Positions 1-53,381 of a DNA stretch of 53,381 nucleotides are shown in pieces. This DNA is from an uncultured Desulfotomaculum sp. (GTDB lineage: Bacteria; Bacillota; Desulfotomaculia; Desulfotomaculales; Desulfotomaculaceae). The DNA lies in assembly GCA_946411205.1 (NCBI GenBank), contig CAMKDG010000005.1:1-53381 (forward strand), given 5' to 3'. The position numbers and the translations under genes are program-made. Numbering within the stretch: position 1 is the stretch's first letter; every line of letters begins with the position of its first letter. The notes below the pieces were generated by a model that saw only the letters and a list, made by a program, of their open reading frames with translations, searched no databases and was not told the origin of the DNA.

Positions 1-379
1 CCCCCGCCTGGTAAAACTCCCGCTGCCGCCCCACCTGAGGCTGCTCATAATTAAAGACATTGGCTAGGTAAAAAAGTCTTAGAGGAGGGGTAACTCCCTT
101 CATCCTGGTGGCCACCAGTCGTGCCATCGGGCGAGTCATATCCGGCCGCAGGGCCATCAAATGCCCTTGCCGGTCGAGAAATTTAAAGAACTTATCTTCC
201 TGTATTTCTTCTGAAGCCAGATTCTCCATGTACTCAAAGGTGGGGGTAACCACTTCTTGATAACCCCAACCTTCCACTAAACTAGCAAATTGATCTTTTA
301 AACTGCGCATCAAATGGGCTTCCGCAGGTAAGACATCTCTTACCCCGGGAGCCAGTCTGCCAAATCTACTGGATGTCAT
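1..379 (-). CDS. hisZ: ATP phosphoribosyltransferase regulatory subunit HisZ (partial, N-terminal part)
   Basis: The first 126 codons are present; the rest lies beyond the left edge. The translation begins MTSSRFGRLAPGVRDVLP and carries the class II synthetase-like motif LRPDMTRPMARL near residue 75, typical of HisZ, the histidyl-tRNA-synthetase paralogue that joins short HisG to form the ATP phosphoribosyltransferase of histidine synthesis. HisRS itself is less likely because the 'RPDMTRP' form and the position next to yerC are characteristic of HisZ. The ATG overlaps the yerC stop codon (ATGA), so the two are translationally coupled. A hisG gene is expected just outside the window (inference). 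Confidence 0.85.
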   Translation of the reverse strand, partial: MTSSRFGRLAPGVRDVLPAEAHLMRSLKDQFASLVEGWGYQEVVTPTFEYMENLASEEIQEDKFFKFLDRQGHLMALRPDMTRPMARLVATRMKGVTPPLRLFYLANVFNYEQPQVGRQREFYQAG

Positions 380-717
380 TGCTTCACCTCTTGCGATTCT
401 TCAATGCCTTCCACCAAAGGACTGGGGTCCGGCAATCTGGACAACACTAGTTTATAGCCATCAGCGCCGTAATTTAGGCAACGTTTTACCCGACTGATGG
501 TCGCCGTGCTAGCACCCGTTTTTCCCGCTATTTCACCATAGGTGCGATTCGCCTCTAACATCTTGGCCACTTCCAAACGCTGAGCCAAAGAATGTAGCTC
601 AGATACGGTACATATATCCTCAAAGAACCGATAGCATTCTTCATTATCCTTCAAGGCGAGTATCGCCTCAAAAAGACGGTCATTAAGAGGTGCTTTTAAT
701 TTGCCATGATAACCCAA
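376..717 (-). CDS. YerC/YecD-family TrpR-like DNA-binding protein
   Basis: A 113-residue protein of the YerC/YecD family, small helical relatives of the Trp repressor. The family signature is visible: LFEAILALKD, then ECYRFFEDICTVSEL, then a helix-turn-helix (YGEIAGKTGASTATISRVKRCL) near residues 65-85. The open frame extends upstream to 801, but family length and a GGAGGG ribosome-binding site seven bases before it point to the TTG at 717 as the start; the upstream part is unlike the family. The stop overlaps the hisZ start, so it probably regulates or is co-regulated with the histidine genes beyond the window. The ligand is unknown. Confidence 0.85.
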   Translation of the reverse strand: MGYHGKLKAPLNDRLFEAILALKDNEECYRFFEDICTVSELHSLAQRLEVAKMLEANRTYGEIAGKTGASTATISRVKRCLNYGADGYKLVLSRLPDPSPLVEGIEESQEVKQ

Positions 718-839
718 CGGAAATCCCTCCCTTACACCTAATATTATGACCAGGAAAAGCATTCCCCATCTATATCTTGTTCCCCTTTTCGACGTTAACA
801 AGATAAATCCTTTATTATTTTATTACTTTAAAGAAACAA

Positions 840-873
840 AATTGCCGGTTGCTTGGAATAACAACCGACAATT
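840..873. terminator. Hairpin upstream of yerC, possible terminator
   Basis: A 12-bp near-perfect inverted repeat (AATTGCCGGTTG / CAACCGACAATT) with a 10-base loop, followed on the minus strand by TTTTG. It lies between the purD terminator and yerC and may be a second-chance terminator insulating yerC-hisZ from the pur operon. Confidence 0.45.
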
Positions 874-914
874 CGTTACTATTTTTAGATTTAACCAGCT
901 AATAACGATCTTAT

Positions 915-955
915 AAAAAACCGGCCTTTGGCTGCTGGCCAACGGCTAAAGGGCC
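915..955 (-). terminator. Intrinsic terminator after purD
   Basis: Immediately after the purD stop, the minus strand has an imperfect GC-rich hairpin (GGCC...GGCC outer pairs plus a TTT/AAA segment) followed by TTTTTT. This fits the end of the long purine operon. Confidence 0.6.
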
Positions 956-957
956 TT

Positions 958-2223
958 TTAGCGATTTACAGCCTTTTGCCCAATATCCTTACGATAGTGA
1001 GCCCCGGCAAAGTGAATGGCCTCTACTCCCTGATACACCCGCTGGATGGCCTCTTGTATGTCTTTCCCGGTGGTAGTTACACCCAGTACTCGACCACCGG
1101 CAGTTACTACCTGGCCATCCCGACTGGTGGTTCCGGCATGGAAAACCACCACACCCTCAGGAACTTCTGTGAGGCCGGTTATCTCCTGGCCCTTTGCATA
1201 GCTGCCTGGATAGCCCGCAGCCGCCATCACCACACAAACCGCTGCCCCATCCTGCCACTGGACTGATTGTTCCGCCAGTCTTCCTTGCAAAATGGCTTCG
1301 ATAATATCCACCAGATCCGTCTCCAGCAGACTTAGCACGGGTTGAGTCTCAGGATCACCAAACCTGGCGTTAAACTCCAGCACCTTGGGTCCGGTTGGCG
1401 TCACCATCAGCCCAGCATATAAAACACCCCGGTAAGGTCTACCCTCTGCTGCCAGAGCCTTCACGGTGGGATAAAGGATGTCCCTTTCCACCACCTTGGC
1501 CAATTCCGGTGTATAAACCGGAGCCGGTGCATAGGCTCCCATGCCACCGGTGTTCGGACCGGTATCCTGATCTCCCACCCGCTTGTGATCCTGGGAGGAC
1601 ACCAAGGGCACGATGGTTTCCCCATCCACAAAGGCCAATACACTGACCTCTTCTCCCTCTAAAAACTCCTCTATGACCACTCGGTCCCCGGCCTGGCCAA
1701 AGGCCCGCTCCGCCATGATAAAATCTACCGCCGCTAAGGCTGTTTCTTCATCCATGGCTACAATAACACCTTTGCCTGCCGCCAAGCCATCTGCTTTAAT
1801 CACGCAGGGGGCACCGTACTGCTTCACATAAGCCCGGGCCTCCTTAGCGGTATCAAAGGTAGCATAGCGGGCCGAGGGAATGTTATATTTGGCCATAATA
1901 TCCTTGGCTAATGCCTTACTGCCTTCAATCTCAGCCGCAGCTCGGGAAGGCCCAAAAATTTTCAGTCCCTGTTGCTGAAATATATCCACAATACCATTGG
2001 TCAGAGGAATTTCCGGCCCCACCACGGTTAGGTCAATCTGTTCCTGTTGGGCAAAGGTCACAAGCCCGGGCACATCCTCCGCTTGGATATTGACACAGGT
2101 TGCCATTTGGGCGATCCCGACATTGCCCGGTGCACAGAAAATTTCCTGTACCTTCGGACTCTGGCGAAGTTTCCAGACCAAAGCATGCTCCCGGCCACCG
2201 CCGCCCACCACCAATACTCTCAT
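958..2223 (-). CDS. purD: Phosphoribosylamine-glycine ligase (GAR synthetase)
   Basis: PurD joins glycine to 5-phosphoribosylamine using ATP, the second step of IMP synthesis. The 421-residue length is normal. Visible are the N-terminal glycine-rich start (VLVVGGGGREHAL), GPEIPLTNG near residue 70, the ATP-grasp segment EEFLEGEEVSVLAF near 185 and FNARFGDPETQ near 285, the metal/ATP-binding site of the fold. A GGAGTG ribosome-binding site precedes the ATG. It is the last gene of the pur operon, 12 bases after purH, and is followed by an intrinsic terminator. Confidence 0.96.
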   Translation of the reverse strand: MRVLVVGGGGREHALVWKLRQSPKVQEIFCAPGNVGIAQMATCVNIQAEDVPGLVTFAQQEQIDLTVVGPEIPLTNGIVDIFQQQGLKIFGPSRAAAEIEGSKALAKDIMAKYNIPSARYATFDTAKEARAYVKQYGAPCVIKADGLAAGKGVIVAMDEETALAAVDFIMAERAFGQAGDRVVIEEFLEGEEVSVLAFVDGETIVPLVSSQDHKRVGDQDTGPNTGGMGAYAPAPVYTPELAKVVERDILYPTVKALAAEGRPYRGVLYAGLMVTPTGPKVLEFNARFGDPETQPVLSLLETDLVDIIEAILQGRLAEQSVQWQDGAAVCVVMAAAGYPGSYAKGQEITGLTEVPEGVVVFHAGTTSRDGQVVTAGGRVLGVTTTGKDIQEAIQRVYQGVEAIHFAGAHYRKDIGQKAVNR

Positions 2224-2235
2224 GTGCGTTCACTC

Positions 2236-3774
2236 CTAATGCTTAAAATGCCGGATGCCGGTAAAAACCATGGCGATGCCGTGCTCATTGCAGGCTTTAA
2301 TGGATTCTTCATCCCGGATAGAACCGCCAGGCTGAATAATGGCTTTAATACCAAACTTAGCTGCTTCATCCACCGTATCCCGAAAGGGGAAGAATGCATC
2401 ACTAGCCAATACAGAACCTCGGGCCTTCTCCCCGGCCTGCTGGTAAGCAATCCGGGCAGAACCTACTCGGTTCATCTGGCCTGCTCCGACTCCGATAATC
2501 TGCCCCTCTTTCGCCAAGACAATGGCGTTGGACTTGACGTGTTTCACCACGGTCATGGCCAGCAGCAACTCCTTCATTTCTGCCGGATCAGGCTGCCTTT
2601 CGGTAACTACCTTTAACTCCTCAAAATCAACAACCACCCGGTCTGTCTGCTGTACCAGCAAACCGCCGTTAACCTTCCTCACTTCCAGCTCATCTGTGGT
2701 CTGCTGGCCAAGATCGCCGGTCTTCAGGACTCTCAGGTTAGGCTTTTGACACAAAATTTCCAAAGCCTCCGGGGCAAAGTCCGGTGCCACAACCGCCTCC
2801 AGGAAAATTTTTGCCATCTCGGCAGCAACCTCAGCATCTACTTCTCTGTTCAAGGCTACGATACCACCGAAGGCTGAAACAGTGTCTGTCTCATAGGCCT
2901 TACGGTAAGCATCCGCCAGGGTTTCGGCCAGAGCCGTACCGCAGGGATTATTGTGTTTAATAATAACGACACAGGGCTCGCTAAATTCTCTTACCAATTC
3001 TAAGGCACTGTTGGCATCTAAAATGTTGTTGTAGGATAACTCTTTCCCGTTAAGTTGCCGAGCATTCGCAATGCAGGGACCGGTCACGGTAGGGTCTTGA
3101 TAAAAGGCTGCCCGTTGGTGGGGGTTCTCCCCGTAGCGCAGGTTTTGTGCCTTTACTAAAGACAGGTTAAATTCCGGCTGGAATTCTTCCTTCCCCATCA
3201 CCCCAGAGAGATAGTTGGCAATGGCTGTGTCGTAGCTGGCTGTATGGGCAAAGGCTTCCCGAGCTAATTCCAACCGTAAAGCTTCTCCCAATTTCCCGTC
3301 CTGCTGCAAAGCTTCCAGCACTTGACCATAGCGGCTGGGATTCACCACGATCCCTACATAGGCATGATTCTTCGCTGCTGCCCGCACCATCGTCGGCCCG
3401 CCGATATCAATGTTCTCTATGGCATCAGCCAGGGTGACCCCAGGCTTAGCAATGGTTTCACGGAAGGGATAAAGATTCACCACCACCAGATCAATGGGGG
3501 TAATATGGTGTTCTTGCAGTTGCTGCAGGTGTTCTTCGTTACGCAGGGCCAGGATGCCGCCGTGGACATTGGGGTGCAGGGTCTTCACCCGGCCTCCCAG
3601 GATTTCTGGAAACCCTGTTACATCCGAGATATAGGTTACTGGCACACCTGCTTCCCGTAGAGTTTTAGCGGTACCCCCGGTGGATACGATCTCCACCCCT
3701 AGGGCAGCTAACCCCTGGGCAAACTGCACCAGTCCCGATTTATCCGAAACACTGATTAAAGCCCGTTTTATCAC
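2236..3774 (-). CDS. purH: Bifunctional AICAR formyltransferase / IMP cyclohydrolase
   Basis: PurH carries out the last two steps of IMP synthesis. The N-terminal MGS-like cyclohydrolase domain (residues 1-145, with [10 protein letters not shown] and [10 protein letters not shown]) is followed by the formyltransferase domain with YGENPHQ and KHNNPCG motifs. The GTG at 3774 is preferred over the GTG two codons upstream because it gives the usual [12 protein letters not shown] start and puts GGCGGG six bases ahead. It follows purN, but with a gap of about 300 bases filled largely by a palindromic element, unlike the tight spacing elsewhere in the operon. Confidence 0.96.
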
Positions 3775-3820
3775 TAACACCCCGCCTTTCGCAATTATTC
3801 TTTCAGTGAAAGGTTAGTTT

Positions 3821-4032
3821 GGGGTGTGGTGTTATCCACCGCTCACTCCGTCCTCCGCGTCGACAGTACTAAGGCTCACTACAGGTGGAATTAGGGTCGC
3901 CTCAATTCAACTTCCTGTTTCAGTTCGGCTAGCGCGCACGTCCTGTGCGCGCTCCCCTAATTCCACCTTGCGTTCGCCAAGTACAGTTACCGACGCTCCG
4001 CAAGTCGTTCGCTATGGATAACACCACACCCC
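3821..4032. repeat. 212-bp palindromic element between purN and purH
   Basis: The outer ends form a perfect 17-bp inverted repeat (GGGGTGTGGTGTTATCC at 3821-3837, complement at 4016-4032). An inner perfect 14-bp inverted repeat (AGGTGGAATTAGGG at 3883-3896 and 3955-3968) and a central 9-bp hairpin (AGCGCGCAC / GTGCGCGCT, 3931-3953) share the same centre region. The segments between are only partly complementary. No coding frame was recognised. It resembles a miniature inverted-repeat element or a large REP-like palindrome, inserted inside an operon. Transcribed, it would fold into a long cruciform-like hairpin. Its family is not known to me. Confidence 0.75.
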
Positions 4033-4074
4033 GCGATGCATTTATTTTTTCTCTCTTAGCTAATTCAACTCGGT

Positions 4075-4692
4075 TTACTCTTTTGTTTTTACCATAACCC
4101 GCCGCCCCTGAATCTCTAATCTACCCTCAGCAAATAGCTTTACCGCTTGGGGATAAAGCCTATGCTCCTGTTCCAAAATTCTGGCAGCCAGGGTTTCTTC
4201 CGTATCGTCGTCCAATACCGGTACCGCAGCCTGTAAAATAATCGGACCGGTGTCCATTCCTTCATCCACAAAATGCACGGTGCAGCCCGATATCTTTACC
4301 CCATACTGCAGCGCATCCCTTTGACCGTGCAGTCCTGGAAAGGATGGGAGCAAAGCAGGATGAACGTTCATAATGCCGTTGGGGAATGCCTTGAGCAGTG
4401 GTTCACCCACCAAACGCAGATAGCCCGCCAAACACAGAAGTTGTACTTGGAACTGTTGCAGGATACGGACAATGGCCTGCTCATACTCATCTTTGCTGGG
4501 GTAGTCCTTTACCGGCACACTGTAAGCGGCAATCCCCGCAGCTTTGGCCCTTTCCAGAGCATAGGCTGCCGGCTTATCGCTGATCACCACCACCACTTCC
4601 GCCGGAAGCAGTCCAGCCTGACACTGATCGAGTATGGCTTGCAGATTAGAGCCTCGTCCTGAGGCTAGGACACCTATACGTAGTTTCTCCAT
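4075..4692 (-). CDS. purN: Phosphoribosylglycinamide formyltransferase (GAR transformylase)
   Basis: PurN transfers a formyl group from 10-formyltetrahydrofolate to GAR. It has the N-terminal LASGRGSNLQAI phosphate-binding segment, the catalytic NVHPALLPSFPG segment near residue 105 (Asn and His) and DTGPIILQ with the catalytic Asp near 145. The ATG at 4692 is chosen because GGAGGG lies nine bases ahead and family members start at this point; an upstream in-frame ATG at 4731 overlaps the purM stop and would add 13 unrelated residues. The product is 205 residues, normal for the family. Confidence 0.95.
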   Translation of the reverse strand: MEKLRIGVLASGRGSNLQAILDQCQAGLLPAEVVVVISDKPAAYALERAKAAGIAAYSVPVKDYPSKDEYEQAIVRILQQFQVQLLCLAGYLRLVGEPLLKAFPNGIMNVHPALLPSFPGLHGQRDALQYGVKISGCTVHFVDEGMDTGPIILQAAVPVLDDDTEETLAARILEQEHRLYPQAVKLFAEGRLEIQGRRVMVKTKE

Positions 4693-4730
4693 TACAAGTG
4701 ACCCTCCTGTGTTACGGTTCTGTTGACACA

Positions 4731-5783
4731 TTAACCGCGAATATACTCCACACTAGGGCTTCCTGCTAGTACCTTGCCAATTAGATATGCCTGCTCACCC
4801 TGGCTGGCCAATTCCTGCAGAATATTTTCTGCCTCCACGGCAGGAACCACCAGTATCATACCGATGCCCATATTAAAGGTGCGCAGCATTTCTGTCTCGT
4901 CAACCTGGCCAATTTGTTGAATTAGCTGAAATATCGGCAATACCGGCCAAGCGTCACGGTTTAGTACCACTTTAACACCTTCAGGCAAGACGCGTGGAAT
5001 ATTCTCCGTCAGCCCGCCCCCGGTAATGTGGGCCATCCCCTTGACAGTGTATTTTTCCAGCAGGGGCAGCATCGCCTTCACATAAATCCTGGTAGGAGTT
5101 ATTAATTCTTCCCCCACGGTACAACCCAAAGCTTCCACAAAGGTAGCTATCTCATACCCGGCCACTTCCAAAAGAGCTTTACGAGCCAGGGAATAACCGT
5201 TACTGTGCAATCCCGAGGAAGGTAAGCCAATCACTGCATCTCCTGCCCCAATGGTGCTGCCGTCAATAATTTTTTGCCGATCTACCACACCCACTGCAAA
5301 GCCAGCGATGTCGTACTCTTCTTCGCCGTAAAAGCCGGGCATTTCTGCCGTTTCTCCACCAATCAAGGCACAACCGGCCTGACGGCAGCCTTCAGCCACA
5401 CCGGCTACAATATCGGCTACCCTTTCCGGTACCAGCTTACCCACGGCTAAATAATCTAGAAAGAACAAAGGCTCAGCACCCTGCACCAAAATGTCGTTGA
5501 CACACATGGCCACGGCATCAATGCCAATGGTGTTGTGTCGGCCCGTTAGCTGGGCCACCCGTAGTTTGGTGCCCACCCCATCGGTACCGGAAACCAGGAC
5601 CGGTTCTTGATATTTCTTGGTGTCCAGAGCAAAGAGCCCACCAAAGCCACCCAGATCGGTCAGTACGCCTGGCCGAAAGGTGCTGCGTACCGCTTGCTTC
5701 ATTAAAGATACGGCTCGGTTGCCAGCTTCTATATCAACCCCTGCACTGGCATAGGTGAGGGGCTGGGATTTTATTTCTGTCAT
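4731..5783 (-). CDS. purM: Phosphoribosylformylglycinamidine cyclo-ligase (AIR synthetase)
   Basis: PurM closes the imidazole ring of AIR with ATP. The 350-residue protein shows [10 protein letters not shown] near residue 65, [11 protein letters not shown] near 140 and [10 protein letters not shown] near 255, all typical of the PurM/PurL ATP-binding superfamily. It follows purF by 12 bases and is preceded by GGGGAGTG. It sits in the conserved purF-purM-purN order. Confidence 0.96.
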
Positions 5784-5795
5784 CGGTACACTCCC

Positions 5796-7220
5796 CTATT
5801 CCAGACTAAACTTAGCATTCTCCTTAGACCGGGGTACTTCCACTGGATAATTACCGTCAAAACAGGCCGTACAAAAGCAATCCTGCTTCGGAGTAAAAAT
5901 ATCCAGCAGTCCTTCTATGCTTAAGTAATGCAAGCCATCGGCTTGAATGGTCTGCTTGATCTCCGCCAAGGGCTTTTGTGCTGCAATAAGTTGCTGTTCA
6001 TCGGAGGTATCAATCCCATAATAGCAAGAGCGCAATACCGGTGGCGAACTAATGCACAGGTGCACTTCCTTGGCTCCGGCTTCCCGTAACATGGCTACCA
6101 ACTTCTGGCTGGTGGTGCCCCGCACAATGGAGTCGTCCACCATCACCACCCGCTTACCCTCCAGCACTTCCCGAATGGCATTGAGTTTTAACCTTACACC
6201 AATCTCTCGCATCTGCTGAGTAGGTTGAATAAAGGTGCGGCCGATATAACGATTTTTCATTAATCCTTCTTCAAAGGGAATACCCGATTCCTCTGCGTAA
6301 CCTCGGGCCGCAGCCACACCAGAATCCGGTACAGGAATGACAATGTCTGCCTCCACCGGATACTCTCTGGCCAACTGACGACCCATTTCCCGGCGTACCC
6401 GGTTCACATTAAAGCCGTCCATGGTGCTGTCCGGGCGGGCAAAGTAAATGTATTCAAAAATACAATGAGCTGGGTTTTTAGCGCGCAATCCTTGGGTGGA
6501 GCTAAGACCTTCCCGATCTATACGAATGATTTCTCCGGGCTCAATATCCCGAACAAAGGAGGCTCCCACCGTGTGTAAGGCGCAGGATTCCGAAGCCACC
6601 ACATAGCCCTTGTCCAAACGGCCCAGACAGAGCGGCCGAAAGCCATAGGGATCTCTGGCCGCATACAATGCATCTTCGGTGATAACTAACAGGGAATACG
6701 CTCCTTTAACATCAATCATACATTTCATCAAAGCTTCTTCCAAGCTATTAGCATTGTAACGGGCAATGAGGTTCACCAACACTTCACTATCCGTGGTGGA
6801 CTGGAATACCGAGCCACTATAAGCCAACTGCGACCGCAGTTCTGTAATATTCGTTAAATTGCCGTTGTGGGCCAGTCCGATCATGCCCTTAGCATAACGG
6901 AAAACCAAGGGCTGCGCATTCAGGGGTTGGCTGCCACCGGTGGTCGAATAGCGAACATGACCGATGGCTACATGGCCGGTTAACTTGTCCAGACAATGAC
7001 CGGTAAAGACCTCTGGCACCAATCCCATACCCTTTTGAAGTTCCACTTGTTGACCATTGGCCACAGCTATACCGGCACTTTCCTGTCCCCGGTGCTGCAA
7101 GGCATAGAGACCATAATAGGTTAGCTTGGCCACATCCAAACCAGAACCATAAATACCGAAAACTCCACATTCCTCCACCGGCTTGTCTGGTAGTACAAAG
7201 GGCTCTACTGCATTAGACAT
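5796..7220 (-). CDS. purF: Amidophosphoribosyltransferase (glutamine PRPP amidotransferase)
   Basis: PurF makes phosphoribosylamine from PRPP and glutamine, the committed step. The N-terminal propeptide ends before Cys18 ([10 protein letters not shown]), the glutaminase nucleophile after processing. The PRPP loop [13 protein letters not shown] lies near residue 355. Cysteines in [14 protein letters not shown] and in the C-terminal FCTACF match the iron-sulfur-containing Bacillus-type enzyme (known for the family; cluster inferred). The ATG at 7220 is preferred, with GGGGGG seven bases ahead; an upstream TTG at 7238 also exists. The start overlaps the purL end by 16 bases. It consumes the ligand sensed by the operon leader. 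Confidence 0.95.
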
Positions 7221-9430
7221 GGTATCGCCCCCCGCCAAGTCTCTGCTAGTTTAGCAACCGGCAGGTTCAACAAATTGCCGCCGCAACCACTGCAGCCGGG
7301 ATTCACTACGTTCAGCAGCAAAGAATCACCTGTCACCTTACCCAATTGGGTATAGGGCACGCCGGCCGCCACCATTTTCTTCACCAGTTCCACCGAGCTA
7401 TCTTGCTTGACAGTTATAATAATCCGGGATTGGGATTCACCAAAGAGCAGGGCATCCCCTCTAAAGCGACGCACCATGGTAATATCTGCTCCCAAATTAC
7501 CAGCAATACAACATTCTGCCAAAGCCACGGCTAGGCCACCCTCGGCGCAGTCGTGGGCGGATTGGATCAACCCGCTCTTAATTTCTGCTAAAACCAATTG
7601 CTGTACTTTTTTCTCTAATTCCAGAGTAAGCACTGGGGCATTCCCCTGCTCCAATCCGAAATGAATTTTCAAATATTCACTGCCGCCCAGTTCTGGCAGA
7701 TTTTCACCAAGCAGGAAAATGACATCTCCCTCTTGTTTAAAGCCCTGGGTGCAGACCTTGTTCAAATCTTCTACCAATCCGACCATGCCAATGGTCGGCG
7801 TAGGGTAAACTGCATTACCTTTGGTTTCGTTATACAAACTGACATTGCCGCCGGTAACCGGAGTCTCCAGCATCCGGCAGGCTTCAGCCATGCCTTCAAC
7901 GCATTGCCAAATGGTCCACATTACTTCGGGTTTTTCCGGGTTGCCAAAATTGAGGCAGTTTGTGACAGCCAGAGGCTTCGCACCGGAACAAACCAAATTG
8001 CGAGCGGCTTCAGCCACGGCAATGGCTGCACCGGTTTTCGGGTTCAGGTAGCAGTAACGTCCGTTGCAATCGGTGGTCATGGCGATACCTTTGTTGGTAT
8101 CCTTTACTCGCAGCACCGCTGCATCGGAGCCAGGCCGGACCACCGTGTTAAGTCCCACCATGTGATCGTACTGTTGGTAAACATACTCTTTACTGGCAAT
8201 ATTGGGTGAAGCCAAAAGCTTCAGCAACACTTCATTGTAATCATCGGGCATGGTCAAGGCATCCACGGGGTAATCCTGTACTTCCGCTAAATAGGCCGGC
8301 TTCTCCGTAGGACGATGATACACCGGAGCTTCATCGGTTAAGGCCTTAGCCGGTATTTCAGCCACTACCTTGTCGCCTTCCTTCAGGCGTAAGAGACCAT
8401 CAGCGGTAACTTGGCCTACTACTACCGAGTCTAAATCCCACTTAGCAAAGATTTCTGTTACTTTCTCCTCGGTACCCTGTTGTACCACCAACAACATCCG
8501 TTCTTGAGATTCCGAAAGCATCAATTCATAGGGTGTCATGCCCTCTTCCCGGCGAGGTACCAATGCTAAATCCATTTCCAAGCCGGTACCGGCCCGGCTG
8601 GCCATTTCACAGGAGGAACTGGTGAGACCTGCCGCTCCCATATCTTGAATACCCACCACATAACCAGTTTTAATCACTTCCAGGCAAGCTTCCAGCAGCA
8701 GTTTCTCCATAAAGGGGTCACCCACCTGTACGGCGGGACGCCTTTCCGCTGCCGCTTCGGATAATTCCTCAGAGGCAAAGGTGGCACCGTGAATACCATC
8801 TCGACCGGTTTTCGCACCCACCACCATCACGGGGTTACCAACGCCGGAGGCCACCCCTTTTTTAATATCCTTTTGGTCGATGAGTCCTACACACATCACA
8901 TTGACCAGACAATTATCTTCGTAACTATCAGCAAAGTATACTTCGCCCCCCACCGTGGGTACACCAATGCAGTTGCCGTAGCCGCTGATACCAGCCACTA
9001 CGCCATCAAAGAGATAACGCACCCGAGGGCTGTGGAGTTCGCCAAAACGCAGGCTGTCCAGCACGGCAATAGGACGGGCTCCCATGGTAAAGATATCTCG
9101 CAAGATGCCCCCCACACCGGTGGCTGCCCCTTGATAAGGTTCGATCGCCGAAGGGTGGTTATGACTCTCAATCTTGAAGACCACCGCTTGTCCATCACCA
9201 ATATCAACAATACCGGCATTTTCACCGGGTCCTTGCAAAATGGCCGGTCCCTCGGTGGGCAAGGTTTTTAAAGCGGGTCGGGAGGTTTTATAGCTACAGT
9301 GTTCAGACCACATCACGGCAAAGATGCCAACCTCCACATAGTTTGGCTGTCGACCCAAAATAGTCACAATTCTCTCATATTCATCGTCGGTGAGGCCCAT
9401 CTCGCGCCAGATTTGCGGCTCTAATGTCAT
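7205..9430 (-). CDS. purL: Phosphoribosylformylglycinamidine synthase II (FGAM synthetase large subunit)
   Basis: This 741-residue small-type PurL catalyses the ATP-dependent amidation of FGAR together with PurQ (glutaminase) and PurS, both encoded immediately upstream. Visible motifs are [21 protein letters not shown] near residue 95 and [12 protein letters not shown] near 645. The ATG follows directly on the purQ stop, with GGAGGTG as ribosome-binding site. Near the C-terminus is an unusual PGCSGCGGN segment, a CxxC in a glycine-rich loop not expected in most PurL proteins. Confidence 0.96.
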
Positions 9431-10132
9431 CTAGCCACACCTCCTCTGCCACTGTTGTAAAAGGGATTGAAAAATAAGTTGACCGTCGGTATTGCCTAGG
9501 ATATCTTCTGCACAGCGCTCCGGATGAGGCATCATGCCCAGTACGTTGCCCTGGCTGTTGCAGATACCGGCGATGTTATTAACGGAGCCATTGGGATTGG
9601 CTGCTGGAGTGATTTCTCCGTAGGAATCACAGTAACGGAACAAAACTTGCTTATTCTCTTCCAGTTGCTGGATAGTAGCTGCATCGGCATAGTAGTTCCC
9701 TTCACCATGGGCAATGGGAACACGAATCACCTGTCCTGCCGCTGCCAGACAAGTAAAGGGAGTTTGATTGTTTTCTATTCTTAAGTAGCTATCGTGACAA
9801 AGGAATTGTAGATTTTTATTGCGATGCAAAGCACCGGGTAACAGCCCCGCTTCAGTAAGAATTTGGAAGCCGTTACAAATGCCCAGCAAGAACCCTCCCC
9901 TTTGGGCAAAGTCAATGATCGGTGTCATCACTGGCGAGAATCTGGCCACGGCACCGCATCTTAGATAATCTCCGTAGGAAAAACCCCCAGGCAGCACAAT
10001 ACAATCAAAACCATCCACGCTACCCGATTTATGCCAAATGTATTCTACCGGCTGCCCGGTGACAACTTTAATGGCGTGCAGGCAGTCGGCGTCACAATTG
10101 GAGCCGGGGAATACCACCACTCCAAATTTCAC
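9431..10132 (-). CDS. purQ: Phosphoribosylformylglycinamidine synthase I (glutaminase subunit)
   Basis: PurQ is the class I glutamine amidotransferase subunit supplying ammonia to PurL. The nucleophile elbow [11 protein letters not shown] (Cys near residue 86) and the C-terminal [11 protein letters not shown] with catalytic His and Glu are clear, as is [14 protein letters not shown] start with GGAGGTG a few bases ahead. It lies between purS and purL with almost no spacing, matching a PurSQL complex. Confidence 0.96.
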
Positions 10133-10135
10133 GCT

Positions 10136-10384
10136 TTACACCTCCACCAATTCAAATGTATAATCTTCAATGACCGGATTTACCAGCAGCTTGTCACACA
10201 TATCCCGAACTTGCTTGGCTGCTGCGTCTTGGTCTGCTACCTCGAGGTCCACGACCATATAACGGCCAATGCGAACCTCCGGTACATTTTGATATCCCAT
10301 GGCATAAAGTGACTTACGGACCACACCGCCCTGCGGATCAAGAACACTTTTTCTAAGGGTAACGTAAATTTTGGCTTGGAACAA
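10136..10384 (-). CDS. purS: Phosphoribosylformylglycinamidine synthase subunit PurS
   Basis: PurS is the small dimeric bridging subunit of the FGAM synthetase complex. The sequence AKIYVTLRKSVLDPQGGVV followed by VRIGRYMVVDLEV is typical. The open frame extends to 10435, but a TTG at 10384 with GGGGG eight bases ahead gives 82 residues, the normal length; the upstream 17 residues (ERRINYKPN...) are not family-like. It is followed after three bases by purQ. Confidence 0.9.
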   Translation of the reverse strand: MFQAKIYVTLRKSVLDPQGGVVRKSLYAMGYQNVPEVRIGRYMVVDLEVADQDAAAKQVRDMCDKLLVNPVIEDYTFELVEV

Positions 10385-10495
10385 CGCTAGTACCCCCTTT
10401 TTTGTGTTAGGCTTATAGTTTATTCTTCTTTCCAAGGTGTAAACAGTTTTAATCGTAGCAACTAGGTACTAATGGCCAAAGGTTCTAAATCGGCC

Positions 10496-11203
10496 CTACT
10501 CTCCACCGAGCCGCTTTAGCACTTCCTGATACGCATCTTCTACGCCGCCCATATCCCTGCGAAAGCGGTCTTTATCCAGTTTTTCTCCGGTGGTTTTGTC
10601 CCAAAAGCGACAGGTGTCGGGAGAAATTTCATCAGCCAGCAACACTTGGCCATGGTGTACGCCGAATTCTAATTTGAAGTCAATGAGGTCGATGTTGGCA
10701 GGAGCTAAAAATTCCCGCAGAATATCGTTTACCTGCAGGGAGATTTCTTTAATGATCGCCATCTGTTCCGGAGTGGCTAAATTCAGTGCAGCAATGTGAG
10801 AGGCGTTAATGAGTGGGTCACCCAGTGCATCATCTTTATAATAATATTCAAGAACCGTTTTCGGCAGAAGCGTTCCTTCCGGTAAACCGACTCTTTTGGC
10901 CAAACTACCAGCCACAATATTTCTTACCACTACTTCTACCTTGATAATTTCCACAGCTTTAACAACCATTTCACGGTCATTAATCAATTGCACAAAATGA
11001 GTGGCAATCCCCTTTTCTTCCAACATTTTAAAGAAAACAGCAGATAACTTGTTGTTCACCACACCTTTGTTATCAATGGTGCCTTTTTTCTGACCATTAA
11101 AGGCCGTGGCGTCGTCTTTGTACTCCACCCAATATAAATCCGGGCTGTCGGTACGGTACACCTTCTTGGCTTTACCTTCATAAATCATCTCTAACTTCTG
11201 CAC
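10496..11203 (-). CDS. purC: SAICAR synthetase
   Basis: PurC joins aspartate to CAIR with ATP. The protein has [15 protein letters not shown] at the N-terminus (ATP-binding), [12 protein letters not shown] near residue 37, and [14 protein letters not shown] near 190. Length 235 is usual. GTG start with GGGAGGAG upstream. It is separated from purB by about 110 bases containing a long hairpin and from purS by about 110 bases with no evident signal. Confidence 0.96.
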
Positions 11204-11239
11204 AGGAACTCCTCCCTCTTTTGAGCGGTGAGCTGGGCG

Positions 11240-11278
11240 AGGGTAAGACTTCGATTTTTAAAAATCGAAGTCTACCCT
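11240..11278. repeat. Long perfect hairpin between purB and purC
   Basis: The inverted repeat AGGGTAaGACTTCGATTTTT / AAAAATCGAAGTCTACCCT forms 19 pairs with a single bulged base and practically no loop. A further six pairs (GGTGAG / CTCACC at 11227-11232 and 11286-11291) enclose it. There is no T-run directly after it on the minus strand, so it looks more like an RNA stability, processing or attenuation element, or an insertion remnant, than a simple terminator. Confidence 0.7.
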
Positions 11279-11314
11279 GATTACACTCACCTTATTTCTA
11301 CATAGATTTAGACT

Positions 11315-12607
11315 CTATAAGCCAAACCTTGCATAAATATCGTCAATATGGCCTAAGTGGTAGCTGTAATCAAAGAGGCCTTGTAATTCTTCGGAAGTGA
11401 GTTGTTGTTTGATAGCTGTATCTGCTTCCAGTAATTCAATAAAACGAGTGCCGGTGCGCCAGGCTTCCATGGCGTTGCGCTGCACCAGTTCGTAGGCCTG
11501 TTCTCTGGTTAATCCCTTGTCTACCAAGGCTAGCAATACTCGTTGGGAAAATACCAAGCCCAAGGTTTTTTCCAGATTACGCTTCATGTTCTCTGGATAC
11601 ACCAGAAGTTTTTCCATAACACCAGTAAATCGGACAATCATGAAGTCCAGAGCGGTAGTACTATCAGGAATAATCACCCGCTCGGCAGAGGAATGGGAAA
11701 TATCCCGTTCATGCCAGAGGGTTACGTTATCCAAAGCTGCCATAGCGTTGGCCTTCACCACTCGGCTGAGGCCGGAAACATTTTCAGCGGTGATGGGGTT
11801 ACGTTTATGGGGCATGGCCGAGGAACCCTTTTGCCCCTTATTGAAATACTCTTCCACTTCTAAAATATCTGTCCGCTGCAGGTTGCGAATTTCCGTGGCA
11901 AATTTATCCAAGGAGGCGGCAATGACAGCCATGGTGCAAAGATAATCGGCATGTCGATCCCGCTGAAGAATTTGAGTAGACACCCGAGCGGGTTTTAGCC
12001 CCAATTTGCGGCAAACATACGCTTCGATGCGAGGATCAATATTGGCATAGGTTCCTACCGCACCGGAGATGGCCCCAACACTGACCGCCTTAATGGCCTG
12101 CTCCAAACGTTCAATATTACGTTCCGTTTCAGCCACCCACAGCAGCATCTTTAAACCAAAGGTCATGGGTTCGGCATGGATACCATGGGTACGGCCAATC
12201 ATCAGAGTTTGACGATGTTCCTTGGCCTTTTCCAGTAACACCTCACGGAGACGCTGCAAACGCGTTAGGACATGTTCACCGGCTTCTTTCATCCGAACAC
12301 ATTGCGCGGTATCCACAACATCAGAAGAGGTTAGGCCCATATGGATGTATTTAGAGTCTTCCCCAACGTTTTCGGCCACACAGGTTAAAAAAGCAATGAC
12401 GTCGTGCCGGGTAACTTCTTCGATTTCTAAAATACGTTCTACGGTAAAGTAGGCCTTGGCCTTAATGTTTTCTACCGCTTCAGCCGGAACCTGACCCAGT
12501 TCCACCATGGCTTCGCAAGCAGCAATTTCCACATCCAGCCACTTTTGAAACTTGTTTTGATCCGACCAGATATGTTTCATTTCAGGTAGGGTGTAGCGAT
12601 CAATCAT
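11315..12607 (-). CDS. purB: Adenylosuccinate lyase
   Basis: PurB cleaves SAICAR to AICAR and adenylosuccinate to AMP, releasing fumarate. The superfamily signature GSSAMPHKRNP lies near residue 260, with TSSDVVDTAQ near 85 and MIGRTHGIHAEP near 135. ATG at 12607 (MIDRYTLPEM) with GGAGGA nine bases ahead is preferred to the upstream start that adds MNGGTDS. The product is 430 residues, normal for the Bacillus-type enzyme. It follows purE by about 30 bases. Confidence 0.96.
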   Translation of the reverse strand: MIDRYTLPEMKHIWSDQNKFQKWLDVEIAACEAMVELGQVPAEAVENIKAKAYFTVERILEIEEVTRHDVIAFLTCVAENVGEDSKYIHMGLTSSDVVDTAQCVRMKEAGEHVLTRLQRLREVLLEKAKEHRQTLMIGRTHGIHAEPMTFGLKMLLWVAETERNIERLEQAIKAVSVGAISGAVGTYANIDPRIEAYVCRKLGLKPARVSTQILQRDRHADYLCTMAVIAASLDKFATEIRNLQRTDILEVEEYFNKGQKGSSAMPHKRNPITAENVSGLSRVVKANAMAALDNVTLWHERDISHSSAERVIIPDSTTALDFMIVRFTGVMEKLLVYPENMKRNLEKTLGLVFSQRVLLALVDKGLTREQAYELVQRNAMEAWRTGTRFIELLEADTAIKQQLTSEELQGLFDYSYHLGHIDDIYARFGL

Positions 12608-12639
12608 GGAATCGGTTCCTCCGTTCATATGAACTATAA

Positions 12640-13173
12640 CTATTTATTCGTCTCGTGCCCTCTAGGGTATAAGTAGCCTTCAACACCTAGCTCCTTTAGG
12701 CGGGCATCCTTTGCTTCTACTTCCCGAGCCAAATCCTCTTTAAGCTGCCGAAGCTTGGCAGCCAATGCTTCATCTGCTGTGGCCAGTATTTGTACTGCCA
12801 GTATGGCTGCATTTTTCGCCCCGTTAATGGCTACTGAGGCCACAGGAATTCCCGGCGGCATCTGGGCAATGGAATACAGAGCATCTACCCCATCCAAAGC
12901 ACCGGATTTAACCGGCACCCCAATCACAGGTAGTATGGTGTGAGCCGCAATAACACCCGGCAGGTGAGCTGCCAAACCGGCAGCGGCAATAATTACCTTG
13001 AGGCCTCTGTCTTCAGCCGTTTTGGCATAGGTCGCTGTTTTTTCCGGTGCCCGGTGAGCGGAAGAAATGGTTAGTTCATAAGAAATCCCCATCTTATCGA
13101 ACAGCTTGACAGTGTCTTTCATCAAGGGCAGATCAGAGTCACTACCTAGTACAATACCAACCTGAGGATTCAT
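12640..13173 (-). CDS. purE: N5-carboxyaminoimidazole ribonucleotide mutase (PurE)
   Basis: PurE forms CAIR. The 177-residue protein has the GSDSDLPLM start, SSAHRAPEKT near residue 40 and AAGLAAHLPGV near 70, of class I (bacterial) PurE type rather than the animal class II type, whose motifs differ. Class I enzymes normally receive N5-CAIR from PurK, but no purK is seen in this operon. AGGAGG lies ahead of the ATG. First enzyme gene after the permease. Confidence 0.94.
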   Translation of the reverse strand: MNPQVGIVLGSDSDLPLMKDTVKLFDKMGISYELTISSAHRAPEKTATYAKTAEDRGLKVIIAAAGLAAHLPGVIAAHTILPVIGVPVKSGALDGVDALYSIAQMPPGIPVASVAINGAKNAAILAVQILATADEALAAKLRQLKEDLAREVEAKDARLKELGVEGYLYPRGHETNK

Positions 13174-13191
13174 CGTTCAAACCTCCTAAAC

Positions 13192-14568
13192 TTATTCTCC
13201 ACCTAAGAAGACAAAGCGAGCAATAATGATGACAAAGAGCAAATACATCATCCAGTGAACCTCTTTAGCCCGACCGGACAACACTTTTAAAATCGTGTAG
13301 AAAATGATACCGGCAGCAATCCCGTTGGCAATATTATAAGTCAAGGGCATTAAAATCAGTGTCATAAAGGCAGGAAATCCTTCGGCAAAATCGTTAAAGT
13401 CGATTTCACTGATGGCAGATACCATCAAAAGTCCTACAATGATTAACGCGGGAGAAGTGGCAGCACTGGGAATTAAACCCGCCAGCGGTGCAATAACCAA
13501 TGCTAGCAGGAACATCACACCGGTGGTCACAGCGGTCAAACCGGTACGTCCTCCTTCGCCTACACCGGCAGCACTTTCTACATAAGAGGTTACGGTGCTG
13601 GTACCCATAAAGGAACCAAAGGAAACCCCCAGTGCATCCACCAACATGGCTTTTCCAATTTTCGGGGACTGACCATTCTTATCCAGCAGACCCGCTTTGT
13701 TGGCGGTTCCTACTAACGTACCGAAGGTATCGAACAGTTCTACAAAGGTAAAGGTGAATACCACTGTCCAGAGACCCATTTTCAAAGCACCCATAATATC
13801 CAGATGGCCTACATATAAACCACTGAAATTAGGCATGGAAAAGGGGGTGAAATGTTCGGGGATGACTGTAACTCCCATTGGGATACCAATCAGAGTGGAA
13901 ATAACAATACCAATTAACAGGGAGCCCTTCACTTTTCTCGCCATTAGAATAGCCGTGATGACTAGGCCGATAATCGCTAACATGGTAGAGGGGTTATGGA
14001 AGGAACCCATGAAAATGTTCCATTCGAAGAAATTTAGGGTAGCCACGCCGCCATCCTTCTGTAAGGCTTCCAGGGTAGGAGGAATGACAGGACCCGCTTT
14101 AATAATGGTAATTTCGGACATTTTTAAACCAACGACGGTGATAAACAAGCCAATACCAACCGTAATAGCCCGTTTTAGTGAATTAGGAATAGCCACCATC
14201 AAGATTTGACGAACCTGAGTTACGGTAAGAATAAAAAAGATAATACCAGAAATGAATACGGCTCCTAGAGCAACTTGCCAGGGCATACCCACTCCCTGAG
14301 CAGCCACCGCAGCAAAGTAAGCGTTCAGACCCATGCCGGGAGCCAGTGCAATGGGGAAATTGACAAACAGACCCATGGCAATGGTAACAACACCGGCTGC
14401 CACAGCGGTGGCAAAGAACACTGCATTCTTATCCATACCGGTTCCGGCAAGGATATTGGGGTTGAGGAACAGAATGTAGGCCATGGTCATAAAGGTTGTT
14501 AGGCCTGCCACAATTTCAGTTCTAACTGTGGTCTTGTTTTCTTGGAGTTTAAATAACTGTTCCAACAC
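13192..14568 (-). CDS. NCS2-family guanine/hypoxanthine/adenine permease (PbuG/AzgA-like)
   Basis: A polytopic membrane protein of about 458 residues with 12 or more hydrophobic segments, of the AzgA-like branch of purine transporters. Family-like segments are TFMTMAYILFLNPNIL near residue 27 and APGMGLNAYFA near 75, plus FTFTFVELFDTFGTLVG. The GTG at 14568 with AAGGAGG ahead and the usual LEQLFKLQENKTTVRTEIVAG start is preferred to an upstream ATG at 14667 that lies in the leader. It is the first gene after the tandem guanine-PRPP leader, so uptake and synthesis of purines are controlled together. The exact base transported is not decidable from sequence. Confidence 0.9.
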   Translation of the reverse strand: MLEQLFKLQENKTTVRTEIVAGLTTFMTMAYILFLNPNILAGTGMDKNAVFFATAVAAGVVTIAMGLFVNFPIALAPGMGLNAYFAAVAAQGVGMPWQVALGAVFISGIIFFILTVTQVRQILMVAIPNSLKRAITVGIGLFITVVGLKMSEITIIKAGPVIPPTLEALQKDGGVATLNFFEWNIFMGSFHNPSTMLAIIGLVITAILMARKVKGSLLIGIVISTLIGIPMGVTVIPEHFTPFSMPNFSGLYVGHLDIMGALKMGLWTVVFTFTFVELFDTFGTLVGTANKAGLLDKNGQSPKIGKAMLVDALGVSFGSFMGTSTVTSYVESAAGVGEGGRTGLTAVTTGVMFLLALVIAPLAGLIPSAATSPALIIVGLLMVSAISEIDFNDFAEGFPAFMTLILMPLTYNIANGIAAGIIFYTILKVLSGRAKEVHWMMYLLFVIIIARFVFLGGE

Positions 14569-14696
14569 GTGATGTTTCCTCCTTAGAATAAAAAAGATAA
14601 TTTCGGTGTACCCAGTGTTCCTTGGTTTTTCCAGGTTATTATTGCCTCTTACATTTTTTCCATACAAACAGAGGGTTTAACAACCATCTAAGAAAA

Positions 14697-14758
14697 CCAA
14701 AAAAGCCCAGAACGATAGATTCCAGCTCATCAGAGTGAAACCTACCGCCTGGGCTTTT
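14697..14758 (-). terminator. Attenuator terminator of the guanine-PRPP leader
   Basis: On the minus strand AAAAGCCCAG pairs with CTGGGCTTTT, followed by more T residues. The 5' arm overlaps the conserved AAAAGCCC stretch of the PRPP aptamer, so ligand-bound aptamer and terminator should be mutually exclusive. This is the single expression platform for both aptamers. Confidence 0.85.
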
Positions 14759-14844
14759 ATCCCTATCGGTGTAGCGTAAACGCCTGTACCGCTTGGACCA
14801 AACCAACCCCTCAGAGGTTGTGGAACCCTAGGTACACTTTCCCC
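14737..14844 (-). promoter_or_regulatory. PRPP riboswitch aptamer (ykkC subtype 2b)
   Basis: The minus strand reads AAAGTGTACCTAGGGTTCC, then TTTGGTCCAAGCGGTACAGGC, then GCTACACC and AGGGATAAAAGCCCAGGC, and ends GGTAGGTTTC. These are the conserved elements of the ykkC subtype-2 riboswitches, and the 3' end closely matches PRPP-sensing members. PRPP aptamers normally switch genes on when PRPP is abundant, matching control of purine synthesis. It sits directly downstream of a guanine aptamer and shares its terminator. Subtype assignment (PRPP rather than ppGpp) is by resemblance and context. Confidence 0.9.
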
Positions 14845-14907
14845 CCGTAGTCCAGCAATTACGGTTGCCGGGTAGAAACGCTCGGGCCAATTCCCAAGCA
14901 TATACGG
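14845..14907 (-). promoter_or_regulatory. Purine riboswitch aptamer, guanine type
   Basis: The minus strand shows a purine-riboswitch three-way junction: P1 CCGTA/TACGG, J1/2 TATA, P2 with the GAATTGG loop, the core GTTTCTACC, and P3 with the ACCGTAAT loop. The specificity position (plus-strand 14850) is C on the RNA (GGACTACG), predicting guanine/hypoxanthine rather than adenine. It directly abuts the PRPP aptamer and has no terminator of its own. Confidence 0.92.
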
Positions 14908-14931
14908 AAAATATTCAATTTGCACAACCCA

Positions 14932-14960
14932 ATAGTAACAAGACCAAGAACGTTTGTCAA
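14932..14960 (-). promoter_or_regulatory. Promoter of the purine permease/pur operon
   Basis: TTGACA (14955-14960) and TACTAT (14932-14937) on the minus strand with exactly 17 bases between them, a near-consensus housekeeping promoter. Transcription would start just ahead of the guanine aptamer. Confidence 0.85.
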
Positions 14961-15054
14961 CGAGTTAGGACAAATTTTTACATCTTCGCACATCACTGGG
15001 CATGGAAAATAAAACGATACCCAGACTAGCCCCTTACAGTTCTTATTTTCTTTG

Positions 15055-16857
15055 CTATACTTGCTCAGATACAATTAAATCGACAAATTGGAAAGTAACA
15101 GTATCCACTAAGCCTCGGTTGGTGACTCTCAATTCCGGCAGCACTGCCAAAGGCAACAAGGCCATGGTCATAAAGGGTGAAATCAAATGGCAACCCAGCT
15201 CTTTCCAAGCCTGATCCAACGCTTCCACTAACTCTGCTACCTGTTCCACCGATTGGTCAGACATTAAGCCGGCAATGGGCAGAGGTAGTAAGGCCATCAC
15301 TTGCCCGTCCCGTACTGCCACCATACCGCCCCCCACCTCGATCAGCTTGTTCCCAGCCAGTGCCATATCATGATCATTGGTACCAACCACTAACAAGTTG
15401 TGACTATCGTGAGCGACGGTGGAAGCCACCGCTCCTGCCTTTAGGTGAAAACCTTTGACAAAGCCTTTACCCATCGTACCCGTTGCTTTGTGCCGTTCAA
15501 TAACGGCCACCTTGATGACATCTTGCACCAAATCAATTTCTACTTCACCCTGTTGTACCGGCAGCAGGCATTCACGGGCCAAGGTGCCTACCTTGGCTTC
15601 CATAATTTCCATGACACGCACCTGTGCCTTGGTGGTTTCAGGGTTACTGGTGGAGATAATAAAATCTTCCGGTTTTAAAGGTGCTGCCAGGTGCATGGAC
15701 TGACGGGCAAACTCAGGATACGTTACCGCTGGCAGGTCTACCAACATACGTCCATCTGCTGCCACCAGTTCTCCATTAACCAAAACCTTTTCTACCTTCA
15801 CTTTGGTTAAATCGCTAATGAGGAGAATATCTGCCCAGCGGCCTGGGGAAATACTGCCTAAATCACGGTCCATGCTAAAGCACTGGGCCACATTAAGGGT
15901 AACCATTTGGATAGCCGTCACCGGATTTACCCCTTCCTCGATGGCCCGTTTCACAATATGATCCATGTGGCCCAGAGATAGCAAGGTATTCGGGTGGGTA
16001 TCATCACTAACCAATGTGGCGTAGCGGCTATCAATGCGGTTTTCGGTGATGCTTTTAATGGTTTCTTTAACATCGTGCCAAGCAGAACCTTCCCTGAGCT
16101 GAGCATACATACCCAACCGCATTTTAGCCAGAGCATCCTCCGCCCGTACAGACTCGTGGCAGCAGCGAATACCAGTGGACACATAGGCATTCAATCCCTG
16201 ACCGGTTTCTGGAATGGAAAAGTGTCCGGTGATGGTCTTGTTGGCCCCCAAAGTAGCCTGAAGCTCAGCATGAATGTTGGGATCGCCATACATTACGCCG
16301 GGAAAATTCATCATTTCTCCCAATCCAGCCACTTCTTCCCACTGCATCGCCTCTCGAATTTCAGCCGGCCCCAACACCGCACCGGCATCCTCAAAGGCAG
16401 GGGTAGCCGGTACGCAGGAAGGCATGGCTACGTAAACACGCAGCGGTACTTGTTTACCATCTTCAATCATTAATTTTATACCATCCATGCCCAGCACGTT
16501 GGCAATTTCGTGGGGGTCCATATAAATGGTGGTAGTTCCCCGGGGTACCACACTGCGGGCATATTCCCGTACTGTCATCATACTGCTCTCAACATGGATA
16601 TGGCCATCCATAAAGCCGGGGGTCAGATAATTCCCCTGACAATCAATCACCTGAGTACCCTCACCAATGGTATGAGAAGCATCGCCCACCAGAGCAATTC
16701 GACCGTGGGTAATGGCAACATCCAGGTTCGGCATAATCTCTCCGGTGTTTACATTAACCAGCCGGCCATTCTTTAAAACCACTTCTGCCGGTTTACGGCC
16801 CATGGCCACAGACGCTAATTCCTGTGTAACTTCCGCTAAAGGATATCTTTTTTTCAT
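15055..16857 (-). CDS. ade: Adenine deaminase
   Basis: Ade converts adenine to hypoxanthine and ammonia, feeding salvage through Hpt. The 600-residue protein is an amidohydrolase with the metal-binding GHIHVESSMM near residue 83 and MDPHEIANVLGMDG near 113, and the typical C-terminal KGFVKGFHLKAGAVAST. Length is slightly above the Bacillus enzyme. The ATG follows AGGAGGAG. No clear terminator separates it from the downstream pur promoter, so some read-through into the pur operon is possible. Its own leader carries an attenuator and PRPP-aptamer-like sequence. Confidence 0.95.
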   Translation of the reverse strand: MKKRYPLAEVTQELASVAMGRKPAEVVLKNGRLVNVNTGEIMPNLDVAITHGRIALVGDASHTIGEGTQVIDCQGNYLTPGFMDGHIHVESSMMTVREYARSVVPRGTTTIYMDPHEIANVLGMDGIKLMIEDGKQVPLRVYVAMPSCVPATPAFEDAGAVLGPAEIREAMQWEEVAGLGEMMNFPGVMYGDPNIHAELQATLGANKTITGHFSIPETGQGLNAYVSTGIRCCHESVRAEDALAKMRLGMYAQLREGSAWHDVKETIKSITENRIDSRYATLVSDDTHPNTLLSLGHMDHIVKRAIEEGVNPVTAIQMVTLNVAQCFSMDRDLGSISPGRWADILLISDLTKVKVEKVLVNGELVAADGRMLVDLPAVTYPEFARQSMHLAAPLKPEDFIISTSNPETTKAQVRVMEIMEAKVGTLARECLLPVQQGEVEIDLVQDVIKVAVIERHKATGTMGKGFVKGFHLKAGAVASTVAHDSHNLLVVGTNDHDMALAGNKLIEVGGGMVAVRDGQVMALLPLPIAGLMSDQSVEQVAELVEALDQAWKELGCHLISPFMTMALLPLAVLPELRVTNRGLVDTVTFQFVDLIVSEQV

Positions 16858-16954
16858 GGCGAACTCCTCCTACTGATTGATAGTATGAAAAAAATTTTCC
16901 TAAATTATCACTGGCAACTAAGCACAGCTTTCGCTAATCAGCCAATGACCTTCA

Positions 16955-17006
16955 TAAAAGCCCAGGCAACAGGTCATCTTGCTAGAGTAAAACCTGCTGC
17001 CTGGGC
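16955..17006 (-). terminator. Intrinsic terminator in the adenine deaminase leader
   Basis: A 15-pair stem (GCCCAGGCAGCAGGT / ACCTGTTGCCTGGGC, one G-U pair) is followed on the minus strand by TTTTA. It lies about 100 bases ahead of the ade start. The 5' arm overlaps the 3' end of the PRPP-aptamer-like segment, the same arrangement as in the permease leader, so it is probably an attenuator; it could alternatively be only the terminator of the upstream PilZ gene. Confidence 0.8.
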
Positions 17007-17075
17007 GTTCCCTCAGGTGTAGCGTAAAATGCCTGTACCCCTTGAACCGAAGCAATCCAAATAAACACCCTATTC
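17007..17075 (-). promoter_or_regulatory. Altered ykkC/PRPP-like aptamer ahead of adenine deaminase
   Basis: The minus strand reads ATAGGGTG, then CGGTTCAAGGGGTACAGGC, ATTTTACGCTACACC, TGAGGGAACGCCCAGGC and GCAGGTTTTACTC. The stretch GTACAGGCnTTT(T)ACGCTACACC is almost identical to the PRPP aptamer of the permease leader 2.2 kb away, and CCCAGGC...AGGTTT also matches. The core GGGATAAAAGCCC is reduced to GGGAACGCCC, and the 5' CTAGGGTTCC segment is degenerate and overlaps the PilZ stop codon (17070-17072). It may be a variant sensing a different ligand or a decayed duplicate. Confidence 0.55.
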
Positions 17076-17666
17076 TGGGGCATTAAAAATCTGCTTGACT
17101 AAGGAGAAACGGTACAAAAAATCTGCCAATACCTCAAATTTATCGATTTCTTCATAAAATTCAACACTGGCTGCATTTTGCATTACCCGCAGCACTTTCG
17201 CCTTTAAAGGCAGTACTACCTCCGGCAGTTGAAGCTCCAGCTTAATCTCTTGCCCTGAGGCTAAACGTTCCGGTGTAAAAAAATAGGCTCCTCCAGCGGA
17301 GACATTAATGGTCTTTGCTGTAATCAGCCGAGTTTCAACTTCATAGGTCAATTTCAGTTCAATATTTAATCGCAGATATTTACGTCGTTCTTTGCTGACT
17401 AGATTAACGGGTACATGGATACAATAATAGCCCTTGTGATTTTCCTCATCCATAAAGCAAATATAGCTCTCAAAGGATATCGAGCAGCTTAACTGCTGGA
17501 CCATGATTTGCATCTGTTGGCCAGCTGGAAGAAAGCCCTCAGCCGTCTTAATAATTAAATAACTGCCGTAATTTGCCACAACCTCCCCAGCATACTCCAA
17601 ATCATCCAAAGAACAGGTAATACGGATAGGCGTACCTGGGACAAAAGTATCCACTTTCGAGTTCAT
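17070..17666 (-). CDS. PilZ-domain protein
   Basis: A 198-residue cytoplasmic protein with an N-terminal YcgR-like domain (about residues 1-105) and a C-terminal PilZ domain. The cyclic-di-GMP motifs are visible: RRKYLRL near residue 110 (RxxxR type) and NVSAGGAYF near 138 (the D/NxSxxG motif). It is therefore a likely c-di-GMP effector, plausibly acting on flagellar motility since flagellin is the next gene upstream. AGGGG precedes the ATG. Its stop codon lies inside the adenine deaminase leader. A second PilZ protein is encoded in the flagellar operon (32167-32829). Confidence 0.85.
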   Translation of the reverse strand: MNSKVDTFVPGTPIRITCSLDDLEYAGEVVANYGSYLIIKTAEGFLPAGQQMQIMVQQLSCSISFESYICFMDEENHKGYYCIHVPVNLVSKERRKYLRLNIELKLTYEVETRLITAKTINVSAGGAYFFTPERLASGQEIKLELQLPEVVLPLKAKVLRVMQNAASVEFYEEIDKFEVLADFLYRFSLVKQIFNAPE

Positions 17667-17910
17667 GCAACTACCCCTAACTAGATATCAGATATGTAGA
17701 AATTTGCCATATTTTTCTTTTATCCTGCTTTATCTGGAGAATCGTTGGGAAAAATATCAAATAAAAAGAGTGGCCTATAGAGCCACCCTAATAACAATAC
17801 ACCAAAGAGGTAACCTTTATTAATACAAAAATCATGCCAGAAATTATGCGTGTAAAAACAATAAAATGTATAATATTCGAACATCTCGTCCCTAAAATAC
17901 ATGTCTAAAA

Positions 17911-17943
17911 TGACCAGCTGTTCTTTTTGGGAACAGCTGGTCA
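17911..17943 (-). terminator. Intrinsic terminator of the flagellin gene
   Basis: A perfect 13-bp inverted repeat (TGACCAGCTGTTC / GAACAGCTGGTCA) with a 7-base loop followed by TTTT on the minus strand, about 100 bases after the flagellin stop. Confidence 0.85.
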
Positions 17944-17951
17944 AACGATCA

Positions 17952-18004
17952 GGAGTGTCTATAATTTTATGTAATTGGTTTATTCCCTTAAAAATTGGAT
18001 AGGC
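17952..18004. repeat. Flagellin 3'-flank repeat, copy 1
   Basis: The segment starting GGAGTGT, containing TGTAATTGGTTTATTCC and ending TTGGATAGGC is repeated with a few differences at 53328-53381, in the same orientation. This copy lies between the flagellin stop and its terminator. Confidence 0.8.
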
Positions 18005-18042
18005 TTTAAATAGCTCTTAATGTTTTCATACGTTCTTTCTAA

Positions 18043-19266
18043 TTATTTGAATAATTGAAGAACCATTTGCGGTGATGCATTGGCTTGGGTTAGCATGTTT
18101 TGAGCCGCTTGGGAGAGGATATTTTCCTTTACCAGTTGCATCATTTCTTTAGCCATGTCGGTATCAGTAATTCTTGACTTGGCAGCAGTTAGGTTGATTT
18201 CGTAGTTGGAGACGTTTTTTCCTATATGTTCTAATGCATTTTGGTAGGCTCCCATCCGGGAGCGTTCTGCGGAGGCTATTTTTATGGCTGTGTCAATTTT
18301 ACCTATGGCGGTTTCGGCAGTATTTTTAGTTAGTACATTTATACCTCCTACGCCCAAACTAGAAGAATCTACTTTTGAAATGTCCACTGTAAATACTTGT
18401 CCAGAATTTGCACCTACTTGAAGGTTTATTGGGTTGGAGAGAATGGGGTGGTCGTTATTTCCTGGAGTGATTATTATTACTCCATTACCAGAAGACGCGG
18501 CACCGCCTGGGCGATCACAATCGGGTCTATAAGCATCACTAAGATCAAAGGTAATTCCATTATATTCAAATGTGGTTATAGGATGCTCAAATGCAACCAG
18601 TAGTCCTTCATAAAAATCGTATACATCAAAATGGACTGGTTTTCCATTGTCATTCCACTGAACATTTACTGAAAGAGTTGTAAAAAGTCTGTTTTTTTCA
18701 TCTTGTATCACTTGTTGTCCAGGGTTAAATTTAACCTTACCTCCATAGTCACCAAGATTAATCCAGCCATCAGCAATCGTTGTATAAGCACCATGTCCTG
18801 AAGTTGACATGGTTGATTGAGGTACTAAAGTAGTGTTTTTAGATATTGTACCATTCAATAACTTAATTCCATTAAATTCAGTATTATTTGCTACACCATC
18901 TATCTCTTTAATCATCTGATTTATTTCTTTTTGTATGGCTTGTCTATCATCTAATGACAATGTATCATTTGCTGCCTGAATAGCAAGCTCCCTCATTCTT
19001 TGGAGAGGCGGGTCAAGTATATTGGCCAATCCACCTTCAGCAGTTTGAATAAGGGAAATACCATCTTGGATATTTCTTTGAGCCTGATGTAGTCCTCTAA
19101 TCTGTGCTTTCATTTTTTCAGAAATAGATAGACCTGCTGCATCATCGGCTGATTTATTTATACGAAGTCCCGAAGATAACTTTTCAATTGAATTAGACAT
19201 ATTTTTATTGTTGTTTTTTAGTTTATTAATTGAATTTTGTGCTGGCATATTATGGGCTACGATCAT
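18043..19266 (-). CDS. fliC: Flagellin
   Basis: The filament subunit, 407 residues. The conserved N-terminal D0/D1 part ([20 protein letters not shown], then [14 protein letters not shown]) spans about 1-140 and the C-terminal part ([19 protein letters not shown] to the end) about 320-407. The central variable region is AT-rich with many acidic and aromatic residues and includes a cysteine (RPDCDRPGG), rare in flagellins. ATG with GAGGTG upstream, a sigma-28 promoter about 40 bases before the start, and a terminator after the stop: a monocistronic late flagellar gene, apart from the main operon. Confidence 0.96.
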
Positions 19267-19302
19267 TTTGTCACCTCATAATATCTAGTTATATTTATTG
19301 TT

Positions 19303-19331
19303 TTTTCGGTTAATTCAGAAAAAGCTTTAGG
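19303..19331 (-). promoter_or_regulatory. Sigma-28 (FliA/SigD) promoter of flagellin
   Basis: On the minus strand CCTAAA (19326-19331), 15 bases, then ACCGAAAA (19303-19310), close to the consensus TAAA-N15-GCCGATAA. A cognate sigma factor is encoded in this window at 31396-32151. The inverted repeat TAGGACT...AGTCCTA (19328-19353) overlaps the -35 region. Confidence 0.8.
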
Positions 19332-19570
19332 ACTTAATAGGTAATTAGTCCTATTTTTATTAATGATGTTCCAAGTCCTCGTTAATTGCTCTTGTTCTTT
19401 TAGAAAGTTTAGCATGGATGTTATATGCTGTAGTTGCTTTAAGTTCTCCTAATTCTGAAGGGCGTTATAATTCTGAAATAAAGGTTATAAGTTTGAAGTT
19501 GTTGTTAGGAAAAAGCTGGCTTCATTTTCATAAACTTTCTTATCACTGGAAACCTCTCTTATTTTTCATT
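19332..19570. other. AT-rich intergenic region upstream of flagellin
   Basis: No gene recognised. It contains the right arm of the AGGACT/AGTCCT inverted repeat (19347-19353) next to the flagellin promoter; nothing else clear. Confidence 0.5.
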
Positions 19571-19765
19571 CTAACTGGTCAATTTCTCTTTGATCCACTC
19601 ATCTATGTATTTCTTAGTTTCCTCTTCAATGAGTTTCTCTCCACAATTAGAACATACTTCGTGTTTTATATTCGGAATAGTGTAAGTTCTTCCGTTAATC
19701 TTAAAAGTGAAGGGATGATACTCAGTTTTAAAAGTTCCTTTTTTACATAGAATACATTTCCCCAT
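19571..19765 (-). CDS. YgiT-type zinc finger protein
   Basis: A 64-residue protein with two CxxC pairs (CILC near residue 4 and CSNC near 38), the YgiT-type zinc finger found at the N-terminus of MqsA-like antitoxins. No C-terminal helix-turn-helix is present, so it is the short stand-alone form. GGGGGTC lies ahead of the ATG. Such genes usually follow a small toxin gene, but only a short possible remnant (stop at 19784-19786) precedes this one. Probably an orphan of a toxin-antitoxin locus. Confidence 0.7.
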   Translation of the reverse strand: MGKCILCKKGTFKTEYHPFTFKINGRTYTIPNIKHEVCSNCGEKLIEEETKKYIDEWIKEKLTS

Positions 19766-20129
19766 TGTATGACCCCCTAGACCTTAAAAAGCTTTAGGAT
19801 GTTGCTTGAACCTATAGCAAATAAAAAATAAACCATTTTCCGCTTCAAATACCCTGTGGCATATTTGAATTTCTGACTATTATAATTCCTTATATAAAAA
19901 AATACCAGAAACAATCCTAGAAGGTTGTTGTTTACGGCAATTCACTATTTATCTCATTCTTAAATAACTATTCTGTTTTGTCACCTGTTCAAGGGTATAA
20001 AAAGAAAATCCTACTTAAGATCACCATAAAACACTATCTCGGATGGGCAACAATTTCCCCGTGCAATACTTTTAGGAGGCTTCTAGGGGTATTTCTGGCT
20101 GTTTAAGAAGGTGTTTTAATCCAGACAGA
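19766..20129. other. Gene-free stretch, possible gene remnant
   Basis: About 360 AT-rich bases without a complete gene. On the minus strand, 19784 to about 19875 encodes a roughly 30-residue tail (ending FKQHPKAF and a stop) preceded by two in-frame stops, which could be the end of a decayed gene paired with the YgiT-type protein. I do not recognise its family. Confidence 0.35.
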
Positions 20130-21001
20130 CTATTTCCTTAGTAATATCCTCTCTCTTTCTTGGGAGGTTACCGTTTCTAAAGCACAAAAGGAATTATAGT
20201 TTTGATTTAAATCCTCTGCATATAGGTTACTGTAGTGATTGACCATTTTAAAACTCATGTGCCTAAGTATTTTTTGAAGGCTAAAAATATCTCCCTTATT
20301 AAATATCCACATCTTGGCAAAGGTGTGTCGAAATAAATGCAAAGAATACTTATTTATTCCCCCGCTTCTTACAATATTTCGTAATCCCCATCTGCAAAGT
20401 TGTTCTTGGCATAAACTGACCAAATTCATTACAAAACAAATAATCATCATCATTCTCGACAGCTCTATACTCTAGATATTCAGATAGTACCTTGTTTAAG
20501 TTTTTACTTATTGGTATAAACCGCTGCTTTCGATTCTTTGTTCTTCTAACTATCAGCATACTGGATTTCAAATCAACGTCTTTAATTCTAATGCTCCTAA
20601 GTTCTAATGCTCTAACGCCCGTTCCTAGAAGGAAGTTAATTATAATCCAGTTCCTATAATCAGCAAAAGAAACCATATCTGGTTTTCTTAATAGTACAGA
20701 TAGTTCTTCGTTCGAGTATACATCCTTTATTTCCTCGACCGTTTTTATCTCTTTAAAAGGGAACGTTGTTATTAAAAAGGATGTAATCGTCTATCAAATC
20801 CTTGGTAACATCAGATACTTTTAATTCTTCTAGGTTTACAAACTTACTAAATGTCCTGCAGCTCACTTTATAAAACTGAATTGTATACTCTGACAGATTG
20901 TTAACCTGACACTTTTTTAGGTATTGTTTCTGTAGCTCCACAAATGCTAAATCCTGGTTCTTTAACATGCTCTTTCGTTTAAGACCATTCTTAGATTTCA
21001 T
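20130..21001 (-). pseudogene. Tyrosine recombinase/integrase, twice frameshifted
   Basis: Three frames together encode a phage-type integrase. The N-terminal SAM-like domain (from 21001) ends at a stop near 20753; the catalytic core resumes in another frame with TGVRALELR (Arg I) and RRTKNRKQR (Lys); the last part has SLHLFRHTFA (HxxR), LRHMS and the YSNLY tyrosine. Frame changes fall at a T run (plus 20755-20758) and a G run (plus 20359-20363); removing one base at each restores the reading. The join LFNNNVPFKEIK also appears to lack about 40-50 residues of the core-binding domain compared with relatives. Probably a dead remnant; sequencing error in homopolymers cannot be excluded. Confidence 0.85.
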
Positions 21002-21041
21002 AATTACCAGCTCCTTTTTACTCTTGTTAATGTAAACTGGT

Positions 21042-21100
21042 AAAACAAAACTGGTGGTTTAGATGACTAAAAAACAGTCAAAATTCTAAACCACCAGCAC
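21042..21100 (-). terminator. Intrinsic terminator after guaA
   Basis: A 12-13-bp inverted repeat (CTGGTGGTTTAG / CTAAACCACCAG) with an inner TGACT/AGTCA stem, followed on the minus strand by TTTTGTTTT. It lies about 55 bases after the guaA stop. Confidence 0.75.
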
Positions 21101-21155
21101 TAAGAAATCAAACCTATCTAACCCTTATAACCCAAGGCATTACGCCACTTTAACC

Positions 21156-22697
21156 CTACTCCCACTCAATGGTGCCCGGAGGCTTGGAGGTGATGTCATA
21201 AACCACACGGTTAATCTCGGCCACCTCGTTCACCAGGCGGGTAGAGATATTGCCCAGTATGTCGTGGGGAATCTTCGCCCAGTCGGCAGTCATGCCATCG
21301 TGGCTGTAGACAGCTCGCACTACGGCAGCGTAAGCATAGGTACGTCCGTCACCCATGACGCCAACACTGCGCATATCAGGCAGAACGGCAAAGTATTGCC
21401 AGATTTCTCTATCTAGGCCCGCCCGCTTGATTTCATCGGTAACTACGAAATCTGCTTCTCGCAAAATCTCCAGCTTCGGCTTCGTAATTTCTCCCAGAAT
21501 CCTTACTGCAAGACCTGGGCCGGGGAAAGGCTGGCGCCAAACAATTTCAACGGGTAGGCCTAATTCCTCACCCAGCCGGCGAACTTCGTCCTTAAACAGC
21601 CAGCGTAGGGGTTCCACCAATTCAAACTTCATATCTTCGGGCAATCCCCCCACGTTATGATGGGATTTAATCACCGCTGCTGTGGCAGTACCACTTTCCA
21701 CCACGTCGGGATACAGGGTGCCCTGTACAAGAAAATCAATTTCTCCCAGTTTTCTGGATTCTTCCTCAAACACTCGGATAAATTCAGTACCAATGATCTT
21801 CCGTTTTTGTTCCGGATCGGTAACACCCTTTAATTTTTCCAGGAAACGTTCTGCTGCGTCTACATGCACCAGTTTGATATTAAATAAGTCACGAAAGGTC
21901 TTAACTACCTGCTCGGCCTCATTTTTCCTCAACAACCCGTGATCCACAAAGACGCAGGTGAGGTTATCGCCCACTGCTCGGTGTACCAATACGGCTGCTA
22001 CCGAAGAGTCCACACCGCCGCTCAGGGCGCAAAGTACCTTGCGGTTACCTACCCGTTGCTTGACCTCCTGAATAGCTTCTGCGGAGAAAGAACCCATATT
22101 CCAGGTGCCACTACAGCTACAGATCGCAAAAAGGAAATTCTTTAATATTTCTGTACCCCTGGGGGTATGTAAAACTTCGGGGTGGAACTGCACTGCATAA
22201 AGGCTTCTTTCTTTATTGGCCATGGCTGCAATGGGAGCCTTATCCGTGCTGGCAGTTATCTCAAAACCCGGAGGAACTGCCTCCACACGGTCCCCATGGC
22301 TCATCCAGCATTCTTCATCTGCTGCCAATCCTTTAAATAAATTATCACACTGAACAACCTTCAGGTTGGTACGGCCATACTCGCGATCTTCTGCAGAAAC
22401 GACTTTACCCTGCAGTTGGTGGGTCATAAGCTGCATACCGTAGCAAATGCCCAATACCGGAACCCCTAGTTCGTATACCCGTGAATCAATGGTAGGTGCA
22501 TTCTCTCCGTAAACACTAGACGGCCCGCCAGAGAAAATTATCCCCTTAGGCTGTTTGGCTTTAATTTTATCGATTGCTACATTATAAGGTTCAATTTCAC
22601 AGTATACATTGCAATCCCTAATGCGACGAGCAATGAGTTGGGTGTATTGCCCCCCAAAGTCCAGGACTAAAATCAGTTCCTGTTCGGCTAAAGACAT
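21156..22697 (-). CDS. guaA: GMP synthase (glutamine-hydrolysing)
   Basis: GuaA aminates XMP to GMP. The N-terminal class I amidotransferase domain has GICYGMQL (catalytic Cys near residue 84) and FHPEVLHT (His, Glu near 170). The ATP-pyrophosphatase domain has the P-loop [12 protein letters not shown] near 228, and the C-terminal dimerisation domain ends KPPGTIEWE, the classical GuaA end. 513 residues, normal. AAGGAGG precedes the ATG. It follows hpt by 12 bases. Confidence 0.97.
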
Positions 22698-22709
22698 GCC
22701 ATGTCCTCC

Positions 22710-23249
22710 TTAAATCTGGTAAATTTCTGGTTTTAATACAGCGATATAGGGTAAATTACGGTATCTCTCATTATAATCCAAACCATAACCCACCACAAAT
22801 TCATCGGGAATGGAGAAACCATTATAGTCAATGGGTACCTCCACTTTACGGCGGCTGGGCTTGTCCAACAGCGTACAAACTTTCAAACTAGCAGGTCCCC
22901 GGGCTTTGATGTTTTCTACTAAATACTGCAAGGTTAGACCGGTATCCACAATGTCCTCCACAATAATGACATGTCTGCTATGGATGCTTTTATCCAAATC
23001 CTTTAAAATACGTACTGCTCCGGAAGAAACCGTACCGGCTCCATAACTGGATACTGCCATAAAATCAAAAAAAGTGGGAACATCGATATGGCGCACCAAA
23101 TCAGCTAAAAAGACCATGGCACCCTTCAAAATCCCTACCATCAGGATACTTTCACCCTGGTAGTCCTGAGAAATCTGCAGGGCCAACTGAGCTACCCGTT
23201 CTTTGATGTGCTCTTCATCTAATAGTATTTTTTCCACATCGGGATGCAT
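22710..23249 (-). CDS. hpt: Hypoxanthine phosphoribosyltransferase
   Basis: Hpt converts hypoxanthine (and guanine) plus PRPP to IMP/GMP. The PRPP-binding motif VIIVEDIVDTGLTLQYL lies near residue 100, with GILKGAMVFLADL near 40 and VGYGLDYNERYRNLPY near 150. The ATG at 23249 (MHPDVEKILLDEE) with GGAGTG ahead gives the standard 179 residues; an upstream start at 23312 would add an unlikely extension. With guaA it forms a salvage/GMP operon that complements ade and the permease. Confidence 0.95.
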   Translation of the reverse strand: MHPDVEKILLDEEHIKERVAQLALQISQDYQGESILMVGILKGAMVFLADLVRHIDVPTFFDFMAVSSYGAGTVSSGAVRILKDLDKSIHSRHVIIVEDIVDTGLTLQYLVENIKARGPASLKVCTLLDKPSRRKVEVPIDYNGFSIPDEFVVGYGLDYNERYRNLPYIAVLKPEIYQI

Positions 23250-23367
23250 GTTTTTCACTCCTTGCCAATATTCTACCAACAGAGCATAACAAAAAAGTCT
23301 TTTTTTCGTCAATAGGCGTCATAAAACTTCCTTCTTATTCTCATGTTTAGGTTCTCCTGGAGCCTCA

Positions 23368-23396
23368 TTAAAAATGCCGTTCTTGTCAAGAACGGC
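23368..23396 (-). terminator. Intrinsic terminator after the membrane-anchored protein gene
   Basis: A perfect 9-bp stem (GCCGTTCTT GAC AAGAACGGC) followed by ATTTTT on the minus strand, just after the stop at 23405. Confidence 0.88.
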
Positions 23397-23404
23397 CAAA
23401 TAAT

Positions 23405-24115
23405 TTATGAATGTTCCACCGGAACATCAATTTTTAAAACTCCGTTATAGTCCCAAAGTTTAATGAGAATTTCTAAACCACCGGGGTTACTACCCACTTT
23501 GTTCGCTCGGATGGTAGCCTGACGGATAGTAAGTTCATTTTTATCTACCCACACCTTATAATAAAAATCATCAAATTGATCTTCTAAAAAAACATTCTCT
23601 ACGTTAGGCTTCAGCTCATAGACCAGACATTTAGTGCCATCTAGCCGTTCTTCACCCACCAAGGATTGTTCGGGAATATCTTTAAAGTTAAAATTAGCTA
23701 ACGGATTTAACTCGCTTACAAACAGCTCTGTTTGGGACATCTTCATATCCTTTAGGGTAAGCCATTTACCGGAGAAGGGGTCTTTCATGTAAGTATTGTT
23801 GTCTATCTGAGTAAATTCAACCGGGGTCTTTAGAACCGTCCCCTTAATATGTACTTTGTCCGGCAATACTCGCTCACCCTCAACCTTGCTGTAAAACTCA
23901 TTTTCCCCTACTAGTTTCGATTCTACCACAAAGCGAAAACTCTGACTGGCAAAGGTTTTATCTAGGGCTTCTTCCAACGTTTTTGCCTCATCTACACGGG
24001 TAGTTCCAAAAAACCAAAACTTACTAATGACAATCATCAGTAATATTAGCCCGGCAACCGCCCCAATTGGTCCAAGCTTGCGTCTATTTAAGAATATCCA
24101 TCTCGGTGTGAGCAC
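23405..24115 (-). CDS. Membrane-anchored extracytoplasmic protein, LolA/LppX-like fold suspected
   Basis: A 236-residue protein with a short basic N-terminus and one hydrophobic segment (about residues 17-35, GAVAGLILLMIVISKFWFF), then a soluble domain that should face outwards. The body alternates beta-type segments (FRFVVESKL, VHIKGTVLK, PVEFTQI, NNTYMKDP, KWLTLKDM) reminiscent of LolA/LppX-like lipoprotein sensors in Firmicutes. No lipobox. GTG start with GGGGGGG six bases ahead. It is monocistronic, with its own terminator. Function unknown. Confidence 0.7.
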   Translation of the reverse strand: MLTPRWIFLNRRKLGPIGAVAGLILLMIVISKFWFFGTTRVDEAKTLEEALDKTFASQSFRFVVESKLVGENEFYSKVEGERVLPDKVHIKGTVLKTPVEFTQIDNNTYMKDPFSGKWLTLKDMKMSQTELFVSELNPLANFNFKDIPEQSLVGEERLDGTKCLVYELKPNVENVFLEDQFDDFYYKVWVDKNELTIRQATIRANKVGSNPGGLEILIKLWDYNGVLKIDVPVEHS

Positions 24116-24282
24116 AATTAACCCCCCCAGGTGCTTTGTTCTTGTTTAATCATACGGTTAAGAGGGGGACTTTATGCCAATAACAACACCCCGACACATG
24201 AAAAAGACTCCAGGGGTAACAATATACGGGAGTCAATGGTATAATATACCTGTATCATTTAGGATAATTTGGAGGGGTTTCT

Positions 24283-24612
24283 GTGAGTCTTAAGGATATG
24301 CAAAATGATGTAGATGGCTGGATTAGTCAGTTTGAGGAGGGCTATTGGCACCCCCTGTCTATGCTGGCCAGATTAACAGAGGAAGTGGGTGAGCTGGCCC
24401 GGGAGGTCAATCACCATTATGGCCAAAAGCCTAAGAAAGAGGAGGAAGCAGAGGGCAACCTGGCTTTGGAACTGGCGGATATTCTGTTCATTATCGGCTG
24501 TTTTGCGAATTCCTTAAACATCGACTTGGACAAGGCCTTTCAAGATATGATGAATAAATATCGGGAACGGGACAGCAACCGCTGGACCCGCATCCAACCT
24601 GAAGAACAGTAG
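24283..24612 (+). CDS. MazG-like nucleotide pyrophosphohydrolase (YpjD type)
   Basis: A 109-residue single-domain MazG protein. The metal-binding EEVGELAREV (ExxE) near residue 33 and LELADILFII (ExxD) near 65 are present. Such proteins hydrolyse nucleoside triphosphates or their analogues to monophosphates; the substrate here cannot be read. GTG start with GGAGGGG seven bases ahead. A TATAAT-like -10 (24240-24245) lies upstream without a good -35. It is followed after 14 bases by an unknown gene on the same strand. Confidence 0.88.
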   Translation: MSLKDMQNDVDGWISQFEEGYWHPLSMLARLTEEVGELAREVNHHYGQKPKKEEEAEGNLALELADILFIIGCFANSLNIDLDKAFQDMMNKYRERDSNRWTRIQPEEQ

Positions 24613-24626
24613 GAGGATGTCTTCGA

Positions 24627-25058
24627 ATGGCTAAAATAGTTCTACTTAAAAAAGCAGGTAGCCTTCATCCTCTGTCCATCCTGGACAGGTTAACCAAGGA
24701 CTTCCTGCAAGAAGATTATATTCTTTCCCAGGGGTTTACGAACCTGGAGGTTTTATTGGGACGCATGAAAACACTTAGTGAAAATTTACACAATACTCCC
24801 CTGCCGGTTTTTACCCTGTATCCCGGTGGTGACTGTTCCTTTATCAATACACTGAAGGATAAGAGCAGTCTCCTACAAAAGGTGGCCAATGGTGAATACT
24901 CTACCCTAAGCTTGGTAAAGCAAGTTGTTCTGGAAACGATCCTTGGCTTTAGCCAACAGGAACAAGCTGATCTTATCTCCTACTCAGATGATCTCCCAGC
25001 CGCCCTGCAAGCCGTAGAAGACGGCCACTATGCCCTGGCCTTAATCATTCATGAGTAA
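24627..25058 (+). CDS. Uncharacterised protein paired with the MazG-like gene
   Basis: A 143-residue cytoplasmic protein with no membrane segment. The C-terminal segment (SYSDDLPAALQAVEDGHYA) weakly recalls the end of DUF1015 proteins, but the terminal motif of that family is missing, so this is not a firm assignment. AGGAGG lies ahead of the ATG, 14 bases after the MazG gene, so the two are probably co-transcribed. Followed by a bidirectional terminator. Confidence 0.6.
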   Translation: MAKIVLLKKAGSLHPLSILDRLTKDFLQEDYILSQGFTNLEVLLGRMKTLSENLHNTPLPVFTLYPGGDCSFINTLKDKSSLLQKVANGEYSTLSLVKQVVLETILGFSQQEQADLISYSDDLPAALQAVEDGHYALALIIHE

Positions 25059-25080
25059 AAACCTGCTAACGAACACTAAA

Positions 25081-25123
25081 AACTAAGCCTCCACTAGTCT
25101 CAGACAACGACGGAGGCTTAGTT
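25081..25123. terminator. Bidirectional terminator between the MazG pair and fliY
   Basis: A perfect 12-bp inverted repeat (AACTAAGCCTCC / GGAGGCTTAGTT) with a 19-base loop. On the minus strand it is followed by TTTTTAG and on the plus strand by TTTG then TTTT, so it ends both the 26-kb flagellar operon and the plus-strand pair. Confidence 0.8.
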
Positions 25124-25130
25124 TGCCCTT

Positions 25131-26345
25131 TTATTTACTTAAACGCTTAATTCTCTCCATCGGGCTAATGATGTTGGTAATACGAATACCAAAATTTTCA
25201 TTGACAACCACCACTTCACCGGTGGCCACTAGCGTTCCGTTCACCAGTACTTCCACAGGCTCATCGGCTATTGCATCCAGCTCAACTACCGAACCGGGAG
25301 CTATTTTCAGCACATCTTTGATGGGCCGCTTGGTTCTGCCCAAAACCACACTTACCCGGAGTGGGATATCCAAAATCAACTCTAAATTTCTCTGCTCCAG
25401 AGATCCCAGCGAAGGCGCTTTATATTCCTGTACCACATCAGATGGCTGTGATACAACAGGTGCTTGTGCCGGAGATGGCGCAGGTGGCTGTTCATCTTGC
25501 ATTAACAAAGCAGCCAGCTGATCCAAATCGTCAGTTTCAGTAGAGGCAGGAGCTGTCTGTTGTTCCTGAGGAGGAGCTTCTTCCGCACCAAAGATATCCA
25601 TCAACAAAAGGCTAGCCTCTTCTTTGGCCGTTTCCACGCTCATAATTTGCATAATCTCGTTATCCACCAGGTCACCGATCTTCATGGCGAAGGAAACAAC
25701 CACAATTACATCTTCTATATCCTCCGGTGGGTGGGCCAAAGGGTCTCCTTTGGTTTTTAATAAATTGGTTTTCGGTGGCGAAATGTTAATGGGTCGATGA
25801 AACATTTGCGATAAAGAAGTAGCCGCCGTACCAATCATCATATTCATAGCCTCTGAAGCCGCGCTAATCTCCAGATCCGATATTTCTTCGGACAAGGGGG
25901 TCCCATCCCCACCCATCATTAAACTGGCCATGGTGGCAGCATCATTCAGCCGAATTACCAGTAAATTGTAGCCATTGAGGCCTTCACTAAAATCCACTTT
26001 AATGACGAGATAAGGAACCGTAAAAGAATCAAATAATTCCTGCTTGCTGAGAATCTTTACCTTGGGGCTGGTAATATTCACCTTTTGACTTAATATTTCA
26101 GACAAGGTAGTAGAGGCAGAACCCATGGAAATATTACCAATTTCCCCCAGAGCATCTATTTCCTCCGGTGCTAATAAGTTGGCGATATCTGCAGATTCAA
26201 TGGTCGAAGAACCTACCAAGGGCCCTAACGGAAGATCGGTTCCCGGCAGTGCCTCCTCTGGTACCTGAAGAACTTCTTCATCTACAGTTGTTACTTGACC
26301 CTTCATTAAAGCATCTATTTCTTCCTGGCTTAATAGCTTAGACAA
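25131..26345 (-). CDS. fliY: Flagellar motor switch phosphatase FliY
   Basis: FliY combines a CheC-type CheY-P phosphatase with a FliN-like switch domain. The 404-residue protein has an N-terminal FliM-like peptide (LSQEEIDALM) that binds CheY-P in relatives, two phosphatase helices (EIDALGEIGNISMGSA near residue 65 and EAMNMMIGTAATSL near 163), a Pro/Glu/Ala-rich linker (about 250-315) and a C-terminal SpoA/FliN domain ending IRITNIISPMER. TTG start overlapping the fliM stop by 8 bases. It is the last gene of the flagellar operon. Confidence 0.95.
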   Translation of the reverse strand: MSKLLSQEEIDALMKGQVTTVDEEVLQVPEEALPGTDLPLGPLVGSSTIESADIANLLAPEEIDALGEIGNISMGSASTTLSEILSQKVNITSPKVKILSKQELFDSFTVPYLVIKVDFSEGLNGYNLLVIRLNDAATMASLMMGGDGTPLSEEISDLEISAASEAMNMMIGTAATSLSQMFHRPINISPPKTNLLKTKGDPLAHPPEDIEDVIVVVSFAMKIGDLVDNEIMQIMSVETAKEEASLLLMDIFGAEEAPPQEQQTAPASTETDDLDQLAALLMQDEQPPAPSPAQAPVVSQPSDVVQEYKAPSLGSLEQRNLELILDIPLRVSVVLGRTKRPIKDVLKIAPGSVVELDAIADEPVEVLVNGTLVATGEVVVVNENFGIRITNIISPMERIKRLSK

Positions 26346-27330
26346 TTTCCCACGCCTCCTCGGCCAGTGAGGTCACCTGAACCGCCAGGCTCTGGCCGAC
26401 CGTTCCCACTTGGACTTTATACTTTAATTCTTCACCTACATACATATCAAGATCTTGGGTAAAACTTCTGTCCAAGGGGAGTACATCCCCCACCTGAAGC
26501 TGTAAGAACTCCTTGACACAAATATCTGCCTGCCCCGCTACCACATTAACTTCCACATCAGACTCACCCAACCAATATTCCAATGAGCGCAAATCTGTTT
26601 CTTCCTGCTCTGTGTTCCGAGTAAATTGGTTGGCCAAAGAAAACTTAGAAAGAATCGAATCCAGCAGGCTATAGGGCAGGCATAGGTTAATAAGTCCCCT
26701 TACTTCAGTACCTACACCGGCAGATAATGTCACCACCGCCACGATATCATTAGGCGACATCAGTTGGTGAATGTGTGGATTAGCATCAATGGATTCAATC
26801 TTGGGTGTAATAGAGACAAAATCTTTCCAGGAGATGGTTAAATGATCTAATAGCCTTTTTATAATTCGGTTGGCCACCGACAACTCAATATCAGTAAGTT
26901 CCCTTATTTTTAAAGGCATTTCTCCCGGCCCACCAAACTGTAAATCAATCACCGGAAATAAAAACTGCAGGTTCGTTTCCATGAGAGCTGTCCCCTTAAG
27001 AGGAGACAAGCTAAAAACTGTCATTACCGTAGGATTAGGAACCGAATTGACAAACTCCTCGTAGGTAAATTGACCGATGGAAGCCATTTCGATGGTAATG
27101 GTAGACCGTAGATACCCGGATAAAAAGTTTGTTAGCAACCTGGCAAATCCCTCGTGCATGACCTGGAGGGTGCGCAGCTGTTCCTTGGTAAATTTGTTTG
27201 GCCTGCGGAAATCATAAAGCTTTAGTTTTTTATGCTCTTTTGCTTCAATGGTTTCCTGGGGTACATCTCCGGACATTAGCGCTGCAAGTAGCGAATCAAT
27301 CTCTCCCTGGCTTAGCACTTCCTTGGACAA
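26338..27330 (-). CDS. fliM: Flagellar motor switch protein FliM
   Basis: FliM forms part of the C-ring and binds CheY-P through its N-terminal peptide, here VLSQGEIDSLLAAL. The middle CheC-like domain (YDFRRPNKFTKEQLRTL through the 220s) and the C-terminal SpoA domain are complete; 330 residues is normal. TTG start with AAGGGGG ahead. It lies about 90 bases after cheY. Confidence 0.95.
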   Translation of the reverse strand: MSKEVLSQGEIDSLLAALMSGDVPQETIEAKEHKKLKLYDFRRPNKFTKEQLRTLQVMHEGFARLLTNFLSGYLRSTITIEMASIGQFTYEEFVNSVPNPTVMTVFSLSPLKGTALMETNLQFLFPVIDLQFGGPGEMPLKIRELTDIELSVANRIIKRLLDHLTISWKDFVSITPKIESIDANPHIHQLMSPNDIVAVVTLSAGVGTEVRGLINLCLPYSLLDSILSKFSLANQFTRNTEQEETDLRSLEYWLGESDVEVNVVAGQADICVKEFLQLQVGDVLPLDRSFTQDLDMYVGEELKYKVQVGTVGQSLAVQVTSLAEEAWEIV

Positions 27331-27416
27331 CTTTTACACCCCCTTTAACTTGTTAGCTTGTTTACCTGTGACCTTTCGGTTATATCCTTTAGGGTGCACC
27401 AAAATCACATTTATCC

Positions 27417-27785
27417 TTAACCCCTGGACAGTACACGTTCAATGGCTTGCAGGATACGATCCTGTTGGAAGGGCTTAACAATAAAATCCTTAGCGCCTGC
27501 CTGAATTGCTTCCATTACCATCGATTGCTGCCCCATGGCACTGCACATAACGATATTTGCATTAGGATCTACCCCCCGGATAGCCTTTACTCCCTGGATA
27601 CCGTCCATTTCTGGCATGGTAATATCCATGGTTACCAAGTCGGGTTTTAATTCTGTAAACAATTGCAGGGCCACCGCACCATTTTCCGCTTCCCCAACAA
27701 CTTCATAACCATTCTTACTGAGTATATTTTTAATCATCATGCGCATAAATGCTGCATCATCAACAATCAGGATACGCTTACTCAT
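27417..27785 (-). CDS. cheY: Chemotaxis response regulator CheY
   Basis: A single receiver domain of 122 residues: acidic pair D9-D10, phospho-acceptor D54 (TMDITMPEMDG), Ser82 and K104 (FIVKPF). It carries the chemotaxis signal to FliM/FliY, encoded downstream. No output domain. GGAGGAG lies ahead of the ATG. CheA, CheW and receptors are not in the window. Confidence 0.95.
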   Translation of the reverse strand: MSKRILIVDDAAFMRMMIKNILSKNGYEVVGEAENGAVALQLFTELKPDLVTMDITMPEMDGIQGVKAIRGVDPNANIVMCSAMGQQSMVMEAIQAGAKDFIVKPFQQDRILQAIERVLSRG

Positions 27786-27813
27786 GTTTTACAGCTCCTC
27801 CTAAGTATTTAAA

Positions 27814-28431
27814 TTAAAGTGTTAGCCCTAAAGAACCAAATAAGGTTTCCAAAGAACCCTGTTTAGTGATTAGGAAAAAATGCCCCCTAATCTGCTCATG
27901 ATCTTCAAATAACAACGTTTCAATCATTAAAATATGCTCCTCCACATAGCCACCTGCTACCAGAGAAGTGCTGAGGACCGCACCCAACATATCTGTCGCA
28001 AACATAGGAACCGTAGGTACCATATTTAAGCCGGTCATGGTTCCTATTGCACTTAGAAATGAACCGGTTAATACATTACCAATTTCTTTTACCGCCGATT
28101 CTCCCATTTCATCCAATTCCTGGGTGGTCCCATGTTCCATCCCCATCAAGGTATCCACCAAATTAAAGGTGCTGTTTAAATTAAATAAAAACAAAATTTG
28201 TCCGGGAACGTCGCCTTCCAATCGTAAGCTAACGCAGCATACCACCTCTTCTAGACCACCAATAAGTTGCATTACCTCATCCATGGAAAGAAATTTACTT
28301 TGGGGTACAGCCATATCAATTCTCTTGTTTACCATGGTAGCCAAAGCGGTAGCTGCATTACCAAGACCAATGTTGCTTATTTCTTTTAGTACATCCATAT
28401 GGGTCTCTGTTAATACCTGGTGATCAGACAT
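27814..28431 (-). CDS. cheC: CheY-P phosphatase CheC
   Basis: A 205-residue CheC with two phosphatase signature helices, LKEISNIGLGNAATALA near residue 14 and AVKEIGNVLTGSFLSA near 110, each holding the catalytic E and N. CheC dephosphorylates CheY-P and is stimulated by CheD, encoded two genes upstream. It lies between cheR and cheY in the same operon. Confidence 0.95.
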   Translation of the reverse strand: MSDHQVLTETHMDVLKEISNIGLGNAATALATMVNKRIDMAVPQSKFLSMDEVMQLIGGLEEVVCCVSLRLEGDVPGQILFLFNLNSTFNLVDTLMGMEHGTTQELDEMGESAVKEIGNVLTGSFLSAIGTMTGLNMVPTVPMFATDMLGAVLSTSLVAGGYVEEHILMIETLLFEDHEQIRGHFFLITKQGSLETLFGSLGLTL

Positions 28432-28455
28432 CTCATCCCATCCTTTCAGCCACCA

Positions 28456-29226
28456 TTATTTCTTCCTATAAAAACAAGGAGATACCTTCTCAAAGCCTAT
28501 TTCCGCATAATTAAAGATGGTTTCACTGCCTCCAATAAATAAGTATCCTCCAGGATTCAAAGACCCTGCAAAACGAAAGTTTACTTTGTCTTGGGCTTCC
28601 CTGGTAAAATAAATGGTTACATTCCGACAAGCAATAAGATCGTAGCCCCGTGTATATTCATCAGCCAGTAGATTGTGCTGCTTGAAATTAACCTTCGTTT
28701 TTATTTGGTTAGCAACGTGGTACTTTCCTTGTTCCAGGGTGAAAAACTTTGCTAACCTATCTTTGGGTACATTGCGAATTGCATCAGCCCCATATACTCC
28801 GTTGGCTGCTGATTGCAGAATGGTTTTATCCAAATCAGTGGCATCTATCTGATGCCTTCTGCCCGGAGAAATTTCCTCTAAAATGATAGCCAGTGAATAG
28901 GGCTCGCAGCCATTGGAACAGGCTGCACTCCAAATTTTAAGATTACTTTTCTTCTGTAACAGCTCTGGCAATACCTTATTTTCGAGACTTTGAAACATTT
29001 TAGTATCCCGAAAAAATTCGGATACGTTAATCGTCAGGTAGTCTAAGAATTCATGCCAAGCATTTCTGTTGCTAATTAAGTAGTTAGAAAAGGCTTGATA
29101 ATCAGGATATTGTTTGCGAGAGAGTAAATTATCCAAACGCCTTTTGAGTTGATTTTCTTTATAACTGTTTAAATCAAGACCAAAGGTCTGATAAATCCTT
29201 TCTTTAAAACGATTAAAATCTGTCAT
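28456..29226 (-). CDS. cheR: Chemotaxis protein methyltransferase CheR
   Basis: CheR methylates glutamates of chemoreceptors using S-adenosylmethionine. The N-terminal helical domain with VSEFFRD near residue 70 is followed by the SAM-binding SAACSNGCEPYSLAI near 100 and LIACRNVTIYF near 200. 256 residues, normal. It starts one base after the cheD stop region, implying coupling. Confidence 0.95.
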   Translation of the reverse strand: MTDFNRFKERIYQTFGLDLNSYKENQLKRRLDNLLSRKQYPDYQAFSNYLISNRNAWHEFLDYLTINVSEFFRDTKMFQSLENKVLPELLQKKSNLKIWSAACSNGCEPYSLAIILEEISPGRRHQIDATDLDKTILQSAANGVYGADAIRNVPKDRLAKFFTLEQGKYHVANQIKTKVNFKQHNLLADEYTRGYDLIACRNVTIYFTREAQDKVNFRFAGSLNPGGYLFIGGSETIFNYAEIGFEKVSPCFYRKK

Positions 29227-29727
29227 TTATATCACCTTCAGTGGAGATCCAATAGTACGAATAGTAACTTGCCCATTCGCTGTATCAAAAATCATGGTGC
29301 GTCCACGATTGCCGCCTAGTTCTTCGGCAAGAACGCGAATGCCTATTTTATGGAGTATTTCACGTACCATCGCCGCATTACGCTGGCCAATATTTAAGAC
29401 AAATTTTTCATCCAACCCAGAAAACATTTGTGCTCCCCCAGCTAGTTTGGCTGTCAACCGGTGAGGATTGCCACCCTGACGTTTAATATGATCAATCATT
29501 AATGGAATCCCGGTATCGGCAAATTTAGCGGGCTTGGTTACATTGTTAAACTGTGTACTGTCGGGAAGCATGATGTGTAGCAGCCCGCCAACCTTTGCTA
29601 CAGAATCATACAAAACTACTCCAACACAGGAACCCAGCCCTAATGTTATCAGTCGATGGGGGGAATTTGTGACTTTATAGTCAGCAATCCCGACTTGAAT
29701 TTCCTCATTTACCTTTGCCAGTGCCAT
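29227..29727 (-). CDS. cheD: Chemoreceptor glutamine deamidase CheD
   Basis: CheD deamidates receptor glutamines and activates CheC. The catalytic Cys lies in LGLGSCVGVVLYD near residue 33, followed by the His of LLHIMLPDS near 50; RNAAMVREIL near 120 is also family-like. 166 residues. First of the cheD-cheR-cheC-cheY set embedded in the flagellar operon. Confidence 0.95.
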   Translation of the reverse strand: MALAKVNEEIQVGIADYKVTNSPHRLITLGLGSCVGVVLYDSVAKVGGLLHIMLPDSTQFNNVTKPAKFADTGIPLMIDHIKRQGGNPHRLTAKLAGGAQMFSGLDEKFVLNIGQRNAAMVREILHKIGIRVLAEELGGNRGRTMIFDTANGQVTIRTIGSPLKVI

Positions 29728-29753
29728 GTCTGCCCCCCTTTATGCTTTATGTT

Positions 29754-30548
29754 TTATTTACGCATGTTATTAGCTCGTTCCCACATCTCATCAACGGTTT
29801 GAATGGTTCTGGCATTAGAGGCATAGGCCCGTTGCGCCTCAATCATGCCAATCATCTCGGTAGCCAAATCCACGTTAGATAGTTCTACATAGCCCTGACG
29901 AATAAAGCCTCTCCCCTCCGTACCAGGGGTCTCTCCTTCGGGCTCACCGCTGGCCTCTGTAGCCATATAGAGATTATCACCCTTCTTGGCCAAATTGGCC
30001 GGTGCCTGGAAAGTGTAGATCTCGATGGTCTCCCCAGTAGGCTCGCCTAGCGTTCCATCAGCATGAACCCCGCAAATAACTCCCTTTTCGTCCACCGCAA
30101 AGGACTTATATTGGGTAGTATCTAAAGTAATACCTTCATCTAGTTGATAGCCCTGGGAATTAACCACCAGTCCCTCATTATTAACATAGAAAGTGCTATC
30201 CCTGGTGTAGTACTCCTGGTCACTGTCTCCATCAATGGGCACAACTTTAAAAAAGCCCTCCCCCGCAATAGCCAAGTCCAAATCCCGACCGCTATGAACT
30301 AGATTCCCCTGTTCCATCATTCTGGCGATGGATACCATTCTTACCCCGCTGCCCTCTTCGGGGCGAGGATTATTCGATGTGGGAATCCCTTCATCACCTA
30401 CGGCTTGGCGAACCATTTCCGCAAAATTGACCCGACTCTTTTTAAAGGATGTTGTGTTAACATTAGCAATGTTGTTACCAATGACATCCAGCTTTATTTG
30501 GTGAGCTCGCATACCCGAGGCACCGCTGTTTAGGGTTTTTAATAACAT
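29754..30548 (-). CDS. flgG: Flagellar basal-body/hook protein, FlgG-like distal rod
   Basis: A 264-residue axial protein with the rod-protein N-terminus (LNSGASGMRAHQIKLDVIGNNIANVNTTSFK) and the C-terminal EMIGMIEAQRAYASNARTIQTVDEM helix, which form the coiled-coil core. Length fits FlgG. The ATG at 30548 (MLLKTLNSG) with GGTGA ahead is preferred to a GTG four codons upstream. It pairs with the similar gene upstream, as flhO-flhP do in Bacillus. Confidence 0.85.
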   Translation of the reverse strand: MLLKTLNSGASGMRAHQIKLDVIGNNIANVNTTSFKKSRVNFAEMVRQAVGDEGIPTSNNPRPEEGSGVRMVSIARMMEQGNLVHSGRDLDLAIAGEGFFKVVPIDGDSDQEYYTRDSTFYVNNEGLVVNSQGYQLDEGITLDTTQYKSFAVDEKGVICGVHADGTLGEPTGETIEIYTFQAPANLAKKGDNLYMATEASGEPEGETPGTEGRGFIRQGYVELSNVDLATEMIGMIEAQRAYASNARTIQTVDEMWERANNMRK

Positions 30549-30587
30549 GAAATCACCCACTTATTTTAAAATTATTACTAAAAATTT

Positions 30588-31364
30588 TTATTTTACGCGC
30601 CCTACTTGATTAATGGCTTTATCCAGCAACTGATCATTGATCTGCACCAGCCGCTGGCTGGATTCATAGACACGGAGCGCCGGAATCATATCAATCATCT
30701 CTTCCACAGGATCTACGTTGGTTCTTTCCAACCACCCTTGAACTACCTGGGTGGACATCGCCTCCTCGGCAGTTCCCTCGGGGTCGGTAAAATAATTGCC
30801 ATCCGTTTTCTTTAGCAGGGTTGGGTCAGCAAACTCCACAATTTGCAGTTTATCTAACTCTTCTACGTCGGTGCCTTCACCCACCAAGATCGTACCATCC
30901 TCTTTGATCGCCAGCTTCTTCCCGGCATCTTCAATGGTGATGGGCCCCCCTTCACCCAGTACCCGGAATCCTTCACTGTTTAGCAATGCCCCCTCGCCGT
31001 CCAGGTGAAAGGAGCCATCTCGGGTATAAAACTGTTCCCCAGACTCATTTTCAACCACAAAGAAACCCTTGCCTTTCAGTGCAAAATCCGTAACACCGCC
31101 GGTCTCCGACAGGGGACCGGGGGTAAAATCTATGTGCACCTGCGTGACCATATTGCCTAGAATGCCCTCACCCAAAGGCTGACGTTTGCCACTGGGTCCG
31201 TTGGCCTCCAAGGCTAATTGCAGAGAATTAGCAAATTTACTATCCACCACTTGGTTTTTTTTATAACCTGTGGTGGATATATTGGCTAGGTTATTCGAAA
31301 TAGTATTCATTTTAGCCTGTTGCACATCCAAACTGTTGGTGGCAATGTATAAGCCTCGCAGCAT
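30588..31364 (-). CDS. flgF: Flagellar basal-body rod protein, FlgF/FlhO-like
   Basis: A 258-residue rod-type protein starting LRGLYIATNSLDVQQAKMNTISNN and ending with the conserved EEMIDMIPALRVYESSQRL helix. The start resembles Bacillus FlhO/FlgF more than FlgG. ATG at 31364 with GGGAGGGG ahead; the upstream MGGEK extension is the ribosome-binding region. Between fliA and flgG. FlgF versus FlgG is assigned by resemblance only. Confidence 0.75.
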   Translation of the reverse strand: MLRGLYIATNSLDVQQAKMNTISNNLANISTTGYKKNQVVDSKFANSLQLALEANGPSGKRQPLGEGILGNMVTQVHIDFTPGPLSETGGVTDFALKGKGFFVVENESGEQFYTRDGSFHLDGEGALLNSEGFRVLGEGGPITIEDAGKKLAIKEDGTILVGEGTDVEELDKLQIVEFADPTLLKKTDGNYFTDPEGTAEEAMSTQVVQGWLERTNVDPVEEMIDMIPALRVYESSQRLVQINDQLLDKAINQVGRVK

Positions 31365-31395
31365 CTTTTCCCCTCCCAATAACCGTTATCAACAC

Positions 31396-32151
31396 TTAAT
31401 TGTTCATCATATCCTGTAAATGCTTCCGTAATTTTTTCATAGCCTGACTGTGGAGTTGGCAAACCCTGGATTCCGAAACCGCCAAAACTTGGCCTATCTC
31501 CTTTAAGGTCAACCCTTCCGTATAATAAAGGGACAGGATCAGCTGATCCCTTTCTCCCAATTCTCCCACAGCTTCTGCCAACAGTCTTTTATTTTCTTTT
31601 TCTTCGATGATACTTAAGGGATCTGGACTGTTGCTATCCTCAATCATCTCCAATTTGCTCACCTGGCTACCATCATTCCCCACTACTTCTTCATCCAAGG
31701 ATTGCAGGTACATCTTGTTGGCATTAAAAACCAACTGATGCAGTTCATCCAAAGAAACACCCATTTCCTTAGCCAAAACCTCATCGGAGACGGCTTCACC
31801 CCGCTCCCCTTCCAAGCGTTCCTTGGTCGTCTTTAATAACTGGTATTTTTGCCAAGTGGTTCTGGGCAGCCAATTCTGTCGGCGTACCTCATCCAACATG
31901 GCTCCCCGAATGCGATGGTAGGCATAGGAATCAAAACTGTTACCCATAGCAGGATCGTATTTCTCAAGAGCTTCCATGAGTCCAATGACCCCATAGCCTT
32001 CTAAATCCTCCTGCTGAATAAAGGCAGGAAGCTTTACCGCCACACGTCCAGCCAACTGCTTCACTAAGGGCAAGTACTGCAAAATTAACATGTGCCGGGC
32101 TTCCGTATCCCGGGTGGTTAAATATTTTTCCCAGATCATCTCATTCGACAT
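31396..32151 (-). CDS. fliA: RNA polymerase sigma factor FliA/SigD (WhiG family)
   Basis: Sigma-28 directs late flagellar genes, here probably the flagellin promoter at 19303-19331. Region 2 (LVKQLAGRVAVKLP, LEGYGVIGLMEALEKYDP, FDSYAYHRIRGAMLDEVR) and the region 4 helix-turn-helix (LTLKEIGQVLAVSESRVCQLHSQA, described by position near residues 210-235) are complete. ATG at 32151 (MSNEMIW) is preferred over the TTG five codons upstream. It sits directly after the PilZ gene. An anti-sigma factor FlgM is not seen in the window. Confidence 0.95.
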   Translation of the reverse strand: MSNEMIWEKYLTTRDTEARHMLILQYLPLVKQLAGRVAVKLPAFIQQEDLEGYGVIGLMEALEKYDPAMGNSFDSYAYHRIRGAMLDEVRRQNWLPRTTWQKYQLLKTTKERLEGERGEAVSDEVLAKEMGVSLDELHQLVFNANKMYLQSLDEEVVGNDGSQVSKLEMIEDSNSPDPLSIIEEKENKRLLAEAVGELGERDQLILSLYYTEGLTLKEIGQVLAVSESRVCQLHSQAMKKLRKHLQDMMNN

Positions 32152-32166
32152 ACTTTCCACTTCCAA

Positions 32167-32829
32167 TTACTGTCTGCGTTTTATTTCTACCATACGTTCA
32201 AAAACATAGGCCATAATCAGATCCTGCTGGGCCGGTCGAATATCTAAAAACTTTAAGCTGGCATGATAAATTCTGGCTTCTTGATCCACCAGTTGGCAGC
32301 GTATTATCTTGGCCAACAGTTGAAACTCTTGCTGTTTTTTCTTAGCCCGGACGTAAAGGGTAAAACTAAGTAAGAAAGTCGTACCGGCTTTAACGGACTC
32401 CTTAAGGGCTATTTTCAATCCCCCGCCACTTAAATCTACAGAGTAGGCCTTTTGAAAGGCCGGTACTTCATTTTTAGCCGGGGGTGGTGCATACTGAATA
32501 TCTATCATGACGGGTACCCGGGCAAATTCCCTCAGTTGAATCCTGGTAATGTCCTCTTGTTTGGGGTGCATTAAAATATACATCGGCAGTTTATCCTGCT
32601 CTACTTTTCTGCCGACAGCCTCGGTAACAAAAAGGTAGGTACTTGTCTTGCCCATATATTTGACACGAACCTTTTCCCCGTGCCCCAAAACCAAGGGGTG
32701 ATTATTGTTGAAGGGTATGGGAACGTAGATACCCTTGGTATCCAAGTCGTAAACAGAACTTACAAACTGTTCTTCAGTATGAAAAGGGAGAATGATTAGC
32801 TTTTGGCCAATCCTTAGCTTATCTGTCAC
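32167..32829 (-). CDS. PilZ-domain flagellar brake protein (YcgR/YpfB type)
   Basis: A 220-residue protein with an N-terminal YcgR domain and a C-terminal PilZ domain; c-di-GMP contacts are REFARVP near residue 113 (RxxxR) and DLSGGGLKIAL near 143 (DxSxxG). In relatives, the c-di-GMP-bound form slows the flagellar motor. It lies between flhG and fliA in the flagellar operon, supporting a motility role, and is paralogous to the protein at 17070-17666. Confidence 0.88.
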   Translation of the reverse strand: MTDKLRIGQKLIILPFHTEEQFVSSVYDLDTKGIYVPIPFNNNHPLVLGHGEKVRVKYMGKTSTYLFVTEAVGRKVEQDKLPMYILMHPKQEDITRIQLREFARVPVMIDIQYAPPPAKNEVPAFQKAYSVDLSGGGLKIALKESVKAGTTFLLSFTLYVRAKKKQQEFQLLAKIIRCQLVDQEARIYHASLKFLDIRPAQQDLIMAYVFERMVEIKRRQ

Positions 32830-32840
32830 ATTCTCAGCTC

Positions 32841-33680
32841 CTAGCCGAATAAACGCATTAATTTGCCAAAGAAACCTTGTATACCCTTCGGCGGTTCCTC
32901 TTCCCTAGGCAGCAGTTGGTTTACGATTCTCACAATTCCTTGGGACGCAGCAGCCGAGGGAGCCATTAAAATAAACGGTTGTTGACGTTTTACTGCCTGA
33001 ACTACGGTAGTATCATGGAGAATAAACCCCAAGTATGTTAACTGAACTTCTAAGAATTGTTTGGTTGTAGCCTCTATGGTTCGATAGGTTTGCCAAGCCT
33101 CTTTTTCATCGCCTGCCCGGTTTATGACCACCATCATTTGGTGATGAACATTATATTTTGATAAAACCTTAATTAGACCATAAGCATCTGTCAGGGAGGT
33201 AGGTTCCGGGGTAATGACCACCAGAACTTCCTCAGCCGCAGCCACAAAACCTAATACCGTTTTGGAAATACCCGCTCCGGTATCCACCAATACAAAATCA
33301 AACATGCGATCCAGTTCCTGCAGTCCCTCACTGAGTCTCTTACCGCCTTGCGGATCCAGATTCGCCAGTTCTACAAAACCAGACCCACCAGAGATGACAT
33401 AAACTCCTTGGGGAGACACTTCCAGAACATCTTCTATCTTCTTATGATTAAACAAAAAATCATAGAGCGTATATTTAGGCACAATTCCTAACATTACTTC
33501 CACATTAGCCATGCCTAAATCTGCATCAAAAATAGCTACCCGTTGCCCTCGCCTGGTTAGTTCTACAGCCAAATTGACCACCAGATTACTCTTGCCAACG
33601 CCACCCTTGCCGCTGGTAATGGCAATCACCCTGGCACCAGGCTTCGCCTTGTGTGAAATTGGTTTACCTCTTGGCTCCAT
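32841..33680 (-). CDS. flhG: Flagellum-number ATPase FlhG (YlxH, MinD-like)
   Basis: A 279-residue MinD/ParA-type ATPase with the deviant Walker A SGKGGVGKSNLVVNLA near residue 23, FDADLGMANVEVML near 52 and VLVDTGAGISK near 125. With FlhF it controls flagellar number and placement. ATG at 33680 with AGGAG ahead overlaps the flhF end by 17 bases; an earlier start at 33761 lies deep in flhF and is rejected. Confidence 0.93.
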   Translation of the reverse strand: MEPRGKPISHKAKPGARVIAITSGKGGVGKSNLVVNLAVELTRRGQRVAIFDADLGMANVEVMLGIVPKYTLYDFLFNHKKIEDVLEVSPQGVYVISGGSGFVELANLDPQGGKRLSEGLQELDRMFDFVLVDTGAGISKTVLGFVAAAEEVLVVITPEPTSLTDAYGLIKVLSKYNVHHQMMVVINRAGDEKEAWQTYRTIEATTKQFLEVQLTYLGFILHDTTVVQAVKRQQPFILMAPSAAASQGIVRIVNQLLPREEEPPKGIQGFFGKLMRLFG

Positions 33681-34911
33681 CGTGGTCGGCACTCCTAAAT
33701 AGTAGATTCGCAAGTTGCTTGGGATGAACCTTAACCAAATCATCGGGAATGCTTTGGCCATCTGTATAATATGCCACAGGCAAACCAGTGCGGCTCACCA
33801 CATTGAGTATGGAGCCCAGTGTATCTGTCTCATCTGTTTTTGTAAAAATATATTTATTGAAGTGAGCTATTTTAAAATCTTCAATAACGCGAAACATATC
33901 CCGGTCCTTCGTACTGGCATTTAGTACTAAGAAAACATCCGGTTCCCCTGGTATTGCCTCCAGAAAGCCTTTTAGTTCCAGTATTTGGCTAGTATTCTTG
34001 GAGACGCGTCCTACCGTGTCGATCAGGATATGATCCTTGTCCCGGTGCTTTTCAATGGCCTGGTATAATTCCGCTGGAGTCATCACGACCTCCACCGGCA
34101 CCTGGATGGCGTCACCATACACCTTTAATTGATCGGAAACTCCATAGCGGTAGCTATAGAGCGTAATTAAAGCTACTTGCTTTTTCTGCAGCAGTTGAAG
34201 CTGTGTTGCCAGTTTGGTAAGGGTCGTGGTTTTACCTACTCCCGGTTGACCCACAAAGGTCATCAACCTGGCATCCTCTTCCCGTTGATAGGCGGCTTGC
34301 AACAGTTTAGTAACCTTATTGATCAAGGCCAGTTCGATCATGTCATCGGAAATTTGCTTTTCTATTTCTTGCAAAGCATTGGTCAACAGGGCTCTGGCCA
34401 CACCTTCTTGCACATCCATAGCCAGTAATCTTTCCATCCATTGCCTGTGAACATGATTGTTTCTATCGCCTGGTTCCATTCCATTCACCTTGGTTCCCAG
34501 ATCTTGTTCCGCCATTTTTAATAACGCGTGATCCAGTAGCGGTTGAAAACTGGTTTCAGGTACTTTCGCCCGATCAAAGGCAACGTTATCATGGGCAGTA
34601 GCTTGACTGCGCACTAAATGATTGTTGTTATAGGGAACAAGTTGTGTACTTTTTTCCTGTTGCCGGCTAGGTGTCGGTTCTTTAATGAAAATTTCCTCGG
34701 ACGGCGGCGGTGGTGGCAACGATTTCACGATTGGAGGTACCGGGGCATCATCCAGTACAGCGGTAACCTCGATCATTCGCTTAAACCACCCCAGCTTACC
34801 TTTGCCTTTAATCTTGTGGCTGCTGACAATAACGGCCTCGGGACCTAAATCCTGCCGAATTATTTGGATTGCTTCTTGCATCTCATGAACAGTATATTTT
34901 TTTATCTTCAA
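33664..34911 (-). CDS. flhF: Signal-recognition-type GTPase FlhF
   Basis: FlhF, an SRP-family GTPase, sets flagellar position. The N-terminal B domain (KYTVHEMQEAIQIIRQDLG) is followed by a variable Pro/Glu-rich linker (about 60-130) and the NG domain with VGQPGVGKTTTL (G1) near residue 219, DTVGR (G3) near 290 and FTKTDE (G4) near 350. TTG start overlapping the flhA stop. 415 residues. Confidence 0.94.
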   Translation of the reverse strand: MKIKKYTVHEMQEAIQIIRQDLGPEAVIVSSHKIKGKGKLGWFKRMIEVTAVLDDAPVPPIVKSLPPPPPSEEIFIKEPTPSRQQEKSTQLVPYNNNHLVRSQATAHDNVAFDRAKVPETSFQPLLDHALLKMAEQDLGTKVNGMEPGDRNNHVHRQWMERLLAMDVQEGVARALLTNALQEIEKQISDDMIELALINKVTKLLQAAYQREEDARLMTFVGQPGVGKTTTLTKLATQLQLLQKKQVALITLYSYRYGVSDQLKVYGDAIQVPVEVVMTPAELYQAIEKHRDKDHILIDTVGRVSKNTSQILELKGFLEAIPGEPDVFLVLNASTKDRDMFRVIEDFKIAHFNKYIFTKTDETDTLGSILNVVSRTGLPVAYYTDGQSIPDDLVKVHPKQLANLLFRSADHDGAKR

Positions 34912-36980
34912 TCAATACTCACCGTCCCTACGGCTTCCACTTCAATAGTAGCGGGTATTTCATTTAAGGAAAGCACGGCCAAGTTTGGTTGATATCTTTC
35001 AATCAATCTTCTAAAGGGTAAACGCACCCGTGGTGAACAAATTAATACCGGATTGGTACCACGCATCGTAATATCCTCTACCACCACATTTATTTTTTCT
35101 AATAACTTCTTTACGCTTTGTGGCTCTAGAATTGGATAAGCGCCAAATTGAGTTTGCTGAATAGCCTCCAGAATATTTTGTTCTAATTTGGGGTGTAAAG
35201 TAATGACCGCCAGTCTCCCTTTATCATCCAGATACCGCTGTGTAATGGTCCGGGCCAGACTCTGACGTACCATATCCGTTAGATAATCAGAATCTTTATT
35301 GACTCGGGCACCATCTGCCAGGGCCTCTAAAATCGTTACTAAATCCCGAATGGGCACTCGTTCTTTGAGCAGATTCTGGAGTACTTTTTGAATTTCGCCC
35401 AAAGACATCATATCCGGGATGAGTTCTTCCACCACAGCCGGATTCTTTTCTTTGATAACATCCATAAGTTCCTTTACTTCCTGCCGCCCCAGCAGTTCCT
35501 GGGCATATTGCTTAAGAATTTCGGTGAGGTGGGTTACCAACACCGTGGAACAATCCACCACAGTAAAACCATTTAATTCAACAAATTCTCGGTCCTGTCC
35601 AGTTACCCACCAGGCGGGTAAGTTAAAGGTTGGTTCGGTGGTGGGAATACCGTTAAAACTCAAATTCTGACCCATGGGATCCATGGCCAGATGATGTCCC
35701 GGCATTAATTCGCCACCAGCCACTTCGATACCTCTAATCTTAATCGAATAAGCATTATACGATAACTGCATATTGTCCCGGATGCGGATGGGTCTTACCA
35801 AAATTCCCATCTCGGCAGCACACTGTCGACGCACCGCTGCCAACCTTTGCAGCAGGTCTCCCCCTTGGGATTCATCGGTTAAAGAGATTAAGTTATACCC
35901 TATTTCAATTTCCAAAGGGTCTACCTGGAAATAGGTAAAGACATTCTCCGGTTCACGCCTCTGGGTTTGCTGCAACTTAACCGCTTCCGCCTGTTCCTGC
36001 TCGGCCCACTGTCTTTTCTCTTCCCGGGTCAGGGTGCGAGAGCTATATAACAGCACAGCCGCCATCGAGAGGATTAACACGTTTGGCATGGCCGGAATAC
36101 AACCAATAATCCCTAAAATAATGCCTCCCAGCAGTAGCACCTTAGGAAAGGCAGAAAACTGTTTCGAGATATCACTACCAAAGGTACCCTCGGAAGTGGC
36201 TCTGGTTACCAAAATACCGGCCGCTGTGGAAATAAGCAGCGCGGGGATTTGAGCCACCAAGCCGTCGCCAATGGTTAATATGGTAAATCTCCTGAGGGCA
36301 TCAGCCATCGGCATACCCATTTGCACAACACCAATAATAAAGCCACCCAAAATATTAATTAACAAAATAACAATGCCTGCAATGGCATCCCCGCGCACAA
36401 ACTTACTGGCACCATCCATAGAACCAAAAAAGTCAGCTTCTCGCTGTAGCCGTTCCCGTTTCGCTCTGGCCTCATCTTCAGTGATTAAGCCGGAATTAAG
36501 GTCTGCATCAATACTCATTTGTTTACCAGGCATGGCATCCAGGGTAAAACGTGCCCCTACCTCGGCCACCCGGCCAGAACCGTTGGTAATAACCACAAAT
36601 TGAATTATGGTGATAATGATAAAAACAACCGCACCTACCACATAATTACCGCCGACCACAAACTGGCCAAAGGCTTCAATTACTTTACCCGCTGCTCCTT
36701 CTCCCAGGATTAAACGGGTGGAAGATATATTCAAAGCTAACCGAAATAAGGTAGTTACCAGTAGTAGTGATGGAAAAATAGAAAATTGCAAGGGTTCTGT
36801 AGTAAACATGGTAATCAGCATGATTACCATCCCCAGCGACATGCTGAGAATTAAAAAGAAATCCAATAGCCCCGGCGGGAGTGGAATAATGATGAGCAGC
36901 ACAATGCCAATAACCAGACCGGCAATAATCAAATCCGTATATTGTTTTAAATTTGCTGCCAGAGATGTCTGTGCCGCCAC
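34908..36980 (-). CDS. flhA: Flagellar export apparatus protein FlhA
   Basis: FlhA forms the nonameric export gate. About eight transmembrane segments occupy the first 320 residues, including the FHIPEP-family segment VVITNGSGRVAEVGARFTLD (conserved cytoplasmic loop), and a large cytoplasmic domain ends near SLNEIPATIEVEAVGTVS. The GTG at 36980 with GGAGG nine bases ahead is favoured; an ATG nine codons upstream at 37007 is possible. It follows flhB closely. Confidence 0.95.
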   Translation of the reverse strand: MAAQTSLAANLKQYTDLIIAGLVIGIVLLIIIPLPPGLLDFFLILSMSLGMVIMLITMFTTEPLQFSIFPSLLLVTTLFRLALNISSTRLILGEGAAGKVIEAFGQFVVGGNYVVGAVVFIIITIIQFVVITNGSGRVAEVGARFTLDAMPGKQMSIDADLNSGLITEDEARAKRERLQREADFFGSMDGASKFVRGDAIAGIVILLINILGGFIIGVVQMGMPMADALRRFTILTIGDGLVAQIPALLISTAAGILVTRATSEGTFGSDISKQFSAFPKVLLLGGIILGIIGCIPAMPNVLILSMAAVLLYSSRTLTREEKRQWAEQEQAEAVKLQQTQRREPENVFTYFQVDPLEIEIGYNLISLTDESQGGDLLQRLAAVRRQCAAEMGILVRPIRIRDNMQLSYNAYSIKIRGIEVAGGELMPGHHLAMDPMGQNLSFNGIPTTEPTFNLPAWWVTGQDREFVELNGFTVVDCSTVLVTHLTEILKQYAQELLGRQEVKELMDVIKEKNPAVVEELIPDMMSLGEIQKVLQNLLKERVPIRDLVTILEALADGARVNKDSDYLTDMVRQSLARTITQRYLDDKGRLAVITLHPKLEQNILEAIQQTQFGAYPILEPQSVKKLLEKINVVVEDITMRGTNPVLICSPRVRLPFRRLIERYQPNLAVLSLNEIPATIEVEAVGTVSID

Positions 36981-37011
36981 TGAATGTAACCTCCAACTAA
37001 TTCCCATTGTA

Positions 37012-38073
37012 TTAGATTTTTTGCTTCTTTAACCGGAAAACCATAGCCAAAATTTCTGCCACAGCCTTGTACATTTCTATGGGAATGCCTTGACCGATCT
37101 CTACATTGGCGTAAAGAAAGCGAGCCACTTCCACATTTTCGATCACCGGCACATTGTGCTGCTCGGCAATCTCCCGAATTTGCTTAGCCAGTTGGTCCGC
37201 ACCCTTCGCCACCACCAGGGGCGCATCCATATCTTTTTCATATTTTAAGGCCACTGCATAATGGGTGGGGTTGGTTACCACCACTGTAGCTTGAGGTACT
37301 TCCTTCCGTACCAAATTGGCCAACAACTGACGCTGCTGCCGGCGTAGCCAACCCTTAATCTGCGGGTCACCTTCGCTCTGCTTAAATTCATCTTTTACTT
37401 CCTGTTTGGACATCTTCATTTGTTTTTTAAAGGCATAGCGCTGATACAGTAAATCCAACAGCCCAATACCCAGATATACTGTAGCGCCCCAAAGCAAAAC
37501 CTTGATCGCCACTGCTAACACCTGACTAAGCAAGGTTTGGGGCGGTGAATGGAAAATAGCTAGTAGGTTTGCCATTTCTCCTTTAACCGCTGCATAAATG
37601 ACCCAGCCGGTAATGATAATCTTCATTAGCGACTTAGCCAATTCAAAAAGGGTCCGACTGCTGAACATATTCTTTAATCCATTGAAAGGATTTAATTTAT
37701 CAAATTTCGGTTTAATGGCCTCCGGCGAGAACATAAAACCAACTTGCGCCAGGTTAACGCCCAAAGCCACCACCATTAAAAGAATCAGCAGGGGGATAAA
37801 TATGGCAAATACATGCATGGCAAAATCCATCATTAGCTGGACAAAATAATATTCTTGATTTCGCTGACTGAGGTAACTATTAAAATAGGTAAAATAATAC
37901 CTTTGAACTTGTGCAATTAAACCATCTTTCGTAAACAACAGATATAAACCGGCTATTAGCAGCAGGATAGCCCCGTTAAGATCGGTACTTTTCGATACCT
38001 GACCTTTCTTGCGAGCTTCCTGCAAACGCCTGGGCGTCGCCTGTTCGGTTTTGTCCTGAGAATCACCTGCCAT
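37012..38073 (-). CDS. flhB: Flagellar export switch protein FlhB
   Basis: FlhB switches substrate specificity from hook to filament proteins. The N-terminal DKTEQATPRRLQEARKKGQV is typical, four transmembrane segments follow, and the autocleavage motif NPTHYAVALKY near residue 265 is intact. ATG at 38073 overlaps the fliR stop (ATGA). 353 residues, normal. Confidence 0.95.
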   Translation of the reverse strand: MAGDSQDKTEQATPRRLQEARKKGQVSKSTDLNGAILLLIAGLYLLFTKDGLIAQVQRYYFTYFNSYLSQRNQEYYFVQLMMDFAMHVFAIFIPLLILLMVVALGVNLAQVGFMFSPEAIKPKFDKLNPFNGLKNMFSSRTLFELAKSLMKIIITGWVIYAAVKGEMANLLAIFHSPPQTLLSQVLAVAIKVLLWGATVYLGIGLLDLLYQRYAFKKQMKMSKQEVKDEFKQSEGDPQIKGWLRRQQRQLLANLVRKEVPQATVVVTNPTHYAVALKYEKDMDAPLVVAKGADQLAKQIREIAEQHNVPVIENVEVARFLYANVEIGQGIPIEMYKAVAEILAMVFRLKKQKI

Positions 38074-38840
38074 CAAGCCAACCCCTTCAATAAGAGTAGT
38101 AGATCTCGTTGCAGGGTATCAAAAATATATTTAAATACGGAGGTTAAGGCTGGCAACAAGATGGCCAGCGAAGAAACCCCCACCGCAATTTTCAAAGGAA
38201 AGCCAAGTTGAAATATGTTCATTTGGGGCGCTGTTTTACCAATGAGACCCATCGATAAATCGGTAATCACCAGTATAGCCACCACCGGAGCACAAATTTG
38301 CACCGCCAGAGCAAAGGTATCCGCAAAGATACGGATTATCAGCAAGGTTATTTCACCGCTAATACCCGCGGCAGTCAAAGGAACCAGTTGATAGCTTTTG
38401 ACCATAGCGTGAATCAGCGCATGGTGCCCGTCTATATTCATAAATAAGACCAGTGTCATCAGGTAGAGAAAACGTCCTACTAGGGAATTCATACTACCGC
38501 TGAGCGGGTCCATAATCGCCGCCATGGCAAAACCAATTTGGAAGTCCAATAAGGTACCTGCTATCCTGATTACACTAAAAACCAGGGTACAGACAAAGCC
38601 TAAGGCTAAGCCAACTCCCACTTCACTAAACACCGCCAGACCAAAACCCCAGATGCCCCCGGGAAACTCCAGGCTGGGCGGCTGCACCAAAGGCGTTACC
38701 AAAACCGCCAAGGTAAAGGCAAGGCCTGCTTTAACCAGCGGGGGAATGCCCGCCATGCTAAACAAAGGGCAGGCAACAATAAATGAGGCCATCCTAATCA
38801 ATACCAAAAAGAAAACGATGATTACTTCTATATTTAGCAC
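38073..38840 (-). CDS. fliR: Flagellar export protein FliR
   Basis: A 255-residue integral membrane protein with about six hydrophobic segments; family traits include RMASFIVACPLF near the start and GFAMAAIMDPLSG near residue 105. GTG start with GGGGTG ahead. In the standard fliP-fliQ-fliR-flhB order of the export gate. Confidence 0.94.
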   Translation of the reverse strand: MLNIEVIIVFFLVLIRMASFIVACPLFSMAGIPPLVKAGLAFTLAVLVTPLVQPPSLEFPGGIWGFGLAVFSEVGVGLALGFVCTLVFSVIRIAGTLLDFQIGFAMAAIMDPLSGSMNSLVGRFLYLMTLVLFMNIDGHHALIHAMVKSYQLVPLTAAGISGEITLLIIRIFADTFALAVQICAPVVAILVITDLSMGLIGKTAPQMNIFQLGFPLKIAVGVSSLAILLPALTSVFKYIFDTLQRDLLLLLKGLA

Positions 38841-38852
38841 TGACCGGCACCC

Positions 38853-39122
38853 CTAGCCAATAATATTGGGTATCTGCTCATAGAGCTTGGTTGTAAACCT
38901 AATTGCGATATTGAGAAGCCAGCCCGCGGCCACCACCAAAGTAACAAACACCGCCACCATCTTAGGTACAAAGGATAAGGTTTGTTCCTGAACCTGGGTG
39001 GTTGCCTGCAGAATACCGACAATTAGTCCCACCAACATGGCCACCCCGAGGGTGGGAAGTGACAAAATTACTACCATCATCAAAGCTTCCCGGGCCAAGT
39101 GTAATACGTACGTTTGTGTCAC
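38853..39122 (-). CDS. fliQ: Flagellar export protein FliQ
   Basis: An 89-residue protein with two hydrophobic helices; VGLIVGILQATTQVQEQTL is the family signature. Part of the FliPQR gate. Between fliP and fliR with short spacers. Confidence 0.94.
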   Translation of the reverse strand: MTQTYVLHLAREALMMVVILSLPTLGVAMLVGLIVGILQATTQVQEQTLSFVPKMVAVFVTLVVAAGWLLNIAIRFTTKLYEQIPNIIG

Positions 39123-39135
39123 AACAAAGCCCCTC

Positions 39136-39927
39136 CTACCTGAAGCTTTCCACCAGTGATTTTACCACCAAATACCAACCATCCACCATGACAAACAATA
39201 ACAGCTTAAAGGGCAGGGCTACCATCACTGGCGGCAACATAAACATACCCATAGACATCAACGTACTAGCTACCACCATATCAATCACCAGAAAGGGTAC
39301 AAAGATAATAAAACCGATCTGAAAGGCGGTTTTTAATTCACTAATAATAAAGGCCGGTATCATCACAGACAAGGGAACGTCATTGATATTGTTAGGTTTG
39401 TCCATTTTAGCTATGTTGAGAAACAACCCTAAATCCTTCTCTCTGGTTTGCCGGGACATAAATTGCCGTAAAGGCTCCACAGCCTTATCAGTGGCTTGTT
39501 CATAGGTTAATTGATTAGCGAGATAGGGCTGAATGGCATTTTTGTTAATGTCTTGATAGGTTGGCGTCATAATAAAGATAGTCAGAAACAAGGCCAAACC
39601 AATTAAGACTTGGTTTGGAGGCGTTTGCTGGGTACCCAAGGCATTCCGTAAGAAGGATAGTACGACAACAATGCGGGTAAAGGAAGTTAACATCAATAAA
39701 AAGGCCGGTACGAAGGAAAGCAAGGTGAGAAAGATTAACAGTTTCACACTGTCAACCACTTGCTGCGGCCCATTGGCAGTTTCCACATTTAAATTGATGT
39801 TTGGTATTGGAATCAAGGGTTCCGCAGAAGCCCCTGATGGCAGTAGAAATAGGAACAATGCCGTAAGGAGGAGAGCTGCAGATATAATATTTTTTTTGCT
39901 GCTTATTTTCCGGACACCCACTACCAC
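39136..39927 (-). CDS. fliP: Flagellar export protein FliP
   Basis: FliP has a cleavable signal peptide (hydrophobic core about residues 17-34 ending SGASAEP) and four membrane segments. Family motifs are TSFTRIVVVLSFLRNALGTQQ-type sequence near residue 80 and DGWYLVVKSLV near the end. A GTG at 39927 with GGAAGG ahead is chosen; a TTG at 39945 or GTG at 39921 are alternatives. Its 5' end overlaps the fliO frame by about 176 bases. Confidence 0.93.
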   Translation of the reverse strand: MVVGVRKISSKKNIISAALLLTALFLFLLPSGASAEPLIPIPNINLNVETANGPQQVVDSVKLLIFLTLLSFVPAFLLMLTSFTRIVVVLSFLRNALGTQQTPPNQVLIGLALFLTIFIMTPTYQDINKNAIQPYLANQLTYEQATDKAVEPLRQFMSRQTREKDLGLFLNIAKMDKPNNINDVPLSVMIPAFIISELKTAFQIGFIIFVPFLVIDMVVASTLMSMGMFMLPPVMVALPFKLLLFVMVDGWYLVVKSLVESFR

Positions 39928-40291
39928 TTCTTCCCTTCCTGCCAATTAATTGCTTCATTTGCTGGGACAAAACATCTTTAAAATCTGTCATTGACCCAGG
40001 CCCAAGGCCTGAGACAGTAATCGGTTCCGGTAAGGAAGCAAATTCTTTTAATAAAGTAACATTGTTCTCCTGAAAGGCTACTAAATAATATTGACCACCA
40101 ATTTCCACTAACACCAGCCCACCCTTGGGTCCCAGGGGCAGGTGCTCCACTACTCGCATATAACGCGAGGTTCCCGAAGAAAAGCCTTTACTCCTAGCCA
40201 AACCATATTTTATGGTAAGATAGGCCAGGCCCAGCACCAGTGGTAACAGAATAATCATTCTGATAAACAGCCAAAGGGTTTCATTATCCAT
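39752..40291 (-). CDS. fliO: Flagellar biosynthesis protein FliO, extended at the C-terminus
   Basis: FliO assists FliP assembly. One hydrophobic helix (about residues 8-28) is followed by the small domain with RYMRVVEHLPLGPKGGLVLVEIG and QYYLVAFQENNVTLLKEF. The family-like part ends near residue 110-120, but the frame stays open for another 58 or so codons inside fliP. That tail (QQKKYYICSSPPYG...) looks like fliP read in another frame, so a lost stop codon is likely. Overlaps the fliN stop by 8 bases. Confidence 0.85.
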   Translation of the reverse strand: MDNETLWLFIRMIILLPLVLGLAYLTIKYGLARSKGFSSGTSRYMRVVEHLPLGPKGGLVLVEIGGQYYLVAFQENNVTLLKEFASLPEPITVSGLGPGSMTDFKDVLSQQMKQLIGRKGRSGSGCPENKQQKKYYICSSPPYGIVPISTAIRGFCGTLDSNTKHQFKCGNCQWAAASG

Positions 40292-40679
40292 GATTGGTCT
40301 CCCGCCTGAGAGTTTTCGGTGGAATCATGCTGTAAATGCTAACAGCAAAACTATCATTGACAATAATGATTTCCCCAAGAGCCGTTTTTTTATCATTAAT
40401 GTAAATATTAATAGCGTCACCGGCGGATTTTTCTAAATCCAATACTGAACCCACATCCAGGTTCAGAATATCACGAAATTTCATAGTAGTGTCACCCAAC
40501 TCCGCGCTAATGACTACTTTAACATCTTCTATGTGGCCTAAACCGGTTTTCATAGCACGGTCCTTTTGCAAGGCATCCAGAGGCGGGAAGCGGACCTTTT
40601 TAATGGCCGCTTCCCCTCTGGTAGATGCTCCACCGTCTAGCTCACCCAGAAACGCCTCTATTTCTTTTTCAGTCATCAT
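40284..40679 (-). CDS. fliN: FliN-type switch protein (SpoA domain)
   Basis: A 131-residue protein: a short N-terminus with EKEIEAFLGELDGG and a C-terminal SpoA domain (KVVISAELGDTTMKFRDILNLDVGSVLDLEKSAGD by position 50-85) ending AVSIYSMIPPK. It is a second FliN-like protein besides FliY, and lies between fliL and fliO. Whether it forms part of the C-ring or acts with the export gate is undetermined. Confidence 0.85.
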   Translation of the reverse strand: MMTEKEIEAFLGELDGGASTRGEAAIKKVRFPPLDALQKDRAMKTGLGHIEDVKVVISAELGDTTMKFRDILNLDVGSVLDLEKSAGDAINIYINDKKTALGEIIIVNDSFAVSIYSMIPPKTLRRETNHG

Positions 40680-40691
40680 ATTTTATCACCT

Positions 40692-41180
40692 TTACTGAGT
40701 GAGATATTCAGAAAAGTACACCCGATGGATTTCACCCTCTTGGAGGTTTTTGTTAACCTCACTCTTGATTTCCTGACCAACTTTGTCAATACTCTCCGGA
40801 GGCTGCACATCCGTCAGTTTCTTCTTGCGAATGACCCGGATAATGCAATCCTGCAGGGCTGCTTTGTTCTTGTTGAGCTCTTCGCCCATTTTTTTATTTT
40901 TTTTGTTTTGTTCGTATTCCAGCACTGGGGTGAGTCGCATAAAGTTGCTGCCACCAGGATCAGCCAGATTTACCAGCAAGCTGCCCATATTATAGGTAAC
41001 CAGTTTCTCGGGATCTGGGCCTGTACTTTTATCCTCGCTGGCGGTGCTTTTATAATAAATATAACCCCCTACACCCAGGCCTGCTAATGATAAGATAAGA
41101 ATTAAGCTAATTAGCAAGGTCCTTACGGTAAAGAATTTCTTTTTCTGCACCTGTGGTGCTGTTTCCTGTGGAGCGGCCAA
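40692..41180 (-). CDS. fliL: Flagellar basal-body-associated protein FliL
   Basis: A 162-residue single-pass membrane protein (hydrophobic segment about 20-42, preceded by KKKFFTVRT) with the periplasmic-type FliL domain: YNMGSLLVNLADPGG near residue 85, and the final VYFSEYLTQ. It associates with the stator/motor in relatives. TTG start with AAAGGGTG ahead. Between flgE and the fliN-type gene. Confidence 0.92.
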   Translation of the reverse strand: MAAPQETAPQVQKKKFFTVRTLLISLILILSLAGLGVGGYIYYKSTASEDKSTGPDPEKLVTYNMGSLLVNLADPGGSNFMRLTPVLEYEQNKKNKKMGEELNKNKAALQDCIIRVIRKKKLTDVQPPESIDKVGQEIKSEVNKNLQEGEIHRVYFSEYLTQ

Positions 41181-41234
41181 GTTATACTCACCCTTTACAC
41201 TTAGTTATTTAACCCTGTGTTTATCCTGTAGAGA

Positions 41235-42431
41235 TTATCGCTTCAGGTTAACAAGTTCTTCCAGCAGCGTGTCGGAAACGGTAATGATCCGGGAATTGGC
41301 CTGGAACCCACGCTGGGTTACCATCATATCCACCATCTCCTGGGACAGGTCTACGTTGGACATTTCAAGGTAACCGGAGTTGATCGTATTGTTATTGGCT
41401 GCACTGGCAGTGCCTTCTTCCGCTTGGCCAGAAGAAGAGGTGGCAGAAAATAAGTTACCGCCTTCCTTCTTTAAACCATCCCGGTTTTGGAAGTTATACA
41501 AGGCAATTTGACCATTTTCAATAATCAAGCTAACTCCTCTGGTATCGTTTCCTGTTATATTACCTTCACTATCAATACTTAATGTGCCAACTGTCATAAC
41601 TGCTTTTTGGGCTTCTTGTGCTTGAGTTACCGCTGCTTGTGCATTATTTGTTCTAGTAGTTAACTCTGTTTGGTACTGTTTGAGATCTTGTACAATTTCT
41701 TTATAAAAGTTCTCTAGGTCAGTACCTGTTAGTGTAGTATGGTCTGTATTAGTAAATTTGGTATTGATAGAATCATCAGCTTTACTGTCATCATCAGTAT
41801 ATGTCCCCATTGCTGTCTTAATAGCAGTAAGAGCAGCTATTATATTGGGATCTGTTGCTGTAGAAGGGTCTAAAGTTCCAGGTCCAGAAGTAGCAAAGAA
41901 TCCGTTTATTGTAGATTGTTTACTAGTAACCACACCCAAAGCATTTTGAGCTTCTGCAACTGCATCAGCATACGCTTTATTATTTGCTCTAATTACAATA
42001 GGGCTCCCGCCTTTGCCCAGAAGTCTTCTTCCCTCCGAATTTACAACATTATACTCACCTGGATTGGACGTGGTTTGTAAAAAAAATACTCCATCTCTTG
42101 TAAAACGTATTTGGGAATTATCTGTACTGTTAGGTGGTAATACTCCAAAAAATCCATCTCCCTGGATTAACAAATCAAGGGATCTACCAGTATTCTGCAT
42201 GGCACCCTGAGTAAAGTTGTTATTAATACTAGCCACCTTCATACCGGTACCTACCTGGTTTTGACCAATGGCCGGGTTGTTGCTGTAGTACTGGCTAAGG
42301 GAATCTTGAAAGTTTACTCTTCCTGCCTTAAATCCAGTGGTATTTACGTTGGCAATATTGTTACCCAATACATCCATACGAGTCTGATGGTTTTTCAATC
42401 CGGAAATGCCGGAGTAAAGAGATTTAAGCAT
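41235..42431 (-). CDS. flgE: Flagellar hook protein FlgE
   Basis: The hook subunit, 398 residues. The N-terminus (LKSLYSGISGLKNHQTRMD, NNIANVNTTGFK) and C-terminus (EMVDMMVTQRGFQANSRII) are conserved. The middle (about 150-290) is Ala/Thr/Asn-rich, AT-richer in DNA and helical-looking (NNAQAAVTQAQEAQKAV), unlike common FlgE D2 domains, so the outer domain may be specific to this lineage. Confidence 0.93.
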   Translation of the reverse strand: MLKSLYSGISGLKNHQTRMDVLGNNIANVNTTGFKAGRVNFQDSLSQYYSNNPAIGQNQVGTGMKVASINNNFTQGAMQNTGRSLDLLIQGDGFFGVLPPNSTDNSQIRFTRDGVFFLQTTSNPGEYNVVNSEGRRLLGKGGSPIVIRANNKAYADAVAEAQNALGVVTSKQSTINGFFATSGPGTLDPSTATDPNIIAALTAIKTAMGTYTDDDSKADDSINTKFTNTDHTTLTGTDLENFYKEIVQDLKQYQTELTTRTNNAQAAVTQAQEAQKAVMTVGTLSIDSEGNITGNDTRGVSLIIENGQIALYNFQNRDGLKKEGGNLFSATSSSGQAEEGTASAANNNTINSGYLEMSNVDLSQEMVDMMVTQRGFQANSRIITVSDTLLEELVNLKR

Positions 42432-42505
42432 TAATGAAATCCTCCCTTTATTTGGTTGACTGCTTCTATCGTTCCACAGTCGGCAGCCTCCTTCCGGTCC
42501 AGCTG

Positions 42506-42991
42506 CTATTTAATAATAACGGCACTATCGATGTTGGTAAAAATATGGTCTGCCATACTTTTCCCGTCCATGGCAGTAATAACAGTGCGATTGGTAATGC
42601 TGGTTACTAAAGCCAGATCGCGGTATAACAACAGCGAATCCTTGGCGCCCTTGGCCGCCGCCTGCTGCACTGCTTGATTAATCTTGGCTAAATCTTCCTG
42701 ATTAAAGGAGATATTCCTCTCTTGCAAGCGCTTGGCCGCATGAGCTGACAGTTTTACTTCTTGCTGCTGAGTAACCTCACGCTGCAACAGTTCCTCAAAG
42801 GTTATCTTATGGGGTAGATTGCTCCTCTGTGCCTGTGTCCGAATTTGATTCGTCTGACTTACCTGATTCGTCTCCGCCACTTTCACCTGTTGGGGGAGTT
42901 GGTTCAGTTTCTCCCGAGCCGCCGTTGGCCGGGGGATCTGGTTCAGTTCCCTCTGGTTCGCTGTCATCCGGGGGTAATTGCTCAGATCCAT
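42506..42991 (-). CDS. Flagellar operon protein, TIGR02530 family
   Basis: A 161-residue conserved protein always found near flgD/flgE in Firmicutes. The C-terminal core (VKLSAHAAKRLQERNISF near residue 80, then AMDGKSMADHIFTNIDSAVIIK-type end) is the family signature; the N-terminal 75 residues are Gln/Asn-rich and probably disordered. AGGAGGG nine bases ahead of the ATG at 42991 supports this start, although it gives a 185-base out-of-frame overlap with flgD. Function unknown; hook assembly role by association. Confidence 0.85.
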   Translation of the reverse strand: MDLSNYPRMTANQRELNQIPRPTAAREKLNQLPQQVKVAETNQVSQTNQIRTQAQRSNLPHKITFEELLQREVTQQQEVKLSAHAAKRLQERNISFNQEDLAKINQAVQQAAAKGAKDSLLLYRDLALVTSITNRTVITAMDGKSMADHIFTNIDSAVIIK

Positions 42992-43442
42992 TGGGCGCCC
43001 TCCTCTCCACAGATAGTACGGTATTTAGGTCATAGGGCTTTAGAACATCCTCACCCATCCAAAGCTTAACCCCCGTACTGTCAAAGGTTACTTTACGAAC
43101 TACACCAATCAACATTTCTTGGGGATTATCTGGATTGATTACCGCCACTTCACAATCCATTAGGGAAGAGCCATAACTTAGCATCTGCATTTCATACATC
43201 TTATTGAAGTTGCTGTTCAGGTTGGTAATTTGCTCCAAGGTGGTAAATTGAGCCATCTGATCAACAAACTTATTGGTATCCATAGGACTGGTGGGATCCT
43301 GATATCTTAACTGGGCTACCATGATTTGCAAAAAAGCATTTTTGTCCAGTTCATTTTTCGGTTGCCGCTTATTATTATTTAAATACCAATCGCTGTTATC
43401 CGCAATACCTGTCGCATTATTGGTTTGATTAACGGCCATCAC
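42807..43442 (-). CDS. flgD: Hook-capping protein FlgD
   Basis: FlgD caps the growing hook. The N-terminal KNELDKNAFLQIMVAQLRYQD and DQMAQFTTLEQI motifs lie near residues 30-75, followed by the family DCEVAVINPDN segment. The C-terminal 60 residues are low-complexity acidic Pro/Gly/Glu/Ser and do not look like a folded domain; this tail is the part that overlaps the TIGR02530 gene. 211 residues from 43442 (an ATG one codon in is also possible). Confidence 0.92.
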   Translation of the reverse strand: MMAVNQTNNATGIADNSDWYLNNNKRQPKNELDKNAFLQIMVAQLRYQDPTSPMDTNKFVDQMAQFTTLEQITNLNSNFNKMYEMQMLSYGSSLMDCEVAVINPDNPQEMLIGVVRKVTFDSTGVKLWMGEDVLKPYDLNTVLSVERRAPNGSEQLPPDDSEPEGTEPDPPANGGSGETEPTPPTGESGGDESGKSDESNSDTGTEEQSTP

Positions 43443-43454
43443 ACTTTCCCCCCT

Positions 43455-44708
43455 TTACACCACAATATTAACACCGGCTTTTACACTGGCCTGCTGGGTC
43501 TCTTGCTCCAGTCCACCAATCAACTCCGGCAGCGGATAGCCCGCTTGCACCTTAAACCTGCTCTGGTGTTCCCAACGACTGTGGCTGTCCTGAGAACCCT
43601 GTTGCTGCCACTTGTCGGTATCTTGCTCCATAAACACCGCGGCTTCACTCAACTGAATATTTTGTTGAGCCAGCAGTTGCTTAAGCTGCGGGAAAGATGT
43701 TTCCAAAGCTTCTTTGGCCATATTGGTGGCGGCAACAAACTGGGCTGATAGCTCCCCCTTGGACCAGGTAAGCTTTACGGTTACTTCACCCAGATGCTCC
43801 GGCTGCAGCTTCATCTTTAATGAAGTAGCCCCTGGGGATCTTTGCAGCATCATAGCCTTAACCATTTCAGCAACTCGGTCCGGCAACTGGTTCAGCGGTA
43901 CTTCTACAGTAAGCTGCGGTCTTTGCGCATGTTGGTTGCTAACCTTGACACTTTGCTCCGTTTCAAGACGCTGCTGTAGTCCCTCCCCTTCCGGTAGGTT
44001 TGCTTTCTGCACCATTTTAGATGTGCCCAACGAATCTGTATTCGATTTTGCAGTTTGCTGATCAGTATCCTTTGGCTGCTGATCTGTAAGGGATATTTTA
44101 GTGAAAGAATCATCTTCCTTAGCAACATTGCCCGTTAATCCTTCAGGAACCTCCTGTTGTGCCTGGGAAGAGGCTTTCACAGGTTCCGTTTGCCGTGGTG
44201 CTTGTTTGATGTCTGCCGCAAGCGGAGTCGTTTGAACCACTTGGTTCGTTGCCGCCGCAACCTGCTGTAAATTTTGTGGCATTTGTTGGGACTGAGTGTC
44301 TTGAATAATATTGCTAACTGGTTGCATTGTATCCTCAGGCATTTCTTGAGACACTACTTGATTAGCCATTTCTAAAACCTTGCTATCTAAAGGATCGTTA
44401 TTTAAACTCTCCTTTTCCGTAAGCCCGTCCTGAGTGAAAGCTAATTCTCCGTTTTGAGCCGCCTTAGCATCCATCAGCAACTCAGCATTCAGGGGATTGT
44501 TTAACAGCAGTTGCTGTCCTTCCTCTAGCAGTTCTGTCTGGTTTAGATTGCTGCCAAGTTCCGGCATATTTTGCTGTACCATACCAGTCAGGTTCATATT
44601 CATTAACAGTTGAAGAAGTTCGTTAAAACCATCGCCGGTGGCAACGTTATTGCTCTTTTCCTGGCCAAAGTCGGGCTGTTGATGGAAAGCAATTTTGTTA
44701 ACCTGCAC
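43455..44708 (-). CDS. fliK: Flagellar hook-length control protein FliK
   Basis: A 417-residue ruler protein: a long Gln/Asn-rich N-terminal region (about 1-270) of low complexity and the conserved C-terminal Flg_hook domain (LKMKLQPEHLGEVTVKLTW near residue 297, then QLLAQQNIQLSEAAVFM). GTG start with AAGGAGGTG ahead. Just upstream of flgD, the usual order. Confidence 0.93.
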   Translation of the reverse strand: MQVNKIAFHQQPDFGQEKSNNVATGDGFNELLQLLMNMNLTGMVQQNMPELGSNLNQTELLEEGQQLLLNNPLNAELLMDAKAAQNGELAFTQDGLTEKESLNNDPLDSKVLEMANQVVSQEMPEDTMQPVSNIIQDTQSQQMPQNLQQVAAATNQVVQTTPLAADIKQAPRQTEPVKASSQAQQEVPEGLTGNVAKEDDSFTKISLTDQQPKDTDQQTAKSNTDSLGTSKMVQKANLPEGEGLQQRLETEQSVKVSNQHAQRPQLTVEVPLNQLPDRVAEMVKAMMLQRSPGATSLKMKLQPEHLGEVTVKLTWSKGELSAQFVAATNMAKEALETSFPQLKQLLAQQNIQLSEAAVFMEQDTDKWQQQGSQDSHSRWEHQSRFKVQAGYPLPELIGGLEQETQQASVKAGVNIVV

Positions 44709-44795
44709 TGTTTCACCTCCTTTCAGTACTACTATGCGGGTCGATGTAGGCAGGGGCCTCTATAATCGCATGAATAAACGATACAATACACACAT

Positions 44796-45227
44796 CTATG
44801 CCTTCCGGCAATAGCGCAGGGTAGCCATTTCATCGGTTTCCTTTTGCTCCAGAAAAAACAGTCTTGCTTCAAATTCCGCCAATTGTTTTTCCTTCAGCTT
44901 TTCCAAAACCATGCGTTCCTGGCGGGCCTTCGTGGTGTCCTGCCTGCGTAGATCAAATATTTCTTCGGCCCGCTGTAGCTGCTTTTGCTGCCGTTGGGCC
45001 GTTTGTTGCAAATGTTCCCGGTACATCAGAGATTGCAGTTGCTCTTCTGGCCTCAGCAGAGACCCGGCATAAGCAAAAGCCTCTAGCAGCTTTTGCTGAG
45101 TCTGATCCAGATATTGCTGACATTTGAAACATTCCTGCTGGGCTTTAGCTTGTCCTAGTAAAGCCTCTTCTTCTTTGGTTTTCCTTTGTTCCAGTACCGG
45201 CTCCAAACCAAACCGAAAACCTTTCAC
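44796..45227 (-). CDS. fliJ: Flagellar export chaperone FliJ
   Basis: A 143-residue almost entirely coiled-coil protein, start KGFRFGLEPVLEQRKTKEEE typical of FliJ. It stimulates the FliI ATPase and FlhA. GTG start, directly after fliI. Downstream of it about 85 bases precede fliK with no evident signal. Confidence 0.92.
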   Translation of the reverse strand: MKGFRFGLEPVLEQRKTKEEEALLGQAKAQQECFKCQQYLDQTQQKLLEAFAYAGSLLRPEEQLQSLMYREHLQQTAQRQQKQLQRAEEIFDLRRQDTTKARQERMVLEKLKEKQLAEFEARLFFLEQKETDEMATLRYCRKA

Positions 45228-45233
45228 AACAAA

Positions 45234-46562
45234 CTACCTCCCTACTAAAGCAGCCAATCCTGTTAAGGTTTCTTCATAACCACTGTATTCTGAGGGTTTT
45301 TGTCTTAAAAGACCCACCATATCATCATTCTTAGCTATGGCTGTATCAATTTTGGGGTTGCTGCCTGGGACATAGGCGCCAATATTGATTAGGTCTTCAG
45401 ACTCTCGATAGGTGGCCAATAAATCCCTGACGATCCCAGCCTGCTCTTTATGTTCCTCGGTAGCAATATCCGGCATTAAACGGCTAACACTTTGCAATAC
45501 ATCAATGGCCGGGTAGTGGTTAGCAGCCGCTAATTTTCTGGTTAAGACAATGTGCCCATCCAAAATCCCCCGTACTGCATCGGCTATGGGTTCATTCAGA
45601 TCGTCACCATCCACCAGTACGGTGTAAAAAGCGGTTATCGAACCCTTTTGGCCCATGCCGGAACGTTCTAAAAGCTTTGGCAGCAAGGCAAAAACAGAAG
45701 GTGTATAGCCTTTAGTGGCCGGTGGTTCCCCCACTGCCAATCCCACTTCCCGCTGGGCCATGGCAAAACGGGTAACAGAATCCATCATCAGCATGACGTC
45801 CAGTCCTTGGTCACGAAAATACTCGGCAATGGTAGTCGCCACAAAAGCGCCTTTTAATCTCACCAAAGCGGGCTGATCGGAGGTGGCCGCCACAATAATT
45901 GAGCGGGCCATTCCTTCTGGTCCCAAGTCCTCTTGCAAAAATTCTAACACCTCGCGCCCACGTTCCCCAATCAACCCGATGACATTGACGTCGGCACTGC
46001 CATGCCGGGCAATCATTCCCAGCAAAGTGCTCTTTCCCACACCACTACCGGCAAATATCCCAATCCGTTGACCCTTGCCGCAAGTAAGCAAGGAATCCAC
46101 GGCCCGTACTCCGGTGGGTAGCACCGTATCAATGCGCTTCCGTTTTAAGGGGTTGGGTGGACGGTTATCAACGGGGAAATCCTCACCCGCACTATTATCA
46201 AAAGTATCCTCAATAGGTCTGCCCAGACCATCCAACACTTTGCCATATAAATGCCTACCCACGCGAACCGTTAAGTTGTGGCCGGTGGGTACCACGGCAC
46301 AACCGGGGAAAATACCCCTTAGTTCGCCCAGCGGCATCAGCAGAGAATGTTGATCTCGAAAGCCCACCACTTCGGCTCGTACTGGTTCTGGTTCTCCCTG
46401 CACCACGATATCGCAAACCTCACCAATACGGGCAATGATGCCCTGAACTTCGAGCATCAAGCCGATAACTTGGGTAACTTTACCGATGGGTTTGATTACC
46501 CTGGCCCGGCTTACTCTTTCTTTATATGGATTAAGGTCCACAGAAACCTTAACCTCCATCAC
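45234..46562 (-). CDS. fliI: Flagellum-specific ATPase FliI
   Basis: The export ATPase, 442 residues, F1-beta-like. The Walker A GIFAGSGVGKSTLLG lies near residue 168, Walker B VMLMMDSVTRFA near 253, and the DGHIVLTRKLAA segment near 335. Directly follows fliH and precedes fliJ. Conserved fliH-fliI-fliJ order. Confidence 0.96.
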   Translation of the reverse strand: MMEVKVSVDLNPYKERVSRARVIKPIGKVTQVIGLMLEVQGIIARIGEVCDIVVQGEPEPVRAEVVGFRDQHSLLMPLGELRGIFPGCAVVPTGHNLTVRVGRHLYGKVLDGLGRPIEDTFDNSAGEDFPVDNRPPNPLKRKRIDTVLPTGVRAVDSLLTCGKGQRIGIFAGSGVGKSTLLGMIARHGSADVNVIGLIGERGREVLEFLQEDLGPEGMARSIIVAATSDQPALVRLKGAFVATTIAEYFRDQGLDVMLMMDSVTRFAMAQREVGLAVGEPPATKGYTPSVFALLPKLLERSGMGQKGSITAFYTVLVDGDDLNEPIADAVRGILDGHIVLTRKLAAANHYPAIDVLQSVSRLMPDIATEEHKEQAGIVRDLLATYRESEDLINIGAYVPGSNPKIDTAIAKNDDMVGLLRQKPSEYSGYEETLTGLAALVGR

Positions 46563-47276
46563 TTATTCCTCCTGGCCGTATAACGCCTTAATTGCTTCCT
46601 GCCAGCGGGTCTCCAGGGTGGCATCCACCTGTCCCTGATCCGTTTCGAAACGACATCCCCCAGGTTGTAAACCATTATCCACCAGCAGGTTAAGTTCTAC
46701 CTTACCGGGTAATCCTTGAAGTAATTGGTTTTTTCCTTCCTCTACCATTCCAAAATCAACTTGGTTGACGTAGATAGTAATAATAGGTCGGTTTTTTACC
46801 AATTCTATGCATTCTTTGGCAATCTCCATAATGGTACGGGGTTCCACAGCCAGTTGGGTCATGACCACCCGCTCAGCAATATCTACTGCCAATTCTACAA
46901 TCTGCAGCTCCATTTGATCCAAGGTGCGGTTAAAAACATCTCCTGCCTGCTTCAGGACATCTCTGGCCTGCTGGCGTATAACAGCGGCCTCATCTTCTGC
47001 GGCACGAATTCCTTCTTGCCAGCCAGCTTCCTGGGCCTGTTCCTTTAACTTCTGTGCTTCTATTTGTGCCTGTTCTTCAGACTGCTGGAGAATTCGGCCG
47101 GCCTCTGCTTTGGCATTGGCTATCAGTTCTTCGGCCTGTTGCTTGGCTAATAGCAGTAACTCTTCAGGGGAGAGGTTCTGTTCCTCCACCTCTTCAAGGG
47201 GTACAAAAGATAGTTCCCTCAGGGGTAATACCTGATCGGCTTGATCCAAGGCCACACTTTTAATGATCCTAGACAA
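46563..47276 (-). CDS. fliH: Flagellar assembly protein FliH
   Basis: A 237-residue stator-like regulator of FliI. The first half is a long coiled coil (AKAEAGRILQQSEEQAQIEAQ region) and the C-terminal domain has VDIAERVVMTQLAVEP near residue 130. TTG at 47276 (MSRIIKS) with GGGGAGG nine bases ahead is favoured; an ATG three codons upstream has no spacing to that site. The start overlaps the fliG stop by 8 bases. Confidence 0.9.
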   Translation of the reverse strand: MSRIIKSVALDQADQVLPLRELSFVPLEEVEEQNLSPEELLLLAKQQAEELIANAKAEAGRILQQSEEQAQIEAQKLKEQAQEAGWQEGIRAAEDEAAVIRQQARDVLKQAGDVFNRTLDQMELQIVELAVDIAERVVMTQLAVEPRTIMEIAKECIELVKNRPIITIYVNQVDFGMVEEGKNQLLQGLPGKVELNLLVDNGLQPGGCRFETDQGQVDATLETRWQEAIKALYGQEE

Positions 47277-48279
47277 GGATGGCATCCTCCCCACCACGGG
47301 AAATGACAATCTCGCCAGCCTCTTCCAGCCGTCTGATTACATTTACAATACGTTGTTGAGCCTCTTCTACATCCTTTAGCCGGACGGGACCCATGTAGTC
47401 GATTTCTTCCCTCAACATATCCGAAGCACGCTTGGACATGTTTTTGTAGATGCGGTTGTTCACTTCCTGGTTAGCGCCCTTCATGGCCAGAGCCAGATCC
47501 TTGTTATCCACCTCACGCAGCACCTTTTGGATGGAGATATCATGAAGCTTTACAACATCTTCGAAGATAAACATCATCCGGCGAACCTCTTCGCTAAGAT
47601 TAGGATCTGCCCGCTCCAACTGTTCAAAGATCGCTTTTTCTGTCGCACGATCTACACGGTTTAGAATGTTAACCAGACACTGCACGCCGCCAACCACTGT
47701 TTCCTCATGCTGAGCAACGGAAGAAAGTTTTTTCTCCAGCACTTTTTCTACTTCCTTCGCCACATCGGGAGAGATCCGATCCAAGATGGCAACCCGCCGG
47801 GCCACTTCGCTTTGCACCTGAGGTTCTAACTCAGCTAGAATAACAGCTGCCTGATCTGGTTTTAGATAGGATAATACAAAGGCAACCGTCTGCGGGTGTT
47901 CTTCTCTGATAAAACTCAAAATATGCCGGGGGTCGGTCTTACGCAGTGAACCAAAGGGAAGTGACTGCATGGTGGAGCTAATGCGGTCTAATATTTCGGC
48001 ACCTTTCTCCCACCCATAGGTCTTCTCTAATAGCTCCTTGGCATAGTTAACCCCACCATTTAATAAATAATCCCTGGCTTGAATTAAATAGATAAATTCT
48101 TCAACAACCTGCTTCTGAATCTCGGTAGGCACCTTATCCATTTCAGCAATGGCTGCAGTAATGCGCTCCACTTCGCCTTCGTTAAACTCATTTCGCAACA
48201 TCTTGGAGGCTATATCGGCTCCCAGGGATATCAATAATATGGCTGCTTTTTGTTCTCCGTTGAGTTTCTCATAATTCAT
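47269..48279 (-). CDS. fliG: Flagellar motor switch protein FliG
   Basis: The C-ring torque protein, 336 residues, with N, middle (REEHPQTVAFVLSYL with the EHPQ motif near residue 126) and C-terminal domains (EDVVKLHDISIQKVLREVD near 245 with charged torque-helix residues). Length normal. Between fliF and fliH with tight spacing. Confidence 0.96.
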   Translation of the reverse strand: MNYEKLNGEQKAAILLISLGADIASKMLRNEFNEGEVERITAAIAEMDKVPTEIQKQVVEEFIYLIQARDYLLNGGVNYAKELLEKTYGWEKGAEILDRISSTMQSLPFGSLRKTDPRHILSFIREEHPQTVAFVLSYLKPDQAAVILAELEPQVQSEVARRVAILDRISPDVAKEVEKVLEKKLSSVAQHEETVVGGVQCLVNILNRVDRATEKAIFEQLERADPNLSEEVRRMMFIFEDVVKLHDISIQKVLREVDNKDLALAMKGANQEVNNRIYKNMSKRASDMLREEIDYMGPVRLKDVEEAQQRIVNVIRRLEEAGEIVISRGGEDAILV

Positions 48280-48291
48280 CTTCGATACCCC

Positions 48292-49830
48292 TTACTCCCT
48301 CAGCCAAACTTTTAACACAGCGGCAATATCATTAGGACGCTCTTCCGCGAGATCCTTTAATTGTTTCTGCTTATCCCTAGGCACAGGAATTTCCCACTCC
48401 GGTCCTTCCTCCTCTACGGGCGCAATAATTGGACTCTCGGTTTCCTCAACAATCGCTTCAACCGCCTTTTTCCTCCGACGACGAATGAGCCAGCTAATTA
48501 GGAACAACAAGAATAGAATCCCGGCTGCACCAGCTGCAATCAATGCATATAGTTGCTCATTGGGGGCTTGAGTTTCCTTTATATCTTCATTCAAATCATA
48601 TTGACTACGGTCAAAGGTCATAGCAGAAACATTAATCTGGTCGCCCCGCTGTTGATCATAGCCAATGGCTACAGATACCATACGTTCCACCTGAGCACGG
48701 TCCAGGTTTTTCACCGATTCGTCCAACACCACAGAGGTTGAGAGTTTCAGCACTTTGCCCGGAGCCTGTACGACTGAATCTACCCTCTGCCCATGCTGAT
48801 AGTTCTTTATGTCATCGGATTTCGTATAGCTGTTTTGTCCAGTGTTCGTTACCCCAGGATCACTTTGTCCGGGCATTTGACTGTTCGTACCGGGTACCCC
48901 ACCGCTACCGCCATCACTACCGTTCTCTGTGGTACTTCGCTCGCTGACGATCGGACCGGTTATCACTTCCGTGGTATTGGTCTGTTGCTGATTAAAGTCC
49001 AGTTCAGCAGTAACCATAGCCACTGCTTTATTGGGTCCCAGCACTTTAGCCAACATAGCCTGTACACGACTTTCCAATTCCTTTTCATAAGACCGGCGAA
49101 TCTGCTGTTGTTTCTCCACCACTGTTCCCGAAAAACCAGCAACGCCTCCCTGGCCTGCAGGGTCTTTCAGAAAATCGTTTAAGATGTTCCCTTCGGTATC
49201 AATAATATGTACATTTTCCGGTTTTAGTCCCTCAACACTGCCAACAATTAAGTCATTAAGGCCTTTTACCTGTTCGGGCTTTAGCTGAGCACGGGGTTTT
49301 AGCTTAATTACCACGGAAGCAGAAGCCGTACCCTCTTCCTCAATGAAGACACTCTTTTGTGGAATTACCAAATGAACCCTGGCCTGCTCCACACCTTCTA
49401 CTCTGGTAATTGTACGCCTAAGCTCCTCTTGTAAAGCCCTTTGGTACGTAATTTTCTGTTCAAAATCGGTTTCCCCAAACTTACTGGTGTCAAACAGTTC
49501 CCAACCATGACCCATACCAGTTAATAATCCTGCACTGGCCAGCTTCAACCGGACATCATCCACTTGTTTTTGTGGTACCATAATAGTTGTTCCCTGGTTC
49601 GTTAACTGATACGGTATTTTATCTGCTTCTAGTTGCGCAACAATGTCTCCGGCTTCTTTGGGTTCCAGATCTCCCAACAACATCGCATAGTTGGGTCGGG
49701 AAAAACTAATCGCCGTGTAGACCAAACCCGCCAGAAACACCGCGCTGACCAGGATAAATAAAATTTTTCTCTTTTGGTTAGTCTCCTGCCACCGCTGTTT
49801 TAATCTATCCAGCAGGTCTCTAAAATTCAC
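48292..49830 (-). CDS. fliF: Flagellar MS-ring protein FliF
   Basis: The MS-ring subunit, 512 residues, with two transmembrane segments (about 24-44 and 430-450), ring-building motifs near residues 45-215 (LEPKEAGDIVAQLEADKIPY), a Ser/Gly-rich linker near 300-340 and a C-terminal FliG-binding tail (RPNDIAAVLKVWLRE). GTG start with GAGGTGG ahead. It follows fliE. Confidence 0.95.
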   Translation of the reverse strand: MNFRDLLDRLKQRWQETNQKRKILFILVSAVFLAGLVYTAISFSRPNYAMLLGDLEPKEAGDIVAQLEADKIPYQLTNQGTTIMVPQKQVDDVRLKLASAGLLTGMGHGWELFDTSKFGETDFEQKITYQRALQEELRRTITRVEGVEQARVHLVIPQKSVFIEEEGTASASVVIKLKPRAQLKPEQVKGLNDLIVGSVEGLKPENVHIIDTEGNILNDFLKDPAGQGGVAGFSGTVVEKQQQIRRSYEKELESRVQAMLAKVLGPNKAVAMVTAELDFNQQQTNTTEVITGPIVSERSTTENGSDGGSGGVPGTNSQMPGQSDPGVTNTGQNSYTKSDDIKNYQHGQRVDSVVQAPGKVLKLSTSVVLDESVKNLDRAQVERMVSVAIGYDQQRGDQINVSAMTFDRSQYDLNEDIKETQAPNEQLYALIAAGAAGILFLLFLISWLIRRRRKKAVEAIVEETESPIIAPVEEEGPEWEIPVPRDKQKQLKDLAEERPNDIAAVLKVWLRE

Positions 49831-49848
49831 GATACCACCTCAACGGTA

Positions 49849-50139
49849 TTATAGCTGCATTCGAGAAATTTCTTGATATGCTTCAACAATCTTGTTTCTC
49901 ACTTCCACCGCCAACTGCATGGTCAGTTTGGCCTCCCGCAAGGGAATAGTTACCTGGTGAATATCTTGAATCTCTCCCACCAGAAAACCTTGCATGACTT
50001 GATCCGCTTGTATTTGTGTCTGGTTCAGCTTATCGATAGCATTGTTTAGTACCGCATCGAACCCCTTGGCCGTCTGACTTTGGGAACCATGACTCTGTTC
50101 CGGTATCTGCAACGTCATGGGCATTGGTAAAACATTCAT
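49849..50139 (-). CDS. fliE: Flagellar hook-basal body protein FliE
   Basis: A 96-residue rod-MS-ring junction protein; the C-terminal REAKLTMQLAVEVRNKIVEAYQEI-type helix (described by position, residues 68-92) is the family mark. AGGAGG precedes the ATG. Between flgC and fliF. Confidence 0.94.
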   Translation of the reverse strand: MNVLPMPMTLQIPEQSHGSQSQTAKGFDAVLNNAIDKLNQTQIQADQVMQGFLVGEIQDIHQVTIPLREAKLTMQLAVEVRNKIVEAYQEISRMQL

Positions 50140-50153
50140 TGCTTAGTAACCTC

Positions 50154-50591
50154 CTACCCCCGGGAAATTTCCAAGGCCTTCAAGGCCATATTTTTGGCTG
50201 CATTCAGAGTGGTTACATTGGCCTCGTAGGAGCGACTGGCTGTAATCGCATCTACCATTTCGTTAACAATGTTAATATTCGGATAGGCTACATTGCCCTG
50301 TTCATCCGCCAAGGGATGATCGGGATCATTAACGATTCTGGGAGCAGCCGTATCTTCCACAATAGCAGCTACCTTAACGCCCTTCCCTTTGGGTTCTATA
50401 CCGTTGGCCGCCATCGTTTGCCTAAGTTGTTCGGCAAACAAGGGCATCCTGCGGCGATACACCGGGTTATTGGGATCATTTGGCCTGCTGGCTGTATTCA
50501 TGTTGGCCACATTGTTGGCAATTAATTCCAACCGCATCCTCTCCGATGTCATCCCCGAAGCACTGATGCTAAAGGTTTCAAACAAACCCAT
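50154..50591 (-). CDS. flgC: Flagellar basal-body rod protein FlgC
   Basis: A 145-residue proximal rod protein: N-terminal FETFSISASGMTSERMRLE and ANNVANMNTASRP, C-terminal EMVDAITASRSYEANVTTLN. Second gene of the operon, directly after flgB. Confidence 0.95.
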   Translation of the reverse strand: MGLFETFSISASGMTSERMRLELIANNVANMNTASRPNDPNNPVYRRRMPLFAEQLRQTMAANGIEPKGKGVKVAAIVEDTAAPRIVNDPDHPLADEQGNVAYPNINIVNEMVDAITASRSYEANVTTLNAAKNMALKALEISRG

Positions 50592-50597
50592 CTTTCA

Positions 50598-50996
50598 TTA
50601 CCTCCTACCACCAATGACAGTGCCTAAAATCTCAAAATGATCTATTAAACCCTGGGCAATCAGATCCTGCTGAATGGTTGTTGCGGCCAGGTTAACCATT
50701 TCTTCATCCACATCCACGTTATTGCCGTCATAGCGCATCGTGGTGCCCTTCACTTGTTTTACTTCCGGGCTAAAAGCAGCATTAGCCGTGCCAATGTGTT
50801 TGGCGTGCGTCCCCTTTAAGGGCCCACCATTGCTGTTAATCGCAGCCTTTAATTGATCTTCAAAACTCACATAAGACTTTTTAAATCCCGGTGTGTTAAA
50901 ATTGGCTACGTTATTGGCAATCACTTTCTGCCGCAGTGACGTGGCGTCTAAACCCTTTTGCAAAATAGTAAGCGTGGGATCGTCAAAAATATTCAT
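50598..50996 (-). CDS. flgB: Flagellar basal-body rod protein FlgB
   Basis: A 132-residue proximal rod protein with QKGLDATSLRQKVIANNVA and NFNTPGFKK near the start and VDEEMVNLAATTIQQDL near residue 95. First gene of the flagellar operon. The upstream region shows palindromes but no promoter I could fix with confidence. Confidence 0.95.
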   Translation of the reverse strand: MNIFDDPTLTILQKGLDATSLRQKVIANNVANFNTPGFKKSYVSFEDQLKAAINSNGGPLKGTHAKHIGTANAAFSPEVKQVKGTTMRYDGNNVDVDEEMVNLAATTIQQDLIAQGLIDHFEILGTVIGGRR

Positions 50997-51387
50997 ATAA
51001 TCATCCCTTGATATACAAATTTTTTGTGTAAGCTATTAAGTTCTTTACTATAATTACGATAACTGCAATGGGGGTAATTTTACCATTTGACGTAAGATTT
51101 CGGAATAGTTTACCACCTCTAGAAATTCTACACAGAACTACAAAAACCCTTCTGTTGCATTGCTTTGTCACCTTTTTTTAATAAATAGCTTTTGAGGTCT
51201 ATTATAGAACGTGCCTACTTTAATTTGGTAGATGCTTTTTATCGACACTACAATTGTTTTTTGTAGAAATACGTCAACTGCCTTTATTTTATGTCAATTT
51301 TTGCCCAATGTCCATCTTTTTCCATATGACCATGGTCATTATTGTTATAGGACTTAAGTCCTATATTTCCTTGTCTGGCATACTAAT
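50997..51387. other. Non-coding region upstream of the flagellar operon
   Basis: About 390 AT-rich bases. It holds a perfect 20-bp palindrome TATAGGACTTAAGTCCTATA (51346-51365), a perfect 14-bp palindrome ATGACCATGGTCAT (51326-51339) and small hairpins. No convincing sigma-A, sigma-28 or sigma-54 promoter was found by eye. No gene seen. Confidence 0.7.
51346..51365. promoter_or_regulatory. Perfect 20-bp palindrome, possible operator
   Basis: TATAGGACTTAAGTCCTATA, symmetric about 51355/51356. The half-site AGGACT/AGTCCT also occurs as a spaced inverted repeat upstream of flagellin (19328-19353). A regulator binding both is an inference. Confidence 0.4.
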
Positions 51388-52470
51388 TTATTGCTTCAAA
51401 ATGGCTACCAATACATTGATAACGTTAGCAATTTCATCTTCTGTTAACTCCCGATAATCAGTCGACAAATTAATTACCCTTCGGTAAAACTCCTCTGCTT
51501 TAGGGCATAATGGCCCTTCAATGGTGCATATATCCGGGTGCCCTTGCCATAGATAAATAGGATGCAAATAAATCGGATAAAACTGAACAGTTGCATCTAT
51601 ACCTTGTCGTAAAAGTTCTTCCACAAACCCCTTGCGTTTTCCTATCAGTTTCTCCTGTAATAGGATTGGAAATGTATACCAGGCAGACTCACATTGGCTG
51701 GGAACCTGTAGTAATTCTATCTCCTCAAGGCTTGATAATGCCTCATGATATTGGGTTGCAATTTGCCTGCGTCTAGCCAACTTGTGTTCTGCCTTGGCCA
51801 ACTGCTCCAAACCCATATCTGCCTGCATACTGGTCAGACGGTAATTAAAACCAATCTCCTGGGCTTCAAAATGCCACGGACCCTCCTCTTTCACCAATTC
51901 CCCATGGTTGTACATCATACCCGTATCCCGAAATAACCAAAGCCAGTTAGCATATTCTGCTGAATCTGTAACCACCATGCCCCCCAATTCGGTATATACT
52001 CCCTGGGGGTGAGAAAAATCGAATACAGTGAGCGAACTAAGGGTGCCTATTTTCTTCCCTTGATAAATGCCTCCTAAAGCTTGGGAGGCATCTTCAATGA
52101 TGACAATCTCCTTTTCTTCGGTTACCTTGGCCAGGGCTTCTACGTCACAGGGAAACCCGGCGTAGTGGGTGGCAATAATAGCCTTGGTATTGGCAGAAAT
52201 GCGCCACCGCACTGCCTCTGGATCCAGACAGCCGGTCTTGGGATCAATATCCGTATAAATGGGCACACCGTCTAGGTAACGAACGGCATGGGCTACCTCC
52301 GGGTGGGCCAGCGGTGATAAAATAACTTCATCTTTATGACTAATCCCTGCTGCATATAAAGCAGCATGTAGAGCTGCCGTGCTGTTGGCCACCGCCACCG
52401 CATATTTGACACCTATATACTTGGCAAAGGCGTTTTCAAATTCTCGTACCTTTTGTTCTCTTTTGTTCAT
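51388..52470 (-). CDS. DegT/DnrJ/EryC1-family protein without the PLP lysine
   Basis: A 360-residue fold-type I aminotransferase homologue. It keeps NSTAALHAAL near residue 29 and IIEDASQALGG near 125 (Asp that holds the pyridine nitrogen). The segment that normally reads FHPxKxxTTGEGG is here VFDFSHPQGVYTELGGMVVT, so the catalytic lysine position is Gln. Family members with this change lose transamination; a few (ColD-like) use His for dehydration. Either an unusual sugar-nucleotide enzyme or a regulatory/structural homologue. Its place beside flagellar genes suggests flagellin glycosylation (inference). AAGGAG precedes the ATG. Confidence 0.85.
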   Translation of the reverse strand: MNKREQKVREFENAFAKYIGVKYAVAVANSTAALHAALYAAGISHKDEVILSPLAHPEVAHAVRYLDGVPIYTDIDPKTGCLDPEAVRWRISANTKAIIATHYAGFPCDVEALAKVTEEKEIVIIEDASQALGGIYQGKKIGTLSSLTVFDFSHPQGVYTELGGMVVTDSAEYANWLWLFRDTGMMYNHGELVKEEGPWHFEAQEIGFNYRLTSMQADMGLEQLAKAEHKLARRRQIATQYHEALSSLEEIELLQVPSQCESAWYTFPILLQEKLIGKRKGFVEELLRQGIDATVQFYPIYLHPIYLWQGHPDICTIEGPLCPKAEEFYRRVINLSTDYRELTEDEIANVINVLVAILKQ

Positions 52471-52536
52471 AGGTATGGCTCCTTACTGTGCAAAAATTGT
52501 CAGATCCTATTATATACCAAAATAGGCTGCTTGAAC

Positions 52537-52565
52537 TTGGAATTAATACCCAATAAGCATATAAT
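52537..52565 (+). promoter_or_regulatory. Promoter of the MNT-HEPN pair
   Basis: TTGGAA (52537-52542) and TATAAT (52560-52565) with 17 bases between, about 24 bases before the first gene. Confidence 0.65.
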
Positions 52566-52588
52566 ATCCTATAGGTAGGTGATTTGAA

Positions 52589-52981
52589 TTGTTCATGGAT
52601 GAAAAACAACTAGACCTAATTAAAGATTTTTTAAAGAAAAAGATATCTCCTTATCTTATCCTTCTTTTTGGTTCAGCTGCGCGGGGTCATTTAAGAAATG
52701 ATAGCGATATAGACATAGCCTTTGTAAGTAATCATAGCCTTGATGATTATGAGGTTTTTATGTTATCCCAGGAACTTGCCGATTTGTTAAATAGGGAAGT
52801 TGACCTCATCGACTTGGATAAAGCCTCAACCGTTTTTCAAGCTCAGATACTGAACACCGGTACGGTTATCTATTGTTCCGATTTTGCTAGAAAGCTACGC
52901 TTTCATGCATTAACTCTAAAAAAATACACCCTATTAAACCAGGAGAGGGAATGTGTTTTAAAAAGACTGGAAGGAAGATAA
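52589..52981 (+). CDS. MNT-family nucleotidyltransferase antitoxin (MntA-like)
   Basis: A 130-residue minimal nucleotidyltransferase: the catalytic GSAARGHLRNDSDIDIAF pattern (GSxxRG...DxD) lies near residues 28-45, with a third Asp in REVDLIDLD near 70. In MntA/HepT systems it adenylylates the HEPN toxin and neutralises it. TTG at 52589 with GGTGA six bases ahead is used; an ATG two codons later is possible. Seven bases before the HEPN gene. Confidence 0.88.
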   Translation: MFMDEKQLDLIKDFLKKKISPYLILLFGSAARGHLRNDSDIDIAFVSNHSLDDYEVFMLSQELADLLNREVDLIDLDKASTVFQAQILNTGTVIYCSDFARKLRFHALTLKKYTLLNQERECVLKRLEGR

Positions 52982-52987
52982 ATTCTC

Positions 52988-53338
52988 ATGATTGATGATG
53001 TTATACTCAATAAGAGGCAAATTATCGAACGTTGTATTAGTAGAATCCATGAAGAGTATCAAGACGACATCCAAAACCTGCAAAATTACACCAAACAAGA
53101 TTCTATCATTTTAAACTTACAAAGAGCCTGTGAGGCTTGTATAGATTTAGCGATGCATCTTGTGGCAGAAAATAACTTAGGCCTCCCCCAAACAAGCAGG
53201 CAAGCCTTTGATATGTTACTTGAAAACGGCTTTATTGAAAAAGAGATCGCCGAACGATTGAAAGCCATGGTTGGGTTTCGCAATATCTCCGTGCATGATT
53301 ATCAATCCATTAATCTAGGTATTTTGGGGAGTGTATAG
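52988..53338 (+). CDS. HEPN-domain toxin (HepT/DUF86-like), C-terminally truncated
   Basis: A 116-residue HEPN RNase homologue. The active-site motif RNISVHDY (Rx4HxY; Tyr is the adenylylation target in relatives) is intact near residue 101. Relatives continue about 20-30 residues after this point, but here the frame ends ILGSV and a stop, exactly where sequence shared with the flagellin 3' flank begins. The toxin may therefore be inactive or altered; the antitoxin is intact. Confidence 0.85.
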   Translation: MIDDVILNKRQIIERCISRIHEEYQDDIQNLQNYTKQDSIILNLQRACEACIDLAMHLVAENNLGLPQTSRQAFDMLLENGFIEKEIAERLKAMVGFRNISVHDYQSINLGILGSV

Positions 53339-53381
53339 TAATTTGTGTAATTGGTTTATTCCTTTGTAGATTTGGATAGGC
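53328..53381. repeat. Flagellin 3'-flank repeat, copy 2
   Basis: Same orientation as 17952-18004: GGAGTGT..., TGTAATTGGTTTATTCC, ...TTGGATAGGC. It begins inside the last codons of the HEPN gene and runs to the window edge. In copy 1 a flagellin stop codon follows 38 bases later on the minus strand. Confidence 0.8.

Follow-up and report, generated by a model that had tools for sequence, protein, structure and literature searches.

A predicted tandem guanine–PRPP riboswitch before an AzgA-type permease and pur operon in a Desulforamulus genome, with covariation in relatives bearing on a putative strand shared by its two aptamers

Results

Organization of the locus

The window, by which we mean the whole 53,381-nt stretch of DNA that was analyzed, corresponds to contig 5 of a 3.62-Mb draft genome in 210 contigs, and the 95-99% identity of most of its proteins to those of D. 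aeronauticus indicates a Desulforamulus close to that species. All of the features in Table 1 lie on the minus strand, where a promoter is followed by two aptamers, a terminator and an operon that begins with a permease gene and continues with eleven pur genes, which agrees with the "ten or more" of a first-pass annotation of the same DNA. That annotation had called the first gene product a purine permease, which the domain match bears out, and since its best solved relatives are the plant adenine/guanine permeases AZG1/AZG2 (E 1.5e-66), AzgA-type would be the better name. Judging from the Shine-Dalgarno sequence AAGGAGG and from relatives that align from about residue 30, the permease most likely starts at GTG 14568, and the TTG at 14667 that had been listed as its start would fall in the 5' untranslated sequence. 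Directly upstream of the riboswitch is a second adenine deaminase gene (15055-16857, minus strand), and guaA, encoding GMP synthase, lies farther up (21156-22697, minus strand); neither of these two genes is preceded by a purine or ykkC aptamer in the window, which in the case of guaA is in line with a GMP branch outside the tandem regulon.

Table 1. Predicted features of the riboswitch and its operon
Feature	Position	Strand	Basis or detail
Promoter	14932..14960	-	TTGACA (14960-14955), N17, extended -10 TG-T-TACTAT (TACTAT 14937-14932)
Guanine-type purine aptamer	14828..14927	-	RF00167
Guanine aptamer P1	14909-14903/14849-14843	-
Guanine aptamer P2	14899-14893/14886-14880	-
Guanine aptamer P3	14871-14865/14858-14852	-
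Putative shared switching strand	14843..14849	-	guanine P1 3' strand
PRPP aptamer (ykkC subtype 2b)	14737..14843	-	RF00442 match; subtype bases compared with PMC6031431 and across tandems
PRPP aptamer 5' tail GGGAAAGU	14843-14836	-
PRPP aptamer P1	14836-14831/14790-14785	-
PRPP aptamer P3 GGG/CCC	14763-14761/14753-14751	-
PRPP aptamer 3' tail ...AGGUUUC	ends 14737	-
PRPP helix P0 core GAAA/UUUC	14841-14838/14740-14737	-
Single intrinsic terminator	14699..14756	-	AAGCCCAGG...CUGGGCUU and U run; stem -33.8 kcal/mol
AzgA-type purine permease (NCS2/PF00860), 458 aa, first gene	13192..14568	-	PF00860 7.6e-42
purE	12640..13173	-	AIRC 3e-63
purB (adenylosuccinate lyase)	11315..12628	-
purC	10496..11203	-	SAICAR_synt 9.2e-90
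purS	10136..10435	-
purQ	9431..10132	-
purL	7205..9430	-
purF	5796..7238	-	GATase and phosphoribosyltransferase domains
purM	4731..5783	-
purN	4075..4731	-	TIGR00639 5.8e-74
purH	2236..3780	-	PRK00881 1.2e-236
purD, last gene of the operon	958..2223	-	TIGR00877 4.6e-175
Operon-end terminator	839..874	-	15 bp stem, U-rich tail; next minus-strand terminator outside coding sequence, after purD

Two abutting aptamers

A covariance-model search for both aptamers had been proposed as a check, and cmscan of the whole window placed both above threshold, the first as RF00167 (Purine; 73.9 bits against a threshold of 37, E 2.6e-11) and the second as RF00442 (14842-14744; 65.6 bits, cut-off 63, E 1.8e-9), the latter under the label "Guanidine-I". 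Beyond these two, no Rfam match in the window exceeded its gathering threshold, and under permissive search settings both assignments were unchanged, with no family scoring better for either aptamer. The ykkC-type aptamer overlaps the outer edge of the purine aptamer match, such that the two directly abut, and the gap from the 3' end of guanine P1 (14843) to the start of PRPP P1 (14836) is 6 nt, within the 5-7 nt that separate the two P1 stems in tandems of the guanine–PRPP type (PMC5912903). The span initially assigned to the element (14697-14907) covers the switch, but it stops short of the promoter and of the purine model's outer 5' edge.

The first aptamer forms a three-way junction with the conserved core, both J2/3 GUUUCUACC and J3/1 AC being found, and its specificity base in J3/1, at the ligand-pairing position, is C14850. 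Adenine-type purine aptamers have U at this position, and we read the first aptamer as guanine-type, the C-specific purine aptamer of the first-pass annotation. Its kissing loops L2 and L3 (14880-14899 and 14852-14871, minus strand) have 6 nt where 7 are usual; most Desulforamulus copies also have 6, two genomes have 7 or mixed lengths, and the GG/CC contacts are retained.

In the case of the second aptamer, the Rfam label is not decisive, because a single Rfam model serves guanidine-I and its variants. The published distinctions are made at two positions of the T. mathranii aptamer: position 49 is A in guanidine-I and a pyrimidine in subtype 2, and position 96 is G in PRPP aptamers and another base in ppGpp aptamers (PMC6031431). 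We mapped both onto the window RNA by reading the Rfam alignment alongside the papers' descriptions. The equivalent of position 49 is C14791, with a pyrimidine there in 109/109 tandem-pattern sequences, and that of position 96 is G14749, the first G of CCCAGGCGG and the one that is paired in the Rfam model, with G in nearly all tandem-pattern sequences in which the site can be read. The extended conserved tails GGGAAAGU (5') and AGGCGGUAGGUUUC (3'), which form P0, are present as well, and together with C14791 and G14749 they argue for an aptamer of the PRPP subtype despite its Rfam name, as had been suggested.

Promoter and expression platform

The near-consensus promoter described earlier agrees with the consensus at 10/12 positions and carries the TG extension, and a TTGACA/TG-N-TAnnAT box stands just before the aptamers in 27/29 leaders of the own genus and related families, whereas the promoter scan by itself did not rise above chance (2 found against 1.8 expected). 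Every family leader compared has the terminator, and only one of them lacks a U tract. No terminator was found between the guanine and PRPP aptamers, in keeping with the single one originally noted, so one expression platform would be common to both. Its 5' arm contains the 3' strand of PRPP P3, the conserved AGGCGGUAGG tail and the 3' strand of P0, an overlap that would make the terminator and the folded PRPP aptamer incompatible, as expected of an ON switch.

Tandems in this genome and in relatives

The genome has three guanine–PRPP tandems, namely the window copy and one each on contigs 74 and 54. The contig 74 tandem (locus L009:4974-7027) precedes genes for an adenine deaminase, a xanthine-dehydrogenase-like molybdenum subunit and a BMP-family (nucleoside-type) ABC transporter, which belong to salvage or breakdown and lie outside the IMP-synthesis genes emphasized in the 2018 paper on this riboswitch type. 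The contig 54 tandem precedes a BMP-family (nucleoside-type) ABC transporter and xanthine phosphoribosyltransferase (xpt). This tandem and the transporter gene are separated by a cold-shock protein gene of opposite orientation (contig 54, about 10597-11253; locus L008:2598-3254), whose stop codon adjoins the riboswitch terminator, and that terminator may serve both directions; six Desulforamulus genomes share the arrangement, and the related family lacks it. The guanine aptamer on contig 54 (L008:2598-2697), like the L076 and L083 copies, has an A.A mismatch at the first P3 pair, which is usually C-G, U-A or A-U; the mismatch was seen in three closely related species and may weaken or change ligand binding. 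We considered this variant as a case of changed ligand specificity and rejected it, as other clades have U-A or A-U for this pair and only the A.A mismatch is unusual.

We searched 80 relatives and inspected the flanks of their tandems. The permease-plus-pur arrangement and the transporter arrangement are each present in both the genus and a related family, and the adenine deaminase arrangement was found in four genomes of the genus. Nine further tandem loci in the genus and related families have identical architecture and gene order, which also recur across Clostridia, Negativicutes, Halanaerobiales and Tissierellia. When genome contigs were scanned for the tandem pattern, at least 80 loci were obtained from these groups and others, a few of them with no recognizable purine aptamer. 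Among the matches listed, an AzgA-type permease is the first recognized gene in 37 of 80 tandem-pattern loci, and the permease-first order, which had been singled out as a point of interest, is thus the commonest arrangement among them. At one locus before a permease and pur operon (L081; genome G007, contig 18, 70500-78100), the guanine aptamer seems to consist only of P1 closing one hairpin next to an intact PRPP aptamer; this may be an assembly error, the genome being incomplete with many frameshifts.

A putative strand shared by guanine P1 and PRPP P0

For T. mathranii, mFold predictions led to the proposal that guanine P1 and PRPP P0 cannot form at the same time (Knappenberger, Reiss and Strobel 2018, PMC6031431). 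In the tandems collected here, guanine P1 has a 3' strand that typically reads UAUGAG or UACGAG and passes into the PRPP 5' tail UGAAAG, and the end of this strand is complementary to the sequence that follows the P0 3' strand (UUUC-R-CUC). In the window copy, 14845-14843 can alternatively pair with 14735-14733, extending P0 across one G.A mismatch. A Thermoanaerobacter tandem with GAGUGAAA/UUUCACUC is an example of a stronger relative. It limits the case for strand sharing that an extended P0 also occurs in some PRPP elements that have no guanine aptamer.

The duplex of P0 and its extension has a mean energy of -7.09 kcal/mol with its own partners and -5.76 (sd 0.23) with swapped partners, and 0/300 permutations were as low. 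Covariation was read from 45 distinct sequences that have the commonest spacing and align without gaps, a set outside of which Desulforamulus falls with its 8-nt spacing and G.A mismatch. For guanine P1, 100% of the cells with changes on both sides are paired, and covariation is 0.359 where shuffling gives 0.166. For the four extension pairs 89.4% are paired, and their covariation of 0.422 compares with 0.255 after shuffling and 0.193 for the best slide. These statistics ignore kinship, and the changes fall largely between clades and represent few independent events. Three alignment columns are common to the P1 and P0-extension helices, and in one family the middle common column has changed from A to U and both of its partners from U to A (P1 CAC/GUG, extension GUG/CAC), which is the clearest double change and belongs to one clade. 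The covariation across Bacillota thus supports the mutual-exclusion model that had been proposed for one species.

In the window copy itself both competing helices are weak, P1 being rich in G.U pairs and P0 carrying the G.A mismatch (own P0 duplex -5.3 kcal/mol), and nearest-neighbor folding gives -64.3 for the P1 state and -62.8 to -63.0 for the P0 state, which does not separate them. As the 7-bp P1 can coexist on paper with the 4-bp P0 core, exclusion in this copy would have to come from the extension, from sterics or from ligand binding. It is conceivable, if unlikely, that P1 and P0 have no base pairs in common here and that the aptamers interfere only sterically: a steric clash is among the options given by Sherlock et al. 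(PMC5912903) and the compatibility of the two helices would fit it, but in relatives the extension pairs are retained and covary, in the same columns as P1.

Discussion

The element in the window is very probably a tandem guanine–PRPP riboswitch that acts by transcription termination and belongs to the known IMPLY type. Covariance models, diagnostic bases, gene content and a comparison with about 100 other loci all support its identity, with guanine and PRPP aptamers, one terminator and a permease-plus-pur operon, and from the sequence we infer the ligand binding, truth table and strand-competition kinetics of this copy. RNA polymerase would start just before the guanine aptamer. Guanine would steady P1 and thereby weaken the PRPP aptamer, hindering helix P0 and the PRPP pocket, such that the P3 and P0 3' strands would be left free, the terminator could form and the operon would be off. 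Bound PRPP would hold P0 and P3 and make the terminator 5' arm unavailable, and transcription would then proceed into the permease and pur genes whether or not guanine was present. When both ligands are absent, the published example leans to "on", though the ligand-free default state could deviate in the window copy.

The first-pass annotation had recognized that tandem guanine–PRPP logic gates were already described, and it proposed that the operon would be switched on by low guanine and high PRPP. Such an AND-NOT logic, with expression only in that combination, would be expected if each aptamer acted independently through its own platform, but the only terminator lies downstream of the PRPP aptamer with none between the two, and the tested homologue follows IMPLY. 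In that homologue, the B. megaterium codA tandem, expression is on with neither ligand and on with PRPP even when guanine is added, the sole off state being guanine without PRPP (PMC5912903), and a 2022 review explicitly rejects a NOT-A-AND-B gate for the tandem (PMC9481103). We consider the AND-NOT reading improbable, and the published IMPLY gate corrects the proposal.

A ppGpp ligand (subtype 2a) for the second aptamer deserves very little weight. The scaffold and tails are alike, one position accounts for most of the difference between subtypes 2a and 2b, and the change G96A makes the scaffold ppGpp-specific (PMC6031431). The window RNA, however, retains the G that is absent from ppGpp aptamers, at 14749, as do nearly all of the compared tandems; ppGpp elements go with branched-chain amino acid genes rather than pur genes and are paired with T boxes (PMC5912903), whereas the window RNA has one platform in common with a guanine aptamer.

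That the second aptamer senses guanidine, making the pair a guanine/guanidine switch, is less credible still: the ykkC scaffold is the same and the RF00442 match exceeds the gathering score (by only 2.6 bits, to a model built mostly on guanidine-I RNAs), but the guanidine-defining A is replaced by C, the subtype 2 tails are present, the downstream genes are those of purine synthesis, and a separate RF00442 copy on contig 117 of the same genome does carry the A and lies before small-multidrug-resistance-type exporter genes. The contig 117 copy would be the expected guanidine-I case, an internal contrast to the window copy. The Rfam matches at 14744-14842 (minus strand) include no separate PRPP family, and automated annotation from Rfam alone would name the element a guanidine-I riboswitch.

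The PRPP-type tandem in the window is itself a textbook case, a well-formed example, as judged from its sequence, of a riboswitch type described in 2018 and in its commonest gene setting, and its value is comparative. We lean toward a broader reading in two parts, that in most tandems across Bacillota the P1 3' strand would genuinely switch between two alternative partners, covarying with each, and would provide the physical basis of the IMPLY gate, and that in Desulforamulus the gate would run a regulon for the whole purine economy, from synthesis and the uptake of bases and nucleosides to adenine deamination and xanthine phosphoribosyltransferase, and not IMP synthesis alone. Communication between the aptamers was listed as unresolved in both 2018 and 2022, and the set gathered here supplies covariation for strand sharing between P1 and P0; it also places tandems before purine uptake and salvage genes, beyond IMP synthesis. 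These additions, a comparison of mechanism and the scope of the regulon, are modest. Literature searches on the species, on permease or adenine deaminase genes with PRPP riboswitches and on P1/P0 covariation returned no further papers.

Among the closest comparators, the T. mathranii tandem and PRPP aptamer structure (PMC6031431) shares the predicted exclusion of guanine P1 and PRPP P0, which there comes from an mFold prediction for one species, whereas here it is addressed by covariation over a broad set in which the P0 extension is weaker in Desulforamulus. The tandem guanine–PRPP riboswitch of Sherlock, Sudarsan, Stav and Breaker (2018, eLife 7:e33908), with 127 examples at the time and 192 in the 2022 review (PMC9481103), has the same aptamer order with almost no spacing, a single terminator that overlaps the PRPP aptamer, and pur genes downstream. 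The window copy differs in having an AzgA-type permease first, where the main text of 2018 gives most weight to genes for IMP synthesis and to codA and does not mention permeases, and its sister tandems in this genome differ in also preceding salvage and uptake genes.
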